This document shows, piece after piece, positions 1 to 64,000 of a stretch of 64,000 bases of DNA (position 1 is the stretch's first letter; each line of letters begins with the position of its first letter). Both the position numbers and the translations under genes were made by a program. Location of the stretch: assembly GCA_028288765.1 (NCBI GenBank), contig JAQGHQ010000496.1, positions 1 to 64,000 of the forward strand. The letters run 5' to 3'. The notes below the pieces were generated by a model. It worked only from the letters and a program-made list of their open reading frames with translations, had not been told where the DNA came from and did not search any database. The stretch comes from Gemmataceae bacterium. Lineage in GTDB: Bacteria; Planctomycetota; Planctomycetia; Gemmatales; Gemmataceae.

Positions 1-21
1 TACCGGCGGAAGATGCGATGA
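1..21 (+). CDS. Possible last codons of a gene entering from the left
   Basis: Reading from base 1 gives Y-R-R-K-M-R followed by TGA at 19-21. This could be the end of a gene that starts before the window, but six codons are not enough to identify anything. The only support is that no other gene occupies this edge. Confidence 0.2.
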   Translation, partial: YRRKMR

Positions 22-667
22 CCAGGCGGCCGAGCCGCCAAAGACGGACGAATTCGGGTACTCGTAGGTGCCCCCGTACCGGGCTGCGCCGAGCCAACCC
101 AAAACTCACGGAAGTGCCATTCAACCCACTGGGAGTGTCGCATTTCCGGCGAGCGAAAGCCGGACCGGGTTCCTGTATCAGGCGAGCGGCAGGAGAAAAT
201 CGACCCGATAAGAGGGTGGGTGCCACGGGCGGCTTGTTGTCCGCCCGTGTGGTTCGCGCTCCCGATCACACGGGCGGACAAGCCGCCCGTGGCACCCGCA
301 GAAGGATAATTCACTTCCTACTGCCTGCCTAAAACACCCGCCGGCCCAGGCCGCGGGTTTCCCCGGGCGCGGGGCAAGACAGGTATAGCACCGGCCCAAA
401 CTTGGTCGGATTGAGCCGATCAGCTGTAAGTCGATCATTTCGGCCGAACAATTTGCGCAATTCAAGAGGCGGTCCTCGGCCGTGCGGGTAACGGCGGGAG
501 TTTCTCGGTGAACGCCGCCCTCGCACCGGCGCCACGGAGGGCCGTTGGGGCACCCGCCCGGCGACCCCGGACGCCCACGTGTGGACATTTTCCGAGTGAC
601 TGACCTGCCCCGTCGTGCAACGATGGAAGATCGACGTCCCGAATCTCGCAATCTCGCACCCCACAAT
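22..667. other. Intergenic stretch with nested inverted repeats
   Basis: I see no convincing gene here. The left half holds a nested palindrome (about 177-331, listed separately). The remainder up to the start at 668 shows no clear RNA gene. Bases 60-175 and 335-600 are ordinary high-GC sequence, and open frames here look like chance frames of GC-rich DNA. Confidence 0.5.
177..331. repeat. Nested inverted repeat
   Basis: The inner arms are 218-250 and 267-297, complementary except for three extra bases in the left arm; they contain the core CCACGGGCGGCTTGT. They are flanked by an outer, poorer pair: about 181-205 (GGCAGGAGAAAATCGACCCG lies at 188-207) against about 304-331, which ends in CTACTGCCTGCCT. 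The 20-mer GGCAGGAGAAAATCGACCCG recurs at about 28653, also as an arm around a different inner palindrome, so this is a dispersed element carrying another element. Confidence 0.75.
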
Positions 668-1315
668 ATGGATCACCCCGACTGGGCTGCCTTCCTGGCC
701 GCGATCGTCGCCGCGCCGGACGACGACACGCCCCGGCTCGTCGCCGCCGACTGGCTGGATGAGCACGGCGACGGCGACCGGGCCGCGTTTATCCGCGTCC
801 AGGTGGACCTGGCCAGGCTGGCGGCGGCCGGCCTGGGCGCGAGCCCAGAGGCCGACCGGCTGCGGGCGAAGGAACGGGCCTTCCTGGGGGCGGTGTCGTA
901 CTTCCACCCCTTGTGGGCGGCGGAAGCGTGCCCGGAACTCGTCCGGGTGATGTTCCGGGAGGACGCCGCGAACCCGCTGACCGCGATGCACGTGGACGGG
1001 GCCGAGCGGCTCGGGTTCAGCCGCGGGTTCGTGGAGGTTGTGGCGTGCCCGGCCGAGGATTGGCTGACCCACGGGGCCGCCGTGCGCGGGCGGCAGCCGG
1101 TCCGCGAGGTGGGGTTGTCCGCGTGTACGACTCTGGACCCCGCGCGGTGGTGGTCGATGTTCCCGGTCCTGCGCGGCCTGCGCCGGGTGACGGTCGACGT
1201 GCCCGATCGGCCGACCGGCGGGACGTGGGGCCTGGTGTGGTTGCGGGACCAGCTGCCCGGGGTCGCGATTTCCGCGGGTCCGGCCGCGGAGGCCCGGCGG
1301 GACGACCGGCGGTAG
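668..1315 (+). CDS. TIGR02996 domain-containing protein
   Basis: This is a 215-residue protein of unknown function. Its first 50 residues form the TIGR02996 repeat-companion domain, a short module highly expanded in Gemmata-type planctomycetes. The hallmark is visible as DDDTPRLVAADWLDEHGD followed by RAAFIRVQ. The rest (residues 60-215) is typical of the family, where the N-terminal module precedes a variable tail. I chose the ATG at 668 because the domain begins directly after it; an upstream ATG at 623 would only add residues unrelated to the family. The stop codon lies in the loop of a perfect 13-bp hairpin shared with the convergent gene downstream. A second member lies at 59382. Confidence 0.85.
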   Translation: MDHPDWAAFLAAIVAAPDDDTPRLVAADWLDEHGDGDRAAFIRVQVDLARLAAAGLGASPEADRLRAKERAFLGAVSYFHPLWAAEACPELVRVMFREDAANPLTAMHVDGAERLGFSRGFVEVVACPAEDWLTHGAAVRGRQPVREVGLSACTTLDPARWWSMFPVLRGLRRVTVDVPDRPTGGTWGLVWLRDQLPGVAISAGPAAEARRDDRR

Positions 1316-1330
1316 CCGTCGTCCCGCCGG
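1294..1330. terminator. Bidirectional terminator-like hairpin
   Basis: The arms 1294-1306 and 1318-1330 (CCGGCGGGACGAC and its complement) are a perfect 13-bp stem with an 11-base loop. The stop codon of the TIGR02996 gene (1313-1315) lies in the loop, and the convergent gene on the minus strand ends at 1367. There is no T-run, so a classical intrinsic terminator is not proven. Confidence 0.5.
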
Positions 1331-1366
1331 AACCCCGACACGACCCGGACCCGCCCGGCTGCCCGT

Positions 1367-1792
1367 TTACTTCTTGTCCTTCTTCTTCGCGTACTCCCCT
1401 TCCAGCACCGGCTTGGCGTGCTCCAGGTCGTCGCCCTTCAGGTCGTCGAGGGTGGCGGTGTCGCCCTTCACCGCCCACTTGAAGCTGAACTCCGCCCCCT
1501 TCGCCGGCTTGTTCTTGAACTCCCCCTTCACCTCGACGTCGGTGATCTTGGCCTTCACCAGCCCGTCCTTGTCGGCGGTGTACTTGCAGGTCGCGATCAC
1601 CCCGTTGTCGTCGTGGAAGGCGAAAATCTTGACGGTCTCCTTGCCCACGAACTCGAACTTCAGGTCGAGCCCGTTCGCCTCGCGGGTCCAGGTCCCGGAC
1701 AGGGCCGGCTTGTCCTTGTCCTTCTTGTCCTCGGCCGGGGCGGTGCCGGCGAACAGGAACGCGGCGACGACGAACGCGAGTGGACGCACCAT
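1367..1792 (-). CDS. Small secreted protein of unknown function
   Basis: This 141-residue protein has a clear signal peptide (MVRPLAFVVAAFLFAGTAPA) followed by a lysine/aspartate-rich linker. The mature part is a small domain starting with SGTWTREANGLDLKFEF and continuing in beta-strand-like alternation, resembling lipocalin-like or TIGR03067-style planctomycete proteins that measure deviation from a template. I do not recognise a named family. The ATG at 1792 was chosen because it opens the signal peptide; upstream in-frame codons give non-native sequence. It is convergent with the TIGR02996 gene. Location is probably periplasmic. Confidence 0.7.
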   Translation of the reverse strand: MVRPLAFVVAAFLFAGTAPAEDKKDKDKPALSGTWTREANGLDLKFEFVGKETVKIFAFHDDNGVIATCKYTADKDGLVKAKITDVEVKGEFKNKPAKGAEFSFKWAVKGDTATLDDLKGDDLEHAKPVLEGEYAKKKDKK

Positions 1793-2141
1793 GGGTCGGG
1801 CCTCTGTGAGATGAGTTGACGGGCAAAGCCCGTCGCCGGAAAGGTAGCGGGACGGGTGTGGATCGCCCAGCCCTTCACCGAAACGACACCGGCCCGACCC
1901 GGGCGCGGGGCGTCCGCCCGCCACCCCCCGGCGGGGAGTGCTCCCGGGGGTATTCCCCTCCGACCGCTACCCCGCGGCAAGTTTGCGCCGTTTCACACCC
2001 CTTCGCCCGCGTCCGATTCTTCCGGCGTCATCGGCCTTCCCACATCTGCCGATTCCACCACTACCGGACTTTCCCACTTTACCAGCGCTGCCGGTGTCAC
2101 GGCGGCGACGGGGGGTTGGTTCGTCCGTCCGAGGGGCGGTC

Positions 2142-3464
2142 ATGCACTGGAAGAGACTCCTGGCGGCGGGGGTGGTGTGGGGAATCGCCGCCGGCACGGC
2201 CTCGGCCGATCTGTACTCGCTGTTCAGCTCCCCGCTCCCGCCCGGGCCGGGCACGGTCATCCCGTGCGGCGGGCCGCTCGCCGCCCCGGTCATCACCCCC
2301 ACGGGGGTCAAGCACGGCGAGAACGTGTTCGACATGACCCCGGCCGGGTGGAACCGCGAAACCTTCTCCACCCGCGCCCCGGGGCGCTACATCAACAACT
2401 CCTGCGACGACCCGTACAAGTGCTCGGCCGACCGCGTCGGGTGGGTGACCCTCGAATACCTGTACTGGGCGACGCAGGGGCCGTCCGCCCCGCCCCTCGT
2501 GACCACCGGCCCGGCCGTGCTCGGCCCTGGGGTTGCCGGGGCGATCGGCCAGCCCGCCACCCAGCCGCTCCTCGGCGGCGAACGGGTCCTGAACGGCCTG
2601 CGGTCCGGGTTCCGGATCGAGGCCGGGGCCTGGCTCGACGACGGCGGGCAGTGGGCGGCCTCCCACCGCTTCTTCTACCTCGGGTCGCGGAGCGAGCAGC
2701 TGGCCGGCGGGAGCGACGGGACGAACGTGGTGAACCTCCCGCAGGTCTTCTCGCTCCCGGGCGGGCCGGTGCAGGTCCCGCTGTACGTCGGGTTCCCGGG
2801 GCTCACCCGCGGGACGGTCACCAGCTCGGTCCAGACCCAGCTGTTCGGCGGCGACACGGTCCTCCGCCGGGCGCTGCGGGCCGGCGACGCGTTCCGGTTC
2901 GACCTGATCGGCGGGTACCGGTTCGTCCATCTCGGCGATTCGCTCGCGGACTCGTTCGACGTCGTGTCCGCCACCCTCCCCGGGCCGCTCTCGCCCCGGC
3001 TGATGGGCGAGGACAGCGTCCGCACCCGGAACGACTTCCACGGCGGGCAGGTCGGGTTCGCGACGACCGGGCGGAGCGGCCGGTTCACCGTCGAGATGCG
3101 GTCGACGATCGCCCTCGGGGTGACGGTGAGCGACCTGGACCAGAGCCGGACGCGGGCGCTGTTCGGCGGGTTCGGCCCGGCGGCCGGTCTCCCGGCCGTC
3201 CCCGGCCTGCCGGTCCCGGGCGCGCCGCCCCTGGTCCTGGCGGCCCACAACCAGTCGGACTACTTCGCGGTGGTGCCCGAGCTCGGGGTGAAGTTCGGGT
3301 GGGAGCCGATCAACCACGTCAGGCTGACTTTCGGGTACGACCTCCTGTACTGGAGCCGGGTCCGCCGGGCTCAGGAGCTGTACGCCCTCGGCCCCACGCT
3401 CCGCACCGACACGACCGATTTCTGGGCCCAGGGTCTGTCACTGGGGATGGAGCTGCGGTACTGA
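2142..3464 (+). CDS. BBP7 family outer-membrane beta-barrel protein
   Basis: This 440-residue protein begins with a signal peptide (MHWKRLLAAGVVWGIAAGTASA). It then has the planctomycete BBP7 pattern: a short proline-rich lead, a strand beginning VTLEYLYWATQGP, repeated amphipathic strands with aromatic girdles (FRIEAGAWLDD, FRFDLIGGYRFVHLGDSL, FGYDLLYWSRV) and a C-terminal strand ending in LGMELRY, as in outer-membrane barrels. BBP7 proteins are abundant outer-membrane proteins of planctomycetes with unknown substrates. The start at 2142 is fixed by the signal peptide. A second BBP7 gene lies at 7071-8621 on the other strand. Confidence 0.85.
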   Translation: MHWKRLLAAGVVWGIAAGTASADLYSLFSSPLPPGPGTVIPCGGPLAAPVITPTGVKHGENVFDMTPAGWNRETFSTRAPGRYINNSCDDPYKCSADRVGWVTLEYLYWATQGPSAPPLVTTGPAVLGPGVAGAIGQPATQPLLGGERVLNGLRSGFRIEAGAWLDDGGQWAASHRFFYLGSRSEQLAGGSDGTNVVNLPQVFSLPGGPVQVPLYVGFPGLTRGTVTSSVQTQLFGGDTVLRRALRAGDAFRFDLIGGYRFVHLGDSLADSFDVVSATLPGPLSPRLMGEDSVRTRNDFHGGQVGFATTGRSGRFTVEMRSTIALGVTVSDLDQSRTRALFGGFGPAAGLPAVPGLPVPGAPPLVLAAHNQSDYFAVVPELGVKFGWEPINHVRLTFGYDLLYWSRVRRAQELYALGPTLRTDTTDFWAQGLSLGMELRY

Positions 3465-4279
3465 TTCGGGCGTACCCGGTCGGGCTCGCGAGTCTGGATC
3501 TCCCCGTTTCAACGCCCAGCTCGTCTTCGGACCGGGACGTCGCCCGGGTATACTGGAGGCAGTGCGGTGGACGTGGCTCCCTGTCCTCGACTTCGGCGTG
3601 GTACGCGCCCCCGGGTTGGGAGGCCGGATCGAGTGGCCGGTGGACTCCGATAAGGGGGGGAGAGTTGGGCCGGAGGTCGGAACGTCGGTTGGGGGTCGAT
3701 TTTGCAGAACGAACCCAATCGACACGCTCCCTTCACAACTCGGGCCGATCCGACCCACGCGGGCAGGGTCGGTTTTGCGGAACGAACCCAATCCGGGGAG
3801 CGGTTCCCGCCCGGAGGGGGTCGGTTTTGCAGAACGAACCCGATTGTCATCACCCGCGCGTGTTCCCCGGCGGATTGCCAGCCGATCCCGACCGGGAGGT
3901 CACCAGATCGGCCTCTCTGTTGTCGTGGGACTGCCAGATCCTGCCATTCCCTGCCATCACCAGGCTCCTGCCGGTCTACGGACTGATTCTGCCGACCGAA
4001 CCCAATTCCCGTTGACGTTCTGCCTTATGTCGTGACGATCGACCAACGCCCGCCGGCCCGGGGTCGACTCTACCGAACGAAGCCAATTCGGACGGGTGAA
4101 ACCAGTTTGTAGACTGGAATGCCGGCACCGGCCTGGCGACTGATGCCGCTCTACTGATTCTGGATTTCACGAAGTGCGGCTGTCTGAAACCGGTCCTCCG
4201 GAGCGACGTCTCTGTGTGGAAACCCCCGGGCAGGGACACAGAACTCCGTCGCCTGATCCCGACCTCGAAGGAGGGGCCG
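3465..4279. other. 815-base intergenic stretch with short direct repeats
   Basis: No convincing gene is present. The main content is a set of at least five direct copies of a roughly 20-base motif (consensus TTYTGCMGAACGAACCCAAT) between 3700 and 4090, listed separately. Frames through them read as FAERTQ or FCRTNPI fragments and look like repeat artefacts. The last 20 bases hold a strong ribosome-binding site (GAAGGAGGGG) for the gene at 4280. Confidence 0.6.
3700..4090 (+). repeat. Five irregularly spaced direct copies of a GCAGAACGAACCCAAT motif
   Basis: Copies are seen at about 3700-3720, 3772-3793, 3823-3845, 3987-4008 and 4067-4090. The core is GAACGAACCCAAT, with GACCGAACCCAAT and GAACGAAGCCAAT as variants. 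All copies are in the same orientation, and spacings are about 72, 51, 164 and 80 bases. The sequence between copies is not conserved, so this is not a CRISPR array or a simple tandem repeat. No transposase is adjacent. Confidence 0.8.
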
Positions 4280-5911
4280 ATGCGCTGGCTCTCATCTCGC
4301 AAATCTCCCGCCGTACGGGCCTTCCTGTATCTCGGGCTCGCCGCCGCCGGGCTGGGGGTTGTTGCCCTCGCCCCGGCGGACCGGGCCGCCACCGCCCAAC
4401 CCGCGAACCCGCCCGTGGTCGGCCCCGAGTACGTCCCGGCCGACGCCGCGGTGTTCTACCACGTGGACGCGGCAAAGCTCTGGGGTGGGCCGCTCGGGAA
4501 AGCCGTCCGGGCAGCCGACCCGAAAACGTTCGACGGCCTCACCACCCAGGCGAAGAGCCTCTTCGGGGTCACCCCGGACGCGCTCCGGTCGGTCACCGCG
4601 TTCTGGCCCAAGTTAAAGGGGCCGCAGGACTCGGAGGCCTTCGGGGTGGTGCTCGCGTTTAACGCCGCTTACGACAAGGACAAGCTCAAGGCCGGGTTCG
4701 GGACGCTCCTCCCGGCGGAGGCCAAGGTCACGATCCACGCCCCGTCCGACCGGGTGGCGGTCCTGCTCGTCGGGCTCGACGGCGGGTACGCCACCCCCCG
4801 CCCGGCGGACCAGACCGGCCCGCTCACCGGGGCGATCCGGGAGGCGGCTTCCGGCAAGCACCTGGTCGTCGCCGGGACCACCACCGCCAACCTCCCCGAC
4901 GTGATCCGCAGCGACGACCCCCCGCCGGACATCCGGCCGTTCCTGCCGCTCTTCCGGGCCGAGTCGGTCGTCGGGATCGTGGACTTGGACAAGGACCTGT
5001 CGGTCGAGGTCCGGGTGCGGGCCGCCACCCCGCCCAAGGCGGTCGAGGCCGAAAAGGCCCTCGGGCTGATCCGAAACCTGCTCCAGGAGGGCCTGACCCG
5101 GGGGACGAAGGAACTGGGGAAGGACAACGAGAAGGACCCGGCCCTGAAGGACCTCTTCGTTCTCCTGAAGGACGCCCAGACGGGATTGAAGGACGCCAGG
5201 TTCACCACCGACGGGACGGAAACCCGGGCCCGGGTGGCGATCCCGGCCGACCTCCCGTTCGGCCCGGCCGTCGCTGCGGCGGTGGCCAAGGCCCGCGAGG
5301 CGGCCGTCCGGGCGCAGTCGGCGAACAACCTCAAGCAGATCGGCATCGCCATGCACGCGTACCACGATGTCAACGGGACCTTCCCCCCGGCTGCGGTCGT
5401 GGACAAGACCGGCAAGCCGATGCTGAGCTGGCGGGTGCTGATCCTCCCGTACGTCGAGCAGGATGCGCTCTACAAGCAGTTCAAACTCGACGAGCCGTGG
5501 GACAGCGACCACAACAAGAAGCTCCTCGACAAGATGCCGGGCGTGTACGCGATCCCCGGCGACACCAAGACGAAGCCGACCGAGACCCGGTATCGGGTGT
5601 TCGTCGGGAACGGGGCCGGGTTCGACTACCTCAAGGGGCCGAAGCTCACCGAGATCACCGACGGCACGTCGAACACGATCATGGCAGTGACTGCGGCCGA
5701 GGCGGTCCCGTGGACGAAGCCGGACGAACTCGCGTTCGACCCGGACAAGGACATGACCAAGCTCCTCGGGACGGTGCACGGCGGGCGCATCCAGGCGGCG
5801 TTCTTCGACGGGTCGGTCCGGTCGTTCGCCAAGCCCCCGGCGCGGAAGACGCTCAACGCCTACATTACCCGGGCCGGCGGGGAGGTGATCGAAGACCCCG
5901 GCGACGAGTAA
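4280..5911 (+). CDS. DUF1559 domain-containing secreted protein
   Basis: This 543-residue protein has an N-terminal hydrophobic signal segment (about residues 11-32), a roughly 300-residue region of unknown fold, and a C-terminal DUF1559 module. The module contains the conserved stretch [20 protein letters not shown], then [31 protein letters not shown] and the H-x-DG signature ([18 protein letters not shown]). Unlike most DUF1559 proteins it lacks the type IV prepilin N-terminus; here the module is fused behind another domain. The ATG at 4280 follows a strong Shine-Dalgarno sequence. Role unknown; DUF1559 is massively expanded in planctomycetes and thought to be surface or pseudopilin related. 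Compare the prepilin-type copy at 61242. Confidence 0.85.
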
Positions 5912-5932
5912 ACCGGGGGCGACCGGGGTTCG

Positions 5933-5990
5933 GGGGGGCGGTCCGCGTGCGCGAGTTGACCACTCAACTCGCGCACGCGGACCGCCCCCC
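5933..5990. repeat. Perfect 27-bp inverted repeat with 4-base loop
   Basis: The arms 5933-5959 and 5964-5990 are exact complements with loop CCAC. The arm contains GGTCCGCGTGCGCGAGTTGA. It lies 21 bases after the DUF1559 stop and 15 bases before the next start. There is no T-run after it. It could act as a terminator or an RNA-stabilising hairpin, or be one of the mobile-looking palindromes scattered through the window. Confidence 0.9.
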
Positions 5991-6005
5991 GACTACATTA
6001 CCGGT

Positions 6006-6782
6006 ATGACCCCGCACGACGCCTTTGCCGAGGGTCAGCTCGCGGACGCGATCGCCCTCCAGGAGGCGGTCGTCGCGGACCGACCCGCCGACCCGGCCGC
6101 CCGGCTGTTCCTCGTCGAGCTGCTCGCGTTCGCCGGTCGGCTCGGCGAGGCCCGCACCCAGCTCGCGCGGATCGACTCCGCCGACCCCGCTTGGCCCGCG
6201 TCCGCCCGGTCGTTCCGCCAGCTGTTCCGGGCGGAGCGGCGGCGATCGGTGCGGGTCCGGCGCCCGACCATTCTCCCGGAACCGATCCCCCGGCACGCGA
6301 AGCGGCGGTGGCTCGCGGTGAAGAGCCTCCGGGACGGCCATCCCGACGACGCGGTGCGGTGGGCCGACCGGGCGGACGCGGTCACCCCGGACGTGTCCGG
6401 GTTCCTCGACGGCCGCCAGTTCGACGGGCTGCGGGATGCGGATGACAGGTTCGCGTCGGTGCTGGAGGCGTTCGCGGGCGGGGAGCCCATCTGGTTCCCG
6501 TGGGAGGCGGTCCGGCGGGTGAAGCTCGGGCCGGCGAAGTATTCCCTCGACCGGCTGTTCCGCCCGGCGGAAGTCCGGTTGCGGGACGGGATCGACTACC
6601 CCGTCCACCTGCCGCTCGTCTACCCGGGGTCGCACGCGGCCGACGGGGTGTTCGCGGTCGGGCTGGAGACGGACCGCGTCTGTCCGGACGGCGGCCCGAT
6701 CCGGTGTGTCGGCGGGAAGCTTCTGATGGTGGAGGATGATGAGGTGCCGCTGGGCGAGTGCCGGATGATCGAGATCCGGTGA
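6006..6782 (+). CDS. tagJ: Type VI secretion accessory protein of the TagJ/ImpE family
   Basis: At 258 residues it has the usual length of TagJ/ImpE. An N-terminal TPR-like part (VADRPADPAARLFLVELLAF, residues 25-45) is followed by the ImpE core: FDGLRDADDRFASVLEAF around residue 139, then a W-F-P-W-E motif, a L-x-R-L-F-R-P segment, LPLVYPGS, and a terminal MIEIR. In known systems TagJ binds the N-terminus of the sheath-recycling ATPase ClpV. No other type VI gene (tssB, tssC, clpV, vgrG) lies in this window, so the gene is isolated here. The ATG at 6006 is the only reasonable start. Confidence 0.85.
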   Translation: MTPHDAFAEGQLADAIALQEAVVADRPADPAARLFLVELLAFAGRLGEARTQLARIDSADPAWPASARSFRQLFRAERRRSVRVRRPTILPEPIPRHAKRRWLAVKSLRDGHPDDAVRWADRADAVTPDVSGFLDGRQFDGLRDADDRFASVLEAFAGGEPIWFPWEAVRRVKLGPAKYSLDRLFRPAEVRLRDGIDYPVHLPLVYPGSHAADGVFAVGLETDRVCPDGGPIRCVGGKLLMVEDDEVPLGECRMIEIR

Positions 6783-7070
6783 AATGCGGAATGCGGAGTT
6801 CGGAATGCGGAATCAAAACCGGGTGCGACCGGTCGCCCGTTCCGGTGGCCGGTGGTTTTCGCCCCGGCGGGGCGGGTGCCGGTAGCCCGGGATAAAATCC
6901 CGGGCGGGCGAACCCCACCCGGTCCCTCTGCGATTCGCCGGGAGCTGCATCCGTCGGTCCGGCCCCGGTGAGTACCGGCCTCGTCCGCCCGGGGTTTCAC
7001 CCCGGGCTACCGGCCGGCGCCGCTCCGCGGCTCCAGATCTTTTCTGCCCACTGCTCACCGCCCACAATCC
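6783..7070. repeat. Intergenic repeats: AATGCGGA tandem and an inverted CCCGGG-type element
   Basis: Directly after the TagJ stop, 6783-6812 holds degenerate tandem copies of AATGCGGA; the same unit builds the perfect palindrome at 11401-11490 and a short run at 45740-45756. Further on, about 6878-6909 (GGTAGCCCGGGATAAAATCC) is the inverted counterpart of about 6985-7014 (GGGTTTCACCCCGGGCTACC). The two convergent genes end at 6782 and 7071, so this region could also serve termination. Confidence 0.65.
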
Positions 7071-8621
7071 TCAATACCGGAGCATCATCCCGAAGTTGAT
7101 ACCCATCAGCCAGTAGCTGTCCTGGACGAAGAGCTGGCTGAGGGTCGCCGGCCGGCCCGCGGCCCCGTAGTTGGGGCTGAACGGGACGGTCGCGGAGTTC
7201 ACGATCGGGTTGATCTGGTCCGCCGGCCGGGCGACCTTGTCGACGTAGATGAAGTTGTACCCGAGGAACGCGGTCAGCCCGCGAGAGATGTTCATCCCGA
7301 GGTTGAGGTTCGCCTCCGGGATGAACGTGAACTCGTCGTGGCTGAACCGGCCGATGTTCCGGGCGTTGGCGTACAGCCCGCCGAACGCCGTCCCGAACTG
7401 GTTGCGGGTCATGTCGCCGACGGCGCTCGCCCCGGTGATCTCCAACCGCTCGTTCATGTCCCCGATTGCGAACTTCCCGGTCGCGGTCACGGTGAACATC
7501 CCGTACCGGATCTCGGTCCGTAACCCGAGCTGGCCGCCGTTGAACCGGTTGGTCACCTTGAACATGTCCTGGACGAGGATGGTCGCCGGGGTCTGCACGG
7601 TCAGCCCGCCGAACGTGGTCGTGCCCGGGGTGGTGGTCGTGCCCACCTGGGTCAGGATCCCGAACGGGCCGGTGGCGAAAATCGGGGTCGTGGTGGCCGG
7701 GAGACCCAGGGTGGTGGACGACCTGATCCCCAGGTCCTCGTCGAGCTCGAAGTACCGGTACCCGCCGATGAGGTCGAGGCTCCAGGTGCACTTGCACCCC
7801 GGCTCGGACCGGTACAGGTTGAGCAGCCCGTCCCCTTCCACCCCCCAGGCCCGGCTGCTGGTGCCGAGGACCACCCGCCCGGACCCGAAGCCCGGGTTGG
7901 CGGCCAGCAGGGTGCTGAAGGCGCGCGGGGTCGCCGAGTCGAGGAACGGCCGGGCCAGGGTCGGGATGCCGCTCGGGGACGAGGCGATGTCGGTGACGTT
8001 CGACTTCGTCTCGGTCAGAAATCCGGACGCCTCGAACCCGTACCGCCGGTCCGCGTCCCCGTAGAACCCGGCCGTCACCCGCCCCCCGCTGAACGGGTTA
8101 TAGCTCAGGTGCTTGTTCCCCACCAGGACCAGGGTGCTCGCCCGGCCGGGGATCCCCTGGTCGACCGGGGCGCTGGTGGTCAGGAGGGGGAAGTGGACCG
8201 GCTGGGCCCGGCTGAAGAACAGCAGGTAATCGAACGTGGCCCACCAGTGCGGGGCCCCGCCGTACCCGCCGGACCCGGTGGGGGCGGGCGGGGCGGGCTG
8301 AAACATCGGGGCGCCGTACGGCCCCGGGTTCGGGTACATCGGCCCCGGGGGCGGCCCGAGCCCGGAGACCGGGCCGAGCCCCTGCGGGTCGCCCGGCGGG
8401 CCGAACGAGAGCGGGGGCATGATCACCGGGGCCGGCGGGACCGGCTGGCCGATACCGGGGGGCAAGAGGGCCCCGTTCGCCTGGATCACCTCCCCGGCCG
8501 GGCCGACGGCCGCCGGCGGGGGCGGATCGCCCGCCGGGACCGGCGGCAGCGGCGACTGCCCCCAGGCCCCGCCGGCTCCGGCCGCCAGTCCCGCGATCGA
8601 TCCCAGAATACCCTTTCGCAT
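7071..8621 (-). CDS. BBP7 family outer-membrane beta-barrel protein
   Basis: This 516-residue protein begins MRKGILGSIAGLAAGAGGAW, a signal peptide, followed by a long proline/glycine-rich low-complexity segment (about residues 20-135). The barrel region starts WWATFDYLLFFSRAQPVHFP and shows BBP7-type strands such as SLDLIGGYRYFELDEDLG and FTVTATGKFAIGDMNERLE. It ends in MGINFGMMLRY, a typical C-terminal outer-membrane strand. The start at 8621 has a CAGGAG ribosome-binding site. It is a paralogue of the gene at 2142, with a much longer Pro-rich N-terminal region. Ligand and function are unknown. Confidence 0.85.
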   Translation of the reverse strand: MRKGILGSIAGLAAGAGGAWGQSPLPPVPAGDPPPPAAVGPAGEVIQANGALLPPGIGQPVPPAPVIMPPLSFGPPGDPQGLGPVSGLGPPPGPMYPNPGPYGAPMFQPAPPAPTGSGGYGGAPHWWATFDYLLFFSRAQPVHFPLLTTSAPVDQGIPGRASTLVLVGNKHLSYNPFSGGRVTAGFYGDADRRYGFEASGFLTETKSNVTDIASSPSGIPTLARPFLDSATPRAFSTLLAANPGFGSGRVVLGTSSRAWGVEGDGLLNLYRSEPGCKCTWSLDLIGGYRYFELDEDLGIRSSTTLGLPATTTPIFATGPFGILTQVGTTTTPGTTTFGGLTVQTPATILVQDMFKVTNRFNGGQLGLRTEIRYGMFTVTATGKFAIGDMNERLEITGASAVGDMTRNQFGTAFGGLYANARNIGRFSHDEFTFIPEANLNLGMNISRGLTAFLGYNFIYVDKVARPADQINPIVNSATVPFSPNYGAAGRPATLSQLFVQDSYWLMGINFGMMLRY

Positions 8622-9081
8622 GGCACGCTCCTGCTCTGCCAGCCGTGGCGGGACGAGGCGTCCGCCGGCCGAATACTCCCCCGCGTCCGGCGCGCGGCCA
8701 TCTCGTTGGCCGGTGGGCGTCCCCCGACACCCGCCCCCACCCGGACAATGCCTTCGTCCTGCTATCGGGAACAATCGGCACGGCCGGACGTTCGGCTTGA
8801 GGGGGAATTCGGGCTAGGCCAGATCTGCCGGGCGTATCGGGTATCGTGTATCGTGAAGATGGGTAAGCCGGAGGACGTCAGCCCGGTCCGGGCCGCCTGG
8901 CGCCGCTTGCCCGGGTTACCGGATATGGCGGGTGTATCGGGAAGAAGGTGTTCGAACCGTTGGTTCGGCCGGCCGTCGGCTCGGCGCCGCTTTCCCGGAC
9001 TCCCCGGATACCCGATCCACCCGTTTCCCGCTCGTCGTTCCCGGATACCCGATCCCCGAGAGACCCGGTATACCCGTTTCC
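8622..9081. other. 460-base divergent intergenic region with GATACCCG repeats
   Basis: This separates the minus-strand BBP7 gene from the plus-strand oxidoreductase. I see no gene. It contains copies of CCGGATACCCGATCC at about 9003-9018 and 9041-9055 and a relative at 9062-9080. The opposite orientation appears at about 8831-8853 (CGGGTATCGTGTATCG), so the region is another, more decayed, inverted-repeat arrangement. Promoters for both genes must be here but I cannot pick out convincing boxes. Confidence 0.5.
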
Positions 9082-12000
9082 ATGCCCGACTTCGCCGCCG
9101 TCCGCCGGGAATCCCTGGTCCGCTACCTCCGCCGGCACGTGGCCGGGGAGGTCCGGTTCGACGACACCACGCGCCACCTCTATGCGACGGACGCCAGCCA
9201 CTACCAGGTCCGACCGCTCGGGGTCGTCGTCCCGAAGACCCCGGATGACCTGGCGGTCACGGTGCAGATCGCGGCCGAGCTGGGCGTCCCGATCACGGCC
9301 CGGGGGGCGGGCACGAGCCTGTCGGGCCAGTCGATCGGGCCGGGGGTGGTGATCGACTGCTCGAAGTACCTGACCCGCATCGGCCCGGTGGACGTGACCG
9401 GCCGGCGGGTTCGCGTGCAGCCGGGGGTGGTCCTCGACCAGCTGAACCGGGAGGTGGGCCGGTTCGGGCTGATGTTCGGCCCGGACGTGGCGACCGCGAG
9501 CCGGGCCACGCTGGGCGGGATGATCGGCAACAACTCGGCCGGGTCGCGGTCGGTGGTATACGGGCAGACGGCGGATCACGTCCGCGGGCTGTCGGCGGTG
9601 CTGTCCGACGGCACCACGGCGGAGTTCGGCCCGCTCGCCCCGACCGAGTACGAGCGGAAGCTGGAACTGCGGACCCGCGAGGGCGACGCCTACCGGGCGG
9701 CCGCCCAGGCGGTCCACGACAACGCGGCCGAGATCGCGGCGCGCTTCCCCAAAATCCAGCGGAAGGTGAGCGGGTACAACCTGGCCGGGCTGCTCGCAGG
9801 GGGCAGGGGTGAGGGGATAGGGGGTAGTCGAGAAAACGGCCACCCCGGGGCCACGGCCCAAGGAGCGTCCCGCCCGGGCCTGGCCCCTGTCCCCTACCCC
9901 CCATCCCCTCGCTCACTGGTTCCGTTGCTCGTCGGGTCCGAGGGCACGCTCGCGGTCGTCGCCGAGGCCGAGCTGGACCTCCTCCCCCGGCCGAAGCACC
10001 GGGGCCTGCTCGTCCCGCAGTTCGCCTCGCTCGGGGCCGCGCTCGACACTCTGGCCGCGTGCCTCGAACTCGGCCCGTCTGCGGTCGAGTTGATGGACCG
10101 GATGCTCATCGACCTCGCCCGCGGCCAGCGGGCGCTGAAGGACACGATGGCCGCGGTCCGGGGCCGGCCGGAAGCCCTGCTCATGGTCGAGTTCAGCTCC
10201 GACGACGCGGCCGACGTGTCGTACCGGGTCCACGAGCTCGGCCGCCGGCTGCGGGGCGTGCCCGGGCTGACCGCGGCCGTCCCGGCCCTCGACCCGGCGA
10301 CCCGGGACCCGCTCTGGAACCTCCGGTCGGCCGCCCTCCCGCTGCTGTTCGGGATGGTCGGGGACCACAAGCCGGTGACGTTCGTGGAGGACTGCGCGGT
10401 CGCCCCGGCCCGGCTGCCCGAGTTCGCCGCCCGGTTCCGCGAGATCCTGCGCCGGCACGGGACGGACGGGGCGTTCTACGGGCACGCCTCGGTCGGGTGC
10501 CTGCACATCCGCCCGGTGCTGAACCTGCACGACCCGGCCGACGTGCGGACGATGCGGGCGATCATGGCGGACGTGACCGACCTCGTACTGGCGTTCGGCG
10601 GGAGCCTGAGCGGGGAGCACGGGGACGGGATGGTCCGGAGCGAGTGGAACCGGAAGATGTTCGGGCCGGTGGTGTACGAGGCGTTCCGGCGGGTGAAGCG
10701 GGGGTTCGACCCGGGGAACGTCCTGAACCCCGGGAAGGTGGTGGACGGCCCGGCGATGGAGGAGAACTTCCGCGTCCCGCCGGGCCGGCCGCTCCCGGAC
10801 GTCGCGACGGTGTTCGACTACTCGGGCCAGGGCGGGTTCTTCCGCAGCGTCGAGCTGTGCAACGGGGTCGGGGTGTGCCGCAAGACCCAGGGCGGGGCGA
10901 TGTGCCCCTCGTACCGCGCCACCCGGGACGAGCGGGACACCACCCGGGCGCGGGCGAACGCGCTCCGCATCGCCGCATCGTCCTCCGTCCTCCGTCCTCC
11001 GTCCTTCGGCCCTGGTGCCTTCCCTTCGTCGAGGGCCGAGGGCCGAGGGACGGAGGACGAGGGACGGCATGCGGTGATCGGCCAGAGGTGGGTTGCCGAG
11101 GTCATGGACCTCTGCCTGTCGTGCAAGGCCTGCAAGAGCGAGTGCCCGAGCAACGTCGATATGGCGAAGCTGAAGGCCGAGTTCCTGCACGCGTTCTACG
11201 CCGCCCGGCCGCGCCCGCCCGGCCACCTGCTGGTGAAGAACATCCACCGCCTGTCCCCGCTCGCGGCGGACTGGGCCGGGGTCGGGAACTGGCTGGCCCG
11301 CCGGCCGTGGGTGCGGCGGGTACTGGAGAGCGTGGCCGGGATCGACCGCCGGCGGACCCTGCCGGACCTGCACCGCGACCACTTCCGCCGCTGGTTCTCT
11401 CGAATGCGGAATGCGGAATGCGGAATGCGGAATGGAAGCGGGCAAGATGGTTCTTCCATTCCGCATTCCGCATTCCGCATTCCGCATTCGAAAGTGGTTC
11501 TCCTGGACGACTGCTTCACGACCTTCCAGGAACCGCGGATCGGGCGGGCGGCGGTGGGGCTGCTGGCGCGGGCCGGGTACGCGGTCGAGCTGGCCGGCAT
11601 CTGCTGCGGCCGGGCGATGATCTCGAAGGGGTTCCTGACCGACGCCCGGCAGCTGGCCCGGGAGGGGGTCGCGAAGCTCGACCGGTATGCGGCGGCCGGG
11701 GTCCCGATCCTGGGTCTGGAGCCGAGCTGTATCCTCACCCTGGCCGACGAGTGGCCGGAACTGGTCCCGGGTGCGGCGGCGAAGCGGGTGGCGGCGGCGG
11801 CCGAGATGGCCGACGGCTGGCTCGCCCGGCAGGTCCGGGACAACGGGGTGTCGCTGGAGGTGCCCGCGGCCGCGGGGACGGCCCTCTTCCACGGCCACTG
11901 CCACCAGAAGGCGCTGGTCGGGGTGAGGGGCTCGGCGGACGCGCTGAAGCTCGTTTCCGGGCTCGACGTAACGGTGCTGGACGCCGGGTGCTGTGGGATG

Positions 12001-12195
12001 GCCGGGGCGTTCGGGTACGAGAAGGAGCACTACGACGTGAGCGTGGCGGTGGCGAATCTGGTACTGGTGCCGGCGATAAAAGCAGACCCGGCCGCGGTGG
12101 TGGTCGCGACCGGGACCTCGTGCCGGCACCAGATCCGCGACCTCACCGGCCGTCCGGCCCTGCACCCGCTAGAGGTACTGGCCGGCCTGAAGTAG
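9082..12195 (+). CDS. FAD-linked oxidase with 4Fe-4S and CCG domains (GlcD-GlpC fusion type)
   Basis: This 1037-residue protein fuses a FAD-binding oxidase (residues about 1-590, with GAGTSLSGQS near 76-85 and GNNSAGSRS) to a ferredoxin-like segment. That segment has cysteines in LCNGVGVC near 593 and LCLSCKACKSECP near 677. Two CCG modules follow (GICCGRAM near 841 and DAGCCGMAG near 971). Such fusions oxidise 2-hydroxyacids such as D-lactate, glycolate or 2-hydroxyglutarate and pass electrons to the membrane; the substrate is not readable here. The start at 9082 opens the conserved N-terminus. Three palindromic DNA inserts interrupt the protein in frame (residues about 239-279, 631-664 and exactly 774-803), which may affect folding. 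Confidence 0.9.
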   Translation: MPDFAAVRRESLVRYLRRHVAGEVRFDDTTRHLYATDASHYQVRPLGVVVPKTPDDLAVTVQIAAELGVPITARGAGTSLSGQSIGPGVVIDCSKYLTRIGPVDVTGRRVRVQPGVVLDQLNREVGRFGLMFGPDVATASRATLGGMIGNNSAGSRSVVYGQTADHVRGLSAVLSDGTTAEFGPLAPTEYERKLELRTREGDAYRAAAQAVHDNAAEIAARFPKIQRKVSGYNLAGLLAGGRGEGIGGSRENGHPGATAQGASRPGLAPVPYPPSPRSLVPLLVGSEGTLAVVAEAELDLLPRPKHRGLLVPQFASLGAALDTLAACLELGPSAVELMDRMLIDLARGQRALKDTMAAVRGRPEALLMVEFSSDDAADVSYRVHELGRRLRGVPGLTAAVPALDPATRDPLWNLRSAALPLLFGMVGDHKPVTFVEDCAVAPARLPEFAARFREILRRHGTDGAFYGHASVGCLHIRPVLNLHDPADVRTMRAIMADVTDLVLAFGGSLSGEHGDGMVRSEWNRKMFGPVVYEAFRRVKRGFDPGNVLNPGKVVDGPAMEENFRVPPGRPLPDVATVFDYSGQGGFFRSVELCNGVGVCRKTQGGAMCPSYRATRDERDTTRARANALRIAASSSVLRPPSFGPGAFPSSRAEGRGTEDEGRHAVIGQRWVAEVMDLCLSCKACKSECPSNVDMAKLKAEFLHAFYAARPRPPGHLLVKNIHRLSPLAADWAGVGNWLARRPWVRRVLESVAGIDRRRTLPDLHRDHFRRWFSRMRNAECGMRNGSGQDGSSIPHSAFRIPHSKVVLLDDCFTTFQEPRIGRAAVGLLARAGYAVELAGICCGRAMISKGFLTDARQLAREGVAKLDRYAAAGVPILGLEPSCILTLADEWPELVPGAAAKRVAAAAEMADGWLARQVRDNGVSLEVPAAAGTALFHGHCHQKALVGVRGSADALKLVSGLDVTVLDAGCCGMAGAFGYEKEHYDVSVAVANLVLVPAIKADPAAVVVATGTSCRHQIRDLTGRPALHPLEVLAGLK
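9796..9917. repeat. Inverted repeat inside the FAD/4Fe-4S oxidase gene (first insert)
   Basis: The left arm, about 9796-9828, contains GGGGTGAGGGGATAGGGGGT. The right arm, about 9881-9915, contains CCCCTACCCCCCATCCCCTC. The insert is in frame and separates GYNLAGLL from LVPLLVGSEGTLAVV, two blocks that lie close together in GlcD-type oxidases. The encoded insert is Gly/Pro/Arg-rich. Confidence 0.8.
10973..11073. repeat. Inverted repeat inside the FAD/4Fe-4S oxidase gene (second insert)
   Basis: The left arm (about 10973-11022) is built of repeated CGTCCTC units and ends in TTCGGCCCT. The right arm (about 11031-11073) mirrors it with GGACGGAGGACGAGGGACGG. The element is in frame and lies between the RANALRIA block and the second cysteine cluster (DLCLSCKACKSECP). 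Confidence 0.8.
11401..11490. repeat. Perfect 36-bp inverted repeat, exactly 30 codons, inside the oxidase gene (third insert)
   Basis: The arms 11401-11436 and 11455-11490 are exact complements with an 18-base loop. Each arm is a tandem array of AATGCGGA units. The 90-base element starts and ends on codon boundaries and encodes MRNAECGMRNG on one arm and IPHSAFRIPHS on the other. It sits just before the first CCG module (VVLLDDCFTTFQ). Confidence 0.95.
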
Positions 12196-12353
12196 GGTTG
12201 TGACGGAGAAGGGCCCGGGCCGGGTGGCATGGGGCGGGAGGAGATCTACCGGCCACATTCGCCGTCTTCTTGGTGATCCTGTGTGTTTCCGTCGTGACTG
12301 TGTGGTGAAATGCCTCAATCCGAAGATCTCCCGTAACCCACCCCGCCCGCGGG
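12196..12353. repeat. Degenerate copy of the CACAAAG repeat between convergent genes
   Basis: About 12262-12310 reads as a diverged single arm of the element seen intact at 22398-22521 and 57927-58239; for example GTGTGTTTCC and GTGTGGTGAAATG match its CTTTGTGGTGAAT end. No opposite arm was found. The flanking genes are convergent, ending at 12195 and 12354. Confidence 0.45.
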
Positions 12354-13067
12354 TCAGATCGACTTCATCTTCTCCATCAGCGCGACCCCCAGGGTGTCGC
12401 TGTCCGTGAGCATCATTTCGAAGAGCGCGGGGTGGGACAGATTGTCGAAGGAGTACAGCTCGGCGATGACCGAGGCGGCCAGCTCGCACCGCGCGGTGAT
12501 GAAATGCCGGGCCAGCATCTCGGCGTTCCAGAACCGCTCCTTCCCCTTGTTCTCCTTGAACAGCGACCGGAGGCCGGTGTAGATCCCGACGAACAGGCCG
12601 AGCCCGACCGCGGACGTCATCTTGCGGCCTAGCTTCTTGCGCTTCTGGGCGATGATGTAGGGCAGCACGTCGCTCTTGATGACGGCGTGCAGGCCCTGAA
12701 GCTCGGGGTCCGCCGAGAGTAGCCGGCACGAGAACGCCTCGCCCCGCGGGCCGCCCCGCATGCTGAGGGCCACCAGCTTGTCGATGTGCTTGTTGGTACT
12801 GTAAGCCGACCTCGCCCCGAGGGCCATCCCGCCGAGGGTCAGGGCCGCCCCGGTCGCCACGAGGCCGATGCCGGTGGCGGAGACGGCTACCCCCGTGGCC
12901 ACGGCGGCCCCGACCGCGATAGTCGAGACCCCGGTCCCGATCTGGGCCCCCGTTATGGCGAGCGACCCGGCGGTCATGACCGCCCTGGCCCCTCTCCGGA
13001 GATCGGTGTGCAGGCTCTGCTGGTTCATCCACTTGCAGTTGTGCGGGGCGTCGTCGGTGTCTGGCAT
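12354..13067 (-). CDS. Membrane-associated protein of unknown function
   Basis: This 237-residue protein is not one I recognise. A hydrophilic N-terminus (MPDTDDAPHNCKWMNQQSLH) is followed by a long glycine/alanine-rich hydrophobic stretch, about residues 31-85 (for example AAVATGVAVSATGIGLVATG), able to form a membrane hairpin. Then comes a basic, soluble region with a second short hydrophobic segment (SAVGLGLFVGIYTGLRSLF). The ATG at 13067 was chosen as the start of the acidic N-terminus; 15 extra in-frame residues exist upstream. It is divergent from the zinc-ribbon gene at 13337. Confidence 0.65.
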   Translation of the reverse strand: MPDTDDAPHNCKWMNQQSLHTDLRRGARAVMTAGSLAITGAQIGTGVSTIAVGAAVATGVAVSATGIGLVATGAALTLGGMALGARSAYSTNKHIDKLVALSMRGGPRGEAFSCRLLSADPELQGLHAVIKSDVLPYIIAQKRKKLGRKMTSAVGLGLFVGIYTGLRSLFKENKGKERFWNAEMLARHFITARCELAASVIAELYSFDNLSHPALFEMMLTDSDTLGVALMEKMKSI

Positions 13068-13336
13068 GGGCGTGTGATCCGGAAAGGATGGGTGGATGGT
13101 TTGCGGACGCAACCGGCGCGGGACACCCGGACGCGGTTCTTTTCGACGGACGTATGCCGGCGGCTTCGTCGGCTGGTTTCGGTATTACCGTAGCCTACGT
13201 CCCGCCCCTCCGCAAATCGCTCTCCCGGGGCCGGGTGGGACCGTGGGGGGAGGCGACCGGTTGCACCGCCGGCGCGGGCGGGTACACTGTCGGGTGTCCT
13301 CTCCCCTTCCCCTCGCCCGACTCCGGGAGTCTCGCC

Positions 13337-14245
13337 GTGCCGCTCACCCGCATCACCTGCCCCGAGTGCGGGGCGGGGTTGAAGTCCCCGACCGGATTCG
13401 CCGCCGGCCAGACCGTCAGCTGCCCGAAGTGCGAAACGTACTTCACGGTCGAGGACCCGGACGACGAACCGGCCCCGCCCGCGAAGGCGGCCGCCGCGAA
13501 AAAGCCGGTCAAGGCGGTCGCCTCCCGGGACGAGGACGACGGCGACGACGACCGGCCGAAGAAGAGGAAGAAGAAGCGGCGGGACGAGGACGACGACGAG
13601 GACGACGAGAATGGCAGGGCGTACAAGAGTTCGTGGATCCGGTACACCATCCTCGGCGTCCTGGTGATCGTAATGCTGGTCCTCGGGTACATGCTCTACC
13701 AGAAGAGGCAGAAGGAGAAGGAAGACGTCCAGGCCCCGGCCCCGGCGAACTCCGACGACACGCCGCGGGGAAACCCGAAGGCCATCATGCCTGGCCCCAG
13801 GGGGCCGAACGCCGGCATGCCCGTCCCCAACGGGGTTCCTTTCCCCCCACCACAGAATCCCGACCCCGCGGGCATGGGAAATGCCGAAGGCGGCCCGCCC
13901 GGGATCTTCGGCCCGACCCCGCTTGCGAACTCCGCCCAGGGCCGACAATTGACCGACGACCTCACCCGGCGACTGGCCGGCAGGTGGGAGGGGACCGCCC
14001 CGGACGGGTCGACCCACCGGGTCGAGTACCGGGCGGACGGGACGTTCGACCATGCCGTCACCACGGGCGGAACCGCCAAAAGTGTGTCCGGGAAGTACAC
14101 GGTGGCCGGGCTGGTCGGGAGCAAGGGGCTGAAACTCCGGCGGCCGATCGGGAGCCGGTCCGAGGCCAATGTGGTCTTCGAGGACGACGAGCTGGTCCAC
14201 GACACCGGCACCCCGGGGGAGGCGATGGTTCTCAGAAAGAAGTGA
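13337..14245 (+). CDS. Zinc-ribbon membrane protein with C-terminal lipocalin-like domain
   Basis: This 302-residue protein starts, most likely, at a GTG (V-P-L-T-R-I-T). A CxxC...CxxC ribbon is at its very N-terminus (CPECGAG and CPKCETYF), then alternating charge blocks (DEDDGDDD, KKRKKKRRDEDDDEDDE), a single membrane helix near residue 100 (ILGVLVIVMLVLGYMLY) and a Pro/Asn-rich linker. The C-terminal 90 residues (LAGRWEGTAPDGSTHRVEYR onward) look like a small beta domain. N-terminal ribbons followed by a helix are a common planctomycete architecture. Function unknown. In-frame codons upstream of the GTG read as non-native sequence. Confidence 0.7.
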   Translation: MPLTRITCPECGAGLKSPTGFAAGQTVSCPKCETYFTVEDPDDEPAPPAKAAAAKKPVKAVASRDEDDGDDDRPKKRKKKRRDEDDDEDDENGRAYKSSWIRYTILGVLVIVMLVLGYMLYQKRQKEKEDVQAPAPANSDDTPRGNPKAIMPGPRGPNAGMPVPNGVPFPPPQNPDPAGMGNAEGGPPGIFGPTPLANSAQGRQLTDDLTRRLAGRWEGTAPDGSTHRVEYRADGTFDHAVTTGGTAKSVSGKYTVAGLVGSKGLKLRRPIGSRSEANVVFEDDELVHDTGTPGEAMVLRKK

Positions 14246-14358
14246 CGGTCTGGGTGATGGTGAAGCCCACGGATGAGAAAGTCCGAGGGATCGGGGCAAG
14301 CGAGGCAGACCCGGCAAGCGGGTCGATCCGACCCCTCGACAGGTCGCGGAAACCCGTC

Positions 14359-14386
14359 TTGACACGCCCCGCGAGCTCGGTATGGT
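14359..14386 (+). promoter_or_regulatory. Sigma-70-like promoter candidate
   Basis: TTGACA at 14359-14364, 16-base spacer, TATGGT at 14381-14386. It lies 100 bases upstream of the ATG at 14486. Confidence 0.45.
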
Positions 14387-14485
14387 CCGTCCATTTTCCA
14401 CGGAACTAACGAGCTGACGGGGCGGCGTGGGGGCGGGCGGTTCGGGGCCGCACGCCCGAGCGCGGCGTCACGGAAGGGGGACCGG

Positions 14486-14842
14486 ATGAGGCACGTGTTG
14501 TGGGTGGTGGCCGCTCTGGCGGTCGTCGCCGGCCGGCCGGCGACCGCCGGGGAAATCCAGTTCAAGCCGATCGACACGAACAACCTGGTGGTCCAGCCGA
14601 GCAAGGCGGCCGCCGCCCTGACGTCGGCGACCATCAACATGGTCGGGAAGACGGCGGCCGGGTCGATCGAGCAGAACGGGTACGTGAAGACGATCAACAA
14701 CCTGTTCGGGTTCCGGAAGACGCTCGCGACCCCGACCCAGCCGGGGCGGAGTTCGCTCCCGGCCCCGTTCCTGTTCCCGTCGACGCAGTACAAGAGCTTC
14801 AACACCCCGGTCATGCCGACTTCGGTGCCGGTCCGGCGCTGA
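14486..14842 (+). CDS. Small secreted protein of unknown function
   Basis: This 118-residue protein has a signal peptide (MRHVLWVVAALAVVAGRPATAG) and a basic, Ser/Pro-rich mature part (EIQFKPIDTNNLVVQPSKAA onward) with no motif I recognise. GGAAGGGGG upstream of the ATG is a good ribosome-binding site. It has its own promoter candidate at 14359 and a hairpin at 14875 after its stop, so it is probably a single-gene transcript. Similar short secreted proteins are common in planctomycetes. Confidence 0.65.
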   Translation: MRHVLWVVAALAVVAGRPATAGEIQFKPIDTNNLVVQPSKAAAALTSATINMVGKTAAGSIEQNGYVKTINNLFGFRKTLATPTQPGRSSLPAPFLFPSTQYKSFNTPVMPTSVPVRR

Positions 14843-14874
14843 ACGACTTGGGGAGTATAGAATCGGCCGAAGTC

Positions 14875-14904
14875 GTGGCCCGCCGGGAAGTTCCGGCGGG
14901 CCAC
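14875..14904 (+). terminator. Terminator-like hairpin
   Basis: The arms 14875-14889 and 14891-14904 (GTGGCCCGCCGG against its complement) form a stem with one bulge, followed by a T-containing tail (CTGATTTTA). It lies 33 bases after the stop of the small secreted protein. Confidence 0.6.
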
Positions 14905-15050
14905 CTGATTTTACGGAACCTTTCGTCCGATCGAGCGTTTATGGAATAGCGATGAATTCGGCGCGCCCGTCGGGTATTGTTTTGTCGGCGAGACGACCGT
15001 TCGACAACGACCCGAATTGGCGCGAGAGGCGGGTACGCGGGGGACCGGCC

Positions 15051-15716
15051 ATGACACGGCGGATGTTGCAGATCGGCTTGTGTTTGGCTCTCGGGTTGGG
15101 CACGCTCGCGGCCACCCCCGCCGCCGACCCCAAATCGACTGACACGGTCCCGAAGACTCCCGCCGTGGACAAGGGGAAAGCCCCGGACTTCTCCGGATAC
15201 GTGTCGGTCGGGACGGTGATGGGCGAGGTGATGGCGGCGAACGAGACCAGCGCGACCCTCCGGATTTACTGGCCGGTCGCCGCCCAGCCCAAGGGGCGGG
15301 GGGGCCGGCCCCACCTGCAGAACAATAGCCAGACGGCCATGAACCCCTACTCGACACGCCGTCAGAATATCAAAGTCAAATGGGAGCACCACGACTACGA
15401 AATCCCGTTTGTGCCCGAGAGCCTGGTCCGGGTCAAGACCCTACCGCCGAAGACCAACGCCGAAGGGAAGAAGGTGTCGTACACGGAGAAGGAACTGGAC
15501 GAGATGAAGGTTCCGTACTCGGTCCCCGGGTATGCGGCCTCGAAAAGCGACCTGACCAAGGGCACGGTGGTCGAGGCGTACGTGATCCGGGACAAGTCGA
15601 TCTCGGCGGACAAGGTGACCGAGAACGACATGCGCCTGCGGTACCTGATCATCGTCGGTCACGACCCGAACCCGCCGGCGGACGGCGGCAACACGAAGCC
15701 CACCAAGAAGAACTGA
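15051..15716 (+). CDS. Secreted protein of unknown function
   Basis: This 221-residue protein has a signal peptide after a basic start (MTRRMLQIGLCLALGLGTLA) and a mature part with a beta-rich domain (VSVGTVMGEVMAANETSATL near residues 50-70). The C-terminal part, LRYLIIVGHDPNPP, ends in a hydrophilic tail. I do not recognise the family. The ATG at 15051 is chosen because it opens the signal peptide, 99 bases inside the longest open frame. A hairpin at 15742 follows. Confidence 0.65.
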   Translation: MTRRMLQIGLCLALGLGTLAATPAADPKSTDTVPKTPAVDKGKAPDFSGYVSVGTVMGEVMAANETSATLRIYWPVAAQPKGRGGRPHLQNNSQTAMNPYSTRRQNIKVKWEHHDYEIPFVPESLVRVKTLPPKTNAEGKKVSYTEKELDEMKVPYSVPGYAASKSDLTKGTVVEAYVIRDKSISADKVTENDMRLRYLIIVGHDPNPPADGGNTKPTKKN

Positions 15717-15741
15717 GGCCCGCGAACGGCCCTTCCGCACC

Positions 15742-15770
15742 CCGCCGCCCGCCGTCTTCGCGGGCGGCGG
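15742..15770. terminator. Terminator-like hairpin between convergent genes
   Basis: The arms 15742-15752 and 15760-15770 (CCGCCGCCCGC and complement) are a perfect 11-bp stem with loop CGTCTTC, followed by TTCCGTT. It lies 26 bases after the plus-strand stop and 23 bases from the minus-strand stop at 15793. Confidence 0.55.
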
Positions 15771-15792
15771 TTCCGTTGCCGCCGTCGACCCG

Positions 15793-16269
15793 TCACGTGG
15801 CCGCCAACAGAGAACCGGTGTCGGCGACCTCCCGAACGTGGACGAGCTCGCCGTCCCGGAACCGGAAGACCTGGACCCAGTGCACGTCGTAGGTCCGACC
15901 GGTCGGGACCCCCCGCCCCCGCTCCCGGGCCACGACCACGACCGTGTCCCCCTGGGCGGTGAGCGATACGACCTCCGGCTCTTGGTCGGCCACGAGGGCG
16001 ACGTTCCGCCCGAGCGCCCGCCCGACTTCGTCGCGGCCCCGCCACCGGCCGGCGAACGGGAAGCAGGGCGGGCCGACGATGTCCAGTTCCACGTCGGCGG
16101 CCATCAGGCCGAGGGCGGTAGCGAAGTCCCCGGCGACGACCGCCTCGTACTGCCGGCGGAGCGCGCCGACGTTGTCCATCTCCGCCCGTTTGTGGTCGGC
16201 GTGTGGATCACCCTCCCGGAACTTCTCGTGGAACTCGCCGAGGAACCGGGTCACGAACTCGGGCCGCAT
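15793..16269 (-). CDS. SnoaL-like / NTF2-fold protein
   Basis: This 158-residue protein matches the small alpha+beta NTF2-like (SnoaL-like) fold in length and pattern. N-terminal helices are followed by QYEAVVAGDFATALGLMAAD, the typical helix before the first strand (VELDIVGPP). Then come a curved sheet containing VVSLTAQGDTVVVVARERGR and a last strand with WVQVFRFRDGELVHVREVAD. Members bind small hydrophobic molecules or act as isomerases and cyclases; no catalytic residue can be assigned here. The ATG at 16269 lies 16 bases after the DUF3634 stop, so it is probably translated from the same message as DUF3634 and pyrF. Confidence 0.75.
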   Translation of the reverse strand: MRPEFVTRFLGEFHEKFREGDPHADHKRAEMDNVGALRRQYEAVVAGDFATALGLMAADVELDIVGPPCFPFAGRWRGRDEVGRALGRNVALVADQEPEVVSLTAQGDTVVVVARERGRGVPTGRTYDVHWVQVFRFRDGELVHVREVADTGSLLAAT

Positions 16270-16285
16270 GACGACCTCCGTCGGC

Positions 16286-16594
16286 TCAGTGGACCAGGGG
16301 CCACACGTTCCGCAACCGCTGCCGGCACCCGGGCGGGAGCGAGCGGGAGAACACGAGCCGGGTCCTCCGCCCCCGGCGGACACCCCCGACCCACCCGCTC
16401 CGCACGCCGTACTCGCGGCACACTTCCCCGACGTGTTCGAGGAAGGCCGCTGTGATCACGCCCCGGCGGACGACCGGGCGGCCGTCGGTGACCCGGATCC
16501 AGAAGACGTAATTCCGACCGTCGGCCACCCACAGTGCCGCGAGCAGCACCCCTGCGGCAACACCGAAGACGATCAGGTTCGACTCCGGAATCAC
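16286..16594 (-). CDS. DUF3634 family protein
   Basis: This 102-residue protein starts at a GTG (V-I-P-E-S-N-L) and has one membrane helix (LIVFGVAAGVLLAALWVA). A short domain then shows the DUF3634 pattern: VFWIRVTDGRPVVRRGVITA, a VCREYGVRSGWVGGVRRGRR segment, and LVFSRSLPPGCRQRLRNVW near the C-terminus. The family is found in many bacteria and has no known function. It lies between pyrF (14 bases upstream) and the SnoaL-like gene, all on the minus strand. Confidence 0.75.
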   Translation of the reverse strand: MIPESNLIVFGVAAGVLLAALWVADGRNYVFWIRVTDGRPVVRRGVITAAFLEHVGEVCREYGVRSGWVGGVRRGRRTRLVFSRSLPPGCRQRLRNVWPLVH

Positions 16595-16608
16595 CGCGCC
16601 CCCCGCCG

Positions 16609-17505
16609 TCAGGCCCGCAGCTCCGCCGCCGCCTTCTGTGCGGCGGCGACCACCTTTAGCTCCCAGTCCGGGTCGTCCGGGTGGAACGGGAACGTCACCC
16701 CCCGGGAACTGTTGACCACCGCCCCGAGGCCGTTCGGGAGATATGCGGCCTTCACGTCCGCCGCGGTCCCGCCCTGCGCCCCGTACCCGGGGACGAGGAA
16801 CCACACGCCCGGCAGCGCGGCCCGGAGCTCGCGCAGCTCCGCCGGGTGCGTCGCCCCGACCACCGCCCCCACGTCGCCGAGGCCACAGGCCCCGACGGTG
16901 GGGGCGTTCCAGTTCGCCACCGCGTCCGCGACGTGACGATACACCGGCTTCCCGTCGCACACCAGATCCTGGAACAACCCGGCCCCGGGATTGCTCGTGC
17001 GGACGAGGACGAACACGCCGCGATCGGCAGCCTTCGCGGCGGACAGGAACGGCTCGACGGCGTCGCGGCCGAGATAGGGATTGATGGTCAGTGAGTCGGC
17101 GTCCCACACCGGAACGGTTTTGCCCTCGATGGTGCAACCGGCGAAGGCGGCGTCGGCGTAGGCGGTCGCGGTACTGGCGATGTCCCCGCGCTTGGCGTCG
17201 AGGATGGTGACGAGATCCATCAGCCTGGCTTCGCGAAGCAAGAGCTGAAGGAACTCCAGCCCCTTCGGACCGGCCAATTCGAAGAACGCGGCCTGGGGCT
17301 TCACCACGCCGGCAAACGGCCGGACCAACTCCAATACCTTCCGCCCGAACTCCCAGAACCCGACGGCGGCCTTCTCTTCCAGGGGAGCGTCGCGGAGCCT
17401 GTCCCGGATCGCCTTCGGGAGCATCTCCCAGCGGGGGTCGATTCCCACACAAAGCGGGCCTTTACGGCGGACGGCGTCGGCGAGACGGTCGGCGAACGAA
17501 GCCAT
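16609..17505 (-). CDS. pyrF: Orotidine 5'-phosphate decarboxylase
   Basis: PyrF removes CO2 from OMP to give UMP, the last step of de novo pyrimidine synthesis, in the cytoplasm. At 298 residues it is the longer (type 2) form. The substrate motif GIDPRW is at 21-26, and the catalytic D-x-K-x-x-D motif is ILDAKRGDIA at 101-110 with K105. VVNSSRGVTFPF near the C-terminus is the phosphate-binding loop. The ATG at 17505 gives the expected N-terminus. The gene heads a probable operon with DUF3634 and the SnoaL-like protein. A large palindrome at 17518-17607 separates it from the PPC gene upstream. Confidence 0.93.
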   Translation of the reverse strand: MASFADRLADAVRRKGPLCVGIDPRWEMLPKAIRDRLRDAPLEEKAAVGFWEFGRKVLELVRPFAGVVKPQAAFFELAGPKGLEFLQLLLREARLMDLVTILDAKRGDIASTATAYADAAFAGCTIEGKTVPVWDADSLTINPYLGRDAVEPFLSAAKAADRGVFVLVRTSNPGAGLFQDLVCDGKPVYRHVADAVANWNAPTVGACGLGDVGAVVGATHPAELRELRAALPGVWFLVPGYGAQGGTAADVKAAYLPNGLGAVVNSSRGVTFPFHPDDPDWELKVVAAAQKAAAELRA

Positions 17506-17517
17506 TCCAGTGACCCT

Positions 17518-17607
17518 GGCGAGCGGGGGGCGTGAGCCCCCCGAGTAAACCCGGACGCGCCCGGAGACGTGGCTGCGAACTCGGGGGGCTCACGCCCCCC
17601 GCTCGCC
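17518..17607. repeat. Perfect 29-bp inverted repeat with arms that are themselves palindromic
   Basis: The arms 17518-17546 and 17579-17607 are exact complements separated by 32 bases. Each arm contains GGGGGGCGTGAGCCCCCC, itself a hairpin, so the whole could form a cruciform. It occupies nearly all of the 110 bases between the PPC stop (17616) and the pyrF start (17505), so it would be in the 5' leader of pyrF if the two are co-transcribed. Confidence 0.9.
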
Positions 17608-17615
17608 CAAGCGAA

Positions 17616-19691
17616 TCATTTCTTGACCGTCACGAAGATCGGTTCACTCGCGTACCCGATCTTCACCACGAAGTTGATCGGGACGTAGGCCTGCACGCAG
17701 ATCGGCACGTCGGCGCACTCGGCGGCGTCCGGGGCGGCCTTCAGGACGATGTGCCCGACGCTCCCGGTCCCCAGGAGGGTCTTGCTCTTCCCGCCCACCA
17801 TCGTCACGCCCGGCGGGAGCGGGTTCCCGTGGACCCCGCCGAGATGCTGAAGGAGGACGTCGAGCGTCAGCCCCTTGTCGTAGTCCGGCCGGCGGACCAC
17901 CTCGACGTCGATCTTCACCTCCTCGCCCGGCTTCAGCGCCACCCGGGTCTGCTTCACCTTGACCTGCATCACGTCCGACGGGCCGGTCACGGCGGCGGCC
18001 TGCATCCCCGCGTCGAACCGCCCCCGCCCGCCGCCCGGGAAGTAGATCTCCTCGACCGCGACGGCCGGCCGGACGAGCGTCACCGGCTTCCCGGCCTCGT
18101 CGGCCGCGTCCGCCGTCCCGACCACGCCGACGACCGCCGCGTCGACCTTCGCGTCCGGGGCCGCGGACACCACGAGACAGCCCTGGGTCATGTTCGCGGG
18201 GACGGTCAGCGGGTTGACCGTCACCCCGGCCGGGAGCCCCGCCACCTCGACCTTCACCGGACCGGCGAACCCGTTCGCCCGGACCACCTGGACGTACCAC
18301 GCGGTCCGCGACCCGGGCCCGATCATCGCCTTCGACGGGTCGCACTTGAGCGTGAAGTCCGGGCGGGCGAAGTCGGCTTCGAGGTAGTACACGAACCCGT
18401 CGCCGCCCTTGTTGTTCAGGTCCCGGACGCGGACGACGTAATCCCCGTCGGCCGGCGGGGTGAAGATCAGCCCGGCGTCCTTCCCGTTCAGGTCGTCGTT
18501 CGACGCGACCACCTTCCCGTCCGGGGTCATCACGTCGAGCTGGGAGTCGAGCTGGCTCCGCAGGACGGTCCCGAACCGGCGGGCGAAGACTTCGAGCCGG
18601 ACCGCCTTGCCTTTCGCCGCCTTGAAGACGAAGTGATCGAGGTCGCGCTTCCCCCCGATGCGGCCGTTCACCCCGCCCGGGAGGGTGATCCGCGTCGCCT
18701 CCTTCGGGGTGTCATTCGGCTCCGCCTCGGTGACGAGTGGGAGCGGCGTGACCACCAGAGGCACCGGGTTCGTCTGCCCGCCGGGATAGGGCAGGGTGAC
18801 GAGGTGCGGCCCGGGCGTCTTCGGGGCCGTCACCGTCCAGGCCGGCCGGAGCAGCCGGGCCGACCCGACCGGCTCGACGGTCGTTTCCTGACCCGGGTTC
18901 GCGGCGAGCGGAAACAGGTGCCGGGCGTACGGCTTGTCGGTGACCGCCAGGGCGTAGGCCCAGCGGGGGTCGCCGTCGTACTTCGCGTCGCGGACCGCGA
19001 CCCGGTACTCGCCGTCCTTCGGCACCTTGAACTCGAGCACCGGGTCGGCGAAGTACCCGTCGTCGTTCGCGGCCAGCTCCTTGCCGTCCGCGTCGAACAC
19101 GGTGACCAGCGGGTCGGCGTGCTTCTGGAGGTCGTGGATCTTGTCCTGGATGCGGGCGCAGTACACCTCGAACGTCAGTACCTGCCCGGCCTTCGCGGCG
19201 AACTTGTAGTAGTCGACGTTCTCCGCCGCCTCGACCCGCCCGCACACGACCGCCGGGACCGGGATCGGCTGGGCCTTCGCCGGGAGATTGTTCCCCGGCA
19301 GTTCGGCCACCACCGGGTCGTCCACCACGACCAGCTGCCCGAGCGACGACAGGCCGACGGTGGAGGCGATCCGGAACTCTCGTACTCCCGGGGCGGCGTC
19401 GGCCGCGACCGTTATCTTCAGCTTGACCACCGGGACGACCGGGGGGAGCGCCTTGGGGTCGGCGGGCTTCGTGTCTTTCGCCGGGACGACCTCGGCGGTG
19501 ACGCCGGTCCCCCCGACGAGCACCTTGTACGCCCCGTGGAGGGTGCTCGTGCGGCAGTCGACGGTCACTTCGGACACGACCCCGCGCTGGACGGCCACCG
19601 GGGTGACGTGGGTGACCATCGGGAACGAGTTCTGGGCGGCCGCCGCGGCCGGGACCAGGGTCAGGACCAGCAGGCCGAGTGCCGCGCGCAT
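17616..19691 (-). CDS. Pre-peptidase C-terminal (PPC) domain protein
   Basis: This 691-residue secreted protein has a signal peptide (MRAALGLLVLTLVPAAAAAQ) and an N-terminal Ig-like region. Two PPC beta-sandwich domains follow. The first shows NVDYYKFAAKAGQVLTFEVY and a following VFDADGKELAANDD block; the second shows DLDHFVFKAAKGKAVRLEVF and VVASNDDLNGKDAGLIFTPP. More beta-rich sequence follows to the C-terminus. PPC domains usually accompany secreted peptidases, but no protease motif is visible. A paralogue of similar layout lies at 38257. Role unknown; probably cell-surface. Confidence 0.8.
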   Translation of the reverse strand: MRAALGLLVLTLVPAAAAAQNSFPMVTHVTPVAVQRGVVSEVTVDCRTSTLHGAYKVLVGGTGVTAEVVPAKDTKPADPKALPPVVPVVKLKITVAADAAPGVREFRIASTVGLSSLGQLVVVDDPVVAELPGNNLPAKAQPIPVPAVVCGRVEAAENVDYYKFAAKAGQVLTFEVYCARIQDKIHDLQKHADPLVTVFDADGKELAANDDGYFADPVLEFKVPKDGEYRVAVRDAKYDGDPRWAYALAVTDKPYARHLFPLAANPGQETTVEPVGSARLLRPAWTVTAPKTPGPHLVTLPYPGGQTNPVPLVVTPLPLVTEAEPNDTPKEATRITLPGGVNGRIGGKRDLDHFVFKAAKGKAVRLEVFARRFGTVLRSQLDSQLDVMTPDGKVVASNDDLNGKDAGLIFTPPADGDYVVRVRDLNNKGGDGFVYYLEADFARPDFTLKCDPSKAMIGPGSRTAWYVQVVRANGFAGPVKVEVAGLPAGVTVNPLTVPANMTQGCLVVSAAPDAKVDAAVVGVVGTADAADEAGKPVTLVRPAVAVEEIYFPGGGRGRFDAGMQAAAVTGPSDVMQVKVKQTRVALKPGEEVKIDVEVVRRPDYDKGLTLDVLLQHLGGVHGNPLPPGVTMVGGKSKTLLGTGSVGHIVLKAAPDAAECADVPICVQAYVPINFVVKIGYASEPIFVTVKK

Positions 19692-19998
19692 GGGATGCCT
19701 CGCGAAACACGCCCGGGGCGTTGCCCTGGGCTAAGTGCTGTCACCCCGTTGGGGTGAAACCAACCGGGGAGCGGAGCTCCATCTTCACCCCAACGGGGTG
19801 AGAGCGTTTAGTGCTGTGTCGACATCCACAAGGGGTTTGGTGTCTCAGGGATTTCAGCCTGAAAGGCTGAGAGCGCATCGCCCTGGGCTATGCGCTCCCA
19901 CCCCGTCGGGGTGAAAGAACCACATCCCACCGAGGATCTCGACAAAGCAAGCGTTTAGCCCAGGGCAACGCCCTGGGCCGGGGGAGGAGTTGCCTGGC
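19692..19998. repeat. Cluster of inverted repeats between two genes
   Basis: The outer arms 19717-19734 (GGCGTTGCCCTGGGCTAA) and 19955-19972 are exact complements. Inside are a pair 19743-19759 and 19785-19801 (CACCCCGTTGGGGTGAA and complement), a third copy of the same core near 19900-19916, and a small hairpin CAGCCTGAAAGGCTG around 19856-19870. The elements are nested and repeated, and no gene is seen in the interval. Confidence 0.8.
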
Positions 19999-20592
19999 TC
20001 ACTTCCCTTCCACGTACTCCTTCAACTCCAGGGCCGATTCGGTGCCCTGGATGGAAAACGTCGTCTTGACGATCCCCTTGCCGGCGACGAACCACTGCTT
20101 GAGGCTGGTTTTGGTCCCGGCGACGTCGATGTCCCCGGCCTCGACCAGGACGGCCTCGAAGTCCCCGGCCGCGACCTTCACCTTCGCCTTGTCGTCGGTG
20201 ATCTTGTACTCGCCCTTGACGGTCTGGGTGCCGACCTTGGAGTCGATCTTCCAGGCCTCGCCCTTTTTTACCGGGAGCGCCAGGATCTTGATCGGCGGGT
20301 CGACCTTGTCGTCCTTCACCTTCGCCCGGTAAACCCCGTCGGCCTTGACGAAGTACAGCTCGCTCGCCTTCGTCTGCCCGCCGACGATCACGTCCAGCTT
20401 GACGCAGTCCTCGGTACCGACCTTCTCGTTCCCGACGACGACGACGGTCACTTCCTGGCCGTCGGGCAGCTTGTACACCCACTTGGACTTGGGCTTGAGC
20501 GGGAACAGGTCGGTGCCCGGGGGCTGGGCCAAAGCCGTCCCGGCGACCAGGATCACCGCCGCCCCGATCACTAACCGCAAGGTCCGACGCAT
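19999..20592 (-). CDS. Secreted protein of unknown function
   Basis: This 197-residue protein has a signal peptide (MRRTLRLVIGAAVILVAGTALA) and a mature domain that looks beta-rich and soluble (PKSKWVYKLPDGQEVTVVVV onward). Repeated K-x-D patterns and an ending (FSIQGTESALELKEYVEGK) resemble planctomycete proteins that score polymer or lipid intermediates (DUF3108/TapB-like). I do not claim that assignment. The ATG at 20592 follows a CAGGAG ribosome-binding site at 8 bases. Confidence 0.65.
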   Translation of the reverse strand: MRRTLRLVIGAAVILVAGTALAQPPGTDLFPLKPKSKWVYKLPDGQEVTVVVVGNEKVGTEDCVKLDVIVGGQTKASELYFVKADGVYRAKVKDDKVDPPIKILALPVKKGEAWKIDSKVGTQTVKGEYKITDDKAKVKVAAGDFEAVLVEAGDIDVAGTKTSLKQWFVAGKGIVKTTFSIQGTESALELKEYVEGK

Positions 20593-20712
20593 CCGTGTAA
20601 CTCCTGAGTATGTCTCGTACTGGGACAGGCCCGGGCGCATCCCGGACGAACCGGGGTAGTATAGGCCGGGCGCGTGGGTCGGGTATGTCGGGGATCGGGC
20701 GTGTTGGGATCG

Positions 20713-20810
20713 GGGATCGCGCGGCGAGCGGGACGAGTGAGCCCCCCGCGGACACGAACGACCCGCCATCCCGTCACTCCATTCTCGGGGCTCACGCCGC
20801 GCGAGATCGG
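20713..20810. repeat. Imperfect inverted repeat in an intergenic region
   Basis: About 20713-20750 (GGATCGCGCGGCGAGCGG, then GTGAGCCCCCCG) pairs imperfectly with about 20784-20810 (CTCGGGGCTCACGCCGCGCG). The GTGAGCCCC core resembles the arm core at 17518-17607. The rest of the 20593-20836 gap shows nothing I can name. Confidence 0.5.
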
Positions 20811-20836
20811 ACACCCCCGCTCCCTCTATGCCCGTC

Positions 20837-22471
20837 TCACCGAAACACCGGCTCGGGCACCTTCTCCCCGCGGGCGGCTTTCGCCACGCCGCCCGCGTTC
20901 TTGAGCGGGGCGAGCAGCTTGAGGTCCGCCACCGGCTTTCCGCCGGCCCGCCACGCGGCCTTCGCCGCCACCCCGTCGGACGCCGAATAATACCCCTCGG
21001 GGGCGAACGCCAGCCAGTCGCCCTGTTCGCCGGTCCCGGCCCCGCTCCAGAACGTCGCCAGGAGCCGGGCGCCGGCGACGTCCCACAGCTTCACCGTCCC
21101 GTCGGCCCCGCCGCCCGCCACCCGCTTCCCGGCCGGGTCGACCGCGACCGCGAACACGGGCGACCCGGTGATCACGGCCTTCGTCTGGTCCCCGGCCTCA
21201 GGCTTGTACAACCGGATCGTGCCGTCGCCGCCGGCGGCGGCCGCGAGCGTGCCTTTCGGGTCGAGCGCGACCTCGTGCGTCGCGCCCCCCGGCCCGCCCG
21301 CCCGCCGCACCCGCTCGGCCGTCTTCGCGTCCCACCAACTCAGCTGCGTCTCGTACCCGGACGTGACCACCTGTTGCCCGTCCGGCCGCACGGCGACGGT
21401 GAGCACCTCCTGTTCCATCCCGCTGAACGTGACCAGCCCCTTCCCGGTGGCGGCGTCGACCACCCGCCCGGTCCGGTCCTTGCTCGCGGTCGCGTACCAG
21501 TCTCCCTTCGGGGAGAACGCGACCGCGTACACGAAGTCCGAGTGCCCGGTGAACGTGTGCAGCACCCCGGCCGTCTTCGCGTCCCACAGCCGGACCGTCT
21601 TGTCGAAACTGGCGGAGACGATCCGGGTGCCGTCCGGGCTCCACGACACGCCCGACACGGTATCGAGGTGGCCGCCGAGGGACGCGACGAGCTTCCAGTC
21701 CCTCGTGTCGAAGAGGCGGAGGTCGCCGCGGGCGGACGGCTGCCCGCCGGCGACGGCGAGGAGCGTGCCGTCGGGCGAGAACTTCAGGTCGTTCACCGCC
21801 CCGAGGACGTTGGTGAGCACCTTCGCCGGCTTCGCGGCGTCGAGGTCCCAAACGGTGACGCGGCCGTAGGTCCCGGTGGCGAGCTGCCTGCCGTCCGGAG
21901 AGAACGCGACCGCGGCGACCGGCGGGAGCGGGCCGACCGGGAGCGTGACGTCCAGCGGGCCGGGCGTGGCAACGGTCTTCGGCAGGGCGGCCTTTGTGGC
22001 GAACGTGACGTCGAGCTTGCGGACCTTTGCGGGCGTGGCCGGTCTCGCGATTGTGGCGTCGTCGTCCTTCGGCCGGGTGCCTTCCGGCGTGCCGGCCGCG
22101 ACCCACTTGCGGATGGTCGCAACGTCCGCGGCCGGGAGCGGGTCGGCGTCGAGCGGCATGGCCCGCTTCTTGTCCTTGCTCGTGAGCAGCGTGACGATCA
22201 GCGACTCGTCCGGCTTTCCGGGCACGAGGACCGGGACCTTCCCGCCCTTCCGGACGAGATCAGGCTGATCGAGCGCGAGGCCGGCGGACACGTCGGGTTC
22301 GGACAGTTTCCGTTCGCTGTGGCAGACCGTGCAGTGCTTCCGCAGGACCGGCCGCACGTCTCCCCAGTAGGTGGGGTCGGCGGCCCGGGCGGGCGCGGGA
22401 TTCACCACAAAGACACAAAGGAGGCACAAAGGACCACAAAGAAAACGAATCAGGTCTGATGCGATTCTCAT
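20837..22471 (-). CDS. Cytochrome-c-like (PSCyt1) and WD40 repeat protein
   Basis: This 544-residue secreted protein has a signal peptide, then a haem-binding motif CTVCH at 47-51 in a planctomycete cytochrome-like domain (YWGDVRPVLRKHCTVCHSE). From about residue 185 to the end there are several WD40 blades, for example VAFSPDGRQLATGTYGRVTV, VSWSPDGTRIVSASFDKTVR and KRVAGGGADGTVKLWDV. It is probably periplasmic. The start codon and residues 1-25, including most of the signal peptide (FLCGPLCLLCVFVVNP), are read through the palindromic repeat at 22398-22521. It lies 54 bases downstream of the DUF1549/1553 gene, its likely partner; the DUF1501 gene that often accompanies this pair is not here. 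Confidence 0.85.
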   Translation of the reverse strand: MRIASDLIRFLCGPLCLLCVFVVNPAPARAADPTYWGDVRPVLRKHCTVCHSERKLSEPDVSAGLALDQPDLVRKGGKVPVLVPGKPDESLIVTLLTSKDKKRAMPLDADPLPAADVATIRKWVAAGTPEGTRPKDDDATIARPATPAKVRKLDVTFATKAALPKTVATPGPLDVTLPVGPLPPVAAVAFSPDGRQLATGTYGRVTVWDLDAAKPAKVLTNVLGAVNDLKFSPDGTLLAVAGGQPSARGDLRLFDTRDWKLVASLGGHLDTVSGVSWSPDGTRIVSASFDKTVRLWDAKTAGVLHTFTGHSDFVYAVAFSPKGDWYATASKDRTGRVVDAATGKGLVTFSGMEQEVLTVAVRPDGQQVVTSGYETQLSWWDAKTAERVRRAGGPGGATHEVALDPKGTLAAAAGGDGTIRLYKPEAGDQTKAVITGSPVFAVAVDPAGKRVAGGGADGTVKLWDVAGARLLATFWSGAGTGEQGDWLAFAPEGYYSASDGVAAKAAWRAGGKPVADLKLLAPLKNAGGVAKAARGEKVPEPVFR

Positions 22472-22521
22472 TTGTGTTCTTCGTGGTCTTTGTGTGATCT
22501 TCGTGCCTTTGTGGTGAATCC
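22398..22521. repeat. CACAAAG-type inverted repeat that overlaps a gene start
   Basis: The left arm (from 22398) reads GGATTCACCACAAAGACACA and continues with CACAAAGGACCACAAAG. The right arm ends at 22521 with CTTTGTGGTGAATCC. The same family occurs at 57927-58241 and, decayed, near 12262-12310. It fills the gap between the stop of the DUF1549/1553 gene (22526) and the next gene, whose ATG (22471) is inside it. Confidence 0.9.
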
Positions 22522-22525
22522 GTCT

Positions 22526-24979
22526 TCACCGATTGAACAAAAACTCCCGGCTGTTGATGAGCACCCAGAGCAAGTCCTGAAGCCCCTCACGGATGGTCGG
22601 GGCGGATTTCACCCAGCCCTCGGCCTTGGCCAGCTCGTCCTTCGACGGCCGGCGGGACCAGGTCGCCAGGTACAGCTCCTCGATTGCCTTCGGGACCGGC
22701 GTCTTGTCCGTCACCAGCTTCTCGACCCGGCCGGTCTTGTCGGCGATCTTCTTGTTCAGGAAGTCGCCGTTGAGCAGGTGCATCGCCTGGGCGATGTTCG
22801 GCCTGGTCGTCCGCTCGCATTCGCACAGCACCTGCCGGGCCGGGCGGCCGAACGTGTCCATCAGGTACGACTTCACCTCGCTATCCGGCAGTTGGATCGC
22901 CCGGGTGCCGGCGGGCAGGCCCGTGTACTTCTCCCGCGTCCCGGTCGCGAGGTCGATCGCGTCGGCCGTCTGCTCGGCCGTCAGCCGTTTGACCGTGTAT
23001 CGTGTGAAGTGGATGTTCGCCCCGTCGGCCGCGTTCCCCGGGGTCTGGGCCGCGTCGAGCTGGTACGCCCGGCTGGTGAAGATCGTCCGCAACAGGTGTT
23101 TGAGGTCGAACTTGGCCTTCACGAAGTCGGCGGCGAGGGCGTCCAACAGCTCGGGGTTGCTCGCCGGGTTCGTCGCCCGCATGTCGTCGAGCGGCTCGAC
23201 CAGCCCGCGGCCCATCAGGTAGCCCCAGAACCGGTTCACGACGTTCCGGCTGAACATCCGGTTGCTCGGGGCGGTCAGCCAGTCGGCCAGTTTCTTGCGG
23301 CGGTCGAACTCGTCTTCCCAGGCCGCAGCCGGGTTCCCGTCGAGCGGGAGCGGCTTGACCACCACCCGCTTGCGGGGGTGCGTCGCCTCACCCGCCGGGC
23401 GGAGGAACACGACCGTTTCCTGGCCGAACAGCCCGAACTCCTGGCTGTTCTTCGTCCCGAGCCGGGAGAAGAAGGCCGTCATCCCGTAGTAGTCGTCCTG
23501 GCTCCACTTCTCGAACGGGTGGTGGTGGCACTTGGCGCACCCGATCCGGATGCCGAGGAATACCTGGGCGGTGGTCTCGGCCCAGTCCTCGGACGTGCGG
23601 CCGATCTGGTAGAAGTTCGCCGGCCCGTCGATGAACGTGCTGCCCTCGGCGGTCACGATCTCGCGGGCGAAGGCGTCCACCGGCACGCCGTCGCGGATCT
23701 GCGCCCGGACCCAGTTGTGGAAGCTCCACATCCCCTTTTCCTGCAGCGCGGTCCGGTTGATCCGCAGCAGGTCGCCCCATTTCAAAGCCCACCAGTCGGT
23801 GAACTCGCCGCGGTCGAGAACCCTGTCGACCGCCTTCTCGCGCTTCTTCGGGTCCGTGTCCGCGAGGAACGCCCGGACCTCCTCGGGGGTCGGGAGCGTC
23901 CCGATGGCGTCGAGGGAGAGCCGGCGGAGGAACGCCTCGTCGGAGCAGAGCGGCGACGGGACGAGGCCGAGGTCTTTCCACTGGGCGATGAGTTTCTGGT
24001 CGATGAAGTTGTTCGCCGGGACCGCGGGGTAGGTCGCGACCCGGGCGAACGGCAGGGTGACCTGCGACACTTCCGCCTGCCCGCCGAACCGGATCATCAC
24101 GTGCGTCCCGCCGGTCGCCTTGGCGGTGATCAGCCCGCCCGGGGTGACCCCGGCGACCGAGTCGTTCAGGGCGTCGAACTGGGCGACGGCGGTGACGTCT
24201 TCGCGCCGCCCGTCGGACCAGGTGGCGGTGACCGCGAGCTGTTGCTGCTCGCCGGGCACCATCACCCGCGCCGGCGGGAAGACGTCCATCTTCGTGACGT
24301 ATGGATCTTGCGCCCCGGGGGCGGGGGCGCCGTCTTCGAGCCAGGTCTTGATGCGAATGTAGTCGCGGCGGCCGGGCTTCAGCCGCTCGCCGCCGCCGTG
24401 CTCCATCACGAGTGCGGGCTTCGCCAGGAAGATGCTCCGCTCCGGGTCGTTCGGGACGACCCGCCGGCCCTCGTTGCTCTGCACGATCTGGGCGTAATCG
24501 GAGGCCGGGTCGAACGCGAACAGGCTCAGCCGGAACCCGCCCTTGCCGTGCTGCGACCCGTGGCACCCGCCGCCGTTGCACCCGGTCTTGGTCAGGATCG
24601 GCTCGATCTCGCGGGCGAAGCTGACCGGGACGTCGGCCGCCGCCTTCTCGGCCGTGACCGGTATCGCGGCCGTCGCCCCGGCGGCCGCGACGGTGATCGT
24701 GGTGGTGCCGTCGCCCGCGGGACGGACGACGCCGGTCCTGTCCGCGGCGGCGGTCGCCGGGCCGGCGCTGGTGTACGCGGCGGCCCGGGTGAGGTCCCAC
24801 TTGCGGCCGTCGGCCCACACCCCGAGGACGATCAGCTGTTGCTCGTCGCGCGGCCCGGACAACTTCACTTCTTTGGGGTAAACGACGAGTTCCTTCGCCG
24901 GGCCGGGGGGCATATCGGCGGCGAATGCGGGCGCGCAAACGGCGACCAGCGCGACGGCAAAAAGGGCTCGGGAGGGCAT
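22526..24979 (-). CDS. DUF1549 / DUF1553 (PSCyt2-PSD1) cytochrome-like protein with Ig-like domain
   Basis: This 817-residue protein has a signal peptide (MPSRALFAVALVAVCAPAFA) and an N-terminal Ig-like domain. A first cytochrome-like motif follows (GCNGGGCHGSQHGKGGFRLS). The DUF1549 region is next (DEAFLRRLSLDAIGTLPTPE), with CAKCHHHPFEKW as the haem motif (CxxCH), and then DUF1553 (NVVNRFWGYLMGRGLVEPLD) up to the end (LLWVLINSREFLFNR). These proteins are a planctomycete hallmark, secreted and possibly redox-active on polysaccharide substrates; the substrate is unknown. The gene precedes the WD40/PSCyt1 gene in the same orientation, 54 bases apart. Confidence 0.9.
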   Translation of the reverse strand: MPSRALFAVALVAVCAPAFAADMPPGPAKELVVYPKEVKLSGPRDEQQLIVLGVWADGRKWDLTRAAAYTSAGPATAAADRTGVVRPAGDGTTTITVAAAGATAAIPVTAEKAAADVPVSFAREIEPILTKTGCNGGGCHGSQHGKGGFRLSLFAFDPASDYAQIVQSNEGRRVVPNDPERSIFLAKPALVMEHGGGERLKPGRRDYIRIKTWLEDGAPAPGAQDPYVTKMDVFPPARVMVPGEQQQLAVTATWSDGRREDVTAVAQFDALNDSVAGVTPGGLITAKATGGTHVMIRFGGQAEVSQVTLPFARVATYPAVPANNFIDQKLIAQWKDLGLVPSPLCSDEAFLRRLSLDAIGTLPTPEEVRAFLADTDPKKREKAVDRVLDRGEFTDWWALKWGDLLRINRTALQEKGMWSFHNWVRAQIRDGVPVDAFAREIVTAEGSTFIDGPANFYQIGRTSEDWAETTAQVFLGIRIGCAKCHHHPFEKWSQDDYYGMTAFFSRLGTKNSQEFGLFGQETVVFLRPAGEATHPRKRVVVKPLPLDGNPAAAWEDEFDRRKKLADWLTAPSNRMFSRNVVNRFWGYLMGRGLVEPLDDMRATNPASNPELLDALAADFVKAKFDLKHLLRTIFTSRAYQLDAAQTPGNAADGANIHFTRYTVKRLTAEQTADAIDLATGTREKYTGLPAGTRAIQLPDSEVKSYLMDTFGRPARQVLCECERTTRPNIAQAMHLLNGDFLNKKIADKTGRVEKLVTDKTPVPKAIEELYLATWSRRPSKDELAKAEGWVKSAPTIREGLQDLLWVLINSREFLFNR

Positions 24980-25189
24980 GGCGAAACCCCGGTGGGATTG
25001 GGGCCGGGTGGTGCGGTCAGGCGGGCCGGGGCACTGGCGTCCCCGGAGGTGCGGCGGGCGGCTCTCAGAAATCGTCCCGGATAACCATCTCGGAGTCAAG
25101 GATAACCGTCCGAGTTCGGCAGGCTTCGGGTGCCCCGGCGGTTGCCGGGGGACTTCGAGTCTCCGACGCGATCGGGCCCGAACCGAGCG

Positions 25190-27502
25190 CTACGGGGAGC
25201 TGTCGAGCACCCGCCGCACGGCTTCGAGCAGCTGGTTCGGCGTGTACGGCTTCGCCAGGAACGGCCCGTCGCCCGCGTCGGGCTTTGGGTACCCGGAAAC
25301 GTACAGCACCTTCACCCCCGGGCGGGCGACCCGCACCCGCCCGGCCAGCTCCCGGCCGTCCCGGTTCGGTAGCCCAAGGTCCGTGACCAGGAGGTCGATC
25401 GGCCCGGCGTACAACCGTGCCCGGTCCTCGCCCGTCTCCCCGTCCGCGGCCTCGAGGACCCGATACCCGGCGTGCTGCAGCGCCATCGCCGCCACGTCCC
25501 GGATCTTGTCCCCGTCCTGCACCAGCAGGACCGTTTCCCCCCCCGGCGGCGGGTCCTTCCGGGGGGCCGGCGCGGCTTCGATCGACCCTTCGGCCGCCGC
25601 CCAGAACACCCGCACACTCGTCCCCCATTCCGGCGCCGACTCCACCTCGACGTGGCCGCCGGCCCCGCGGACGATGTCCCGGACCGTGGCCAGCCCGAGC
25701 CCGGTCCCGTTCGCGCCCTTCGTCGTGAAGAACGGGTCGAACATCCGGGCCTTCACCTCCTCCGTCATCCCGCACCCGGTGTCGGTCACCGTCAGCGCGA
25801 CGTACTCCCCGGCCGGGCACGCCGCCGGCCACCCGCGGCGGTCCGGGCCGACGGGTGCCCTGGCCGTCCGCACGGTGATGACGCCGGTCCCGGGGATCGC
25901 GTCCCGGGCGTTCGCCACGAGGTTCAGCAGCACCTGGTCGAACTGGGCCGGGTCGACGCGGATCGGGGGCACGTCCGGGGTGAGGAGCAGGTCGAGCTCG
26001 ACCCGGTCGCCGGCCAGCCGGCGGAGCATCCGCTCGACCGCCCGGACAGTCGCGTTCGGGCAGATCGCGCACGGGTTCGAGGCGGCCGGTTTGGTGAACG
26101 TGAGCAGCTGGCCGGCGACCCGGGCGGCCGTGTCGGCGGTCGCGGCGATCAGGTCGGTCGGCTCCCGGAGCGGGTCGGCCGGCGGGAGGAGGTCGCGGAC
26201 CAGCTGGGCGTTCCCCGAAATGACGGTGAGGAGGTTGTTGAAGTCGTGGGCCACCCCGGCGACGAGCCGGCCGACCACCTCCAGCCGGGAGGCCTGCCGC
26301 GCCTGCTCCGGCGGCCGGCCGGCTTCCTCTCGCACCCGGGCCTCGGCCCGGTCCGCCCGGCCCTCGGCGGCGGCGAGCTGGGTCTCGAGGTCCCGCACCC
26401 GGGCGGTCGCGTCGGCCGGCCGGGTCAGTTCGGACACGATCCGCGGGGCGATCGCCCGGAGGACGGCCCGCACATCCGGCCCGCCCGGCCGCGCCGCCCG
26501 GTCGTCGACCACCGCGACGAACCCGAGCAGCTCCCCGGCCGCATCGACGAGCGGCTCGGCGGCGGCGGCCTCGGCCCGGAGCCGGCCCAGGAACTCGTCG
26601 GCCGGGAACCGGTCCCGGGCGGCCGACGGGACGGACTGCGAGGCCCCGGCGAGGGCGGGGCGGACGAACCCGCCGGCCGCGGAGAAGGTGAACCCGTCCG
26701 CGGGCCGCCCGTCGATCCAGACCGCGGCGGTGCGGGCTTCCGCCAGGTCCGCCGGGGCCGGGACGGCGACCACGGCGGCCCGTGCGTCGAATACCGTCGC
26801 GAGCTGTTCCACCACCCGGGCGACGAAGTCGGCCCCGGTCGCGGGGCCGATCGCTTCGAGGGCGGTGAGCCCGGCCCGCTCGGTGCGGGCCCGGGCGGTG
26901 GTGTCGGTGGTGATCCCGTCCACCCGGACCGGGTGCCCGTCGGGGCCGCGGACCAGCCGCCCGCGGGTGACCACCCACCGGACCGACCCGGCCGGCGTTT
27001 CGACCCGGTGCTCCAGGGTGAAGCCGTCGGTGGCCGGGAGGTGCCGCAGTGCCGTGCGCAGGGCGGTCCGGTCGTCGTCGGGGACGACTTCGAGCCATAG
27101 CCCGGGGCGTTCGATGAACTCGTTCGCCGCCCGCCCGAACGTCCGCTCGACCCCGCCGGCCAGGGAGAACACCAGCTCGCCGTCGGGTGATATCGACCAG
27201 ATCACGTCCTCGAGCGACGCGAGGACTTCGGCCGGGACCGCCCCCCGGCTCCGGGTCGGCCGGCCGGGGGCGTCCCGGCCGTCGGCGGTCGCAGGGCGGA
27301 AAGGCCCGCCGGGCCGCTTCGGCGGTCGCGGGAGAGGGAGCGGGGTCTCGTGGCCGACGGTCGGGGTGTCGGCGGTGTGGCCAGTCGGCGGGGCGGAGTG
27401 GAGGAGCACGGCTTCGAGCGAGGCGGTCCGCCGCTCTTGCCGGTCCAGCCGGTCCAGAGTTTCCCGGAGCAGGTCTTCGAGCGTCTCGGTGGCGGAGGTC
27501 AT
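25190..27502 (-). CDS. PAS-GAF-like hybrid sensor histidine kinase
   Basis: This 770-residue soluble-looking protein has a coiled N-terminus (residues 1-35), a PAS domain (about 90-210, [20 protein letters not shown]), a GAF-like region (about 215-370) and a histidine phosphoacceptor motif ([20 protein letters not shown]). The ATPase domain follows, with N-box ([10 protein letters not shown]) and G-boxes ([20 protein letters not shown]), then a C-terminal receiver domain with its phospho-Asp in [13 protein letters not shown]. No membrane helix is evident, so the signal is probably cytoplasmic. Hybrid kinases of this layout pass phosphate on to a downstream partner; no such partner lies next to it. 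Confidence 0.9.
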
Positions 27503-27684
27503 TGGGTCGTCCCCCCTGCCCCTTGCCCGGCCCTCCTCGCAATGGGGAGGGACGACACTTCACCCGACCCGTTGCGAACCGGCCGGCGGCGTGTTACCTT
27601 GTCGGCCGGTTCACGTCCCCCCGGCCCGGACCGGGCTGGGGGCCGCCGCCCGGTCGACTCCTGCCACCCGGAAAGGCCCTCCCG

Positions 27685-28569
27685 ATGCGCTGCCGCGTCC
27701 TGCTCGCCCCGCCCGCTGTCCTCCTTGCCGCCCTGTTCGGCCCCGCGCCGGCCGCGGACGACTACGCCCACGGCCCGGACTCGGTCCCCCAGGCCGGGGT
27801 GCCGAAGGGGAAGGTGACCGGCCCGGTCCGGTGGAAGAGCGAGGTCTTCGCCGGGACCGAGCGGGACTACTGGGTGTACGTCCCGGCCCAGTACAAGCCG
27901 GGGGAGCCGGCGTGCGTGATGGTGTTCCAGGACGGGGGTGGATACCTGGGCGGCCCGTTCCGTGCCCCGGTCGTGTTCGACAACCTGATTCATAAGAAGG
28001 AGATGCCGGTCACCGTCGGCATCTTCGTGAACCCCGGCAAGTTCCCCGTCCCCGGTAAGGAGGAGAAGGACTGGCGGTCGAACCGGAGTTTCGAGTACGA
28101 CACTCTTTCCAACCAGTATGTCGCTTTCCTGGAAAAGGAGATCCTGCCCGAGGTGGGGAAGGGGGTAAAACTCCGGTCGGATGCGTCCGGTCGTGCGATC
28201 TGCGGGATCAGTTCCGGCGGGATCTGTGCGTTTACCGCGGCGTGGGAACGTCCGGACCTGTTCTCGAAGGTGCTCAGCCACGTCGGGAGCTTCACGAACA
28301 TCCGCGGCGGTGACGTGTACCCGGGGCTGATCCGCAAGACCGAGCGAAAGCCGCTCCGGGTGTACCTACAAGACGGGTCCGGGGACCTGGACAACCTGCA
28401 CGGCCACTGGCCGCTCGCCAACGTCCAGATGGCGTCGGCGCTGAAGTTCATGGGGTACGACTACACGTTCGCGTACGGGGACGGCGGCCACAACGGGAAG
28501 CACGGCGGGGTGATCCTGCCGGACAGCCTCCGGTGGCTCTGGCGCGATACCCCGACGACGCCCAAGTAA
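27685..28569 (+). CDS. Alpha/beta hydrolase, esterase D / CE1-like
   Basis: This 294-residue secreted protein has a signal peptide ([20 protein letters not shown]). The fold of the carbohydrate-esterase type is visible: [20 protein letters not shown], an oxyanion stretch with [10 protein letters not shown], the nucleophile elbow GISSGG (serine 176), and a C-terminal His in [11 protein letters not shown]. Family members include feruloyl and acetyl-xylan esterases; the substrate here is not known. The ATG at 27685 opens the signal peptide. A complex nested palindrome follows the stop (28603-28838). Confidence 0.85.
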
Positions 28570-28884
28570 CCGCCCGTCGGTTGGCCGCCCGGGGCACTTA
28601 ACTGTGGGGGCGAGTTTCCAACTTGCCCAGTTGGTGCCCGAATAAGGCAGACGGCAGGAGAAAATCGACCCGCCCGCACGCTTCGTAGGGCACGCACTGC
28701 GTGCCGGCTGTTTGCCTGGCGAAGCGGCACGCGGTGCGTGCCCTACAAGACGGGTTGTCCCCAGTGTCTCCGGCATTCTGCGGGTCGCTTTACACCTGCC
28801 GGATACCTAATTGGGCAAGTTGGAAACTTGCCTCCACAAGCCCAGGGCTCCCGCCCTGGGCGGCCTAAAAACCACCTTCTTCCC
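28570..28884. other. 315-base intergenic gap filled with nested palindromes
   Basis: Nearly all of this gap is the nested inverted repeat at 28603-28838, with a further short palindrome (CCCAGGGCTCCCGCCCTGGG) at about 28841-28860. No gene was found. Confidence 0.7.
28603..28838. repeat. Triple nested inverted repeat
   Basis: Outer arms 28603-28629 (GGGCGAGTTTCCAACTTGCC) and 28812-28838. Middle arms about 28647-28673 (contains GGCAGGAGAAAATCGACCCG) and about 28781-28802. Inner arms 28685-28705 (GTAGGGCACGCACTGCGTGC) and 28726-28746, nearly complementary (one mismatch). The order outer, middle, inner suggests successive insertions. Confidence 0.9.
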
Positions 28885-29400
28885 ATGACCCGCATACTAC
28901 TCTCCCTCCCCGTGCTGCTCCTCCTCGCCCCGGTGGCCGCAGCCCAGGACATGCCGCTGTCACAGATCCTCATCGACGGCGAGGGGTGGAAGAAGACGGA
29001 CTCACCAGGCCCGCGGCCGTCCGCCGCGGGCCAACCGTCCACCACATCGCCGGACCGCAGCACCATTTTCACCTGGTCGCCGGGAGAGCGGTTCCTGCAC
29101 GCCGCCCAGACGCGGCCGGATGGCGAACCCGTTGCCCGGTCTCCGTACGCCCCGCTCCGTCTCGCCCGGGGGGAGAAGGGGGCGACCGTCCCCAGTCTGA
29201 CCACGGACAAGGACGGCCGCATCTACGCCGCCACTCCCATCGGAATCCAGGTGTTCGACCCGACCGGCCGGCTGTGCGGGGTGGTGACCGCACCGGCCCC
29301 GGGAAAGATGGAGCATCTCGGGTTCGAGGGGGAGCAACTGACGGCGTGGGTCGGGGAGACGAAGTACGTCCGGAAGGTGAAGACGACCGGGGTGAAGTGA
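28885..29400 (+). CDS. Secreted protein resembling the C-terminal part of SMP-30/gluconolactonase proteins
   Basis: This 171-residue protein has a signal peptide (MTRILLSLPVLLLLAPVAAA). The C-terminal half, GRIYAATPIGIQVFDPTGRL then GVVTAPAPGKMEHLGFEGEQ, resembles the last blades of SMP-30/gluconolactonase-like beta-propellers. The protein is about half the usual length (about 300), so it is a small variant or a remnant. The start at 28885 is fixed by the signal peptide. A frame running upstream reads repeat DNA, so the longer version is not credible. Confidence 0.55.
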   Translation: MTRILLSLPVLLLLAPVAAAQDMPLSQILIDGEGWKKTDSPGPRPSAAGQPSTTSPDRSTIFTWSPGERFLHAAQTRPDGEPVARSPYAPLRLARGEKGATVPSLTTDKDGRIYAATPIGIQVFDPTGRLCGVVTAPAPGKMEHLGFEGEQLTAWVGETKYVRKVKTTGVK

Positions 29401-29417
29401 CGCCGGCCGCGCTCGCG

Positions 29418-30350
29418 TCACCCCTTCCAGTTCCCGCTCGGCCACGTCCGGTCGCGGACCGGTTCCAGCACCTTCAGCACGTCGGCGAGCAAGACGGGGT
29501 CGAGCGGCTCCCGCATCGCGCGCAAGTTCGCCTCCAGTTCACTTTTCTTCGCGGTGCCGGTGATCGTGCTCGGGATCCGCTCGTCGGCGAAGCAGAACCG
29601 CATCCCGAGGGCGGCGATGTCGGCCCCGCGGGCGCGGCACAGCGCGGCCGCCTCCCGGCACGCCTCCTTGATCTCCGCCGGGGCCGGGTGCCACGGCGGC
29701 GGGCCCTGATTCGTCAGCAGCCCCAGCGACAGCGGGCTCGCGTTCAGTACCCCGACCCCGCGGGCCTCCGCGACCGGCAGCAGTTCGGTCAACAGCTGGG
29801 TGTTCTGCAAGGTGAAATGGGCGTAGCTGATGACCACGTCGAGGTCGCACCGCTCGATCGCCCGCCGCAGGAGCCCGAGCGGGTAGCACGACATCCCGAT
29901 GAACCGCGTCTTGCCCTCCTTCTTCAACTGGTGGAGGACCTCGGCCGTCTCGGTGAACACCGGCTCGTAGTCCGTCGCGAACTCGATGTCGTGGGCGAGC
30001 AGGATGTCGACGTGGTCAGTGCGGAGTCGGCGGAGCGAGCCGTCCACGCACGCCCGCATCCCGGCCGGGGTGAAGTCGAACACGGTGCGGTCGAGCCGGC
30101 CGGCCTTCGTACAGATGTGGACCTTCTCCCGCCAGCCGCCCTGAAGGACCTCCCCGAGGATCTCCTCGGACCGGCCCAGGCCGTAGAACGCGGACGTGTC
30201 GATCAGGTTCACCCCGGCGTCGATCGCGGCGTGGACGCAGTCGGCGACCTCGGCCACGGACACCGGGCCGTACTGCTGGCCGATCGCGGCCCCGCCCTGC
30301 GACATGGCGGAGACGGTCAGGCCGGTGCGGCCGAGCGGGCGGTATTGCAT
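29418..30350 (-). CDS. Aldo/keto reductase
   Basis: This 310-residue NAD(P)H-dependent TIM-barrel oxidoreductase shows the full catalytic tetrad: D51 and Y56 (LIDTSAFYGLGRSEE), K82 (ICTKAG) and H120 (LLAHDIEF). The cofactor region includes GTAKKSELEANL near the C-terminus. It belongs to the branch that contains L-galactose and L-fucose dehydrogenase-like enzymes, but the substrate cannot be read from sequence. The stop of the preceding convergent gene is 18 bases away. Confidence 0.9.
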   Translation of the reverse strand: MQYRPLGRTGLTVSAMSQGGAAIGQQYGPVSVAEVADCVHAAIDAGVNLIDTSAFYGLGRSEEILGEVLQGGWREKVHICTKAGRLDRTVFDFTPAGMRACVDGSLRRLRTDHVDILLAHDIEFATDYEPVFTETAEVLHQLKKEGKTRFIGMSCYPLGLLRRAIERCDLDVVISYAHFTLQNTQLLTELLPVAEARGVGVLNASPLSLGLLTNQGPPPWHPAPAEIKEACREAAALCRARGADIAALGMRFCFADERIPSTITGTAKKSELEANLRAMREPLDPVLLADVLKVLEPVRDRTWPSGNWKG

Positions 30351-30390
30351 TCGGTGCCGTCCTTATCGGAACTGGGGTGCCGGCCCCGGG

Positions 30391-32730
30391 CTACTTCGGC
30401 CGGCGGTAGAACCGGTTGGCCAGGAGCCCCTCGACCGCGAGCAGCAACAAGACCGCGATCAGGAGCCACGGGAAGAGATCGACCGGGTGCCGGAACGTCT
30501 CCTGCCGGTCCAGGGCGGTCTTCAGTTCCAGGTTCTTCCCCACGGGCACGACGGTGTTCGCCCCGGTCAGCGCCTCGATCCCCTCGACCGGCACCTTGTC
30601 CAGCGTGCTTTCCTCGGCCGGGACGTTCAGGCTGAACCCCTCCTGCCACCGCGGGGGGGCGGTCGGGCCGTCGGCGGTCGCGGGGGTGAGGGTGTAGTTC
30701 CCGGCGGCGTTCGTCCGCGGCGGGCCGAGCCGGAGCTCCGTCTGCCGCTCGGTCGGGCGGACGATCGAGTCGGTCCCGGCGACCCCGGGGCCGGTGAGGA
30801 CCAGATTGTCCCGCTTCCCGCCCAGGAGCTTCGCCAGCGGGACGGTCACCACCTGCCCGGTCGGGTAGTTGAAGTTCGCGTCGGCGGCGGCCCCGGCGGC
30901 GTACCGCAGGAGCAGCTGGGGGAACGCGACCGCCCAGGAATTCTGACCATCCCAGTAGTTGTTCCACGGGTCCTTGTCGTCGGGCATGTCCATCCGGGTG
31001 GTCAGGAGCAGGACCTTGCCCTTCGGGGCCTTGTCCTTCGCGTCGAGGAAGGTCCGCTCCAGCACGGCCGGGTGCCGCTTGGCCGGGTCGTCGTCGGTGT
31101 CGTAGGTCACGACCACCGCCGCCCCGTCGCCCCGCCGCTCGACTTCCCAGTACTTCCACACCGGCCGCGGGTTCCGGTCGGCGTCGACGTTCCCCTTCGC
31201 CTTCCACTCCTTGATCGGGGCGAGCATCGGGTGCTGGATCGCCCGGTCGTCGTTCCCGGCGAACACGGCCCACACGACGCCGGCCCGCCGGTCCTTCGCC
31301 TTCGGGTCTTTGGGCGCGGGGAACTCCTTGGCGGTTTCGACCACCCGCTTCAGGGCCCCGGGCATCAGCTTGGTCGCGGCCTCGCCGTTGTAGGCGTCGA
31401 GGGAGGTCGTCTCCCCGCCGGGGACGACGATCAGCTTCCCGCCGCCCTCGACATACTTCCGGATCTCGCCCCAGAGCTGGTCGGACGGGCGGGCCACGCT
31501 CAGGAGGGTGACCGCCTCGTACCCGCCGAGGTCGGCGGCGGCCACCTGGTCGGGCTTCTTCACGTCGCAGGAGAACTCCCGCGTCGCGTCCACGGCCAGC
31601 ACCCAGAAGTAGGGGTCGCCCACGACCCCCCTGGCCGGGTCGCCGGGGTTGTCGCTGATCGCCAACACCTTCCGGGGCTCGACCACGCGGAACGTGAAGA
31701 ACCGCGTGTTGTCCGCCATCAGGGCGTCCTTCTTCTCCAGCTCGAACCGGACCTGATGGGCCCCCGGCTTGAGGTCCTTGAACTCGAACGCGACCGTCCG
31801 CGTCTGCCCGTCCGGGATGTCGACCTCCCGGGGCGGGATTTTGGTCTCATCAAGGAGGGCGTGTACCGTCGCCTTGGCGTCGAGCCCGACGGCGGCCAGG
31901 GTGACGGTGACCGACACCGGCTGGTCGGCCGGCACGGTCTGCGCCCGGCCCTCGGTCATCTCGGCGGCCAGGATGGCGACGTTCACCGGCTTGTCCGTCC
32001 CGACGTCGACGACCGCGTGGGCCGGCTTCGGGTCCGGGACGGAGTCGCGGAGCTTCTTCAGGTCGTCGACCCGGGACGGGTCCCAGCTCGACGCGGCCCG
32101 GTCGGTGAACACGGCGACGAGCCGGGGCAGCGTGTCGGCGGCCTCGGTCTGTTCGTCCACGGTCCGCAACAGCTGGTAGGCGGTGGCGAGGGCGGCCGTG
32201 ACCGACTGCCCGCCGCCGGTCGCGGGCGCCGACTGGCCGGGCTTCGGGGCCCGCTTGGCGAGGTCGGTGAGCTTGGTCCGGGCGTCGGAAACGGACGGGA
32301 GCCAGTCCCCGCCGGGGTCGCCGGTCTCGACCACCGCCACCCGCGACCCGTCCGGGAGGTCGTTGATCAGCTCGATCGCCCGCTGGCAGGCTTCTTCCAG
32401 CCGGGTCTTGTCGCCGTCCGCGTACCCCATGCTCGGGCTGGTGTCGACCACGACGACGACGGCGGCCGGCTGGTCCCCGTGGAGCGGGATGAACCCTTCG
32501 TTGAGCACCGACGGCTGGTAGAGCGCGAGACAAAACAGGGCGATGAGGAGCATCCGGAGGGCGAGCAGGAGGAAGTGCCGCAGCCGGAGCTTCCGCTGGT
32601 TCGTCTTGAGGCGCTGTTTGAGGAACCGAAACGCCGGGAACGGGAGCCGCTTGGGCTCCTGTTTCATGATCAGGTGGAGGATGATCGGGAGCCCGACCAG
32701 GGCCGCCCCGACGAATAGGATCGAGTGCAT
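30391..32730 (-). CDS. BatA / von Willebrand factor A domain membrane protein
   Basis: This 779-residue protein has a BatA-type N-terminus with two membrane helices around residues 5-22 and 52-71 (MHSILFVGAALVGLPIILHL; FLLLALRMLLIALFCLALYQ). A VWA domain carries the metal-site motif DTSPSMGYADG at 96-106. A long beta-rich periplasmic part follows, then a C-terminal membrane helix (PWLLIAVLLLLAVEGLLANR) and a basic tail. Such proteins are common in planctomycetes and may take part in envelope assembly, sometimes with a MoxR ATPase; none is visible here. Confidence 0.85.
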   Translation of the reverse strand: MHSILFVGAALVGLPIILHLIMKQEPKRLPFPAFRFLKQRLKTNQRKLRLRHFLLLALRMLLIALFCLALYQPSVLNEGFIPLHGDQPAAVVVVVDTSPSMGYADGDKTRLEEACQRAIELINDLPDGSRVAVVETGDPGGDWLPSVSDARTKLTDLAKRAPKPGQSAPATGGGQSVTAALATAYQLLRTVDEQTEAADTLPRLVAVFTDRAASSWDPSRVDDLKKLRDSVPDPKPAHAVVDVGTDKPVNVAILAAEMTEGRAQTVPADQPVSVTVTLAAVGLDAKATVHALLDETKIPPREVDIPDGQTRTVAFEFKDLKPGAHQVRFELEKKDALMADNTRFFTFRVVEPRKVLAISDNPGDPARGVVGDPYFWVLAVDATREFSCDVKKPDQVAAADLGGYEAVTLLSVARPSDQLWGEIRKYVEGGGKLIVVPGGETTSLDAYNGEAATKLMPGALKRVVETAKEFPAPKDPKAKDRRAGVVWAVFAGNDDRAIQHPMLAPIKEWKAKGNVDADRNPRPVWKYWEVERRGDGAAVVVTYDTDDDPAKRHPAVLERTFLDAKDKAPKGKVLLLTTRMDMPDDKDPWNNYWDGQNSWAVAFPQLLLRYAAGAAADANFNYPTGQVVTVPLAKLLGGKRDNLVLTGPGVAGTDSIVRPTERQTELRLGPPRTNAAGNYTLTPATADGPTAPPRWQEGFSLNVPAEESTLDKVPVEGIEALTGANTVVPVGKNLELKTALDRQETFRHPVDLFPWLLIAVLLLLAVEGLLANRFYRRPK

Positions 32731-32886
32731 GGGTGCATTGTAACCGGCCGGTTGCTCTCCGGTTCCGGGCGGCAGGTTTTGGCAGTCTCCGGAACGGTTC
32801 GTCCGCCACTTGCCGGGCGGCAGGGGAGAACCGCCGTCGTCGACGACTCCGGCAGCACGACTGCCTCCGGAGTCGTTCCTCCGGCC

Positions 32887-33102
32887 TCACGACGTGACCG
32901 GTTTCCCGTTCGCGTCCAGCCCGTACCGGGCGAAGATCTCCTCGGGCGTGACCCAGACGACCTGCCCGTCCCGCGACTCGCAGACCGACCGGCCCATCCG
33001 GGCGTGTTCGAGCAGGGCGTCCCGGGCAGCCAGCTCGTGTGCCCGGTCGATCGCGGAGTGGTCGATCAGATTAGTCACCGGTAGTGTGGTCTGCTCCGCC
33101 AT
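32887..33102 (-). CDS. Small protein partnered with the zeta-toxin-like gene
   Basis: This 71-residue protein is in the same orientation as the zeta-like ATPase and its start overlaps that gene's end by 32 bases. ATG at 33102 has an AGGAG ribosome-binding site 8 bases upstream, inside the toxin gene; a GTG at 33111 is possible but worse. The sequence (starting MAEQTTLPVTNLIDHSAIDR) is acidic and has no named motif; the ending VWVTPEEIFARYG is reminiscent of short antitoxin-like proteins. I infer partnership only from the overlap. Confidence 0.6.
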   Translation of the reverse strand: MAEQTTLPVTNLIDHSAIDRAHELAARDALLEHARMGRSVCESRDGQVVWVTPEEIFARYGLDANGKPVTS

Positions 33103-33682
33103 CGGTCGCACTCCTGGTAAATAGCTCCCACCGGTCCGGGTCGAGGACCGTATCGAAGAAGCTGTTATTGAAGGCGATCAACCTCGACCGGCCGTTGCTG
33201 TTATCATACACCTGCCACGTCGAGACTACCGGTCGGTAGAGTTCGAGGAAGTTCTGCACACTTCGTGAATACCGTCGACGGATCGTATCCTCCGGGACGT
33301 GATGCCCACCAGCCCGGACCCGCTCCGCAACGCGGTTGATCGCCAGACGTGGGCTGTCGAGCCAGTAGTAGAACAGGTGGACTGCGTACCCCGCCTGCCG
33401 CAGCTCGCCGAGCCACGGGGCGTACGTCCGCGCTGACAAGGTCGTCTCGAAGGCAAAGCTGCATCGGCGGACGGCCAGATCACGCAGGTGGTCGAGCATG
33501 ATCCGCCCCGCCTTCACGGCTTCGGACTCCGGATCAAAGGCATTCAGCCCGCGGGCGATCGCGTCGGCGTTGACGAACGCCGGGATTTTCAGCGTGTCTC
33601 GCAAGGTACGTTGCGAGGCGGTCGTCTTCCCCGCCCCGTTGATTCCGCCGAGTACCGCGACCGTGGGCGCTGTGGGTGACAC
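33071..33682 (-). CDS. Zeta-toxin-like AAA ATPase (COG4185 type)
   Basis: This 203-residue P-loop protein carries Walker A at 12-21 (GGINGAGKTT). VNADAIARGLN follows, and the helical lid contains FAFETTLSART, a hallmark of the zeta/PezT-like kinase family that phosphorylates UDP-sugars or other small substrates. GTG at 33682 has a well-spaced GAGGGA ribosome-binding site (7 bases), which I prefer over the TTG at 33709. In other bacteria relatives occur with a small partner or alone; here a 71-residue protein overlaps its 3' end. Confidence 0.7.
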   Translation of the reverse strand: MSPTAPTVAVLGGINGAGKTTASQRTLRDTLKIPAFVNADAIARGLNAFDPESEAVKAGRIMLDHLRDLAVRRCSFAFETTLSARTYAPWLGELRQAGYAVHLFYYWLDSPRLAINRVAERVRAGGHHVPEDTIRRRYSRSVQNFLELYRPVVSTWQVYDNSNGRSRLIAFNNSFFDTVLDPDRWELFTRSATDGGADHTTGD

Positions 33683-33947
33683 GGGCGATTCCCTCGGCAA
33701 CTCCGCCAACTCCCGCCGTCCGACACGATCCTACCACGGGCGTACCCGTCAGAGAATCCGAGGTCGTGCGACGGAAACGCGGTGCGGCCCTGATCGGGAT
33801 TTTGGCGCGAGGTGTGACCGAAAACCCCTTTCGCGGTGGACAGAATTCGATCGTCGCAGGTGCCGGCTCCCCACCGAGCCTTGCCCGATGCCGTGACCCG
33901 TTCTACGGTTGCACGAGCCTGACACCCGGTTTTTCGACGAGTTCCCG

Positions 33948-35768
33948 ATGTCGCTACCCCTCGGGTTGTTGGTCGCCGCGGCTCTGGTCGATCGGCCCGT
34001 CCCGGACTTCCAGCTGCGGGGTGTCCACGGGACCGCGGTCCGGCTTTCCTCGCCGGTCCCGGTCCGGGCCACCGTCGTCGTCTTCCTGGGCGTGGACTGC
34101 CCGCTGGCCAACCTGTACACCCCCGCCTCAAGGAGCTCGCCCGGGAATTCCCGCCGGAGACCATTCGCGTCCTGGCCGTCAACTCGAACGACCACGACGA
34201 CGTCCCATCGATGACCGCGTTCGCCCGCGAGCACGGCCTCACCTTCCCGTACCTGAAAGACCCGGACGGCCACGTCGCGGACCTCTTCGGCGCGGTCCGG
34301 ACCCCTCAGGCGTTCGTGCTGAACGCCGACCGGCGGGTGCGGTACCGCGGCCGGATCGACGACCAGTACGCGCCCGGGGGCAAGAACCGGGGTCAGCCGT
34401 CCCGGCAGGATCTGGCCGAAGCCGTCCGGGAAGTAGTCGCCGGGCGGGCGGTTTCGGTGCCCGTCACGGAGTGCGGCGGGTGCTTCATCAGCCGACCCCG
34501 CGCGCCGGCGGCCCCGCCCGCGGTGACGTACACACCCGCGACATCGCCCCGATCCTGGCGACCCACTGCCTGCCGTGCCACCGGCCCGGGGAGATCGGCC
34601 CGTTCACCCTGGCGTCGTTCGCCGACGCCCGCCACCGGGCGGCCACGATCGCGGAGGTGGTCGAGAACGGGACCATGCCGCCCTGGCACGCTGCTCCCGA
34701 ACACGGCCGGTTCCGCAACGAGCGGCGGCTGACGGCCGGGCAGAAACAGCTGATCGCCGAGTGGGCCCGGCTCGGGTGTCCGGAGGGGGAGCCGGGGCGG
34801 TCGCCGGACCTGTCCCCCGGCACCGGCTGGCGGATCGGGACGCCGAACGCCGTGTACCCCATCCCGGTCGAGTTCCCGGTGCCGGCCGAGGGCCTGATCG
34901 AGTACCAGCACTTCGTCATCGACCCCGGGTTCACGGCCGATACGTGGGTGCAGGCGGCCGAGGTGCGGCCGGGGAACCGGCGGGTCGTCCACCACTGCAA
35001 CGTGTTCCTCCGGCCGCCGACCGCCACCGGGAAGGACGAGCTGTTCGAGACGGGATCGCTCGGGTCGACCAACCTGGTCGCGTTCACCCCTGGCAGCGGG
35101 CCCGACGAGCTCCCGGACGGGATGGCCAAGCTGATCCCCGCCGGCTGGCGGCTCCACCTCATCGTTCACTACACCGCGGTCGGGACGCCGTAGACCGACC
35201 GGACCGAGCTCGGGCTCCGGTTCCTCGACCCGGGCCTGGTCCGGAAGGAGGTCGGGACCAAGCTGCTGGACGACCCCGACCTGGTGATCCCCCCGCACGC
35301 GGCCGCCCACCGGGTCGAGCAGACCTGGACCGCCGACCGGGACTACCTGCTGCTCGCGATGTTCCCGCACATGCACCTGCGGGGCAAATCGTTCCGGTAC
35401 GCGGCCGAGTACCCGGACGGCACCGCCGAGATCCTGCTCGACATCCCGGGGTACGACTTCAACTGGCAGCACCGGTACGAGCTGGCGGAACCGAAACGAC
35501 TCCCGGCCGGCACGGTGATCCGGTGTACGGCGGTGTTCGACAATTCGACCGGGAACCCGGCCAACCCGGACCCGGCCGCCACCGTCCGGACCGGGCTCCA
35601 GAGTACGGACGAGATGTTCAACGGGTACTTCGACATCACCCCGGCCGACCAGGACATGTGGGCCGAACGGGCCGCCGCCGGGTCCGGTCCGGTGCCCTCC
35701 TCGCGGTAACGACCTTATTCGCCGGCCTGTGGGGTGTGCGGCTGTGGCGGAGCCGCCGGGCGGGATGA
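33948..35768 (+). pseudogene. Decayed redoxin / cytochrome / copper-monooxygenase-like gene
   Basis: A continuous protein can be reassembled only by joining several frames. From ATG 33948 it reads LLVAAALVDRPVPDFQLRGV (redoxin) to LGVDCPLANLYTP, then shifts near 34121 to the frame with RLKELAREF and SMTAFAREHGLTF. It shifts again near 34534 to RDIAPILATHCLPCHRPGEI (haem motif CLPCH) and the copper-monooxygenase-like region with VRPGNRRVVHHCNVFLRP. At 35191 a TAG replaces an expected CAG (GTP-stop-TDRTELGLRF), after which MFPHMHLRGKSFRY continues. A last shift near 35690 would restore a C-terminal helix (LLAVTTLFAGLWGVRLW). All three shifts go the same way, as single-base losses would. Confidence 0.85.
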
Positions 35769-35797
35769 TACCGAATCGGGTTGATGTGTTGCTGGTT

Positions 35798-35880
35798 CCG
35801 CGTGGGCCTCGAAGACTCGACCCACCCTACAGAAGAACAGACTTCTTGTCGGGTGGGTCGAGTCTTCGAGGCCCACGCGG
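35798..35880. repeat. Perfect 30-bp inverted repeat between convergent genes
   Basis: The arms 35798-35827 and 35851-35880 are exact complements (core TCGAAGACTCGACCCACCC). The 23-base centre (ACAGAAG...CTTCTTGT) could form its own small stem. It lies just after the decayed copper-monooxygenase gene and 65 bases from the end of dapA. Confidence 0.9.
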
Positions 35881-35944
35881 TCGGGAAATGATCAAAGCCA
35901 TTCGGTATGAGATGGGCCGGCCGGCGACCCGATCGGGCGCGGGA

Positions 35945-36844
35945 TCACCCCTTGAGCAGCCCGTACCCGACGAGCGTCTGCCGGACCTTCGCCTCGCCAG
36001 CGGCGTCGAGTGGGTACATCGGCAGGCGGAGCTCGCCGGTCCCGCGGCCGAGGAGTTTCATCGCCGCCTTCACCGGGATCGGGTTGGTCGCCACGCCGAG
36101 CATGTCGCGGCAGAGCGGGAACAGCTTCCGGTGCCACTGCTGAGCCTCCGCCACCTTCCCGGCGGCGAACGCCTTCACCAGCGCCATCATGTCCCGCGGG
36201 ACGATGTTCCCGACCACGCTCACGACCCCCTTTGCCCCGACGCTCATCATCGGCAGGGTGAGGCTGTCGTCGCCGCTGAGGATGGTGAGGTCGGTGAGCG
36301 CGGCGACCTGCGACGCCATGTCGAGCTTGCCGGTCGCCTCCTTCACGGCCACCACGGTCGGGTAGTTCTCGGCCAGCCTGGCGATCGTCTCGGCGGCGAT
36401 CTCCGACCCGGTCCGGCCGGGGATGTTGTAGATGACCTGCGGGAGGTCGCAGGCGTCGGCGATCGCCCCGAAGTGGCGGAAGTAGCCTTCCTGGGTCGGC
36501 TTGTTGTAGTACGGCCCGACCTGGAGGGTGCCGTTGGCCCCGGCCTTCTTGGCCGCCTTGGTCATACGGATCGCTTCGCGGGTGCTGTTCGACCCCGTCC
36601 CGGCCATGACCTTCAGCCGGCCCCGCGCCCGCTCGCACACGAACGCCACGGCCCGCTCGTGCTCGTCGTGGTCGAGGGTCGGGGACTCGCCGGTGGTCCC
36701 GCACGGGGCGAGGGCGTCGGTCCCCTGCTCGGCGTGCCAGTCCACGAGCTTGCCGAGGTCGTCCCAGTCGATCTCGCCGTTCTTGAACGGGGTGACGATG
36801 GCGACGGTAACGCCGGCGAACAGTTCGCCCCGGGTGGCAGCCAT
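35945..36844 (-). CDS. dapA: 4-hydroxy-tetrahydrodipicolinate synthase
   Basis: DapA condenses pyruvate with aspartate semialdehyde, the first committed step of lysine and diaminopimelate synthesis. The 299-residue barrel contains the pyruvate-binding motif CGTTGES at 48-54, the proton-relay tyrosine Y139 (VIYN), and the Schiff-base lysine K168 (VVAVKEATGK). The ATG at 36844 gives the standard N-terminus; earlier in-frame codons are repeat-derived. It is the last gene of a minus-strand group with the O-methyltransferase and the metal-binding lipoprotein upstream; a short palindrome lies between it and the O-methyltransferase gene. Confidence 0.95.
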   Translation of the reverse strand: MAATRGELFAGVTVAIVTPFKNGEIDWDDLGKLVDWHAEQGTDALAPCGTTGESPTLDHDEHERAVAFVCERARGRLKVMAGTGSNSTREAIRMTKAAKKAGANGTLQVGPYYNKPTQEGYFRHFGAIADACDLPQVIYNIPGRTGSEIAAETIARLAENYPTVVAVKEATGKLDMASQVAALTDLTILSGDDSLTLPMMSVGAKGVVSVVGNIVPRDMMALVKAFAAGKVAEAQQWHRKLFPLCRDMLGVATNPIPVKAAMKLLGRGTGELRLPMYPLDAAGEAKVRQTLVGYGLLKG

Positions 36845-36892
36845 GACGGACCTCGGTGTACGGGCAATTGATGAGTCAGGGTACGGTTTCAG

Positions 36893-36947
36893 GTTCCAAG
36901 TTCCAGGTTCCAAGTCGTGAAACGGCTGAGGACCTGGAACTTGGAAC
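36893..36947. repeat. Inverted repeat of GTTCCAAG / CTTGGAAC type
   Basis: The arms 36893-36907 (GTTCCAAGTTCCAGG) and 36933-36947 are exact complements, with additional partial copies of TTCCAGGTTCCAAG in between. The right arm ends at the stop codon of the O-methyltransferase gene. Frames through it read as WNLEPGTWNL-like sequence. Confidence 0.85.
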
Positions 36948-37615
36948 TATCGCTTCACCGCCAGCGTGAGCCCGTCCGCGAACGGAAGGAAGCTGAGGCT
37001 CACCCGCTCGTCGCCGTGTAGCTTCGCGTTCAGGTTGCGGATGGCGACCGTGTCGGGGTCGGTGACGGCCGGGTCGGCGACCTTCCCGTCCCAGAGGGTG
37101 TTGTCGATCGCGACCAGGCCGCGGGGGCGGAGGAGTTTCAGGCCCAGCTCGTAGTAGGCGTCGTAGTTCACCTTGTCGGCGTCGATGAAGATGTAGTCGA
37201 ACGTGCCGGCGTGGCCGCCGGCGAGCAGCTGGTTCAGGGTGTCGAGGGCGGGGGCGAGCCGGAGGTCGATGCGGTCGGCGAGCCCGGCCTTCGCCCAGTA
37301 CTTCCGGGCGAGGGCTGTGAATGGTTCGCTCACGTCGCAGCAAATCAGCCTGCCGTCGGGCGGCAGGGCCGAGGCCACCCACAGGGCCGAGTACCCGGTG
37401 AACGTGCCGACTTCGAGGCACTTCTTCGCGCCCATGAGCTGAACGAGCAGGGCAAGGAGCGGCCCCTGCTCCGGGGCGATCTGCATCTCCGCCTCGGGGA
37501 GCTGACTGGTTTCCTCGCGGAGCTCGCGGAACACCTCCGGTTCCCGCACCCCGACGGACAGGGCGTATTCGTAGAGCTTGTCGGTGAGCGGGGTCGGGCG
37601 GACGAAGCTTGGCAT
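36947..37615 (-). CDS. Class I SAM-dependent O-methyltransferase
   Basis: This 222-residue protein is of the caffeoyl-CoA-O-methyltransferase type. It has the cofactor-binding motif LEVGTFTGYSALWVA near 67-81 and the metal/substrate signature FDYIFIDADKVNYDAY. A VAIDNTLWDGKV segment corresponds to the divalent-cation region. The acceptor substrate cannot be read. ATG at 37615 gives the family N-terminus. It starts 2 bases after the lipoprotein stop (37618), so the two are translationally coupled, and the group continues to dapA. Confidence 0.85.
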   Translation of the reverse strand: MPSFVRPTPLTDKLYEYALSVGVREPEVFRELREETSQLPEAEMQIAPEQGPLLALLVQLMGAKKCLEVGTFTGYSALWVASALPPDGRLICCDVSEPFTALARKYWAKAGLADRIDLRLAPALDTLNQLLAGGHAGTFDYIFIDADKVNYDAYYELGLKLLRPRGLVAIDNTLWDGKVADPAVTDPDTVAIRNLNAKLHGDERVSLSFLPFADGLTLAVKR

Positions 37616-37617
37616 GG

Positions 37618-37974
37618 TCAGGACTCCGTCGGGCCGGCGAGCAGGCTCACGCCCTTGTACCCCTTGCGGGCGATCGTCTCCCGGACCGCGGCCAGGTCGA
37701 ACGCCGCCCGGTCCTTGACCGTGAACCGCACCTGGCGGAGCTTGCGGTCCGCCTGGACCGAGTCCTTGTCCACCCACGGCAGCATGACGAGTCCCTCGGT
37801 CACCCTGTCCGGGCAGGACTCGCACACCATCCCGGGGACGAGGATCACCACCTGGTTCGGGCCATCAGTCGCCATCGGCACCGGCAGCGGCTTGTCGGCT
37901 TCGGCCGCGCACCCGGCCAGCAGTACCATCCCGACGGCCGCGACCGACGCTCGTCGCACCCATCCCACACTCAT
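37618..37974 (-). CDS. Lipoprotein with heavy-metal-associated (HMA) domain
   Basis: This 118-residue protein has a lipoprotein signal with lipobox LLAGC (C22). Its mature part carries VVILVPGMVCESCPDRVTEG, the GMxCxxC metal site (C51, C54) of copper-chaperone or transporter domains. The rest, ETIARKGYKGVSLL, matches the HMA fold's second helix. It is the first gene of a group ending in dapA and likely binds Cu or another soft metal in the envelope. Confidence 0.8.
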   Translation of the reverse strand: MSVGWVRRASVAAVGMVLLAGCAAEADKPLPVPMATDGPNQVVILVPGMVCESCPDRVTEGLVMLPWVDKDSVQADRKLRQVRFTVKDRAAFDLAAVRETIARKGYKGVSLLAGPTES

Positions 37975-38100
37975 CCGAATCTCCTCCGGGCGAAACCGCT
38001 CCGGTCATGATAGGTCGCGGGCGGCGGGAATCAGGATCTTTCAGTGAGGTCCGCTCGCCCCGCGGGCGGTCTGGTTTGCCGCTTCCTGGGATTCGGTTGT

Positions 38101-38165
38101 TGAGAGTAGCCCGCCGTTCCTGCAGTCTTCACCAAGAACCGCCGCGGAGCGGCGGGCTACTCTCA
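38101..38165. repeat. Inverted repeat with 16-bp arms
   Basis: The arms 38101-38116 (TGAGAGTAGCCCGCCG) and 38150-38165 are exact complements. A frame through the GTAGCCCGCCG core also reads as repeat-derived. It lies about 90 bases before the PPC gene at 38257. Confidence 0.8.
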
Positions 38166-38256
38166 GAGGCCCCGCGGCGGGAATCCTCCTTGTCCGCGCG
38201 ACCGGGCCGGATTACGCTGCAATTCCGCCCCGCCTGCTCTTCCAAGGGCTGCTGCC

Positions 38257-40497
38257 ATGTTCCGCCGTCTCGCCGCCTGGTGCGTGCTCGTCCTCTCGGC
38301 CTCACTCGCCGCCGCCGATCCGGGGCCGACGCTGCTCACCGTCTTCCCGCCCGGGGCCAAGGCCGGCGAGACGACCGAGGTGACTTTCTCCGGGGGCGGG
38401 TTCGACGGAAACGAACAGCTGCTGTTCAGCAACCCGAAGGTGAAAGGTGAATCCACCTCCAAGGCGGTCGCGATCGACCCGAAAGTGAAGCCGGCGCAAC
38501 CGGGGATGAAGGGCAATCAGCCGACGGCTGCGGTCAAGTTCAAGGTGACGGTACCGAAGGACGTGTCGCCTGGCGTACTCGACGTGCGCGTCGCGAGCAA
38601 GAGCGGGCTGAGTAACCCGCGGGCGTTCGCCGTCGGACACCTGGCCGAGGCCAACGAGCAGGAACCGAATAACGACATCGGCCAGGCCCAGAAGGTGGAG
38701 CTGGACACGACCGTGAACGGGACGATCGCCGCCCCGACGGACGTGGACTACTTCTCGTTCCGCGCGAAAGCCGGACAGACCGTGGTGGTGTACTGCCTGA
38801 CCACGACGCTCGACAGCAAACTACAAGCCGACCTCATGGCGGTCACGCCCGACGGTAGGACGCTGGCGGCGAACCGCGGCTACCGCGACGGCGATGCGGT
38901 CCTCGACTTCCAGACCCCCTCCGACGGCGAGTACCTCGTCCGGCTGGCGCAGTTTGCGTACACCACCGGCGGCCCGGACCACTTCTACCGGCTCACGATC
39001 ACCACCGGCCGGTGGGATGATGCCGCGTTCCCACCGGCCACTCCCGCCGGCGGTGCCGGGGCGGTGTTCGGACGGAATGTCGGTGATCTCGACAAGAGCG
39101 GGCGGTTCATCCGCCCGGACGGGCGACCGTTCGAAACGATCAAGACCCTGGACAAAGCACACCGTGACGTTCCGCCCGGAACGCTCACGACGGACCGGCT
39201 CGTTACCCCCGCGGCGGGGATGCTGGACGCCGTCGATTCCTCGAACCGCGGCTTCGACGGGAACCTCTTACTCCTCGCCTCCGGCCAGGTCGTCCTCGAC
39301 AACGAGAAGAACGACACCCCCGACACCGCCCAGCCGGTGCCGGTCCCCAGCGACATCGCCGGGCGGATCGAGAAGAAGAACGACCGCGACTGGTACGTCT
39401 TCGATGCCAAGAAGGGCGAGGTGTGGACGCTCGAAGTGTTCGCCGACCGGATCGGCTCGCCGGTCGACGCCTTCTTCATCCTCACCGACGAAAAAGGGAA
39501 GGTGATCGCGGAGGTCGATGACAGTCCGGACACGCTCAGCCCGAACCAGTTCTACACCAAGTCCGACGATCCGGCCCGCTACCGCTTCGCGGTGCCGGCC
39601 GACGGCAAGTACAAGGTGATGGTGTCCACCCGCGAGGCGTCGGTGCAGTTCGGGGTGCGAGATCAGTACGTCCTGAGGATCGCGAAGGAGAAGCCCGATT
39701 TCCGCCTCGCCGTGATGCCGGTCGGCACCCACTTCCCCGACGCCGGGACGCTCGCGAAAGGCGGGGCAGTGGTGTTCGCCGTGTACGTCTGGCGGTTCGA
39801 CGGGTTCGACGGCCCGATCCCACTTTCGGCTGCAGACCTGCCCCCGGGGGTCAGCTGTCCGCCGCAGTTGATCGGGCCGGGCCAGACCCGCGGAACGCTG
39901 GTGCTGACCGCCGCCCCCGGCGCGGCCGACTGGGCCGGCTTCGTCACCATCAAGGGGACGGCGACGGCCGGCGGGGAGAAGCTCGAATCCGCCGCCCGGC
40001 CGTTCTCCGTCGTCTGGCCGTTCCCGGGCGTGAATCCGACCCAGCCTCCCCCGAACACCCCCGTAATCACCCGCAAGGACCGTGGTGTCGGGCTCGCCCT
40101 CGCGATCCGCGGCGAAGCCCCGTTCGCGCTCGTGCCGGCGGACGACGCGCCGATCAAGGTCAAGGTCGGGGAGAAGGTCGAGGTCGCGCTGAAGCTCACC
40201 CGCAAGGACGGGTTCAAGGACGCGGTGCAGGTGTTCTCGGCGACGCCGAATATCGGGCCGCGGCAGCAGGGGAACAACCCCCTCCCGCCACTCGCCACGA
40301 TCGCGGCCGACAAGTCCGAGGTGAAGGTGAGCCTCGACATCCCGCCGACCCTCCTGTCGGGGAGGTATTCCCTGGTGCTTCGCGGGCAGCCCGGTGCCCC
40401 GCAGCCGAAGGGCCCGCAGGCCCGGCTCGCGCCGAGCTACCCGGTCGTCCCGGTGATGATCGAGGTGGAGGGGAGAGCAACACCGAAGAAGCGGTAG
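38257..40497 (+). CDS. Pre-peptidase C-terminal (PPC) domain protein
   Basis: This 746-residue secreted protein has a signal peptide (MFRRLAAWCVLVLSASLAAA) and an Ig-like N-terminal domain. A PPC domain follows (TDVDYYFSFRAKAG-like stretch: VDYFSFRAKAGQTVVVYCLT), then a second (DRDWYVFDAKKGEVWTLEVF) and further beta-sandwich sequence ending in a lysine/arginine tail (GRATPKKR). It has the same layout as the gene at 17616 and the same lack of protease motifs. The palindrome at 40505 follows. Confidence 0.8.
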   Translation: MFRRLAAWCVLVLSASLAAADPGPTLLTVFPPGAKAGETTEVTFSGGGFDGNEQLLFSNPKVKGESTSKAVAIDPKVKPAQPGMKGNQPTAAVKFKVTVPKDVSPGVLDVRVASKSGLSNPRAFAVGHLAEANEQEPNNDIGQAQKVELDTTVNGTIAAPTDVDYFSFRAKAGQTVVVYCLTTTLDSKLQADLMAVTPDGRTLAANRGYRDGDAVLDFQTPSDGEYLVRLAQFAYTTGGPDHFYRLTITTGRWDDAAFPPATPAGGAGAVFGRNVGDLDKSGRFIRPDGRPFETIKTLDKAHRDVPPGTLTTDRLVTPAAGMLDAVDSSNRGFDGNLLLLASGQVVLDNEKNDTPDTAQPVPVPSDIAGRIEKKNDRDWYVFDAKKGEVWTLEVFADRIGSPVDAFFILTDEKGKVIAEVDDSPDTLSPNQFYTKSDDPARYRFAVPADGKYKVMVSTREASVQFGVRDQYVLRIAKEKPDFRLAVMPVGTHFPDAGTLAKGGAVVFAVYVWRFDGFDGPIPLSAADLPPGVSCPPQLIGPGQTRGTLVLTAAPGAADWAGFVTIKGTATAGGEKLESAARPFSVVWPFPGVNPTQPPPNTPVITRKDRGVGLALAIRGEAPFALVPADDAPIKVKVGEKVEVALKLTRKDGFKDAVQVFSATPNIGPRQQGNNPLPPLATIAADKSEVKVSLDIPPTLLSGRYSLVLRGQPGAPQPKGPQARLAPSYPVVPVMIEVEGRATPKKR

Positions 40498-40504
40498 TCG
40501 TAAA

Positions 40505-40578
40505 GTCGTAAAGTCGTAAAGTCCCGAGCCGAGAAGCAGAGTGCTGGCTTCCGGCTCGGGACTTTACGACTTTACGAC
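40505..40578. repeat. Perfect 27-bp inverted repeat between convergent genes
   Basis: The arms 40505-40531 (AAAGTCGTAAAGTCCCGAGC core) and 40552-40578 are exact complements with a 20-base loop. Short GTCGTAAA units are repeated before the left arm and TTTCGACTTTCGAC after the right arm. It lies between the PPC stop (40497) and the ArsC stop (40609) and could serve termination. Confidence 0.9.
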
Positions 40579-40608
40579 TTTCGACTTTCGACTTTCGACT
40601 TTCCGACC

Positions 40609-41028
40609 TTATGACTCTCTCCCAACGCCCAGCTCCTTGAGCAGATCGGCCACCTTGGAGCGGATCAGGTCGCGCACCTTGCGGAACTCTTCCGGCGGCA
40701 TCTCCCGCGGGTCGGGGATCTGCCAGTCGACTCGGCGGGCGGCGGTCACGAGCGGGCAGGCGTCGCCGCAGCCCATCGTCACCGCCGCGTCGATCGCCTG
40801 GCCGTTGAACGGCTCCAACCCTTTCGACGCGTGCGTGGTGAGGTCGTAGCCGACCTCCCGCATCGCCTCGACCGCCTTCGGATTCACCCGCCCGCTCGGC
40901 CGGCTTCCGGCGGAGAAGGCTTCCACCCGGTCCCCGCCGAGCATGGTGGCGAACGCCTGCGCCATCTGGCTGCGGTTGGAGTTCTCGACGCACACGAACA
41001 GGACGCGGACCTTCCGGGCGGGAGTCAT
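40609..41028 (-). CDS. arsC: Arsenate reductase, thioredoxin-linked (ArsC) family
   Basis: This enzyme of the low-molecular-weight phosphatase fold reduces arsenate to arsenite. At 139 residues it has the P-loop C13-x5-R19 (VCVENSNRSQ). Cysteines C87 and C91 (MGCGDACPLV) would form the redox cascade that is recycled by thioredoxin. The start at 41028 overlaps the aquaporin stop by 4 bases (ATGA), so the two are translated together: arsenate is reduced and the arsenite exits through the channel. I see no ArsR regulator nearby. Confidence 0.88.
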   Translation of the reverse strand: MTPARKVRVLFVCVENSNRSQMAQAFATMLGGDRVEAFSAGSRPSGRVNPKAVEAMREVGYDLTTHASKGLEPFNGQAIDAAVTMGCGDACPLVTAARRVDWQIPDPREMPPEEFRKVRDLIRSKVADLLKELGVGRES

Positions 41029-41702
41029 CGGCAGGCTTCCTTGGAGGAGGCGCAGCACCCGGGCTGCTGGACGCAGGCGCAGATGGGGACGGCGGCCACG
41101 GCCCCAATGACCGGGGCGGTCAGGTAGATCCACAGGTAGTCGAGCGACCCGGACAGGACCGCCGGGGCGAGAGACCGGGCCGGGTTCATGCTGGCCCCGG
41201 AGATCGGTCCGGCGAACAGGGCTTCGAGGGCGATCACCCCGCCGACGATCGCCCCGCCGAGCGGCCGGACCTCCGGCCGCGCGACGCTCACCCCGAGGAC
41301 CACGAACACGAGGACGGCGGTGAGCCACACCTCGAGCACGAACGAGTGCCACGGCGGGCCGTGCGGGAGGGTGGCCCCGAGGGTCGGGTGGGCCGGGAAC
41401 ATGGCAAATAGCAGCCCGCTCGCGATAAACGCGCCGGCAATCTGGGCGGCGAGGTACGGCAAGACGTCCCGGCGGGAGGTCCACCGCGCGAGCCACAACC
41501 CGATCGTGACTGCCGGGTTCAGGTGCGCGCCGGACACGCTCCCGACCGCGTACGCCATCGCCATGACGACGAGGCCGAACGTGAGGGCGATCCCGGAGTG
41601 CCCGATCTTCCCGGGGTTGGCCGCGTCGAACACGATGGCCCCGGTCCCGGCGAACACGAGCACGAAAGTGCCGACGAACTCGGCCGCGAGCCGACGGGTC
41701 AT
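41025..41702 (-). CDS. aqpS: Aquaporin / arsenite channel (AqpS-like)
   Basis: This 225-residue MIP-family channel has six membrane helices. Both NPA boxes are present (AHLNPAVT with N62-P63-A64; ASMNPARS with N173-P174-A175-R176). AqpS of rhizobia is encoded next to arsC and lets arsenite leave the cell; the 4-base overlap with arsC here supports the same job. The C-terminus is unusual: it is cysteine-rich (ICACVQQPGCCASSKEACR), which could bind arsenite or metal, though I have no proof. The gene symbol is by context. Confidence 0.8.
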   Translation of the reverse strand: MTRRLAAEFVGTFVLVFAGTGAIVFDAANPGKIGHSGIALTFGLVVMAMAYAVGSVSGAHLNPAVTIGLWLARWTSRRDVLPYLAAQIAGAFIASGLLFAMFPAHPTLGATLPHGPPWHSFVLEVWLTAVLVFVVLGVSVARPEVRPLGGAIVGGVIALEALFAGPISGASMNPARSLAPAVLSGSLDYLWIYLTAPVIGAVAAVPICACVQQPGCCASSKEACR

Positions 41703-41794
41703 GCGCGAGAATCCTCCGGATTCACCACAAGAGTTGAGACGTCCATTGTTCTATGACCCAGGCCCGTCTACCGGCCGGTCCGCAGCGCATGCCT

Positions 41795-42397
41795 TCATGC
41801 CATCTTCACGCCGTCGAAGGCAGTCAGGCGGGCGAGCAGCTGCGCCTTCGCGTGGGACCACTCCGCCGCGATGATGCCGAACAGCACGCTATCCCGCACC
41901 CGCCCGTCCCGCGTGACCATGTGGGCCCGGCAGACGCCCTCCCGGACCGCCCCAAGTTTGGCGATCGCCGCCTGCGACCGTTCGTTCCGCACGTCCGTCA
42001 CGAACGCCACCCGGTTCAGCCCGAGGGCCTCGAAGGCGTAGGCGAGCAGGAGCAGCTTGCACTCCGGGTTGACGGCGGTGCCCCACACGTCCGGCCGGTA
42101 CCACGTCGCCCCGATCTCGACCCGTCGGTGCTCGGGCACTGGGTCGAGGTAGCTGGTGCTCCCCACCAGCGCGCCGTCCACGAGCCGGCGGACGGCGAAC
42201 GGTATCCGCTTACCGGCCGCCCGCTGGGTGAGGGAGCTGTCGAACCACCCGTCGAACCCCGGCCCCCGGGCGAGTAAGGTCATGTGCTCCCAGATCCGGT
42301 CGTCGTCGGCCGCGACCCGGAGCCCGTCGCGGTGGTCCCCGGCGAGCGGTTCGAGCCGGACCCACCGGCCGGTCAGGGCCGGGGCGGTGATCTCCAT
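41795..42397 (-). CDS. GNAT N-acetyltransferase (RimJ/RimL-like)
   Basis: This 200-residue acetyl-CoA-dependent transferase contains FAVRRLVDGALVGSTSYLDP, VEIGATWYRPDVWGTAVNPE and the region that packs the coenzyme (CKLLLLAYAFEALGLNRVAF), then ERSQAAIAKLGAVREGVCRA. Relatives acetylate ribosomal-protein N-termini, but the target here is not known. Its 5' end overlaps the C-terminal coding part of the TPR gene upstream by 188 bases in another frame, which is discussed under that gene. Confidence 0.85.
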   Translation of the reverse strand: MEITAPALTGRWVRLEPLAGDHRDGLRVAADDDRIWEHMTLLARGPGFDGWFDSSLTQRAAGKRIPFAVRRLVDGALVGSTSYLDPVPEHRRVEIGATWYRPDVWGTAVNPECKLLLLAYAFEALGLNRVAFVTDVRNERSQAAIAKLGAVREGVCRAHMVTRDGRVRDSVLFGIIAAEWSHAKAQLLARLTAFDGVKMA

Positions 42398-43997
42398 CGG
42401 TCGGCCCTCGGAGGCGGGATGTAGTAGGACAAGCGGCTTCGCACTGGCCCGGGATCGACCCCGCGCAGGGGTTTACGGTCCGGCACGGCTTCCCCTCCTC
42501 GTAAAGCTTGAGTCGTTCGCTGTATGCCTCCCCTCGCCGCTCCCGGCATCCCGGGGCGGCAAGCGCCGCCTTCTGCCACCGGACGGCTTCCTCGAACTGG
42601 CCGTTCTCGGCGTAGGCCGCCGCGAGGGCGCCCAAACATGCGAAGTCACCCCACTGGGTCAACTCACAGGCGGTTTTGGCGTCCGCAAAGGCTTTCGCAA
42701 CGTCCCGGTATTTGCCGTCCGGACATGCCGCCCGCAACCACGCTCGACCGGCCAACGGGTGCGAGTTCGTGGGGGTCAGCCGGATGGCCTCGTCATAGTC
42801 GGCAAGAGCCAACTCGAACTGCGTCTGCAGCATCCGGGCGAAACCTCGGTTGCCGAAGACCGCGCTGACTTTCGAGTTCAGCCTGGCGGCCTCGGTGTAA
42901 TCCGCGATTGCCCCGTCCAAATCCCCGCGGGCCCGTCGGACAATCCCGCGGTTATAGAACGCTTCAAATTTGCTCGGGTCGAGGCGGATGGCGTCGCCGT
43001 AATCCTGAATTGCCTTGTCCAGCTCCCCCTTCTCCCTCCACACGATGCCCCGGTTGAGGTACGCACCCGCGAGGTGGGGGTTCAGCCGAATCGCCTCGGT
43101 GTAGTCCGCCAAAGCCTTGTCCAAGTCATGCTTGATCTTCCACGCGAAGCCCCGGTAATAGAAGACATCCGCATGTTTTGGGTTGAGGCGGAGGGCCTCG
43201 GTGTAATCCTGGATGGCTTCGTCCAGTTCCCTCCGGATGACCCGGACGTTCGCCCGGCCGACCAGCGGGAACGGGGCCCCCGGGTCGAGGCGGATGACTT
43301 CACCGTAATCCTGGATGGCCTTGCCCAGCTCTCCTTTGGCCTGCCAGACGACGGCCCGGTCGGCGTACGTGCCCGCGAGTCGGGGGTTCAGCCGGAGTGC
43401 CTCGGTGTAGTCCGCGATCGCTCTGTCCGGTTCGCCCTTAATCTTCCACGCCAAGCCCCGGGCCAGGAACGCTTCGGTCAGTCTTGGATTCAGTCGGATG
43501 GCCTCGGTGCAATCCCGGATTGCACCGTCGAGATCCCCGCGGTCCCGTCGGATAATGCCCCGGCCGATGAGCGGATTCGCGAACCCGGGGTTGAGCCGAA
43601 TGGCCTCTTCAAAATCCCGGAGGGCCTTCTCTGGTTCTCCTTTGGCAAACCAGCTACCGCCCCGGTTGTTGAAGGGGATCGCCTCCGCGGGGTTCAGGCG
43701 GATGGCCTGGTCGAAGTCGTGGATGGCCTCGTCGAACTTTCCCTTGGCATTCCAGCAAAGCCCCCGGTCCGAATACACCTTGGCGTTCCCCGGGTCGAAT
43801 CGGAGTACCTGATCGTAAGCCTGAATGGCCTCGTCGATCTTTCCTCGGGCCTGGCAGGCGATGGCCTGTTGTAGGAACCCTTCGCTGCACCGCTTGAGAA
43901 ACCCCCCCGCCTCCGGGGGGTCGGCGGAGAGAGCCCGTCCGAACATGACAGACCACGCCACGCCGACGAGGGCAAGAAGTGATTTGCGGACCAGCAT
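42210..43997 (-). CDS. TPR repeat protein with signal peptide and suspect C-terminal extension
   Basis: This 595-residue protein has an N-terminal signal peptide (MLVRKSLLALVGVAWSVMFG) and about eleven TPR units, such as YDQVLRFDPGNAKVYSDRGL and YTEAIRLNPHLAGAYLNRGI, from residue about 45 to 440. A short further helical part follows (EAVRWQKAALAAPGCRERRG). From about residue 515 the sequence becomes Arg/Pro-rich and runs 188 bases into the GNAT gene. A one-base frame change near 42480 would give a normal stop (R-A-G-P-stop), so a frameshift is likely. The TPR part is probably a secreted scaffold. Confidence 0.7.
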   Translation of the reverse strand: MLVRKSLLALVGVAWSVMFGRALSADPPEAGGFLKRCSEGFLQQAIACQARGKIDEAIQAYDQVLRFDPGNAKVYSDRGLCWNAKGKFDEAIHDFDQAIRLNPAEAIPFNNRGGSWFAKGEPEKALRDFEEAIRLNPGFANPLIGRGIIRRDRGDLDGAIRDCTEAIRLNPRLTEAFLARGLAWKIKGEPDRAIADYTEALRLNPRLAGTYADRAVVWQAKGELGKAIQDYGEVIRLDPGAPFPLVGRANVRVIRRELDEAIQDYTEALRLNPKHADVFYYRGFAWKIKHDLDKALADYTEAIRLNPHLAGAYLNRGIVWREKGELDKAIQDYGDAIRLDPSKFEAFYNRGIVRRARGDLDGAIADYTEAARLNSKVSAVFGNRGFARMLQTQFELALADYDEAIRLTPTNSHPLAGRAWLRAACPDGKYRDVAKAFADAKTACELTQWGDFACLGALAAAYAENGQFEEAVRWQKAALAAPGCRERRGEAYSERLKLYEEGKPCRTVNPCAGSIPGQCEAACPTTSRLRGPTDGDHRPGPDRPVGPARTARRGPPRRAPGRGRRRPDLGAHDLTRPGAGVRRVVRQLPHPAGGR

Positions 43998-44141
43998 GGG
44001 CGTCCCTCCGGGTCGTGTGACCCGGGGGTATACCAGCGGGGCTCGGTCTCGCCAAGACGGACCAGCGATCGAACGTTGGCCGGTCGGCCTTACCGGATGT
44101 CGATCAGCGACCAGCTGTCTCCGCGGCCGGCACAGCCGGCC

Positions 44142-44975
44142 CTACTCGTCCGTCGGTCGCGGGCGGTTGCCCCAGTGCGGCGGCGGCTCACCGGCCGCCA
44201 CCACCCCCTTCTCGTCCCACCCGAGATAGGCCCGTACTTCGCCCGGGGTGTACCGCAGGGTCAGCCCGCACCGCCGGCGGGCCGACGTGTTCGCCTCCGA
44301 CCCGTGCAACAGCAGGTCGGAGTGGACCGACGCCTCGCCGGCCTTCAGCGCCACGTCCACCGGCGCGCCGAACCGGTCCACGTCCGGCACCGTCTGGTTC
44401 AGCACGTTGCTCTCGTCGGTCTCGCTCAGCTGCCAGGTGAGGTGGCCGAGGACGTGCGTCCCGGGGATGTACCGCATGTTCGCGTTATCCGGGTCCGCGT
44501 CGTCGACCGCCAGCCACACGGTCACCGCCTTCGACGGGGTGAGCGGCCAGTAGCTCGCGTCCTGGTGCCAGCTCACCATTTTCCCGTCGCCCGGCATCTT
44601 GCAGAAGAAGTGCGACCCCCAGCCGACCACGCTCGGGCCGAGCAGGTCCGACACGATCCCGACCACCCGCGGGTTCGTGAGCACGTCCCACACCCGGCTG
44701 TGCCGCAGGTGGGCGGAGCTGATCGAGTAGCTGTCCTTCCCCTCGGCCGTGTACCGGGCCAGGAGCCCGTCGAAGTACCGGCGGAGGTCGGCGATTTCGG
44801 CGGCGGAGAAGACGCGGAGCGGCATCAGGTAGCCGTCGCGGTTGAACCGGGCGATCTGGTCCGGGGTGAGCACCTTCGGGGCGGGGTTCGTACACGGGTG
44901 GAACGACAGGTCGCGGGTCGTCGCGCCGAGTTCGTCCTGCCCGGGGACGGCCTTGAACGTGGTCGGGGGGTTCAT
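44142..44975 (-). CDS. Phytanoyl-CoA dioxygenase family protein
   Basis: This 277-residue Fe(II)/2-oxoglutarate oxygenase has the iron-binding triad H137, D139 (VSWHQDASYW) and a distal His (H224, VHSDLLLHGSEANTS), with arginines (SARRRCGLTLRY) suited to bind 2-oxoglutarate. RYIPGTHVLGHLTW is the typical double-stranded-helix core. Family substrates range from phytanoyl-CoA to ectoine and secondary metabolites; none can be assigned. The ATG at 44975 gives the expected N-terminus. The neighbours do not form an obvious pathway. Confidence 0.88.
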   Translation of the reverse strand: MNPPTTFKAVPGQDELGATTRDLSFHPCTNPAPKVLTPDQIARFNRDGYLMPLRVFSAAEIADLRRYFDGLLARYTAEGKDSYSISSAHLRHSRVWDVLTNPRVVGIVSDLLGPSVVGWGSHFFCKMPGDGKMVSWHQDASYWPLTPSKAVTVWLAVDDADPDNANMRYIPGTHVLGHLTWQLSETDESNVLNQTVPDVDRFGAPVDVALKAGEASVHSDLLLHGSEANTSARRRCGLTLRYTPGEVRAYLGWDEKGVVAAGEPPPHWGNRPRPTDE

Positions 44976-45089
44976 CGCGGGGGGTTCCGGGAGGGGTTCG
45001 TCCGGTCGCGGGCATTGTAGCCCCGGCCGGCACGGTCTACGATGGCGGCGCACCCCGAAGTTTCACACCCGCCCCGGGGAGGGCCTCCG

Positions 45090-45734
45090 ATGAACCCGGA
45101 CCCCGACCTGTTCGCACTGGACGAGATCCCCGAGGACGCCCGGGCCGCGGTGGACGAGGCCGAGCGCGCGGTGGCCGCCGTCCGGGACCGGGCCGAGCGG
45201 CGGGTCGCCGCGATCCGCGACCAGGTGGAGCAGGAGTGCGCGGCGGTCCGGGACCGGGCGGAGGCCGAGGTCGCGGGCGTCCAGCAGGACACGACCCGGG
45301 AACTGGCCCCGCTCGTCCGGCACCTGCTTGAGACCCTCCGCGGGTTGCAGGAGCGGTACGCCCGGGACGGGAAGCTGGACGAGGCGCTGGCGATCCGGGC
45401 CCGGGTCCGCCAGCTCCGGGGCGACCTGCTCGGGGTGCGGCCCGACCCCGGGAACCTCGTCGAGTTCGGCCCGGCGGAGGTCGGCCGCCACTTCCTGTTC
45501 GAGGTGGTCGGGCGGACCGACGGGAGCGTCTGGGGGACGGACGCCTACACCGCCGACAGCCGGCTCGCCGCCGCGGCGGTCCACGCCGGCGCGGTCCGGG
45601 TCGGGGAACGGGGGCTCGTCCGGGTGACGATCCTCGACGGGACCGCGCGGGAGTACACCGGGACCACTCATAACGAGGTGTCGTCCTACGACTACGCGGC
45701 GTACCCGGTCGCGTTCCGGGTCGAACGGGTCTGA
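45090..45734 (+). CDS. Coiled-coil protein with LCCL domain
   Basis: This 214-residue protein is coiled-coil rich from about 15 to 110 (AERAVAAVRDRAERRVAAIR and similar heptads). A C-terminal LCCL domain from about 128 shows GSVWGTDAYTADSRLAAAAV and VHAGAVRVGERGLVRVTILD. LCCL domains are best known from extracellular eukaryotic proteins and are also common in planctomycetes. No signal peptide is seen. The start at 45090 has a GGGGAGGG ribosome-binding site. It lies just before the split tRNA gene; there is no reason to link them. Confidence 0.8.
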   Translation: MNPDPDLFALDEIPEDARAAVDEAERAVAAVRDRAERRVAAIRDQVEQECAAVRDRAEAEVAGVQQDTTRELAPLVRHLLETLRGLQERYARDGKLDEALAIRARVRQLRGDLLGVRPDPGNLVEFGPAEVGRHFLFEVVGRTDGSVWGTDAYTADSRLAAAAVHAGAVRVGERGLVRVTILDGTAREYTGTTHNEVSSYDYAAYPVAFRVERV

Positions 45735-45775
45735 AGAAATGCGGAATGCGGAATGGAAGACATCCGCACGACGCA

Positions 45776-45804
45776 TTGAAGCCCCGGGGTCAGGGTTCTA
45801 GCAT
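45776..45804 (+). promoter_or_regulatory. Promoter candidate for the tRNA-Lys gene
   Basis: TTGAAG at 45776-45781, 17-base spacer, TAGCAT at 45799-45804; the tRNA begins 10 bases later at 45814. A short run of AATGCGGA units (45740-45756) lies upstream. Confidence 0.45.
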
Positions 45805-45813
45805 GAAACGCAT

Positions 45814-46127
45814 GAGCCGGTAGCTCAGTCGGTAGAGCAGCGGACTTCAGTCGGAGTGCCCGGGCCGGGAGGTCCGAGGTAGAACCGCTCCATATGCTGG
45901 AACCCCCTGAGAGCCGTCGGTACGCACCCCGTGCGTGACAACCCGCCGGATTGGGCAATCAGCAGGAAAGACCGGCTTCGGCCGGAATCCTCAGAGACTT
46001 GACGAGCGGCTCCCGACCGGCCCCGGCCGGGGGAGATGGTAAAGTCCAGACCGCAACGGTGACGGCGGGCGAAAGCCCGTGCGGTAGGTTAATCCGCTGG
46101 TCGTGGGTTCGAGTCCCACCCGGCTCA
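45814..46127 (+). tRNA. tRNA-Lys(UUU), split by a group I intron
   Basis: The 5' exon is 45814-45847 and the 3' exon 46089-46127; joined they give exactly 73 bases. The acceptor stem GAGCCGG pairs with CCGGCTC, the D stem GCTC with GAGC, the anticodon stem GCGGA with TCCGC, and the T stem GTGGG with CCCAC around TTCGAGT. Discriminator is A, and CCA is not encoded. The anticodon loop becomes C-U-U-U-U-A-A, anticodon UUU (Lys). Without removing the insert, the loop reads CUUCA and would be misread as anticodon UCA. A promoter candidate lies upstream at 45776. Confidence 0.93.
45848..46088 (+). ncRNA. Group I intron in tRNA-Lys(UUU), 241 bases
   Basis: The intron splits the anticodon between U34 and U35. 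P1 pairs the exon end ACUU with GAGU (45854-45857) so that the splice-site U faces G, as group I introns require; the intron ends in G (46088). P7 pairs GACUU (45996-46000, in the R-like TCAGAGACTTGACGAGC) with AAGUC (46042-46046, in the S-like GATGGTAAAGTCC). A UUCG-capped hairpin (CCGGCTTCGGCCGG) is at about 45972-45985. There is no open reading frame inside, so no homing endonuclease. The layout resembles the short IC3-type introns in bacterial tRNA genes. Confidence 0.92.
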
Positions 46128-46362
46128 CTTGGTCGTGTGTACAGTAAGTGTCAGGAGATGACACCAGAGGACTAAACGCCTGGATTTCCAGCGTTTCGCT
46201 CTCCGGTGTCGTTTCCTGTCGCTTGCTGCCGGTTCCTGAATGCACCGCTTTTTGCGCCACCACTGCACCGCCCTGCACGGCCTTCTCAAAGTCGGCGGTT
46301 CACGGCGGCCCTGGAACTCGATCTCGCCCCCGGTTGCCGCCCGACGCGATCGGCGGGACCCG

Positions 46363-47589
46363 CTACTCCCGCACGAGCAGCCCCATCGCCTGCCGGAGCT
46401 TCGCCTCGGCGATCTTCCAGTCGGACGCGGCCTTGAGCAGGTCGCCCTGTGACTTGAGCAGTTCGAGCTTCGCCTTCGTCAGGTCCGCGGTCACCTGCTG
46501 ACCGGCCTCCGCCCGCTTCTCGATCTCCTGGAGCCGCGCCGCCAGCCGCCGGACCTCGGCCGCCTTCGCCGTCGCCGCGGCCCGGTGCCCGCGGAGGGTC
46601 AACACCGCCGCCCGGATCTCCGCCTCCGCCTGCCGTTCCCTCGTGGTCAGCATCGACGCCACCTGGCGCCGGGTCGTCTCCCGCCGGTCCTTCGCCTTGG
46701 TGGGCAGGAGGAGCAGGCCGACTATGGGGTTCGTCTTCAGGCGGGCGAGCAGCGGGCTCACCTGGGCCAGCAACGCCTGCGCAAGGTCGTCCGCGGCCTT
46801 GCCGTTGTCCGACAGAAGCGCTCGGAGCAGGTTCAGGTCGGGGCGGTAGTGCAGCCCGGTGCGGACCGCCTGGTCGGGGTCCACGTCGTCGGGGCGGACG
46901 CGGAGCGGGTCGTCGGGCCAGAGCGGGAGCGGGTCGCCCGGGTCGAGCTCGAGCCGCGCCCGGAGCCCCGCGTCGAGCGCCCCGAGCCCGGCTTCGAGCT
47001 GGGCGATCTGGGCCTCGGTGTCGAGCACCTGGACCCGCAGCGCGTCGACCCCGGCCCGGTCGCTGAGCCCCCGGCGGAGGGCCTCCTCGGCGGCCGCGAA
47101 CTGCGTCCGCAGTTCGGCGTGGGCCCGGGCGAGCAGGTCGTACTGCCCCTCGGCCCGGGCCAGCTGGTAGAACTGTTCAAGCGCCTCGCCCGCGGACCGG
47201 TTCCGGCTATCGTCCGCCGCGTACCCCCGCACGAGCCGGCCGATCTGGGCCTCGTCCGCCTTCGGCTTCAGCGGGTGGAGGTGGGGGTGATTCGGGGCCG
47301 TGTTGTCGGGGTGGTTGTCGAGGTCGTCGGCGAACGGGGCGCTGCGGATCGCCAGCGTTTGGCAGTCGCAGGCGGTCAACCGGTGGTATTGTGGGGGCCG
47401 GCCTTCGAGCCGCCCCGGGGTGTCGGTCGGCAACCCGGACACGTCCGCCTCGACGGCGGCCCGGGGGACGACGGGCAGGTGCGGGGCCGGCTTCGGCGGC
47501 GGGCAGGTGCGGGTGAAGTGAGAATGACACCCGGCCGCGGCGACGGCGAGTACAACCCAACCCGCGTGTGTGGTCGCGCCCCAGCGCAT
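46363..47589 (-). CDS. TolC-family outer-membrane efflux lipoprotein
   Basis: This 408-residue protein has a lipoprotein signal with lipobox AAAGC (WVVLAVAAAGC). A long alpha-helical, coiled-coil mature part with two repeats follows (EQFYQLARAEGQYDLLARAH; QVLDTEAQIAQLEAGLGALD; AAATAKAAEVRRLAARLQEI), the pattern of TolC/OprM outer-membrane channel subunits. It may be a degenerate or atypical member, since the barrel strands are weak. The ATG at 47589 opens the signal; longer frames run into the phosphorylase region. A 10-base G run (47614-47623, G on the coding strand) lies 24 bases before the start. Confidence 0.75.
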   Translation of the reverse strand: MRWGATTHAGWVVLAVAAAGCHSHFTRTCPPPKPAPHLPVVPRAAVEADVSGLPTDTPGRLEGRPPQYHRLTACDCQTLAIRSAPFADDLDNHPDNTAPNHPHLHPLKPKADEAQIGRLVRGYAADDSRNRSAGEALEQFYQLARAEGQYDLLARAHAELRTQFAAAEEALRRGLSDRAGVDALRVQVLDTEAQIAQLEAGLGALDAGLRARLELDPGDPLPLWPDDPLRVRPDDVDPDQAVRTGLHYRPDLNLLRALLSDNGKAADDLAQALLAQVSPLLARLKTNPIVGLLLLPTKAKDRRETTRRQVASMLTTRERQAEAEIRAAVLTLRGHRAAATAKAAEVRRLAARLQEIEKRAEAGQQVTADLTKAKLELLKSQGDLLKAASDWKIAEAKLRQAMGLLVRE

Positions 47590-47613
47590 CGCCGCCCCCG
47601 CGGTGGAATAGTG

Positions 47614-47623
47614 CCCCCCCCCC
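47614..47623 (-). promoter_or_regulatory. G10 tract upstream of the TolC-like gene
   Basis: Ten C on the plus strand (G on the coding strand of the TolC-like gene) lie 24-34 bases before its start codon. Tracts of this length slip easily and could change expression, but I see no promoter boxes that would let me say how. Confidence 0.35.
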
Positions 47624-47687
47624 ACTAGGATCGGCACAATCGGGGCAGTCGCTACAGTCGAAGAAAATGATCGGGCCCACGGCGGGT

Positions 47688-50234
47688 TCATTCCCGGCCC
47701 GGCAGGGTGCCCTCGGGCCGCAGCTCGTTGACGTCCTCGACCGGCGGGATCGGGCGGAGCCCCCAAATCTCGTCGGCGTACTGGCGGATGGTCCGGTCGC
47801 TGGAGAACCCCGAGGTGCGGGCCACGTTCAGGATCGCCTTGCGGGTCCAGTCGGCCGGGTCGCGGTACGCGGTCGCGGCCCGGTGCTGGGTGGCGACGTA
47901 GTCCTCGAAGTCGGCGAGGAGGAAGTACCGGTCCTCGCCGGTGAGCGTGTCGAACACCCACCGGAACGCCCCCGGCTGGCCGGCGGAAAACCGGTCGCCG
48001 GCGATCGCGTCGAGCACCCGGCGGATCAGCGGCCGGTGCTCGTAGTAGTCGCGCGGGTGGTACGCCCCCTTCCGCCGGAGGTCGTCGATCTCTTCCGCCC
48101 GGAGCCCGAACACGAACACGTTGTCGTCGCCCACGTCCCGCCGGATCTCGATGTTCGCCCCGTCCATCGTCCCGATCGTGAGCGCGCCGTTGAACGCGAA
48201 CTTCATGCACGACGTGCCCGACGCCTCCGTCCCCGCGGTCGAGATCTGCTCGCTCAGGTCGGCCGCCGGGATGATCATCTCGGCCAGCGACACCCGGTAG
48301 TCCGGGAGGAACACGACCTTCAGGAACCCCCGGGTGCGGGGGTCGCGGTTCACCTCCCGGGCGACCGCCTGGACGAGCCGGATGAGCTGCTTCGCCGCCC
48401 AGTACCCGGGGGCCGCCTTCCCGGCGAACAGCACGACCCGGGGGGCCGGCGGCTCCGTCCCGTCCTCCACCATCGTCAGGTACAGGTGGACGACGTGCAG
48501 CAGGTTCATCAGCTGCCGTTTGTACTCGTGGATCCGCTTCACCTGCACGTCGAAGAGGGCGGCCGGGTCGACCACCTGCCGGAGCCGGTCGAGGACGAAG
48601 GCCGCGAGCCGGTCCTTGTTCGCCCGCTTGATCCGCCGGAACTCGTCCCCGAACCCCGCGTCGGCGGCGAGCGGTTCGACCGCCCGGACCCTGTCCATGT
48701 CGGTCACCCAGCCCGGCCCGGCCGTCCGGGTGAGTAGGGCCCCGAGGGCCGGGTTCGCGGTCAGGACCCACCGCCGCGGGGTGACCCCGTTCGTCTTGTT
48801 GTTGAACTTCTCCGGCCAGAGCTGGGCGAAGTCCGGGACGAGCCGGGTGGCGACCAGCCGGCTGTGCAGCTCGGCCACCCCGTTGACCGAATGGCTGCCG
48901 ACGATCGCCAGGTGGGCCATCCGGACCACCTTCCCGTCGGTCTCCTCGATGATCGACATCCGCCGCAGGCGGGCGTCGTCGCCGGGGTACACCTTCGCGA
49001 CCTGGGCGAGGAACCGGCGGTTGATCTCGTAGATGATCTGTAGGTGCCGGGGGAGGACCTTTTCGAGCAGCGGGACCGGCCACCTCTCCAGCGCCTCGGG
49101 CATGAGCGTGTGGTTCGTGTACCCGAACACCCGGGTGACGATATCCCACGCCGCCTCCCACACCATCCCGACCTCGTCCACCAGGTACCGGACCAACTCG
49201 GCCACCGCCAGCGCCGGGTGGGTGTCGTTCAGCTGGACGGCGACGTGGGCGGCGAAGTCGTCGAAGGTGGGGTGGTGCCGCAGGTACCGGCGGACCATGT
49301 CCCGGACCGCGCACGCGACCAGGAAGTACTCCTGGACCAGCCGGAGCTCCCGGCCCTGGGGGATGGCGTCGGACGGGTAGAGGACCTTGGTCACCGTCTC
49401 GGACAGGATCTCGGTCTCGAGCGCGCGGATGTAGTCCCCGGAGTTGAAGAACTCCATGTCCAGCTCGTTGGCCGACCGGGCGGAGTACAGCCGCAGGTAG
49501 TTCACCGTCTGCCCGCCGTACCCGACGATCGGCATGTCGTACGGCACCCCGACCAGGACCTTCCACCCCATCCACATCGGGTTGTACCCGCCGGCCTGGT
49601 CGTGCCCGTGCTCGATGTGCCCGTACACCGGGACGTGGACCCGCTCGCTCGGCCGCTGGATCAGCCACGGGCTGCCGAAGGTGAGCCAGTTCTCCGGCTT
49701 CTCCCGCTGCCCGCGGTCGGCGAGTTCTTGGCGGAACAGGCCGTATTCGTAATTGATCCCGTACCCGTACCCGGGCATGTGGAGGGTGGCGAGGGAGTCG
49801 AGGAAGCAGGCCGCGAGCCGGCCGAGCCCGCCGTTCCCGAGGGCCGCGTCAGGCTCGTCCTCGAGCACGCCGGCGAGGTCGACGTTCAGGCCCGCGAAGA
49901 CCTCCTGCGCGGCCTCGAACAGGCCCATGTTCCGGAGGTTGTTGGCGAGCGACCGGCCGACGAGGAACTCCATCGACAGGTAGGCGAGCCGCTTGCCCCC
50001 GGCGGCGTGGTACCGGCCGCTGGTGGCGACCAGCTGGTCCATCATCCGGTCGCGGACGGCCAGGGCGAGCGCCCGCCACCGCTCGCACGGGTCGAGCCGG
50101 TCGAGCGGCTGGGCGAACTCCCGGCGGGCGTGGGACCGGACGTCGGCCAGGAGGGCTGCCGCCTCCCGGGCGCGGCCGGCGGCTGGTTCGCCGTTGGCGG
50201 ACGCCGGTGCGGTGGTCCGGGGTATGGTCGACAT
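47688..50234 (-). CDS. glgP: Glycogen/starch phosphorylase
   Basis: GlgP cleaves alpha-1,4-glucan with phosphate to release glucose 1-phosphate. At 848 residues it has the usual length. MEFLVGRSLANNLRNMGL is the N-terminal glucan-binding region, AALGNGGLGRLAACFLDSLA the phosphate/PLP domain start, and EASGTSCMKFAFNGALTIGT contains the lysine that binds pyridoxal phosphate. The N-terminal domain lacks an obvious allosteric phosphorylation peptide. It is monocistronic as far as I can see, with the TolC-like gene downstream. Confidence 0.95.
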   Translation of the reverse strand: MSTIPRTTAPASANGEPAAGRAREAAALLADVRSHARREFAQPLDRLDPCERWRALALAVRDRMMDQLVATSGRYHAAGGKRLAYLSMEFLVGRSLANNLRNMGLFEAAQEVFAGLNVDLAGVLEDEPDAALGNGGLGRLAACFLDSLATLHMPGYGYGINYEYGLFRQELADRGQREKPENWLTFGSPWLIQRPSERVHVPVYGHIEHGHDQAGGYNPMWMGWKVLVGVPYDMPIVGYGGQTVNYLRLYSARSANELDMEFFNSGDYIRALETEILSETVTKVLYPSDAIPQGRELRLVQEYFLVACAVRDMVRRYLRHHPTFDDFAAHVAVQLNDTHPALAVAELVRYLVDEVGMVWEAAWDIVTRVFGYTNHTLMPEALERWPVPLLEKVLPRHLQIIYEINRRFLAQVAKVYPGDDARLRRMSIIEETDGKVVRMAHLAIVGSHSVNGVAELHSRLVATRLVPDFAQLWPEKFNNKTNGVTPRRWVLTANPALGALLTRTAGPGWVTDMDRVRAVEPLAADAGFGDEFRRIKRANKDRLAAFVLDRLRQVVDPAALFDVQVKRIHEYKRQLMNLLHVVHLYLTMVEDGTEPPAPRVVLFAGKAAPGYWAAKQLIRLVQAVAREVNRDPRTRGFLKVVFLPDYRVSLAEMIIPAADLSEQISTAGTEASGTSCMKFAFNGALTIGTMDGANIEIRRDVGDDNVFVFGLRAEEIDDLRRKGAYHPRDYYEHRPLIRRVLDAIAGDRFSAGQPGAFRWVFDTLTGEDRYFLLADFEDYVATQHRAATAYRDPADWTRKAILNVARTSGFSSDRTIRQYADEIWGLRPIPPVEDVNELRPEGTLPGRE

Positions 50235-50315
50235 GGGATGTGTCCTCGGGGTCGGTATCAGGTTACCGAATCCCGGGGGAAAGGGCGATGGGTGTGGGCG
50301 GCGTCGGGGCCGGGG

Positions 50316-50929
50316 TCACGGGAGCAGGTCGGCGACCGCGACCGGGGAGTTCGGGGCGGCCAGCGGGGCGATGGCGTCCCCGGGGCCGAGGAAGATGTGG
50401 TGGAAGTAGCTGTGCCCGTGGGCGGCGGCCGGGTCGGGCCGGGGGTCGCGGGACACCAGCAGCCGGCCGTTGACGAGGTCGATTACCCAGTAGTCGGCAA
50501 TGCCCCCCGCCGCGTAGGGTTCGCCTTGACACCGGAGTCGTACGCCAGGGACGTGTCGGCCTCCTCGACGACCAACAAGGCGGTCGTGGGACGGCTCCTG
50601 TTCGTCCTCGGCGAACCGGGGATGACGGCCACGCCCGGTTCGGGGTCCGAAGCCTCCCCGAGGTCGAGGGGGGCTTGCACGCGCACGAAGAACCCCGCCC
50701 CGAAGCCCGCTTCGATCGCTTGTTCGGCGAGTTTGATCGCCGCCACGTGGGGCTCGTTCTGGGGCGACATGAGGACGATCTCTCCGTCGATCAGCATCAC
50801 CCGCCGGTCGCGAAAAAACCCGGACTCGGCCAGCTGGTAATACTCCTCTCGCGTCCACCGCAGTGGCCGCGGCGAATCCCGTCCGGCGGAGAGATCGGCC
50901 GGGGCGGGACACGTCATCAGAGTGGGCAT
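50316..50929 (-). pseudogene. Frameshifted Uma2-family (DUF820) nuclease-like gene
   Basis: The first part, from ATG at 50929 (MPTLMTCPAPADLSAGRDSP), reaches VEEADTSLAYDSGVKAN. Then the reading needs a one-base change near 50513 to continue as YAAGGIADYWVIDLVNGRLL in the next frame. Both sides match Uma2 (the acidic residues in EPGVAVIPG, VVEEAD and the lysine in GVKAN, then YW-x-D), a PD-(D/E)xK-like family common in planctomycetes and cyanobacteria. The gene is broken here or the base is miscalled. Confidence 0.8.
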
Positions 50930-50951
50930 AGCATCGTCCTCCGTAGCCGCC

Positions 50952-51290
50952 TCACCCCCCGAACGCGGCGACGGCCTGGTCCCGGGTCGCGTACACGCCC
51001 AGCACCCGGGTGACCCGGGCCAGCTCCAGTACCGTCTTCACGTCCCGCCTCGGGCTGCAGATCCGCAGATCCCCGCCCGCCTCCCGGCACCGCCGCTGGA
51101 CGGAGATCAGCGCCCCACACCCGGCGCTGTCCACGAACCCCACCCGGTGCAGGTCCACGACCAGCTTCGGGCGATCGATCGCCAGGTAGACCAGCTGGCC
51201 CTTCACGTCGTCGGCGTTCGTCATATCGAGTGAATCGCCCAGCAGCTCGATGACTGTGACATCACCGGTCACTTCCAGGTTCGTCTCCAC
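50952..51290 (-). CDS. STAS-domain anti-sigma factor antagonist
   Basis: This 112-residue protein is a STAS domain of the SpoIIAA/RsbV type. The phosphorylatable serine is in FVDSAGCGALISVQRRC (S55), next to DAxG-type residues, and the strands are VTVIELLGDSLDMTNADDVK and KLVVDLHRVGFVD. Such proteins bind anti-sigma kinases and are switched off by phosphorylation. The GTG at 51290 with a GGAGA ribosome-binding site gives the natural N-terminus. It lies downstream of the adenylate cyclase in the same orientation, 65 bases apart, within a signalling cluster. Confidence 0.88.
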   Translation of the reverse strand: METNLEVTGDVTVIELLGDSLDMTNADDVKGQLVYLAIDRPKLVVDLHRVGFVDSAGCGALISVQRRCREAGGDLRICSPRRDVKTVLELARVTRVLGVYATRDQAVAAFGG

Positions 51291-51355
51291 ATGATGTCTC
51301 CGGGCGACGGCTGCGAAACCGGGTCCGTTCCGCGTCGCGCGACCACGCTACCACG

Positions 51356-53176
51356 CTACTTGCTGGTCAACGGGATGACCCCGTCCCAGTGGGGCGGGGG
51401 GCTATGGTTATACTGTAGGATGAAACCGGTCAACAGGTCTTTCCCGCGGTCCTGCGGCGGCAGCTTGTGCAGGATCTCGTACGCCCGCACCCACTCGCCC
51501 GCCAGGAACGCTTCCAGCGCCGCGTCGTAGTCGGCCAGGTGGTCGTCCGTTAAGACGGAATCCGGGCCGGCCGGGGGGACGAGCTCGTTCACCATCAGCG
51601 GGGTTTCCAGCCCGTACGGGCGGACCTTCGCCAGCCGCCGGACCCGGGCCGCGTCCCGCGGCATGTGAGCCCGGACGGCTCCCGCCGTCGGCTCGTCCAG
51701 GAGGACCGGCACCCGCAGCGGTTTCGTCATCCCTTCCAGCCGGGCCGCGAGGTTCACCACCGGGCCGAACACGCCCACCTTGGCCTGCTCCGCCGTCCCG
51801 ATCCCGCCGGCCACCGCCCGCCCGGACGCGATCCCGATCCCGGCCCGGAACCCGAACAGCGGGTGGGCTTCGGCCCGGCTGACCGTCTCGAACGCGGCCC
51901 GGATGCCGAGCGCGGCCCGGCAGGCGTTCTCCTCCCGGGCCGGGTCGTCCAGCGGCCACCCCCAGAACCCCATCGCCGCGTCCCCGTAGAAGTCGGCGAT
52001 CGCCCCCCGGTTCTCGACGATGTTCTGGGTCATGACCCCGAGCGCGGTGCTGACCCGGTGCAGCACCGCCAGCAGGTTCCCGGCCGACTCCTCGACCTTC
52101 CGCGAGAACCCGCGGAGGTCGCAGAACAGGACCGTCACGTCGGTCTCGCGGGGCTCCAGCGCGCGGGGGGCGTCCTGGCCCGAGAGGACGTTCAGCACGC
52201 CCGGCGAGAAGAACCGCCGGAACACCCCCTGCCGCTCGCGGAGGACCTGCACCTGCCGGAGCGACCCGACGATTTCCGCCACCAGCTCGGTGAACTTCAC
52301 GTCGTCCCGGAGCTCGTTCGACTGCAGCGGGCCGAGGACGGTGGACGCGGCGTCGCCGGTGAACCGCCCGGTCACGTACAGCCCCCACCCCCGGCACCCT
52401 TCCCCGACGAGCGGGGTGCAGAACGCCCAGTCGAACCGGCCCTGCAGGGTGTACATGGGGGCGGCCGGCGGGACGGGGGCCGACCAGACGTGCAGGACCG
52501 TCTGCTGCTGGTTCGCCACCGCCGCGGTGACCAGTCGCCGGCTCGGCTCGAACGCCCCTTCACAGGCCCGGCGGCGGTCCCAGTGCAGCACCCGCACCGG
52601 CGGCCCGGCGTCGGCCTCCTTCGGCCCGCACGGCTCGACCGCCCCGACCTCGGTCGCGACCAGCGCGACCGCGTCGGCCCGGGGGACGCCGGCGAGGAGC
52701 ATGTCCCCGAGCCGGGCGAACAGGTCGGCGTCGTTCGCCGCGCTCGAGATCACCTCCGGGAGCTTGCTCAGCACGTCGAGCCGGTGTGGGGCGTCGCGGA
52801 ACTTCAGCCGGTCGAGCTCCTCGTGCCCGATGGTCCGGGCTTCGAGCAGGACCGGGCCGTTCGCGGGGGACGGGGTCGCCCGCCGGTCGGCCACGGTGAA
52901 CACCGTCCGCCCGATCACGAACGCCCCGCCGGGCGGGAGGTCGAACGCGTCCTCCGGCTTCCCGTTGTGGAACACCGGGTTGGCCGAGCCCGCCACCCGG
53001 CGGACCTTGAGCCGGCCGGCCCGCCACGTCAGCTCGGCGTGCCGGTGGGAGAGGAACGACTCCCACGGGACCGGCCAGGCGGCCGGGTCGCGGCCGAGGG
53101 TCACGGGCGCGCCCGGGGGGAGCGGCCGCCGCCAGTTGTCGTCCGGTCGCGGGCCTTGTGCGATGAGGTCGGGCAT
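51356..53176 (-). CDS. FHA-GAF-adenylate/guanylate cyclase
   Basis: This 606-residue protein begins with an FHA-like phosphothreonine-binding domain (about 20-100: PVTLGRDPAAWPVPWESFLS, HAELTWRAGRLKVRRVAGSA). A GAF-like region follows (about 130-300), then a class III cyclase domain (about 345-560). The cyclase metal aspartates are D353 (LFCDLRGFSRK) and D399 (FYGDAAMGFWGW), and a VNLAARLEG motif follows. It probably makes cAMP or cGMP in response to a phosphorylated partner. The neighbouring serine/threonine kinase (53304) is an obvious candidate to create that phosphothreonine. Confidence 0.9.
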   Translation of the reverse strand: MPDLIAQGPRPDDNWRRPLPPGAPVTLGRDPAAWPVPWESFLSHRHAELTWRAGRLKVRRVAGSANPVFHNGKPEDAFDLPPGGAFVIGRTVFTVADRRATPSPANGPVLLEARTIGHEELDRLKFRDAPHRLDVLSKLPEVISSAANDADLFARLGDMLLAGVPRADAVALVATEVGAVEPCGPKEADAGPPVRVLHWDRRRACEGAFEPSRRLVTAAVANQQQTVLHVWSAPVPPAAPMYTLQGRFDWAFCTPLVGEGCRGWGLYVTGRFTGDAASTVLGPLQSNELRDDVKFTELVAEIVGSLRQVQVLRERQGVFRRFFSPGVLNVLSGQDAPRALEPRETDVTVLFCDLRGFSRKVEESAGNLLAVLHRVSTALGVMTQNIVENRGAIADFYGDAAMGFWGWPLDDPAREENACRAALGIRAAFETVSRAEAHPLFGFRAGIGIASGRAVAGGIGTAEQAKVGVFGPVVNLAARLEGMTKPLRVPVLLDEPTAGAVRAHMPRDAARVRRLAKVRPYGLETPLMVNELVPPAGPDSVLTDDHLADYDAALEAFLAGEWVRAYEILHKLPPQDRGKDLLTGFILQYNHSPPPHWDGVIPLTSK

Positions 53177-53186
53177 GGACGGCGGA

Positions 53187-53280
53187 ACCTCTCCCCCGAC
53201 CCCTCCCCTGAAAAAGGGAGGGGAGAATACCCCGAGTCTGACACCCCCTTCCTTTTCAGGGAAAGGGGTTGGGGGGTTAG
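53187..53280. repeat. CCCTCCCCTGAAAAAGGG-type inverted repeat
   Basis: About 53187-53225 (CCCTCCCCTGAAAAAGGGAG) pairs with about 53244-53276 (CCTTTTCAGGGAAAGGGGTT); each side is also partly self-complementary. A relative of the same family lies at 57394-57480 inside the rnpA coding region. It lies between the cyclase start (53176) and the end of the kinase gene (53304). Confidence 0.75.
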
Positions 53281-53303
53281 GTTCTGCCGCCCCGGGGGTT
53301 AGG

Positions 53304-55508
53304 TTACGCCTTCGACTCCCCCACGGCAGTCGGCTCGGCGGCGACGGCGATCGACCGGCCGGTCGTACTCCCGCCGGAGCCCGGCCCGTCCGCCCCGGCG
53401 GTCCGGGTACTGCTCGTGGCGATCGGCAGCCCGGCCCACCGCCGCATGAACCGGGTGATCCGCGACGAGGACGTGGCGTCCACCACGGACATCATTCCCG
53501 CCCACATCACGAGGATCAGGACGAGCACGAACATCAGCGCGGCGGCCGCCCCGTACCCGAGTCTCCACTGCAAATCGCGGACCGGTGCCAGCACGTCGGC
53601 CCGTCGCTCCTGGACCACGACCACCCACCCGGTATCGAGCAGCAGCCCGCCCTCCAGCCGGACAACGACCCGCTCGGGGGATGCCAGCCACGGCGTGGCG
53701 AACTTCCCGCCGACTGGGTCCAGGTAGCCCTGTTCGGCCGCGAACTCGGGCTTCCCGGCGTCCGCCCACCGGACGACCTCGTCGGCGTAGTGCAGGGTCA
53801 GCTCGGGGCCGGCCGCCGCGTCCCGGGCCTGCTCCAGGTACGGGTGCCGGATGATCAGCCCCCGCCGCCCGGTCGCGTCCGCCCGGGTGTCGACCAGGAC
53901 GGCGAACCGCTCGCGGTCGCCGTCGACCCGGGTCTGCCCCTTCAGGTCGAGGTTCATCCCGAGAACCCCGACCGGCTCGCCCGGCTTCGCGTCCGACGCC
54001 CACACCGGGACGGTGAACGCGACCGTCAGGTATTCCTCCTGGTTCTCCCCGACCCGGCGGAACACGAGCGACCGGTACGGGCGGGTGACCGGCGGCGGGG
54101 CGGGGCCGATTTTCTTCTCCAGGTCCCGCCCCTGCCCGTGGAAGTAGTCCCGGAACCCGAGGTACCGGAACCGCTGCTGCGGGGCCGGCGGGGCGGTCCC
54201 GTAGAGGCTGCCCCCGCGGGTGTCGGCGAACCAGAGGCGGGCCCGCCCGTCCTCGTCGAACTGCGGGTCGTACTTCGTCTTCCGCCGGCCGAGCCAGGTG
54301 TCGAGCTCGTCCCCCGCCGCCCGCTTCCGGAACTCGTCCGGGGGCATCTCCAGCAGCACCCGCAACTGTGGGTCGCGGGCCTCGTGTTCCAGAATCTGCC
54401 ACCGGTACTGGGTCTGGACGGCGAGCCGCTCGGCGGCGGCTTTTGCGGCGAACCGGTTCCCCTCCGTCGCTTCTTCCACCACCTCCCGCCCGGCAGTCGA
54501 AACCGTGTCCCGGAACAGGGTGAACCCGATGGCCGCCATGACGACGAGCAGGGCGGTAAAGCCCATGCCGGTGAGCACCATCAGCGGGCGGCGGACCCGG
54601 TGGAGCTCCCAGCCCTCGAGGGCGGACAGGGCCGCCTGCGGGTTCGGATACCGGTTCCGGGGGTTGGCCGCGAGGCACTTGCTCACGACCGCGGCCAGCC
54701 CGGCGTCGACCCCCGCCACCTTGTAGTGCGCGGCCGGGGGCGGGGAGGTTTCGATCAGGTGCCGGTAGGCGGCGAGCTGGCCGTCGAGCGGCCCGGTCCC
54801 GACCACCGCGCTCGCCTCGGTTCTGTCGCGGTGGGGCGGGTGCCCGGTGAGCATCCGGTACATCACCGCCCCGAGGGCGTACACGTCCCACCGGGCGTCC
54901 GGGACGGCCTTCAGGTCGGCCTGTTCCGGGGCCATGTAGAAGAGCGTCCCGAGGGCCGGGGAGATCTCGTTCGTCAGCCGGGACTGGCCGAAGTCGGCCA
55001 GCCGGGGCCTCCGCTCGTAATCGAGCAGGATGTTCGCCGGCTTCAGGTCGCAGTGCAGGATGCCCTTGTCGTGGGCGTGGACGAGCCCCCGGGCGACGTC
55101 CCGGAACAGGGTCACCGCGTCGTGGACGGTGAGGGCCCGGTGGCGGAGCAGGTCTTCGAGCGACCCGTTCTCCATGTACTCCATCACGTAATACGGCGGC
55201 TCGGCCTCCCACCCGACCTTGAACAGCTGGACGACGTACCGGTCGTTGAACAGGTAGCGGAGTTTCTCCACCTCGCGGGCGAGCGCGGCCCAGTCGGTCC
55301 CGCCGCGGCGGGTGTAGTACTTGATCGCGACCTTCCGCCCGCTGTTACTGTCGACCGCGACCCAGACCTCCCCGTACGCCCCCTTCCCGATGAACGCCTC
55401 CTGCTCGTACCCCGGGACCTTCACCGGCGGCCGCACCCCGTGCAGGCTGAGCGCCCGGGCCTGTTCCCGGTCGTCGTCGCCCATCACTGGGGTGTGACCC
55501 GAATCCAT
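53304..55508 (-). CDS. Serine/threonine protein kinase with extracytoplasmic sensor region
   Basis: This 734-residue kinase shows all key residues: the glycine loop (AFIGKGAYGEVWVAV), K63 (VAIKYY), catalytic D154 (HCDLKPANILL), the DFG-like D172 (ADFGQS) and APE (YMAPEQ). A membrane helix at about 309-332 (LMVLTGMGFTALLVVMAAIG) leads to a long outside region (about 335-640, dCACHE-like), then a second helix (LMFVLVLILVMWAGMMSVV) and a short basic tail. The start at 55508 (MDSGHTPVMG) is the first methionine of a sensible N-terminus. It may phosphorylate the FHA-cyclase partner, but this is inference. Confidence 0.88.
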   Translation of the reverse strand: MDSGHTPVMGDDDREQARALSLHGVRPPVKVPGYEQEAFIGKGAYGEVWVAVDSNSGRKVAIKYYTRRGGTDWAALAREVEKLRYLFNDRYVVQLFKVGWEAEPPYYVMEYMENGSLEDLLRHRALTVHDAVTLFRDVARGLVHAHDKGILHCDLKPANILLDYERRPRLADFGQSRLTNEISPALGTLFYMAPEQADLKAVPDARWDVYALGAVMYRMLTGHPPHRDRTEASAVVGTGPLDGQLAAYRHLIETSPPPAAHYKVAGVDAGLAAVVSKCLAANPRNRYPNPQAALSALEGWELHRVRRPLMVLTGMGFTALLVVMAAIGFTLFRDTVSTAGREVVEEATEGNRFAAKAAAERLAVQTQYRWQILEHEARDPQLRVLLEMPPDEFRKRAAGDELDTWLGRRKTKYDPQFDEDGRARLWFADTRGGSLYGTAPPAPQQRFRYLGFRDYFHGQGRDLEKKIGPAPPPVTRPYRSLVFRRVGENQEEYLTVAFTVPVWASDAKPGEPVGVLGMNLDLKGQTRVDGDRERFAVLVDTRADATGRRGLIIRHPYLEQARDAAAGPELTLHYADEVVRWADAGKPEFAAEQGYLDPVGGKFATPWLASPERVVVRLEGGLLLDTGWVVVVQERRADVLAPVRDLQWRLGYGAAAALMFVLVLILVMWAGMMSVVDATSSSRITRFMRRWAGLPIATSSTRTAGADGPGSGGSTTGRSIAVAAEPTAVGESKA

Positions 55509-55834
55509 CAGCACCGACTCCGCGAGAAAGAACGCGTCCCCGAACACACCAACACCCCCGGTACCATGTGAACCGGGTGAAGGTACCCCCTTGCGCCGGG
55601 CGGGGCGTAATGACCCATCGTGTCTGTTATATCCCGAAGCATACCGAACCGCGGCCGCCGAGAGAACCCGGTGGCCGCCGGAGGCCGCCCCCCTCCGGCG
55701 GTTTCGCCCGCGACCCGGTTGTCTCGCCCCGCCGGGGTGGAGAGAATAGCGGCAGACCGCGGGTCCGCGACGACCGAGCCCGGAGCATCCCCCGGGGCTT
55801 CCTTCCCTCACACAGGCGTAAAGAGAGCCTATTC
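55509..55834. other. Divergent intergenic region with an imperfect palindrome
   Basis: This 326-base gap separates the kinase gene (minus) from the ThuA gene (plus). About 55658-55684 (GAGAGAACCCGGTGGCCGCC) pairs imperfectly with about 55692-55725 (contains CGACCCGGTTGTCTCG). Promoters for both genes probably lie here, but none is clear to me. Confidence 0.5.
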
Positions 55835-56737
55835 GTGACACTCTCCCGTCGGAATTTTCTCGGAACGGCCGCCGCGGCCGTGATCGCCGGGACCACCCCG
55901 GTGCCGGCCCGCGAAGCCGGGCCGAAAAAGCTGGTGCTGATCGCCGGCACCCCGAGCCACGGCCCGGGGGATCACGAGTTCAACGCCGGGGTGTTGCTCC
56001 TCGACAAGTGCCTCAAACCTGTGCCGGGCCTCGAAACCGTTGTCTTCCGGAACGGCTACCCGAAGGACGATTCGGCCCTCGACACGGCCGACGGCATCCT
56101 CTGCTACGCCGACGGCGGGGGCGGGCACCCGCTGGTCCGCGAGAAGCGGCTGGAGCGGATCGGGAAGTTGATGGCGAAGGGCGTCGGGCTGATGTGCGCG
56201 CACTACGGGGTGGAGGTGCAGAAGGACCTGGGCGGGCCCGAGTTCAAGGAGTGGATCGGCGGGTACTACGAACACATGTACTCGTGTAACCCGATGTGGC
56301 GCCCGGAGTTCACCGACTTTCCCGGCCACCCGGTCGGTAACGGGGTGAAGCCGTTCGCGGTCCGCGACGAGTGGTACTTCAACATGCGGTTCCGGGACGA
56401 CATGAAGGGGATCACGCCGATCCTCACGGCGAAGCCGTCGGACGAGGTCCGGGACGGGCCGTACGTGTACCCGAAGGGGCCTTACAAACACATCCAGGAG
56501 AACAAGGGGCGGGCCGAGACGATGATGTGGGCCGCCGAGCGGGCCGACGGCGGGCGGGGCGTCGGGTTCACCGGGGGCCACTTCCACCGGAACTGGGCGA
56601 CCGACGACTTCCGCAAGGTGGTGCTGAACGCCCTGCTCTGGATCTGCAGGGTCGAGGTGCCGAAGGACGGGGTGGTCTCCCGGGTCACCGAGGCCGACAT
56701 GATGGCGAACCTGGACCCCAAGGGTGGGAAGAAGTAA
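55835..56737 (+). CDS. ThuA-domain protein with Tat signal
   Basis: This 300-residue protein starts at GTG 55835 and has a twin-arginine signal (SRRNFLGTAAAAVIAG) and a ThuA-like, class I glutamine-amidotransferase-like fold: KKLVLIAGTPSHGPGDHEFN, a segment with ILCYADGGGGHPLV, LMCAHYGVEV, and the downstream GFTGGHFHRNW. ThuA-type proteins are tied to trehalose or other sugar use and are abundant in planctomycetes. An in-frame longer version exists but reads through non-native sequence. Confidence 0.82.
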   Translation: MTLSRRNFLGTAAAAVIAGTTPVPAREAGPKKLVLIAGTPSHGPGDHEFNAGVLLLDKCLKPVPGLETVVFRNGYPKDDSALDTADGILCYADGGGGHPLVREKRLERIGKLMAKGVGLMCAHYGVEVQKDLGGPEFKEWIGGYYEHMYSCNPMWRPEFTDFPGHPVGNGVKPFAVRDEWYFNMRFRDDMKGITPILTAKPSDEVRDGPYVYPKGPYKHIQENKGRAETMMWAAERADGGRGVGFTGGHFHRNWATDDFRKVVLNALLWICRVEVPKDGVVSRVTEADMMANLDPKGGKK

Positions 56738-57139
56738 CTCCGAAAATCGAAGCTCCAAGGCGTCGGGCTGGTAATACCACCCGCTTGAGACCGGTTACGC
56801 GCCTCCCTGAAAGTGATTCGGAACTCCTGATCTACACAGGTCTTCCAACAAAAATGATCAGGTCAACGGGTTAAGATTGGTTAAGATTTTCCTGGTTGTC
56901 GCGCCGCGCGTGTCGCCTGGGCGACTCAACCGGCGGCGATTAACTTTCGTTAACTCGTTAACTATACATACGTATATAAATAGTTCACATGCTAGATAGA
57001 TATGGTCGCACTGTTGACGCAGCAACGCCCCTGTCCGAGCCTGACCGGTTGAGCGAGCGGGGGGAAGAATTGGACCCGACCCCGGCCTGGCGCCCTTGCG
57101 ACAGGGGGGTCGGATGTGGTGCTTCGAATTTCGGGTTTC
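56738..57139. other. AT-rich island with direct repeats next to yidD-rnpA
   Basis: Composition is unlike the rest of the window. The tandem direct repeat GGTTAAGATT lies at 56869-56878 and 56879-56888. TTAACT-type repeats are at 56941, 56951 and 56960, and the AT-rich string ACTATACATACGTATATAAA follows (56962-56981). The region holds no gene. I do not find DnaA boxes (TTATCCACA) in it, so an origin is only a possibility suggested by the neighbours. Confidence 0.6.
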
Positions 57140-57388
57140 CTACGGGGGGTCGTATCCCCCCGAGGACCACGGGTTGCACCGGCACAACCGCCACACGCCC
57201 TTCGCGGAGCCGACGACCGGTCCGTACTTCTTCACCGACAGGATGAAATACTCGCTGCACCCGGGCTGGAACCGGCACAGCGGCGGGAGGAGCGGGCGGA
57301 GCAGCCACTGGTAGCCGCGGACGCACCCGATCAGCACGCCCGACACCACCCAGACCGGCCCCTTCCAGATCCAGCGCAGCGCGGTCAT
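57140..57388 (-). CDS. yidD: YidD membrane protein insertion efficiency factor
   Basis: This 82-residue protein has the YidD core: RGYQWLLRPLLPPLCRFQPG, then CSEYFILSVKKYGPVVGSAK and a terminal CRCNPWSSGGYDPP. YidD helps proteins enter the inner membrane with YidC. Its start overlaps the rnpA stop by 4 bases (ATGA), the arrangement often found near the chromosome origin in bacteria. Confidence 0.92.
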   Translation of the reverse strand: MTALRWIWKGPVWVVSGVLIGCVRGYQWLLRPLLPPLCRFQPGCSEYFILSVKKYGPVVGSAKGVWRLCRCNPWSSGGYDPP

Positions 57389-57879
57389 GTCGGAAACCCC
57401 TCCCCTAAAAAGGGTGGGGAGGAAGACAGGCCGATTTCTTCTCCCCCTTCCTTCTTGGGGAAGGGGGCCGGGGGGTTAGGCGCCGGAGCCGGAGGGCTTG
57501 GCCTCTTCCCCTCCCTCAGCTTCTTCGCCGCCTGCGAGGCCAGCTTCAGCAGCGACGCCTTGACCGCCTCCTGCGTCGGCTCGGGGCCGGGCCGCGGGAT
57601 CATGATGAAGTCCACGCCGGAGGGCAGGTCGTGCTGGGTCAGCCGGAACGCCTCGCGGAAGAGCCGCTTGTACCGGTTCCGGACGACCGCCCCGCCGACC
57701 TTCCGCGACACCGAGCACCCGAGCCGCGGGTGAGCCAGCCCGTTCTCGCAGGCGTACACGATCAACACCGCGTCCGACACGGACTTTTTCCGGGCGTAGC
57801 AGCGCTCGAACTCCGCCGGGGTCTTCATCCGCCGGGACTGTGGGAAGGTCAACCGGGGCTGGTCGGGCGGGGAGACCAT
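57385..57879 (-). CDS. rnpA: Ribonuclease P protein component with repeat-derived C-terminal tail
   Basis: RnpA is the protein subunit of RNase P, which trims tRNA 5' ends. Residues about 10-120 show the fold: SRRMKTPAEFERCYARKKSV, AHPRLGCSVSRKVGGAVVRN, RYKRLFREAFRL with the RNR motif at 68-70. I chose the ATG at 57879; further upstream the frame reads through the CACAAAG repeat. From residue about 135 to the end (NPPAPFPKKEGGEEIGLSSS and onward) the sequence is encoded by a palindromic repeat (57394-57480). rpmH, usually just upstream, is absent; upstream lies repeat DNA. Confidence 0.9.
   Translation of the reverse strand: MVSPPDQPRLTFPQSRRMKTPAEFERCYARKKSVSDAVLIVYACENGLAHPRLGCSVSRKVGGAVVRNRYKRLFREAFRLTQHDLPSGVDFIMIPRPGPEPTQEAVKASLLKLASQAAKKLREGKRPSPPAPAPNPPAPFPKKEGGEEIGLSSSPPFLGEGFPT
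57394..57480. repeat. CCCTCCCCT/AAGGG-type inverted repeat inside rnpA
   Basis: The left arm from about 57394 (CCCCTCCCCTAAAAAGGGTG) pairs with the right arm to about 57480 (CTTCTTGGGGAAGGGGGCCG). It is the same family as 53187-53280. It encodes the last 30 residues of RnpA. Confidence 0.8.
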
Positions 57880-58271
57880 CGGATTCAGGAACCTCACCAC
57901 AGATTCAAAAACAAAAAGCAAAAAGCTCACCACAAAGGCACGAAGATCACACAAAGGACACAAAGAGGGAGAGTTGACAGACCTTTCGGGTTCGGGTCGC
58001 CTTGTCTTCAGCCCCAACGGGGCGGCAGAGAGTAGCCCAGGCCGTCAGGCCTGGGCTTTCTTCAAAACAACTCACCACAAAGGCACGAAGGGGACACAAA
58101 GGACACAAAGAAAGCAGGAAGTAGAATTAAACTCTTGGCCACCATACCGCTTTTGCGGTGAGCGTCTTCGACCCGAACCCGAAGGGTCTATCAACTCTCC
58201 TCTTTGTGTCCTTTGTGTCCCCTTCGTGCCTTTGTGGTAAATGGTTCGAATGGTTCGGGGGACTGGTTCGC
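57880..58271. other. 392-base intergenic stretch made of repeats
   Basis: Most of it is the nested CACAAAG palindrome (57927-58239). Between the arms lie another copy of the CACAAAG motif and a CCCAGGCC-type hairpin (58036-58056). No gene, and no rpmH between the flanking genes. Confidence 0.75.
57927..58239. repeat. Nested CACAAAG-type inverted repeat
   Basis: The outer left arm 57927-57999 begins TCACCACAAAGGCACGAAG and continues to a CTTTCGGGTTCGGGTCG end. The outer right arm about 58169-58239 mirrors it (CGACCCGAACCCGAAGGG, ending CTTTGTGGTAA). Between them a second left-type copy starts at about 58072 (CACCACAAAGGCACGAAGGG), so one element has been placed inside another. Same family as 22398-22521. 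Confidence 0.85.
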
Positions 58272-59225
58272 TCATGCCCACGGGACGTGGGCGCGGGGTT
58301 TCTGCGGGTGGAGTGCGGCGAACTCCTCGATCAGCCGCCGGCTCTTCTCGTCCACGGTGCCGGACGGGACCATCACCTTGAACACGAGGTACTGGTCGCC
58401 GCCGTTGACGCCTTTACCCCTCAGCCGTAGCTTCGCCCCGCCCGACGTGCCCGGCGGGACTTTCACCTCCAGCCGCGTGCCGTCGATCGTCGGCACCTCG
58501 ACCTTCGCCCCGAGCACCGCCTCGGGCAGGCTGATCGGCACGTCGAGGTAAATGTCGTTCCCCTCGCGCCGGAAGTACGGGTGCGGGGCGACCTTCACCC
58601 GCAACAGCACCTCCGTCCCGCCGGTCGCTTCGGCCGGCACCCGGAGCTTCTTCCCTTCCTCGATGCCCGCCGGCACCTTCACGTCGATCCGCTGCCCGCC
58701 GACCTCGATCGCCACGCTCCCGCCGCCCGCCGCGACCTCGAAGGGGACGGTCACCTCCGACTCGATCGGCTCGGCCGCCCGGCGGGCCCGGGTTCGCTGC
58801 TTGGCCCGCCGCCCCCCGCCGAACAGGTCGCCGAGGTCCGGTCCGGCCCCGCCGGGGCCCATCCCTCCACCGAACAGGTTCTTGAAGAGTTCCTCGGCCA
58901 TTTCGGGATCGACGTTCCCGCCGCCCGGACCGCCGAAGGGGCTCCCACCCGGGAACCCGCCGGGAAAGCCGCCGGCCCCGCCCCCGCCGGGGAACCCGCC
59001 CGGCCCGGGGCCGGCGAACCCGAACCGGTCGTAGTTCGCCTTCTTCGTCGGGTCGGACAGGATCTCGTAGGCCGTCTGCACTTCCTTGTAGGCCGTGTCG
59101 GCCTGCTTGTCGCCCGGGTTGCGGTCCGGGTGGTGCTTCTTCGACAGCTTCCGGTACGCCTTCTGGATCTCCTCCTTGGAGGCGGATTTTGAGACGCCGA
59201 GAACTTCGTACGGGTCGCGGGGCAT
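58272..59225 (-). CDS. DnaJ-type co-chaperone (CbpA/DnaJ class II)
   Basis: This 317-residue protein has an N-terminal J-domain with HPD at 32-34 (RKLSKKHHPDRNPGDKQADT) and a Gly/Phe-rich linker (FPGGGGAGGFPGGFPGG). The C-terminal substrate-binding domains (IESEVTVPFEVAAGGGSVAI; GNDIYLDVPISLPEAVLGAK) follow. The zinc-finger repeats of DnaJ are absent, so it is of the CbpA type, working with DnaK to fold proteins. The start at 59225 (MPRDPYEVLGVSKS) is the family start; the longer frame adds non-native residues. Confidence 0.92.
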   Translation of the reverse strand: MPRDPYEVLGVSKSASKEEIQKAYRKLSKKHHPDRNPGDKQADTAYKEVQTAYEILSDPTKKANYDRFGFAGPGPGGFPGGGGAGGFPGGFPGGSPFGGPGGGNVDPEMAEELFKNLFGGGMGPGGAGPDLGDLFGGGRRAKQRTRARRAAEPIESEVTVPFEVAAGGGSVAIEVGGQRIDVKVPAGIEEGKKLRVPAEATGGTEVLLRVKVAPHPYFRREGNDIYLDVPISLPEAVLGAKVEVPTIDGTRLEVKVPPGTSGGAKLRLRGKGVNGGDQYLVFKVMVPSGTVDEKSRRLIEEFAALHPQKPRAHVPWA

Positions 59226-59381
59226 GGTCGGTGGCGGCCGGGGGCCGTCCGTCGGGTTGCGTGTGGGCAGCGGGCTCGCGCCTGGCGGTATTCTAGCGCA
59301 CGGCGAGTCCGCCGCCAGAACCCGTCCGCTTAGATCGGTGTCCGTTCGGGTGAGATTCGCCCCCGTCCCCGGAGATCCCGC

Positions 59382-60023
59382 ATGCCCGCCGACGAAGACT
59401 TCCTCCGCAAACTCCTCGACAACCCGGCCGACGACACCGCCCGTCTCGTCTACGCCGACTGGCTCGATGAACAGGGAGATGAGACGTCCCGGGCGAAGGC
59501 CGAATTCCTTCGCGGGGCGGCATCGCCCGCGGGCCTCGGCAAGAAGCAAAGCCAGGAGTGGACGCTCATGCAGCAGCGGCTCCAGGAACTGGCCGCGACC
59601 CTGGACACGAACTGGCTGGCTGTGGTTAGCACGCTGGAAGTGGAGAACTGCTCGGGAAAGAAGGAAGAACACCCCGCGACCCCGGGGATGAGGATCGGGC
59701 GCACAGGATTCGATGTCGTATGCGGCAAGCGGTGGAACGAACTGACCCCGACCAAAAACCGGGCGGTCCGATTCTGCGAAGGGTGTCGGGAGAAAGTCCA
59801 CTACTGCGACACGATCGTGGTAGCTCGGCGGCATGCCCGGGCAGGGCACTGCATCGCGGTGGATCTTGGGATCATCCGGCGGGAGCAGGATCTTGAGCTG
59901 AGGCGGACAGTGGTCGGGAAGCCGAGCCGCGACTTCATGCGCCGGGAGCGGGAACGCATGCAACCCGATCCCGTGTCCGAGGAGCGTGAGCGGCGAAAAC
60001 AGGAGGCGAGGGACGGCGGGTAA
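59382..60023 (+). CDS. TIGR02996 domain-containing protein
   Basis: This 213-residue protein carries the TIGR02996 domain at its N-terminus (DDTARLVYADWLDEQGDETS, then AEFLRG). A unique C-terminal half follows, with a cysteine cluster (FCEGCREKVHYCDT) and a basic tail. Its function is unknown. The ATG at 59382 is fixed by the domain start. It resembles the gene at 668 in its N-terminal module only. Confidence 0.85.
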   Translation: MPADEDFLRKLLDNPADDTARLVYADWLDEQGDETSRAKAEFLRGAASPAGLGKKQSQEWTLMQQRLQELAATLDTNWLAVVSTLEVENCSGKKEEHPATPGMRIGRTGFDVVCGKRWNELTPTKNRAVRFCEGCREKVHYCDTIVVARRHARAGHCIAVDLGIIRREQDLELRRTVVGKPSRDFMRRERERMQPDPVSEERERRKQEARDGG

Positions 60024-60174
60024 CGGGACGGTGACACGGTCGGCAAGCGGGCTCGAACCGGGTCAGGGCCCCGGATTGTGAAGGTTGTCGGAAGGTGATT
60101 GCAGGTCGTCTGACGGGAGAATATGTTGCTGACGCCCGAGCCACTGTCGTCGCCCGACCGGCGAAGGGGTCGAC

Positions 60175-60702
60175 ATGCCCACAGTGACCTGTCCGAAGTG
60201 TGAGAAGGTGCAGCGGGTCCCGTGGGGCCGAGGGCCCCGCTGTGCCCAGTGCGGCACCCGGATGAAGACGCCCCAGCGGCCGCTCCCCTGGTGGGGGTAC
60301 GCGATCTCAATCGTCCTGGCGGTGGTGATCGCGGCCGGGCTGGTGTTATGGCGGAGCGGGCTGCTGATCAAGCAGACCGCCGCCCAGCTCGCCACCGCCG
60401 TCCCGACTCCGGCACGGGAGGGGGTCGAGTGGCGGCCGGACCAGCTGAACGGATATCTCAGAAAGAAGGGGTTCCAGCTGAAGCTCGAGGACCAGATTGA
60501 CCACCCGAAGATGGGGAGTTCCTTCACCCTGGTCGCGGAGGACGGGCGGGAGGTCAAGGTCCGGCAGTTCCTGAAATCGAGCGACGCCGCGGCGGGCGCC
60601 GGGCCGTGGAAGGAGGGGGGCGACACCTTCGCCTGGGGGACGTTCGTATTCACCGGCGACCCGGCCCTGGCCTCCGGGATCCGCCGGGTGTTGGTGAACT
60701 GA
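60175..60702 (+). CDS. Zinc-ribbon membrane protein of unknown function
   Basis: This 175-residue protein has an N-terminal zinc ribbon (MPTVTCPKCEKVQRV and CAQCGTRM), a single membrane helix (WWGYAISIVLAVVIAAGLVL) and a C-terminal soluble domain (ending GIRRVLVN) with no family I recognise. The layout parallels the gene at 13337. ATG at 60175 has GAAGGGG before it. A strong hairpin lies immediately after its stop. Confidence 0.7.
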   Translation: MPTVTCPKCEKVQRVPWGRGPRCAQCGTRMKTPQRPLPWWGYAISIVLAVVIAAGLVLWRSGLLIKQTAAQLATAVPTPAREGVEWRPDQLNGYLRKKGFQLKLEDQIDHPKMGSSFTLVAEDGREVKVRQFLKSSDAAAGAGPWKEGGDTFAWGTFVFTGDPALASGIRRVLVN

Positions 60703-60729
60703 ACAGCCCGGGACAGGTTCCCGGGCTGT
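60703..60729 (+). terminator. Terminator-like hairpin
   Basis: The arms 60703-60713 (ACAGCCCGGGA) and 60719-60729 are exact complements with a 5-base loop. It begins 1 base after the stop codon and is followed by GTTCGTT, a weak U-tract. Confidence 0.6.
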
Positions 60730-60782
60730 GTTCGTTGGCGGGCGTGCGGCCATCGGTCGCGAGTGGATCGGGCCGCCGGGCC

Positions 60783-60968
60783 TCACCGCGGCCTGGTCGC
60801 GGCGGGCTGGTTGTGGAACCGGTCGGCGGCCGGGGAGAGACGCAACGCCAGGAGTATCATGAACCCCAGGAACAGCGCGCCGAAGACGGCCATGCCGTAG
60901 ACGATGTACTTCCCCGGCACCCGGCGAACCGGAGTGGCCCGCGGTCGGTCGTCATCCTGGTCCGTCAC
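60783..60968 (-). CDS. Small membrane protein of unknown function
   Basis: This 61-residue protein starts at GTG 60968 (MTDQDDDRPRATPVRRVPGK) with a GGGAGGGG ribosome-binding site. It has one membrane helix (YIVYGMAVFGALFLGFMILL). Nothing more can be said; it is convergent with the preceding gene and separated from it by the terminator-like hairpin. Confidence 0.6.
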   Translation of the reverse strand: MTDQDDDRPRATPVRRVPGKYIVYGMAVFGALFLGFMILLALRLSPAADRFHNQPAATRPR

Positions 60969-61120
60969 GCCAGCCCCTCCCCAAAGCCCGAGCCGACCGG
61001 TCCGCCGTCAGCGCCGCGGCGGATGACGGAGAGAGCTATTGTATTCCGACCGGATGCGGCGGGAGTAGAGACGGACCCCGGCGATCGGGTGCGCGCGGAG
61101 CGAGAAAATTCGGTTCGGTG

Positions 61121-61149
61121 TTGACTCGACCTAGTTGCTCACATTACCT
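61121..61149 (+). promoter_or_regulatory. Promoter candidate for the pilin-like DUF1559 gene
   Basis: TTGACT at 61121-61126, 17-base spacer, TTACCT at 61144-61149, about 93 bases before the ATG at 61242. The -10 match is weak. Confidence 0.35.
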
Positions 61150-61241
61150 TCATCTCTGTCCTCTCCACTCGCTTGTTCCACCACCCAACCATCACTCGCA
61201 CTTGTTCTGGTGGAACTGTCTGCTTACCGGAGAGTCCATCC

Positions 61242-62162
61242 ATGGATCGTTCCGTCCGCGTTGCTCGCCGCGGGCCCCGACCCGAAACCGGATTGCCGGT
61301 CCGGCCGGGGTTCACACTGATCGAGTTGCTGGTGGTGATCGCGATCATCGCGATCCTCATCGGGCTACTCCTACCCGCCGTCCAGAAGGTCCGCGAGGCC
61401 GCCGCCCGCGCCTCCTGCCAGAACAACCTCAAGCAGCAGGTCATCGGGATGCACAACTACCACTCGGCGATCGGGTGCCTGCCCCCGGCGTTCCGGAACC
61501 CGAACAACTTCAACGCCGGGTGGGGGTGGGCCGCGATCCTGCTCCCCTACGTCGAACAGAATGCCCTGTCCCAGCAGATGAGCGTCGATTCGACCGACTT
61601 CGGCGGGAACGTCAGCACCTGCTACCCCGCGAACGTGCCGGGGCAACTGAGCACGACCAAGTTGAAAATCTTCCGCTGCCCCGCGGACACCGGCCCCGAC
61701 CTAAACCAGAGCCGGAACGGCCACGCGATGTCGAATTACCGGGCGGTCGCTGGCCCGTACACCAACCCGTACATCTACGTCAACCAGGACTTCGGCGGGG
61801 TGATGTGGCAGAACAGCAAGATCAGGCTGACCGACATCACGGACGGGACCAGTAACACGCTGGCGGTCGGCGAATGCATGTTCGACACCACGACCGGGAA
61901 GATCGCCTGTATCTGGGCCGGGATGACCGGGTTCACCAGTTCGGGGTCGGTCCGGATTAGCGACGTCATGTGGTGGGTGGACGCGTCGACCGCCCAGATC
62001 AACGGGACCGCCCCCCAGGCGTTCAGCAGCCGACACCCGGGCGGGGCGGAGTTCGCGTTTTGCGACGGGTCCGTCCGGTTCTTCCGCAACGGGAACGACC
62101 CGAACAACCTCCGGTATCTCGCCGGGCGGAACGACGGCGTGATCGTGAACCCCGACTTCTGA
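61242..62162 (+). CDS. DUF1559 protein with prepilin-type N-terminus
   Basis: This 306-residue protein begins with a type IV prepilin leader and methylation site: G23 before F24 (RPGFTLIELLVVIAIIAILI) with E28 at the +5 position of the mature N-terminus. It would be processed by a prepilin peptidase and assembled into a pilus or pseudopilus. The C-terminal DUF1559 module ([49 protein letters not shown]) is complete. It lies just upstream of a small lipoprotein on the same strand, a common planctomycete pairing. Confidence 0.93.
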   Translation: MDRSVRVARRGPRPETGLPVRPGFTLIELLVVIAIIAILIGLLLPAVQKVREAAARASCQNNLKQQVIGMHNYHSAIGCLPPAFRNPNNFNAGWGWAAILLPYVEQNALSQQMSVDSTDFGGNVSTCYPANVPGQLSTTKLKIFRCPADTGPDLNQSRNGHAMSNYRAVAGPYTNPYIYVNQDFGGVMWQNSKIRLTDITDGTSNTLAVGECMFDTTTGKIACIWAGMTGFTSSGSVRISDVMWWVDASTAQINGTAPQAFSSRHPGGAEFAFCDGSVRFFRNGNDPNNLRYLAGRNDGVIVNPDF

Positions 62163-62181
62163 CCCCCGGGGCGGTCCGTCC

Positions 62182-62361
62182 ATGAGCAGGATCACCGGCC
62201 TCGGGTTGTTAGCGGCCGTCCTCGCCGCCGGGTGCGGGAAGGATGAGAAGAAGGACCCTCCCGGCCCGAAGGGCACGAACGCCCCGCCCCCGGCGTCAGA
62301 CATGTTCGACCACCCCAAGCACGACCCGGTGAAGAAGGAGACCCGGATGGAGCCGGGCTGA
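62182..62361 (+). CDS. Small lipoprotein
   Basis: This 59-residue protein starts 20 bases after the DUF1559 stop. The signal is short, with lipobox LAAGC (C18, in LAAVLAAGCGKDE). The mature part is Lys/Pro/Asp-rich (FDHPKHDPVKKETRMEPG at its end). No function can be named. It is probably co-transcribed with the DUF1559 gene. Confidence 0.75.
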   Translation: MSRITGLGLLAAVLAAGCGKDEKKDPPGPKGTNAPPPASDMFDHPKHDPVKKETRMEPG

Positions 62362-62374
62362 ACGGAGTCGCTGG

Positions 62375-62442
62375 CGGGCCGCCATGGAGGGCGGCCCCCT
62401 ACCGGACCAACATTTGTAGGGGCCGCCCTCCGTGGCGGCCCG
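62375..62442. repeat. Near-perfect 27-bp inverted repeat between convergent genes
   Basis: The arms about 62375-62402 (CGGGCCGCCATGGAGGGCGG) and 62416-62442 are complementary except one or two positions. It lies just after the small lipoprotein and immediately before the stop of the aminotransferase gene (62449), so it could terminate both. Confidence 0.8.
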
Positions 62443-62448
62443 AGCCAC

Positions 62449-63822
62449 TCACACAAGCCCCTCGGCCTGGAGCATCTCCACCGACGTCTCCACCGCCCGG
62501 ACCGTGTCATCGACCACCGCGTCCGTGTGTTCACTGCTGGTCATCCCGGCGAAGCCCCACAGGTCGACCCCGTTCAACAGCATCGCCTGCCGCATGGCGT
62601 ACAGCTGTTTGGTGTTCTTCGGGCCGTCGAGGGCGTTCAGGTCGCCGCCGAATGGGACGAGGCCGTCGTTCTCCCCGGCGGCACCCGCCGGCCGCGGGCC
62701 GTGATAGTCCGGAATGATCCGGACCATCGAGAAATCGCCGTAGGCGACCATCGGCCAGTCGCGGGCCGCGAACAGCTCGTTCAGCCGGTTCCGCAGCCGG
62801 ACGCCCGCGGCGTTCGCCTTGCGGCACGGGTCGCCCGTGGCCACCCGCTTGAGGGCGGCGACCCCGGCGGCGGCGGAGAGCGGGTTCGCGTTGTACGTCC
62901 CGGGGTGCTTCATCTTCGGCTTGCCCGGCCGCGGCTCGATGAACGCGAGGATGTCGGCCCGGCCGGCGAGACACCCGCCCGGCAAGCCGCCCGCCAGGAT
63001 CTTCGCCAGTGAGGTCAGGTCCGGGGTGACGCCGTAGTATTCCTGCGCGCCGCCCGGTGCCACCCGGAACCCGGTGATGACCTCGTCGAAGATGAGCACG
63101 CGGTCGAGCCGGGTGCAGACGTCGCGAAGCCCCTTCAAGAATGCTCCACGGATCGGTACCGCCCCCCAGTGCCCGCCGGTCGGCTCCAGGATCACCGCCC
63201 CGATCTGCGGGTCGGCCTTGAGCGCATCTTCGACCGCGTTGAGGTCGTCCGGCGGGACGGCCACGCAGTTCGCGGCCACCGCGTCCGGCACCCCGGGGAC
63301 GGATGCGGATTCGTAAGGCGGGTCGGACGCGACTGTGACGTAGTCGTGCCACCCGTGGAAGTGCCCGCGGAACTTGAGGAACTTCGGCCGGCCGGTGTGC
63401 AGCCGGGCGAGCCGGAGGGCCATGAGGGTCGCTTCCGTGCCGCTCCCGGTGAACCGCACCCGCTCCGCCGACGGGACGAGCTGACGGACGAACTGGCCCC
63501 ACTCGATTTCGAGGTCGTGGCATGCCCCGTAGTGCGTGCCCTTCGCCATCTGCTCCTGCACGGCGGCGACCACGTCGTCGGGCGAGTGGCCGAGCAGGAT
63601 CGCCCCGTGGCCGACGAAGTAGTCGACCAGCTGGTGCCCGTCCACGTCCCACTTGTACGCCCCCTTGGCCCGGGAGACGTAGACCGGGAATGGTTCCATC
63701 ATCCGGGTGTCGTGGGTGACGCCGGTCGGGAAGACGGTTTTGGCCGTCTCGAACCGCCGCTTCGACCCGGGGAACGCGGCCGTGTACCGGTCGGCGAGCG
63801 AGACCGCGGTGGCGGTGACCAT
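62449..63822 (-). CDS. Class-III aminotransferase, glutamate-1-semialdehyde aminomutase type
   Basis: This 457-residue pyridoxal-phosphate enzyme has the class-III pattern: VRFTGSGTEATLMALRLARL (phosphate loop), LIFDEVITGFR with D246, and the Schiff-base lysine K274 in LTSLAKILAGGLPGG. It resembles glutamate-1-semialdehyde 2,1-aminomutase (HemL) and its relatives; a N-terminal segment (THDTRMMEPFPVYVS) differs from standard HemL, so I would not fix the substrate. No haem genes lie in this window. The ATG at 63822 gives the family length. Confidence 0.88.
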   Translation of the reverse strand: MVTATAVSLADRYTAAFPGSKRRFETAKTVFPTGVTHDTRMMEPFPVYVSRAKGAYKWDVDGHQLVDYFVGHGAILLGHSPDDVVAAVQEQMAKGTHYGACHDLEIEWGQFVRQLVPSAERVRFTGSGTEATLMALRLARLHTGRPKFLKFRGHFHGWHDYVTVASDPPYESASVPGVPDAVAANCVAVPPDDLNAVEDALKADPQIGAVILEPTGGHWGAVPIRGAFLKGLRDVCTRLDRVLIFDEVITGFRVAPGGAQEYYGVTPDLTSLAKILAGGLPGGCLAGRADILAFIEPRPGKPKMKHPGTYNANPLSAAAGVAALKRVATGDPCRKANAAGVRLRNRLNELFAARDWPMVAYGDFSMVRIIPDYHGPRPAGAAGENDGLVPFGGDLNALDGPKNTKQLYAMRQAMLLNGVDLWGFAGMTSSEHTDAVVDDTVRAVETSVEMLQAEGLV

Positions 63823-64000
63823 GAGGAGATCTCCGGAGGACGGGACGACGGCTATGGTACACGCGCGAGCCGGCGAAGCCCACGGCCCCGCCGGCTCGCC
63901 AGGGTCATTCAAAGTCGTCCGCTCGCGGAGAGGGTGTGAAGATACAGGAACGACCCGAGAGTATAGTCCGCTTGCATTGCATTGTCGAAATCCGCGGGGG

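Follow-up and report, generated by a model that had tools for sequence, protein, structure and literature searches.

Introduction

Classical hosts of bacterial tRNA group I introns are the genes for tRNA-Leu(UAA), tRNA-Ile(CAU), and tRNA-Arg(CCU), and the introns of this tRNA type carry the subgroup name IC3. Published accounts also name tRNA-fMet and tRNA-Ile2 (PMC8450103) as well as tRNA-Arg-TCT and tRNA-Leu-TAA (PMC4853749) as interrupted genes. According to its authors, tRNAscan-SE 2.0 was not designed for group I introns in tRNA genes (PMC8450103), and a paper on archaeal introns judged that one general alignment cannot capture the diversity of group I introns (PMC6125680). In a review from 2014, neither Lys nor the Planctomycetes are mentioned, and all phage introns observed up to then are said to have sat in protein genes (PMC3984707). 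A cyanobacterial study claims a tRNA-Lys "group I intron" among introns of 22–49 nt (PMC5733544); it has the Lys host in common with the locus described here, but introns of that length cannot accommodate a group I core. The 45 introns of the present study measure 223–357 nt.

Here we describe an interrupted bacterial tRNA-Lys(UUU) gene. The intron is of a known kind, in a tRNA host for which the literature that we searched, mostly open-access, yielded no full-length group I intron, and an earlier report elsewhere is possible. Like the bacterial tRNA group I introns, it is small, sits in the anticodon loop, has a U-G pair at its 5′ splice site, and ends in G; two Leu(UAA)-type introns (L152, L153) even break their tRNA, as read by eye, at the same U34|35 position. 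Unlike its known counterparts, it resides in a tRNA-Lys(UUU) gene, and its P3–P6 segment is without similarity to the planctomycete fMet, CAU, and Leu introns (seven introns compared; z −1.3 to 1.4). With this locus, tRNA-Lys(UUU) joins the tRNAs in which bacterial group I introns occur, and the reason why such genes escape ARAGORN and the general Rfam model becomes apparent.

Results and Discussion

A tRNA-Lys(UUU) gene interrupted within its anticodon

The window, by which we mean the entire 64-kb stretch of DNA that was analysed, contains the following gene parts.

45814..45847, + strand: 5′ exon of tRNA-Lys(UUU), nucleotides 1–34, the last being anticodon U34 (from bases, stems, and intronless genes of relatives)
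45848..46088, + strand: group I intron of 241 nt, final base G46088 (from models, homologue alignment, and pairing)
46089..46127, + strand: 3′ exon of tRNA-Lys(UUU), beginning with U35 (from bases, stems, and intronless genes of relatives)

A first-pass annotation, made from the sequence alone, had proposed these exon borders and a joined tRNA of 73 nt with intact stems. The bases and the stem pairing bear this out: the acceptor stem forms 7/7, the D stem 4/4, the anticodon stem 5/5, and the T stem 5/5 pairs. Its assignment to tRNA-Lys(UUU) agrees with the intronless tRNA-Lys(UUU) genes of two genomes of the same genus (G004 and G001), to which the joined exons are identical at 70 of 73 positions. 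Empty insertion sites are present in genomes of this genus; in the intronless gene of G004, the two matches to the exons of the window abut exactly (34|276). The insertion point is U34|U35, inside the anticodon, and the locus resembles the anticodon-loop introns of other bacterial tRNAs in that its exons join to an intact tRNA. ARAGORN, when introns were disallowed, found no tRNA in the 64-kb window. The interrupted gene is 89% identical to its counterpart in genome G002, and, when folded, the entire gene has a minimum free energy only modestly below expectation (z −1.95). The longest open stretch, from stop to stop in any frame, measures 112 amino acids across the 45 introns and 80 amino acids in that of the window.

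Architecture and conservation of the intron core

All helices of a group I core (P3, P4, P5, P6, P7, and P8) are present in order and include the P3/P7 pseudoknot.

45854..45857, + strand: P1 internal guide strand, pairing with exon positions 45844–45847; G45854 stands opposite U34 (from pairing)
45861..45876, + strand: P2 hairpin of 5 pairs (from pairing)
45885..45890, + strand: 5′ strand of P3, partner 46004–46009 (from pairing and homologue conservation)
45895..45964, + strand: P4 (45895–45900 with 45959–45964) enclosing P5 and a two-helix extension, with one mismatch (from pairing)
45965..45990, + strand: P6 and P6a (from pairing and a covariation count)
45996..46000, + strand: 5′ strand of P7, R-like, partner 46042–46046, S-like (from pairing, conservation, and a covariation count)
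46010..46035, + strand: P8 hairpin (from pairing, conservation, and a covariation count)
46050..46085, + strand: P9.0-like helix (46050–46055 with 46080–46085) and P9 with a GAAA loop (from pairing)

The P7 pairing between R-like and S-like elements, already suggested by the first-pass annotation, reads GACUU/AAGUC and is kept in the homologues.

A covariance search had been proposed as a check of the group I assignment, and its outcome depended on the model. The general Rfam model RF00028 aligned over its full length when 341 bases around the gene were searched, with 22.5 bits (E 9e-4), which does not reach the gathering score of 50, an operational cut-off and no defining structural trait. 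On a stretch of 1401 bases the intron was absent from the RF00028 matches at E≤1, and a genome-wide search with this model missed it. Among seven relatives with the Lys intron, RF00028 matched four at E≤0.1 (29.2–46.9 bits), none of them at the cut-off. We therefore built two models from homologues: R1, based on six sequences including those of the window and of G002, and R2, based on 23 introns from which these two were excluded and whose training rows were aligned with R1. The held-out match of R2 to the window lies at 45948–46051 and scores 78.1 bits (E 7.1e-17), as compared with 8.6 bits for the runner-up location in the 64 kb.

Conservation of pairing points in the same direction. Counted in 44 of the 45 introns (L167 was excluded because its P4 lacks the anchor used), P3 forms 263 of 264 pairs, P7 220 of 220, and P8 176 of 176, whereas re-dealing the 3′ strands among the sequences gave means of 217, 198, and 158 pairs, respectively. 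Because the search motif already dictated three of the five P7 pairs, these are uninformative as a test; the last P7 pair is AU in 27, CG in 9, and UA in 7 of 43 homologues. In a count over 23 sequences, 98.7% of the cells pair, as against 27–45% after sliding by 1–3 columns, and the covariation score is 0.327 vs. 0.092 in shuffled alignments; since the introns are mutually related, the shuffles overstate significance. The R2 match and the conserved P3, P7, and P8 helices support the original reading of the insert as a group I intron. We put the probability at about 0.95 that it is a small, self-excising group I intron that lacks any reading frame of notable size, belonging to a set common in the Isosphaeraceae and patchy elsewhere.

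The anatomy of the intron and its conservation are seen directly in the sequences; its splicing chemistry we infer from the family to which it belongs, and the 241-nt RNA very probably cuts itself out. In the folded transcript, U34 would face a G in P1. A P7-bound guanosine would attack after U34, the freed U34 would in turn attack after G46088, and the exons would join to yield the UUU anticodon.

Distribution of the intron

When run over 397 genomes of the class, under filter settings at which weak matches are lost, R1 matched 56. The same-site tRNA-Lys(UUU) intron is present in 42 of the 397 genomes, so that relatives do carry it at the identical place, a point that the first-pass annotation had raised as a check. 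Both exons flank 42 of the Lys introns, which are spread over 41 genomes, a single genome having two of them; in the 42nd genome (G152), single exons stand at the ends of two contigs. The remaining 14 of the 56 matches, read by eye, fall into tRNAs for fMet, with a CAU anticodon, or for Leu(UAA), or lie near 23S rRNA; part of them could be placed only tentatively.

The intron occurs in 36 of 45 Isosphaeraceae genomes and in 24 of the 26 that are ≥90% complete and ≤5% contaminated. Nine genomes of this family have no R1 match; five of these form one genus (g85), in which 4/5 have an intact tRNA-Lys(UUU). Another planctomycete family (f4) has the intron in four genomes. Two of the six genomes of the window's own genus have it, by hand count the only two among the 95 sampled from their family (f1). 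Two cultured species, Paludisphaera soli (NZ_JAALJI010000012.1) and Tautonia sociabilis, carry the intron and lend themselves to testing the ribozyme dependence of AAA decoding.

Across the phylum, 392 sampled genomes gave seven matches: three Lys introns already counted, one intron in tRNA-Arg(UCU), one in tRNA-fMet (by eye), one inside a 23S match, and one (L189) that is probably due to chance, scoring 31.9 bits and giving no match with RF00028. Searching the named genome collection with a 23-base core pattern gave 19 stretches, 18 of them with Lys exons; among these 18 loci are two metagenome-assembled genomes labelled as Poribacteria, whose tRNA exons differ in sequence. R2 matched three of 84 genomes of the Poribacteria group, and on the third of these (L195) the exon pattern gave no match. 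A contig assigned to the Woesebacteria (L169) scored 21.2 bits and ends within the intron. Further planctomycete group I introns came to light at L187, L188, L190, and L150–L156, with Arg(UCU) (RF00028 64.1 bits), fMet, CAU, and Leu(UAA) hosts and one in a 23S match.

A second tRNA-Lys(UUU) gene in the genome of the window

The first-pass annotation had held that splicing would be essential if the interrupted gene were the only one for tRNA-Lys(UUU), and had advised looking for others. The genome of the window, as assembled, has one: another tRNA-Lys(UUU), this one intact, is predicted at C34:9376-9448 (67.0 bits). It is identical to the interrupted one at 49 of 73 positions and adjoins a second tRNA-Phe. 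Contamination is an unlikely source of this contig, given its GC content of 0.687 (0.696 for the window) and the recurrence of the Lys-Phe pair in G002 and G004. With an intact tRNA on C34, splicing need not be essential in this genome, and an essential role for it there is unsupported. AAA codons are in use close to the intron, with 9, 1, 0, and 1 of them in four genes of the window.

The picture is different among the relatives, for which the conditional claim of the first-pass annotation looks right. A strict pattern for an intact tRNA-Lys(UUU) matched 323 of the 397 genomes of the class, 320 of them among the 355 intron-free ones and three (the window's genome, G002, and G129) among the 42 with the intron, leaving 39 intron genomes in which no intact gene was found by this pattern. 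The same negative outcome was obtained for Paludisphaera soli and for the genomes that carry L159 and the two Poribacteria loci. Judged by this pattern, the intron mostly occupies the sole detectable tRNA-Lys(UUU) gene, and splicing is probably essential in those 39 genomes; given the draft state of many assemblies and the strictness of the pattern, absence is unproven for any single genome.

Large tRNA arrays were seen in some of these genomes. An Isosphaeraceae genome with the intron (G129) has an array of 20 tRNA genes that includes an extra tRNA-Lys(UUU) (L182). In the genome of the window, 24 tRNA genes lie within 2.5 kb (L074; G000:C73:45000-58000), one of them a tRNA-Lys(CUU) of unusual sequence, and smaller arrays are found on C440 and C460.

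Splice sites and alternative readings of the locus

The intact C34 tRNA, together with its tRNA-Phe neighbor and the recurrence of this pair in G002 and G004, invites the reading that the C34 gene does the work and that the window holds a dead tRNA copy whose intron has decayed and no longer splices. Every tRNA stem and every core helix of the interrupted gene is intact, however, its identity to the G002 gene is still 89%, and the same intron is kept in relatives for which the strict pattern gave no second tRNA-Lys(UUU) gene. These observations argue against decay, and we consider it very improbable.

Even more remote is the reading returned by ARAGORN when introns are allowed, namely a tRNA-Asn(GUU) whose two junctions are shifted one base upstream. 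The presence of a G at both 46087 and 46088 permits such junctions. In the 43 homologues measured, however, the final intron base is invariably G (43/43), as the first-pass annotation had noted for G46088, while all four bases occur at the penultimate position (G 21, C 10, A 9, T 3), a pattern that fixes the 3′ splice site and runs counter to the Asn call. At the 5′ side, the U-G pair that had been noted at the splice site is indeed present in P1, with U34 opposite G45854, and a script count found the GGAG guide of P1 in 41 of 43 homologues. The intronless homologues are tRNA-Lys(UUU) genes, alike at the 70 of 73 positions given above, whereas the tRNA-Asn of the window's genome is alike in only 52 of 74 aligned columns. 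We therefore rejected tRNA-Asn(GUU) and retain the reading of a group I intron in a tRNA-Lys(UUU) gene.

Descent of the intron among planctomycetes

The core of the window's intron is most similar to those of G002 (identity 0.93), of family f4 (0.81–0.95), and of L159 (0.90), followed by the Poribacteria (0.76–0.78); identity to the Isosphaeraceae cores averages 0.70 and reaches at most 0.75. An unrooted tree of 98 core columns, in which some inner nodes are without support and one stray row is included, unites f4, L159, G002, and the window (support 0.87), joins the Poribacteria to them next (0.97), and sets the Isosphaeraceae apart. That the window's core is closer to f4 and the Poribacteria than to the Isosphaeraceae suggests a horizontal arrival of the intron in the window's genus.

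A mobile neighborhood was looked for by comparing 18–20 kb of the window and of G002. Long similarity between the two is limited to the gene itself plus about 150 bases downstream, with 86% over 472 bases, a result that neither supports nor excludes descent of both introns from a common ancestor. The stretch of about 150 bases behind the tRNA (window 46128–46276) is conserved with G002; the adjoining DNA is not.

A phage-like P4–P6 half

In its P3–P6 segment, the window's intron agrees with an intron in a phage capsid gene (L203) at 89 of 109 aligned columns; the downstream exon of that gene matches the SU10 capsid family (Pfam PF17236). The similarity of this segment to the Arg(UCU) intron of the phylum is weak (z 5.2). 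R2 scores 55.5 bits on L203, on which RF00028 gives no match at E≤0.01; of seven core-bearing IMG/VR loci, RF00028 matched five, leaving L203 and L209 without a match. In IMG/VR, 42 contigs contain the 23-base core, and R2 matches 36 of them at E≤0.01 (39 matches). One of the core-bearing loci, L217, is an Isosphaeraceae-like tRNA-Lys. Judged from their flanks, the others probably interrupt protein genes; the one host tested, that of L203, is the capsid gene named above.

A profile of 35 phage P4–P6 segments matched 45/45 Lys introns, 1/103 viral and 0/6 planctomycete tRNA-type regions, and 0/1 Arg introns, an outcome that is favored by the choice of the phages through Lys-intron patterns. A 29-segment profile of phage P5, from which the core and the P4 strand were omitted, matched 38/45 Lys introns and none of the same other sets (0/103, 0/6, 0/1), and it reached at most 4.2 bits on 225 shuffled introns; on the window's intron it gave 8.7 bits (E 0.086), which is not significant alone. 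The resemblance of P4–P6 to other tRNA introns that is expected of subgroup IC3 was not found in comparison with planctomycete and viral tRNA-type introns.

The other half of the intron differs in this respect. While P3–P6 is like that of the phage protein-gene intron L203, the P7–P8 and P9 segments show no similarity to such introns (17 loci; z −1.4 to 1.4). The P9 side has a tRNA-type layout, with z 2.4–6.9 in seven pairs, but a P9 profile of the tRNA type matched only 2/45 Lys introns and 0/35 phage introns, giving 10.2 bits (E 0.013) for the window.

Taken together, the segment identities and the phage profiles make it likely that the P4–P6 half shares ancestry with phage introns, with either direction of transfer. 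They also make it possible, though we hold it to be rather unlikely, that the intron is a mosaic, in which a U34|35 tRNA intron lineage took over, or was founded by, a phage P4–P6 and then became nearly fixed in the sole tRNA-Lys(UUU) of the Isosphaeraceae. The evidence carries this full claim only halfway, the P5 profile finding 38 of the 45 introns and the window's own falling short of significance. If the mosaic is true, a bacterial family relies on a phage-derived ribozyme for reading AAA codons, and in any case the phage-like core makes the origin of tRNA introns amenable to sequence comparison.

Collections of plasmids and phages yielded no match to the intron at E 1e-5. The best phage match at E≤10 was to an unannotated stretch of Acinetobacter phage YMC13/03/R2096 (KM672662.1, 21043–21114; 74% over 45% of the core query, E 3e-4). 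A viral scan for the neighboring PhyH protein confirmed nothing.

A pattern for tRNA-type intron ends occurs in at least 120 viral contigs of IMG/VR (L238–L357), some of which may be host DNA. Among the matches listed (123), a tRNA T-arm follows in 79; the junctions are most frequently Leu(UAA)-like (51), with CAU (7) and Arg-like (5) ones as well. Two viral contigs (L323, L355) carry, at the same U34|U35 site of a tRNA-Lys(UUU), a tRNA-type intron of 181 nt, which is unusually small for a group I intron.
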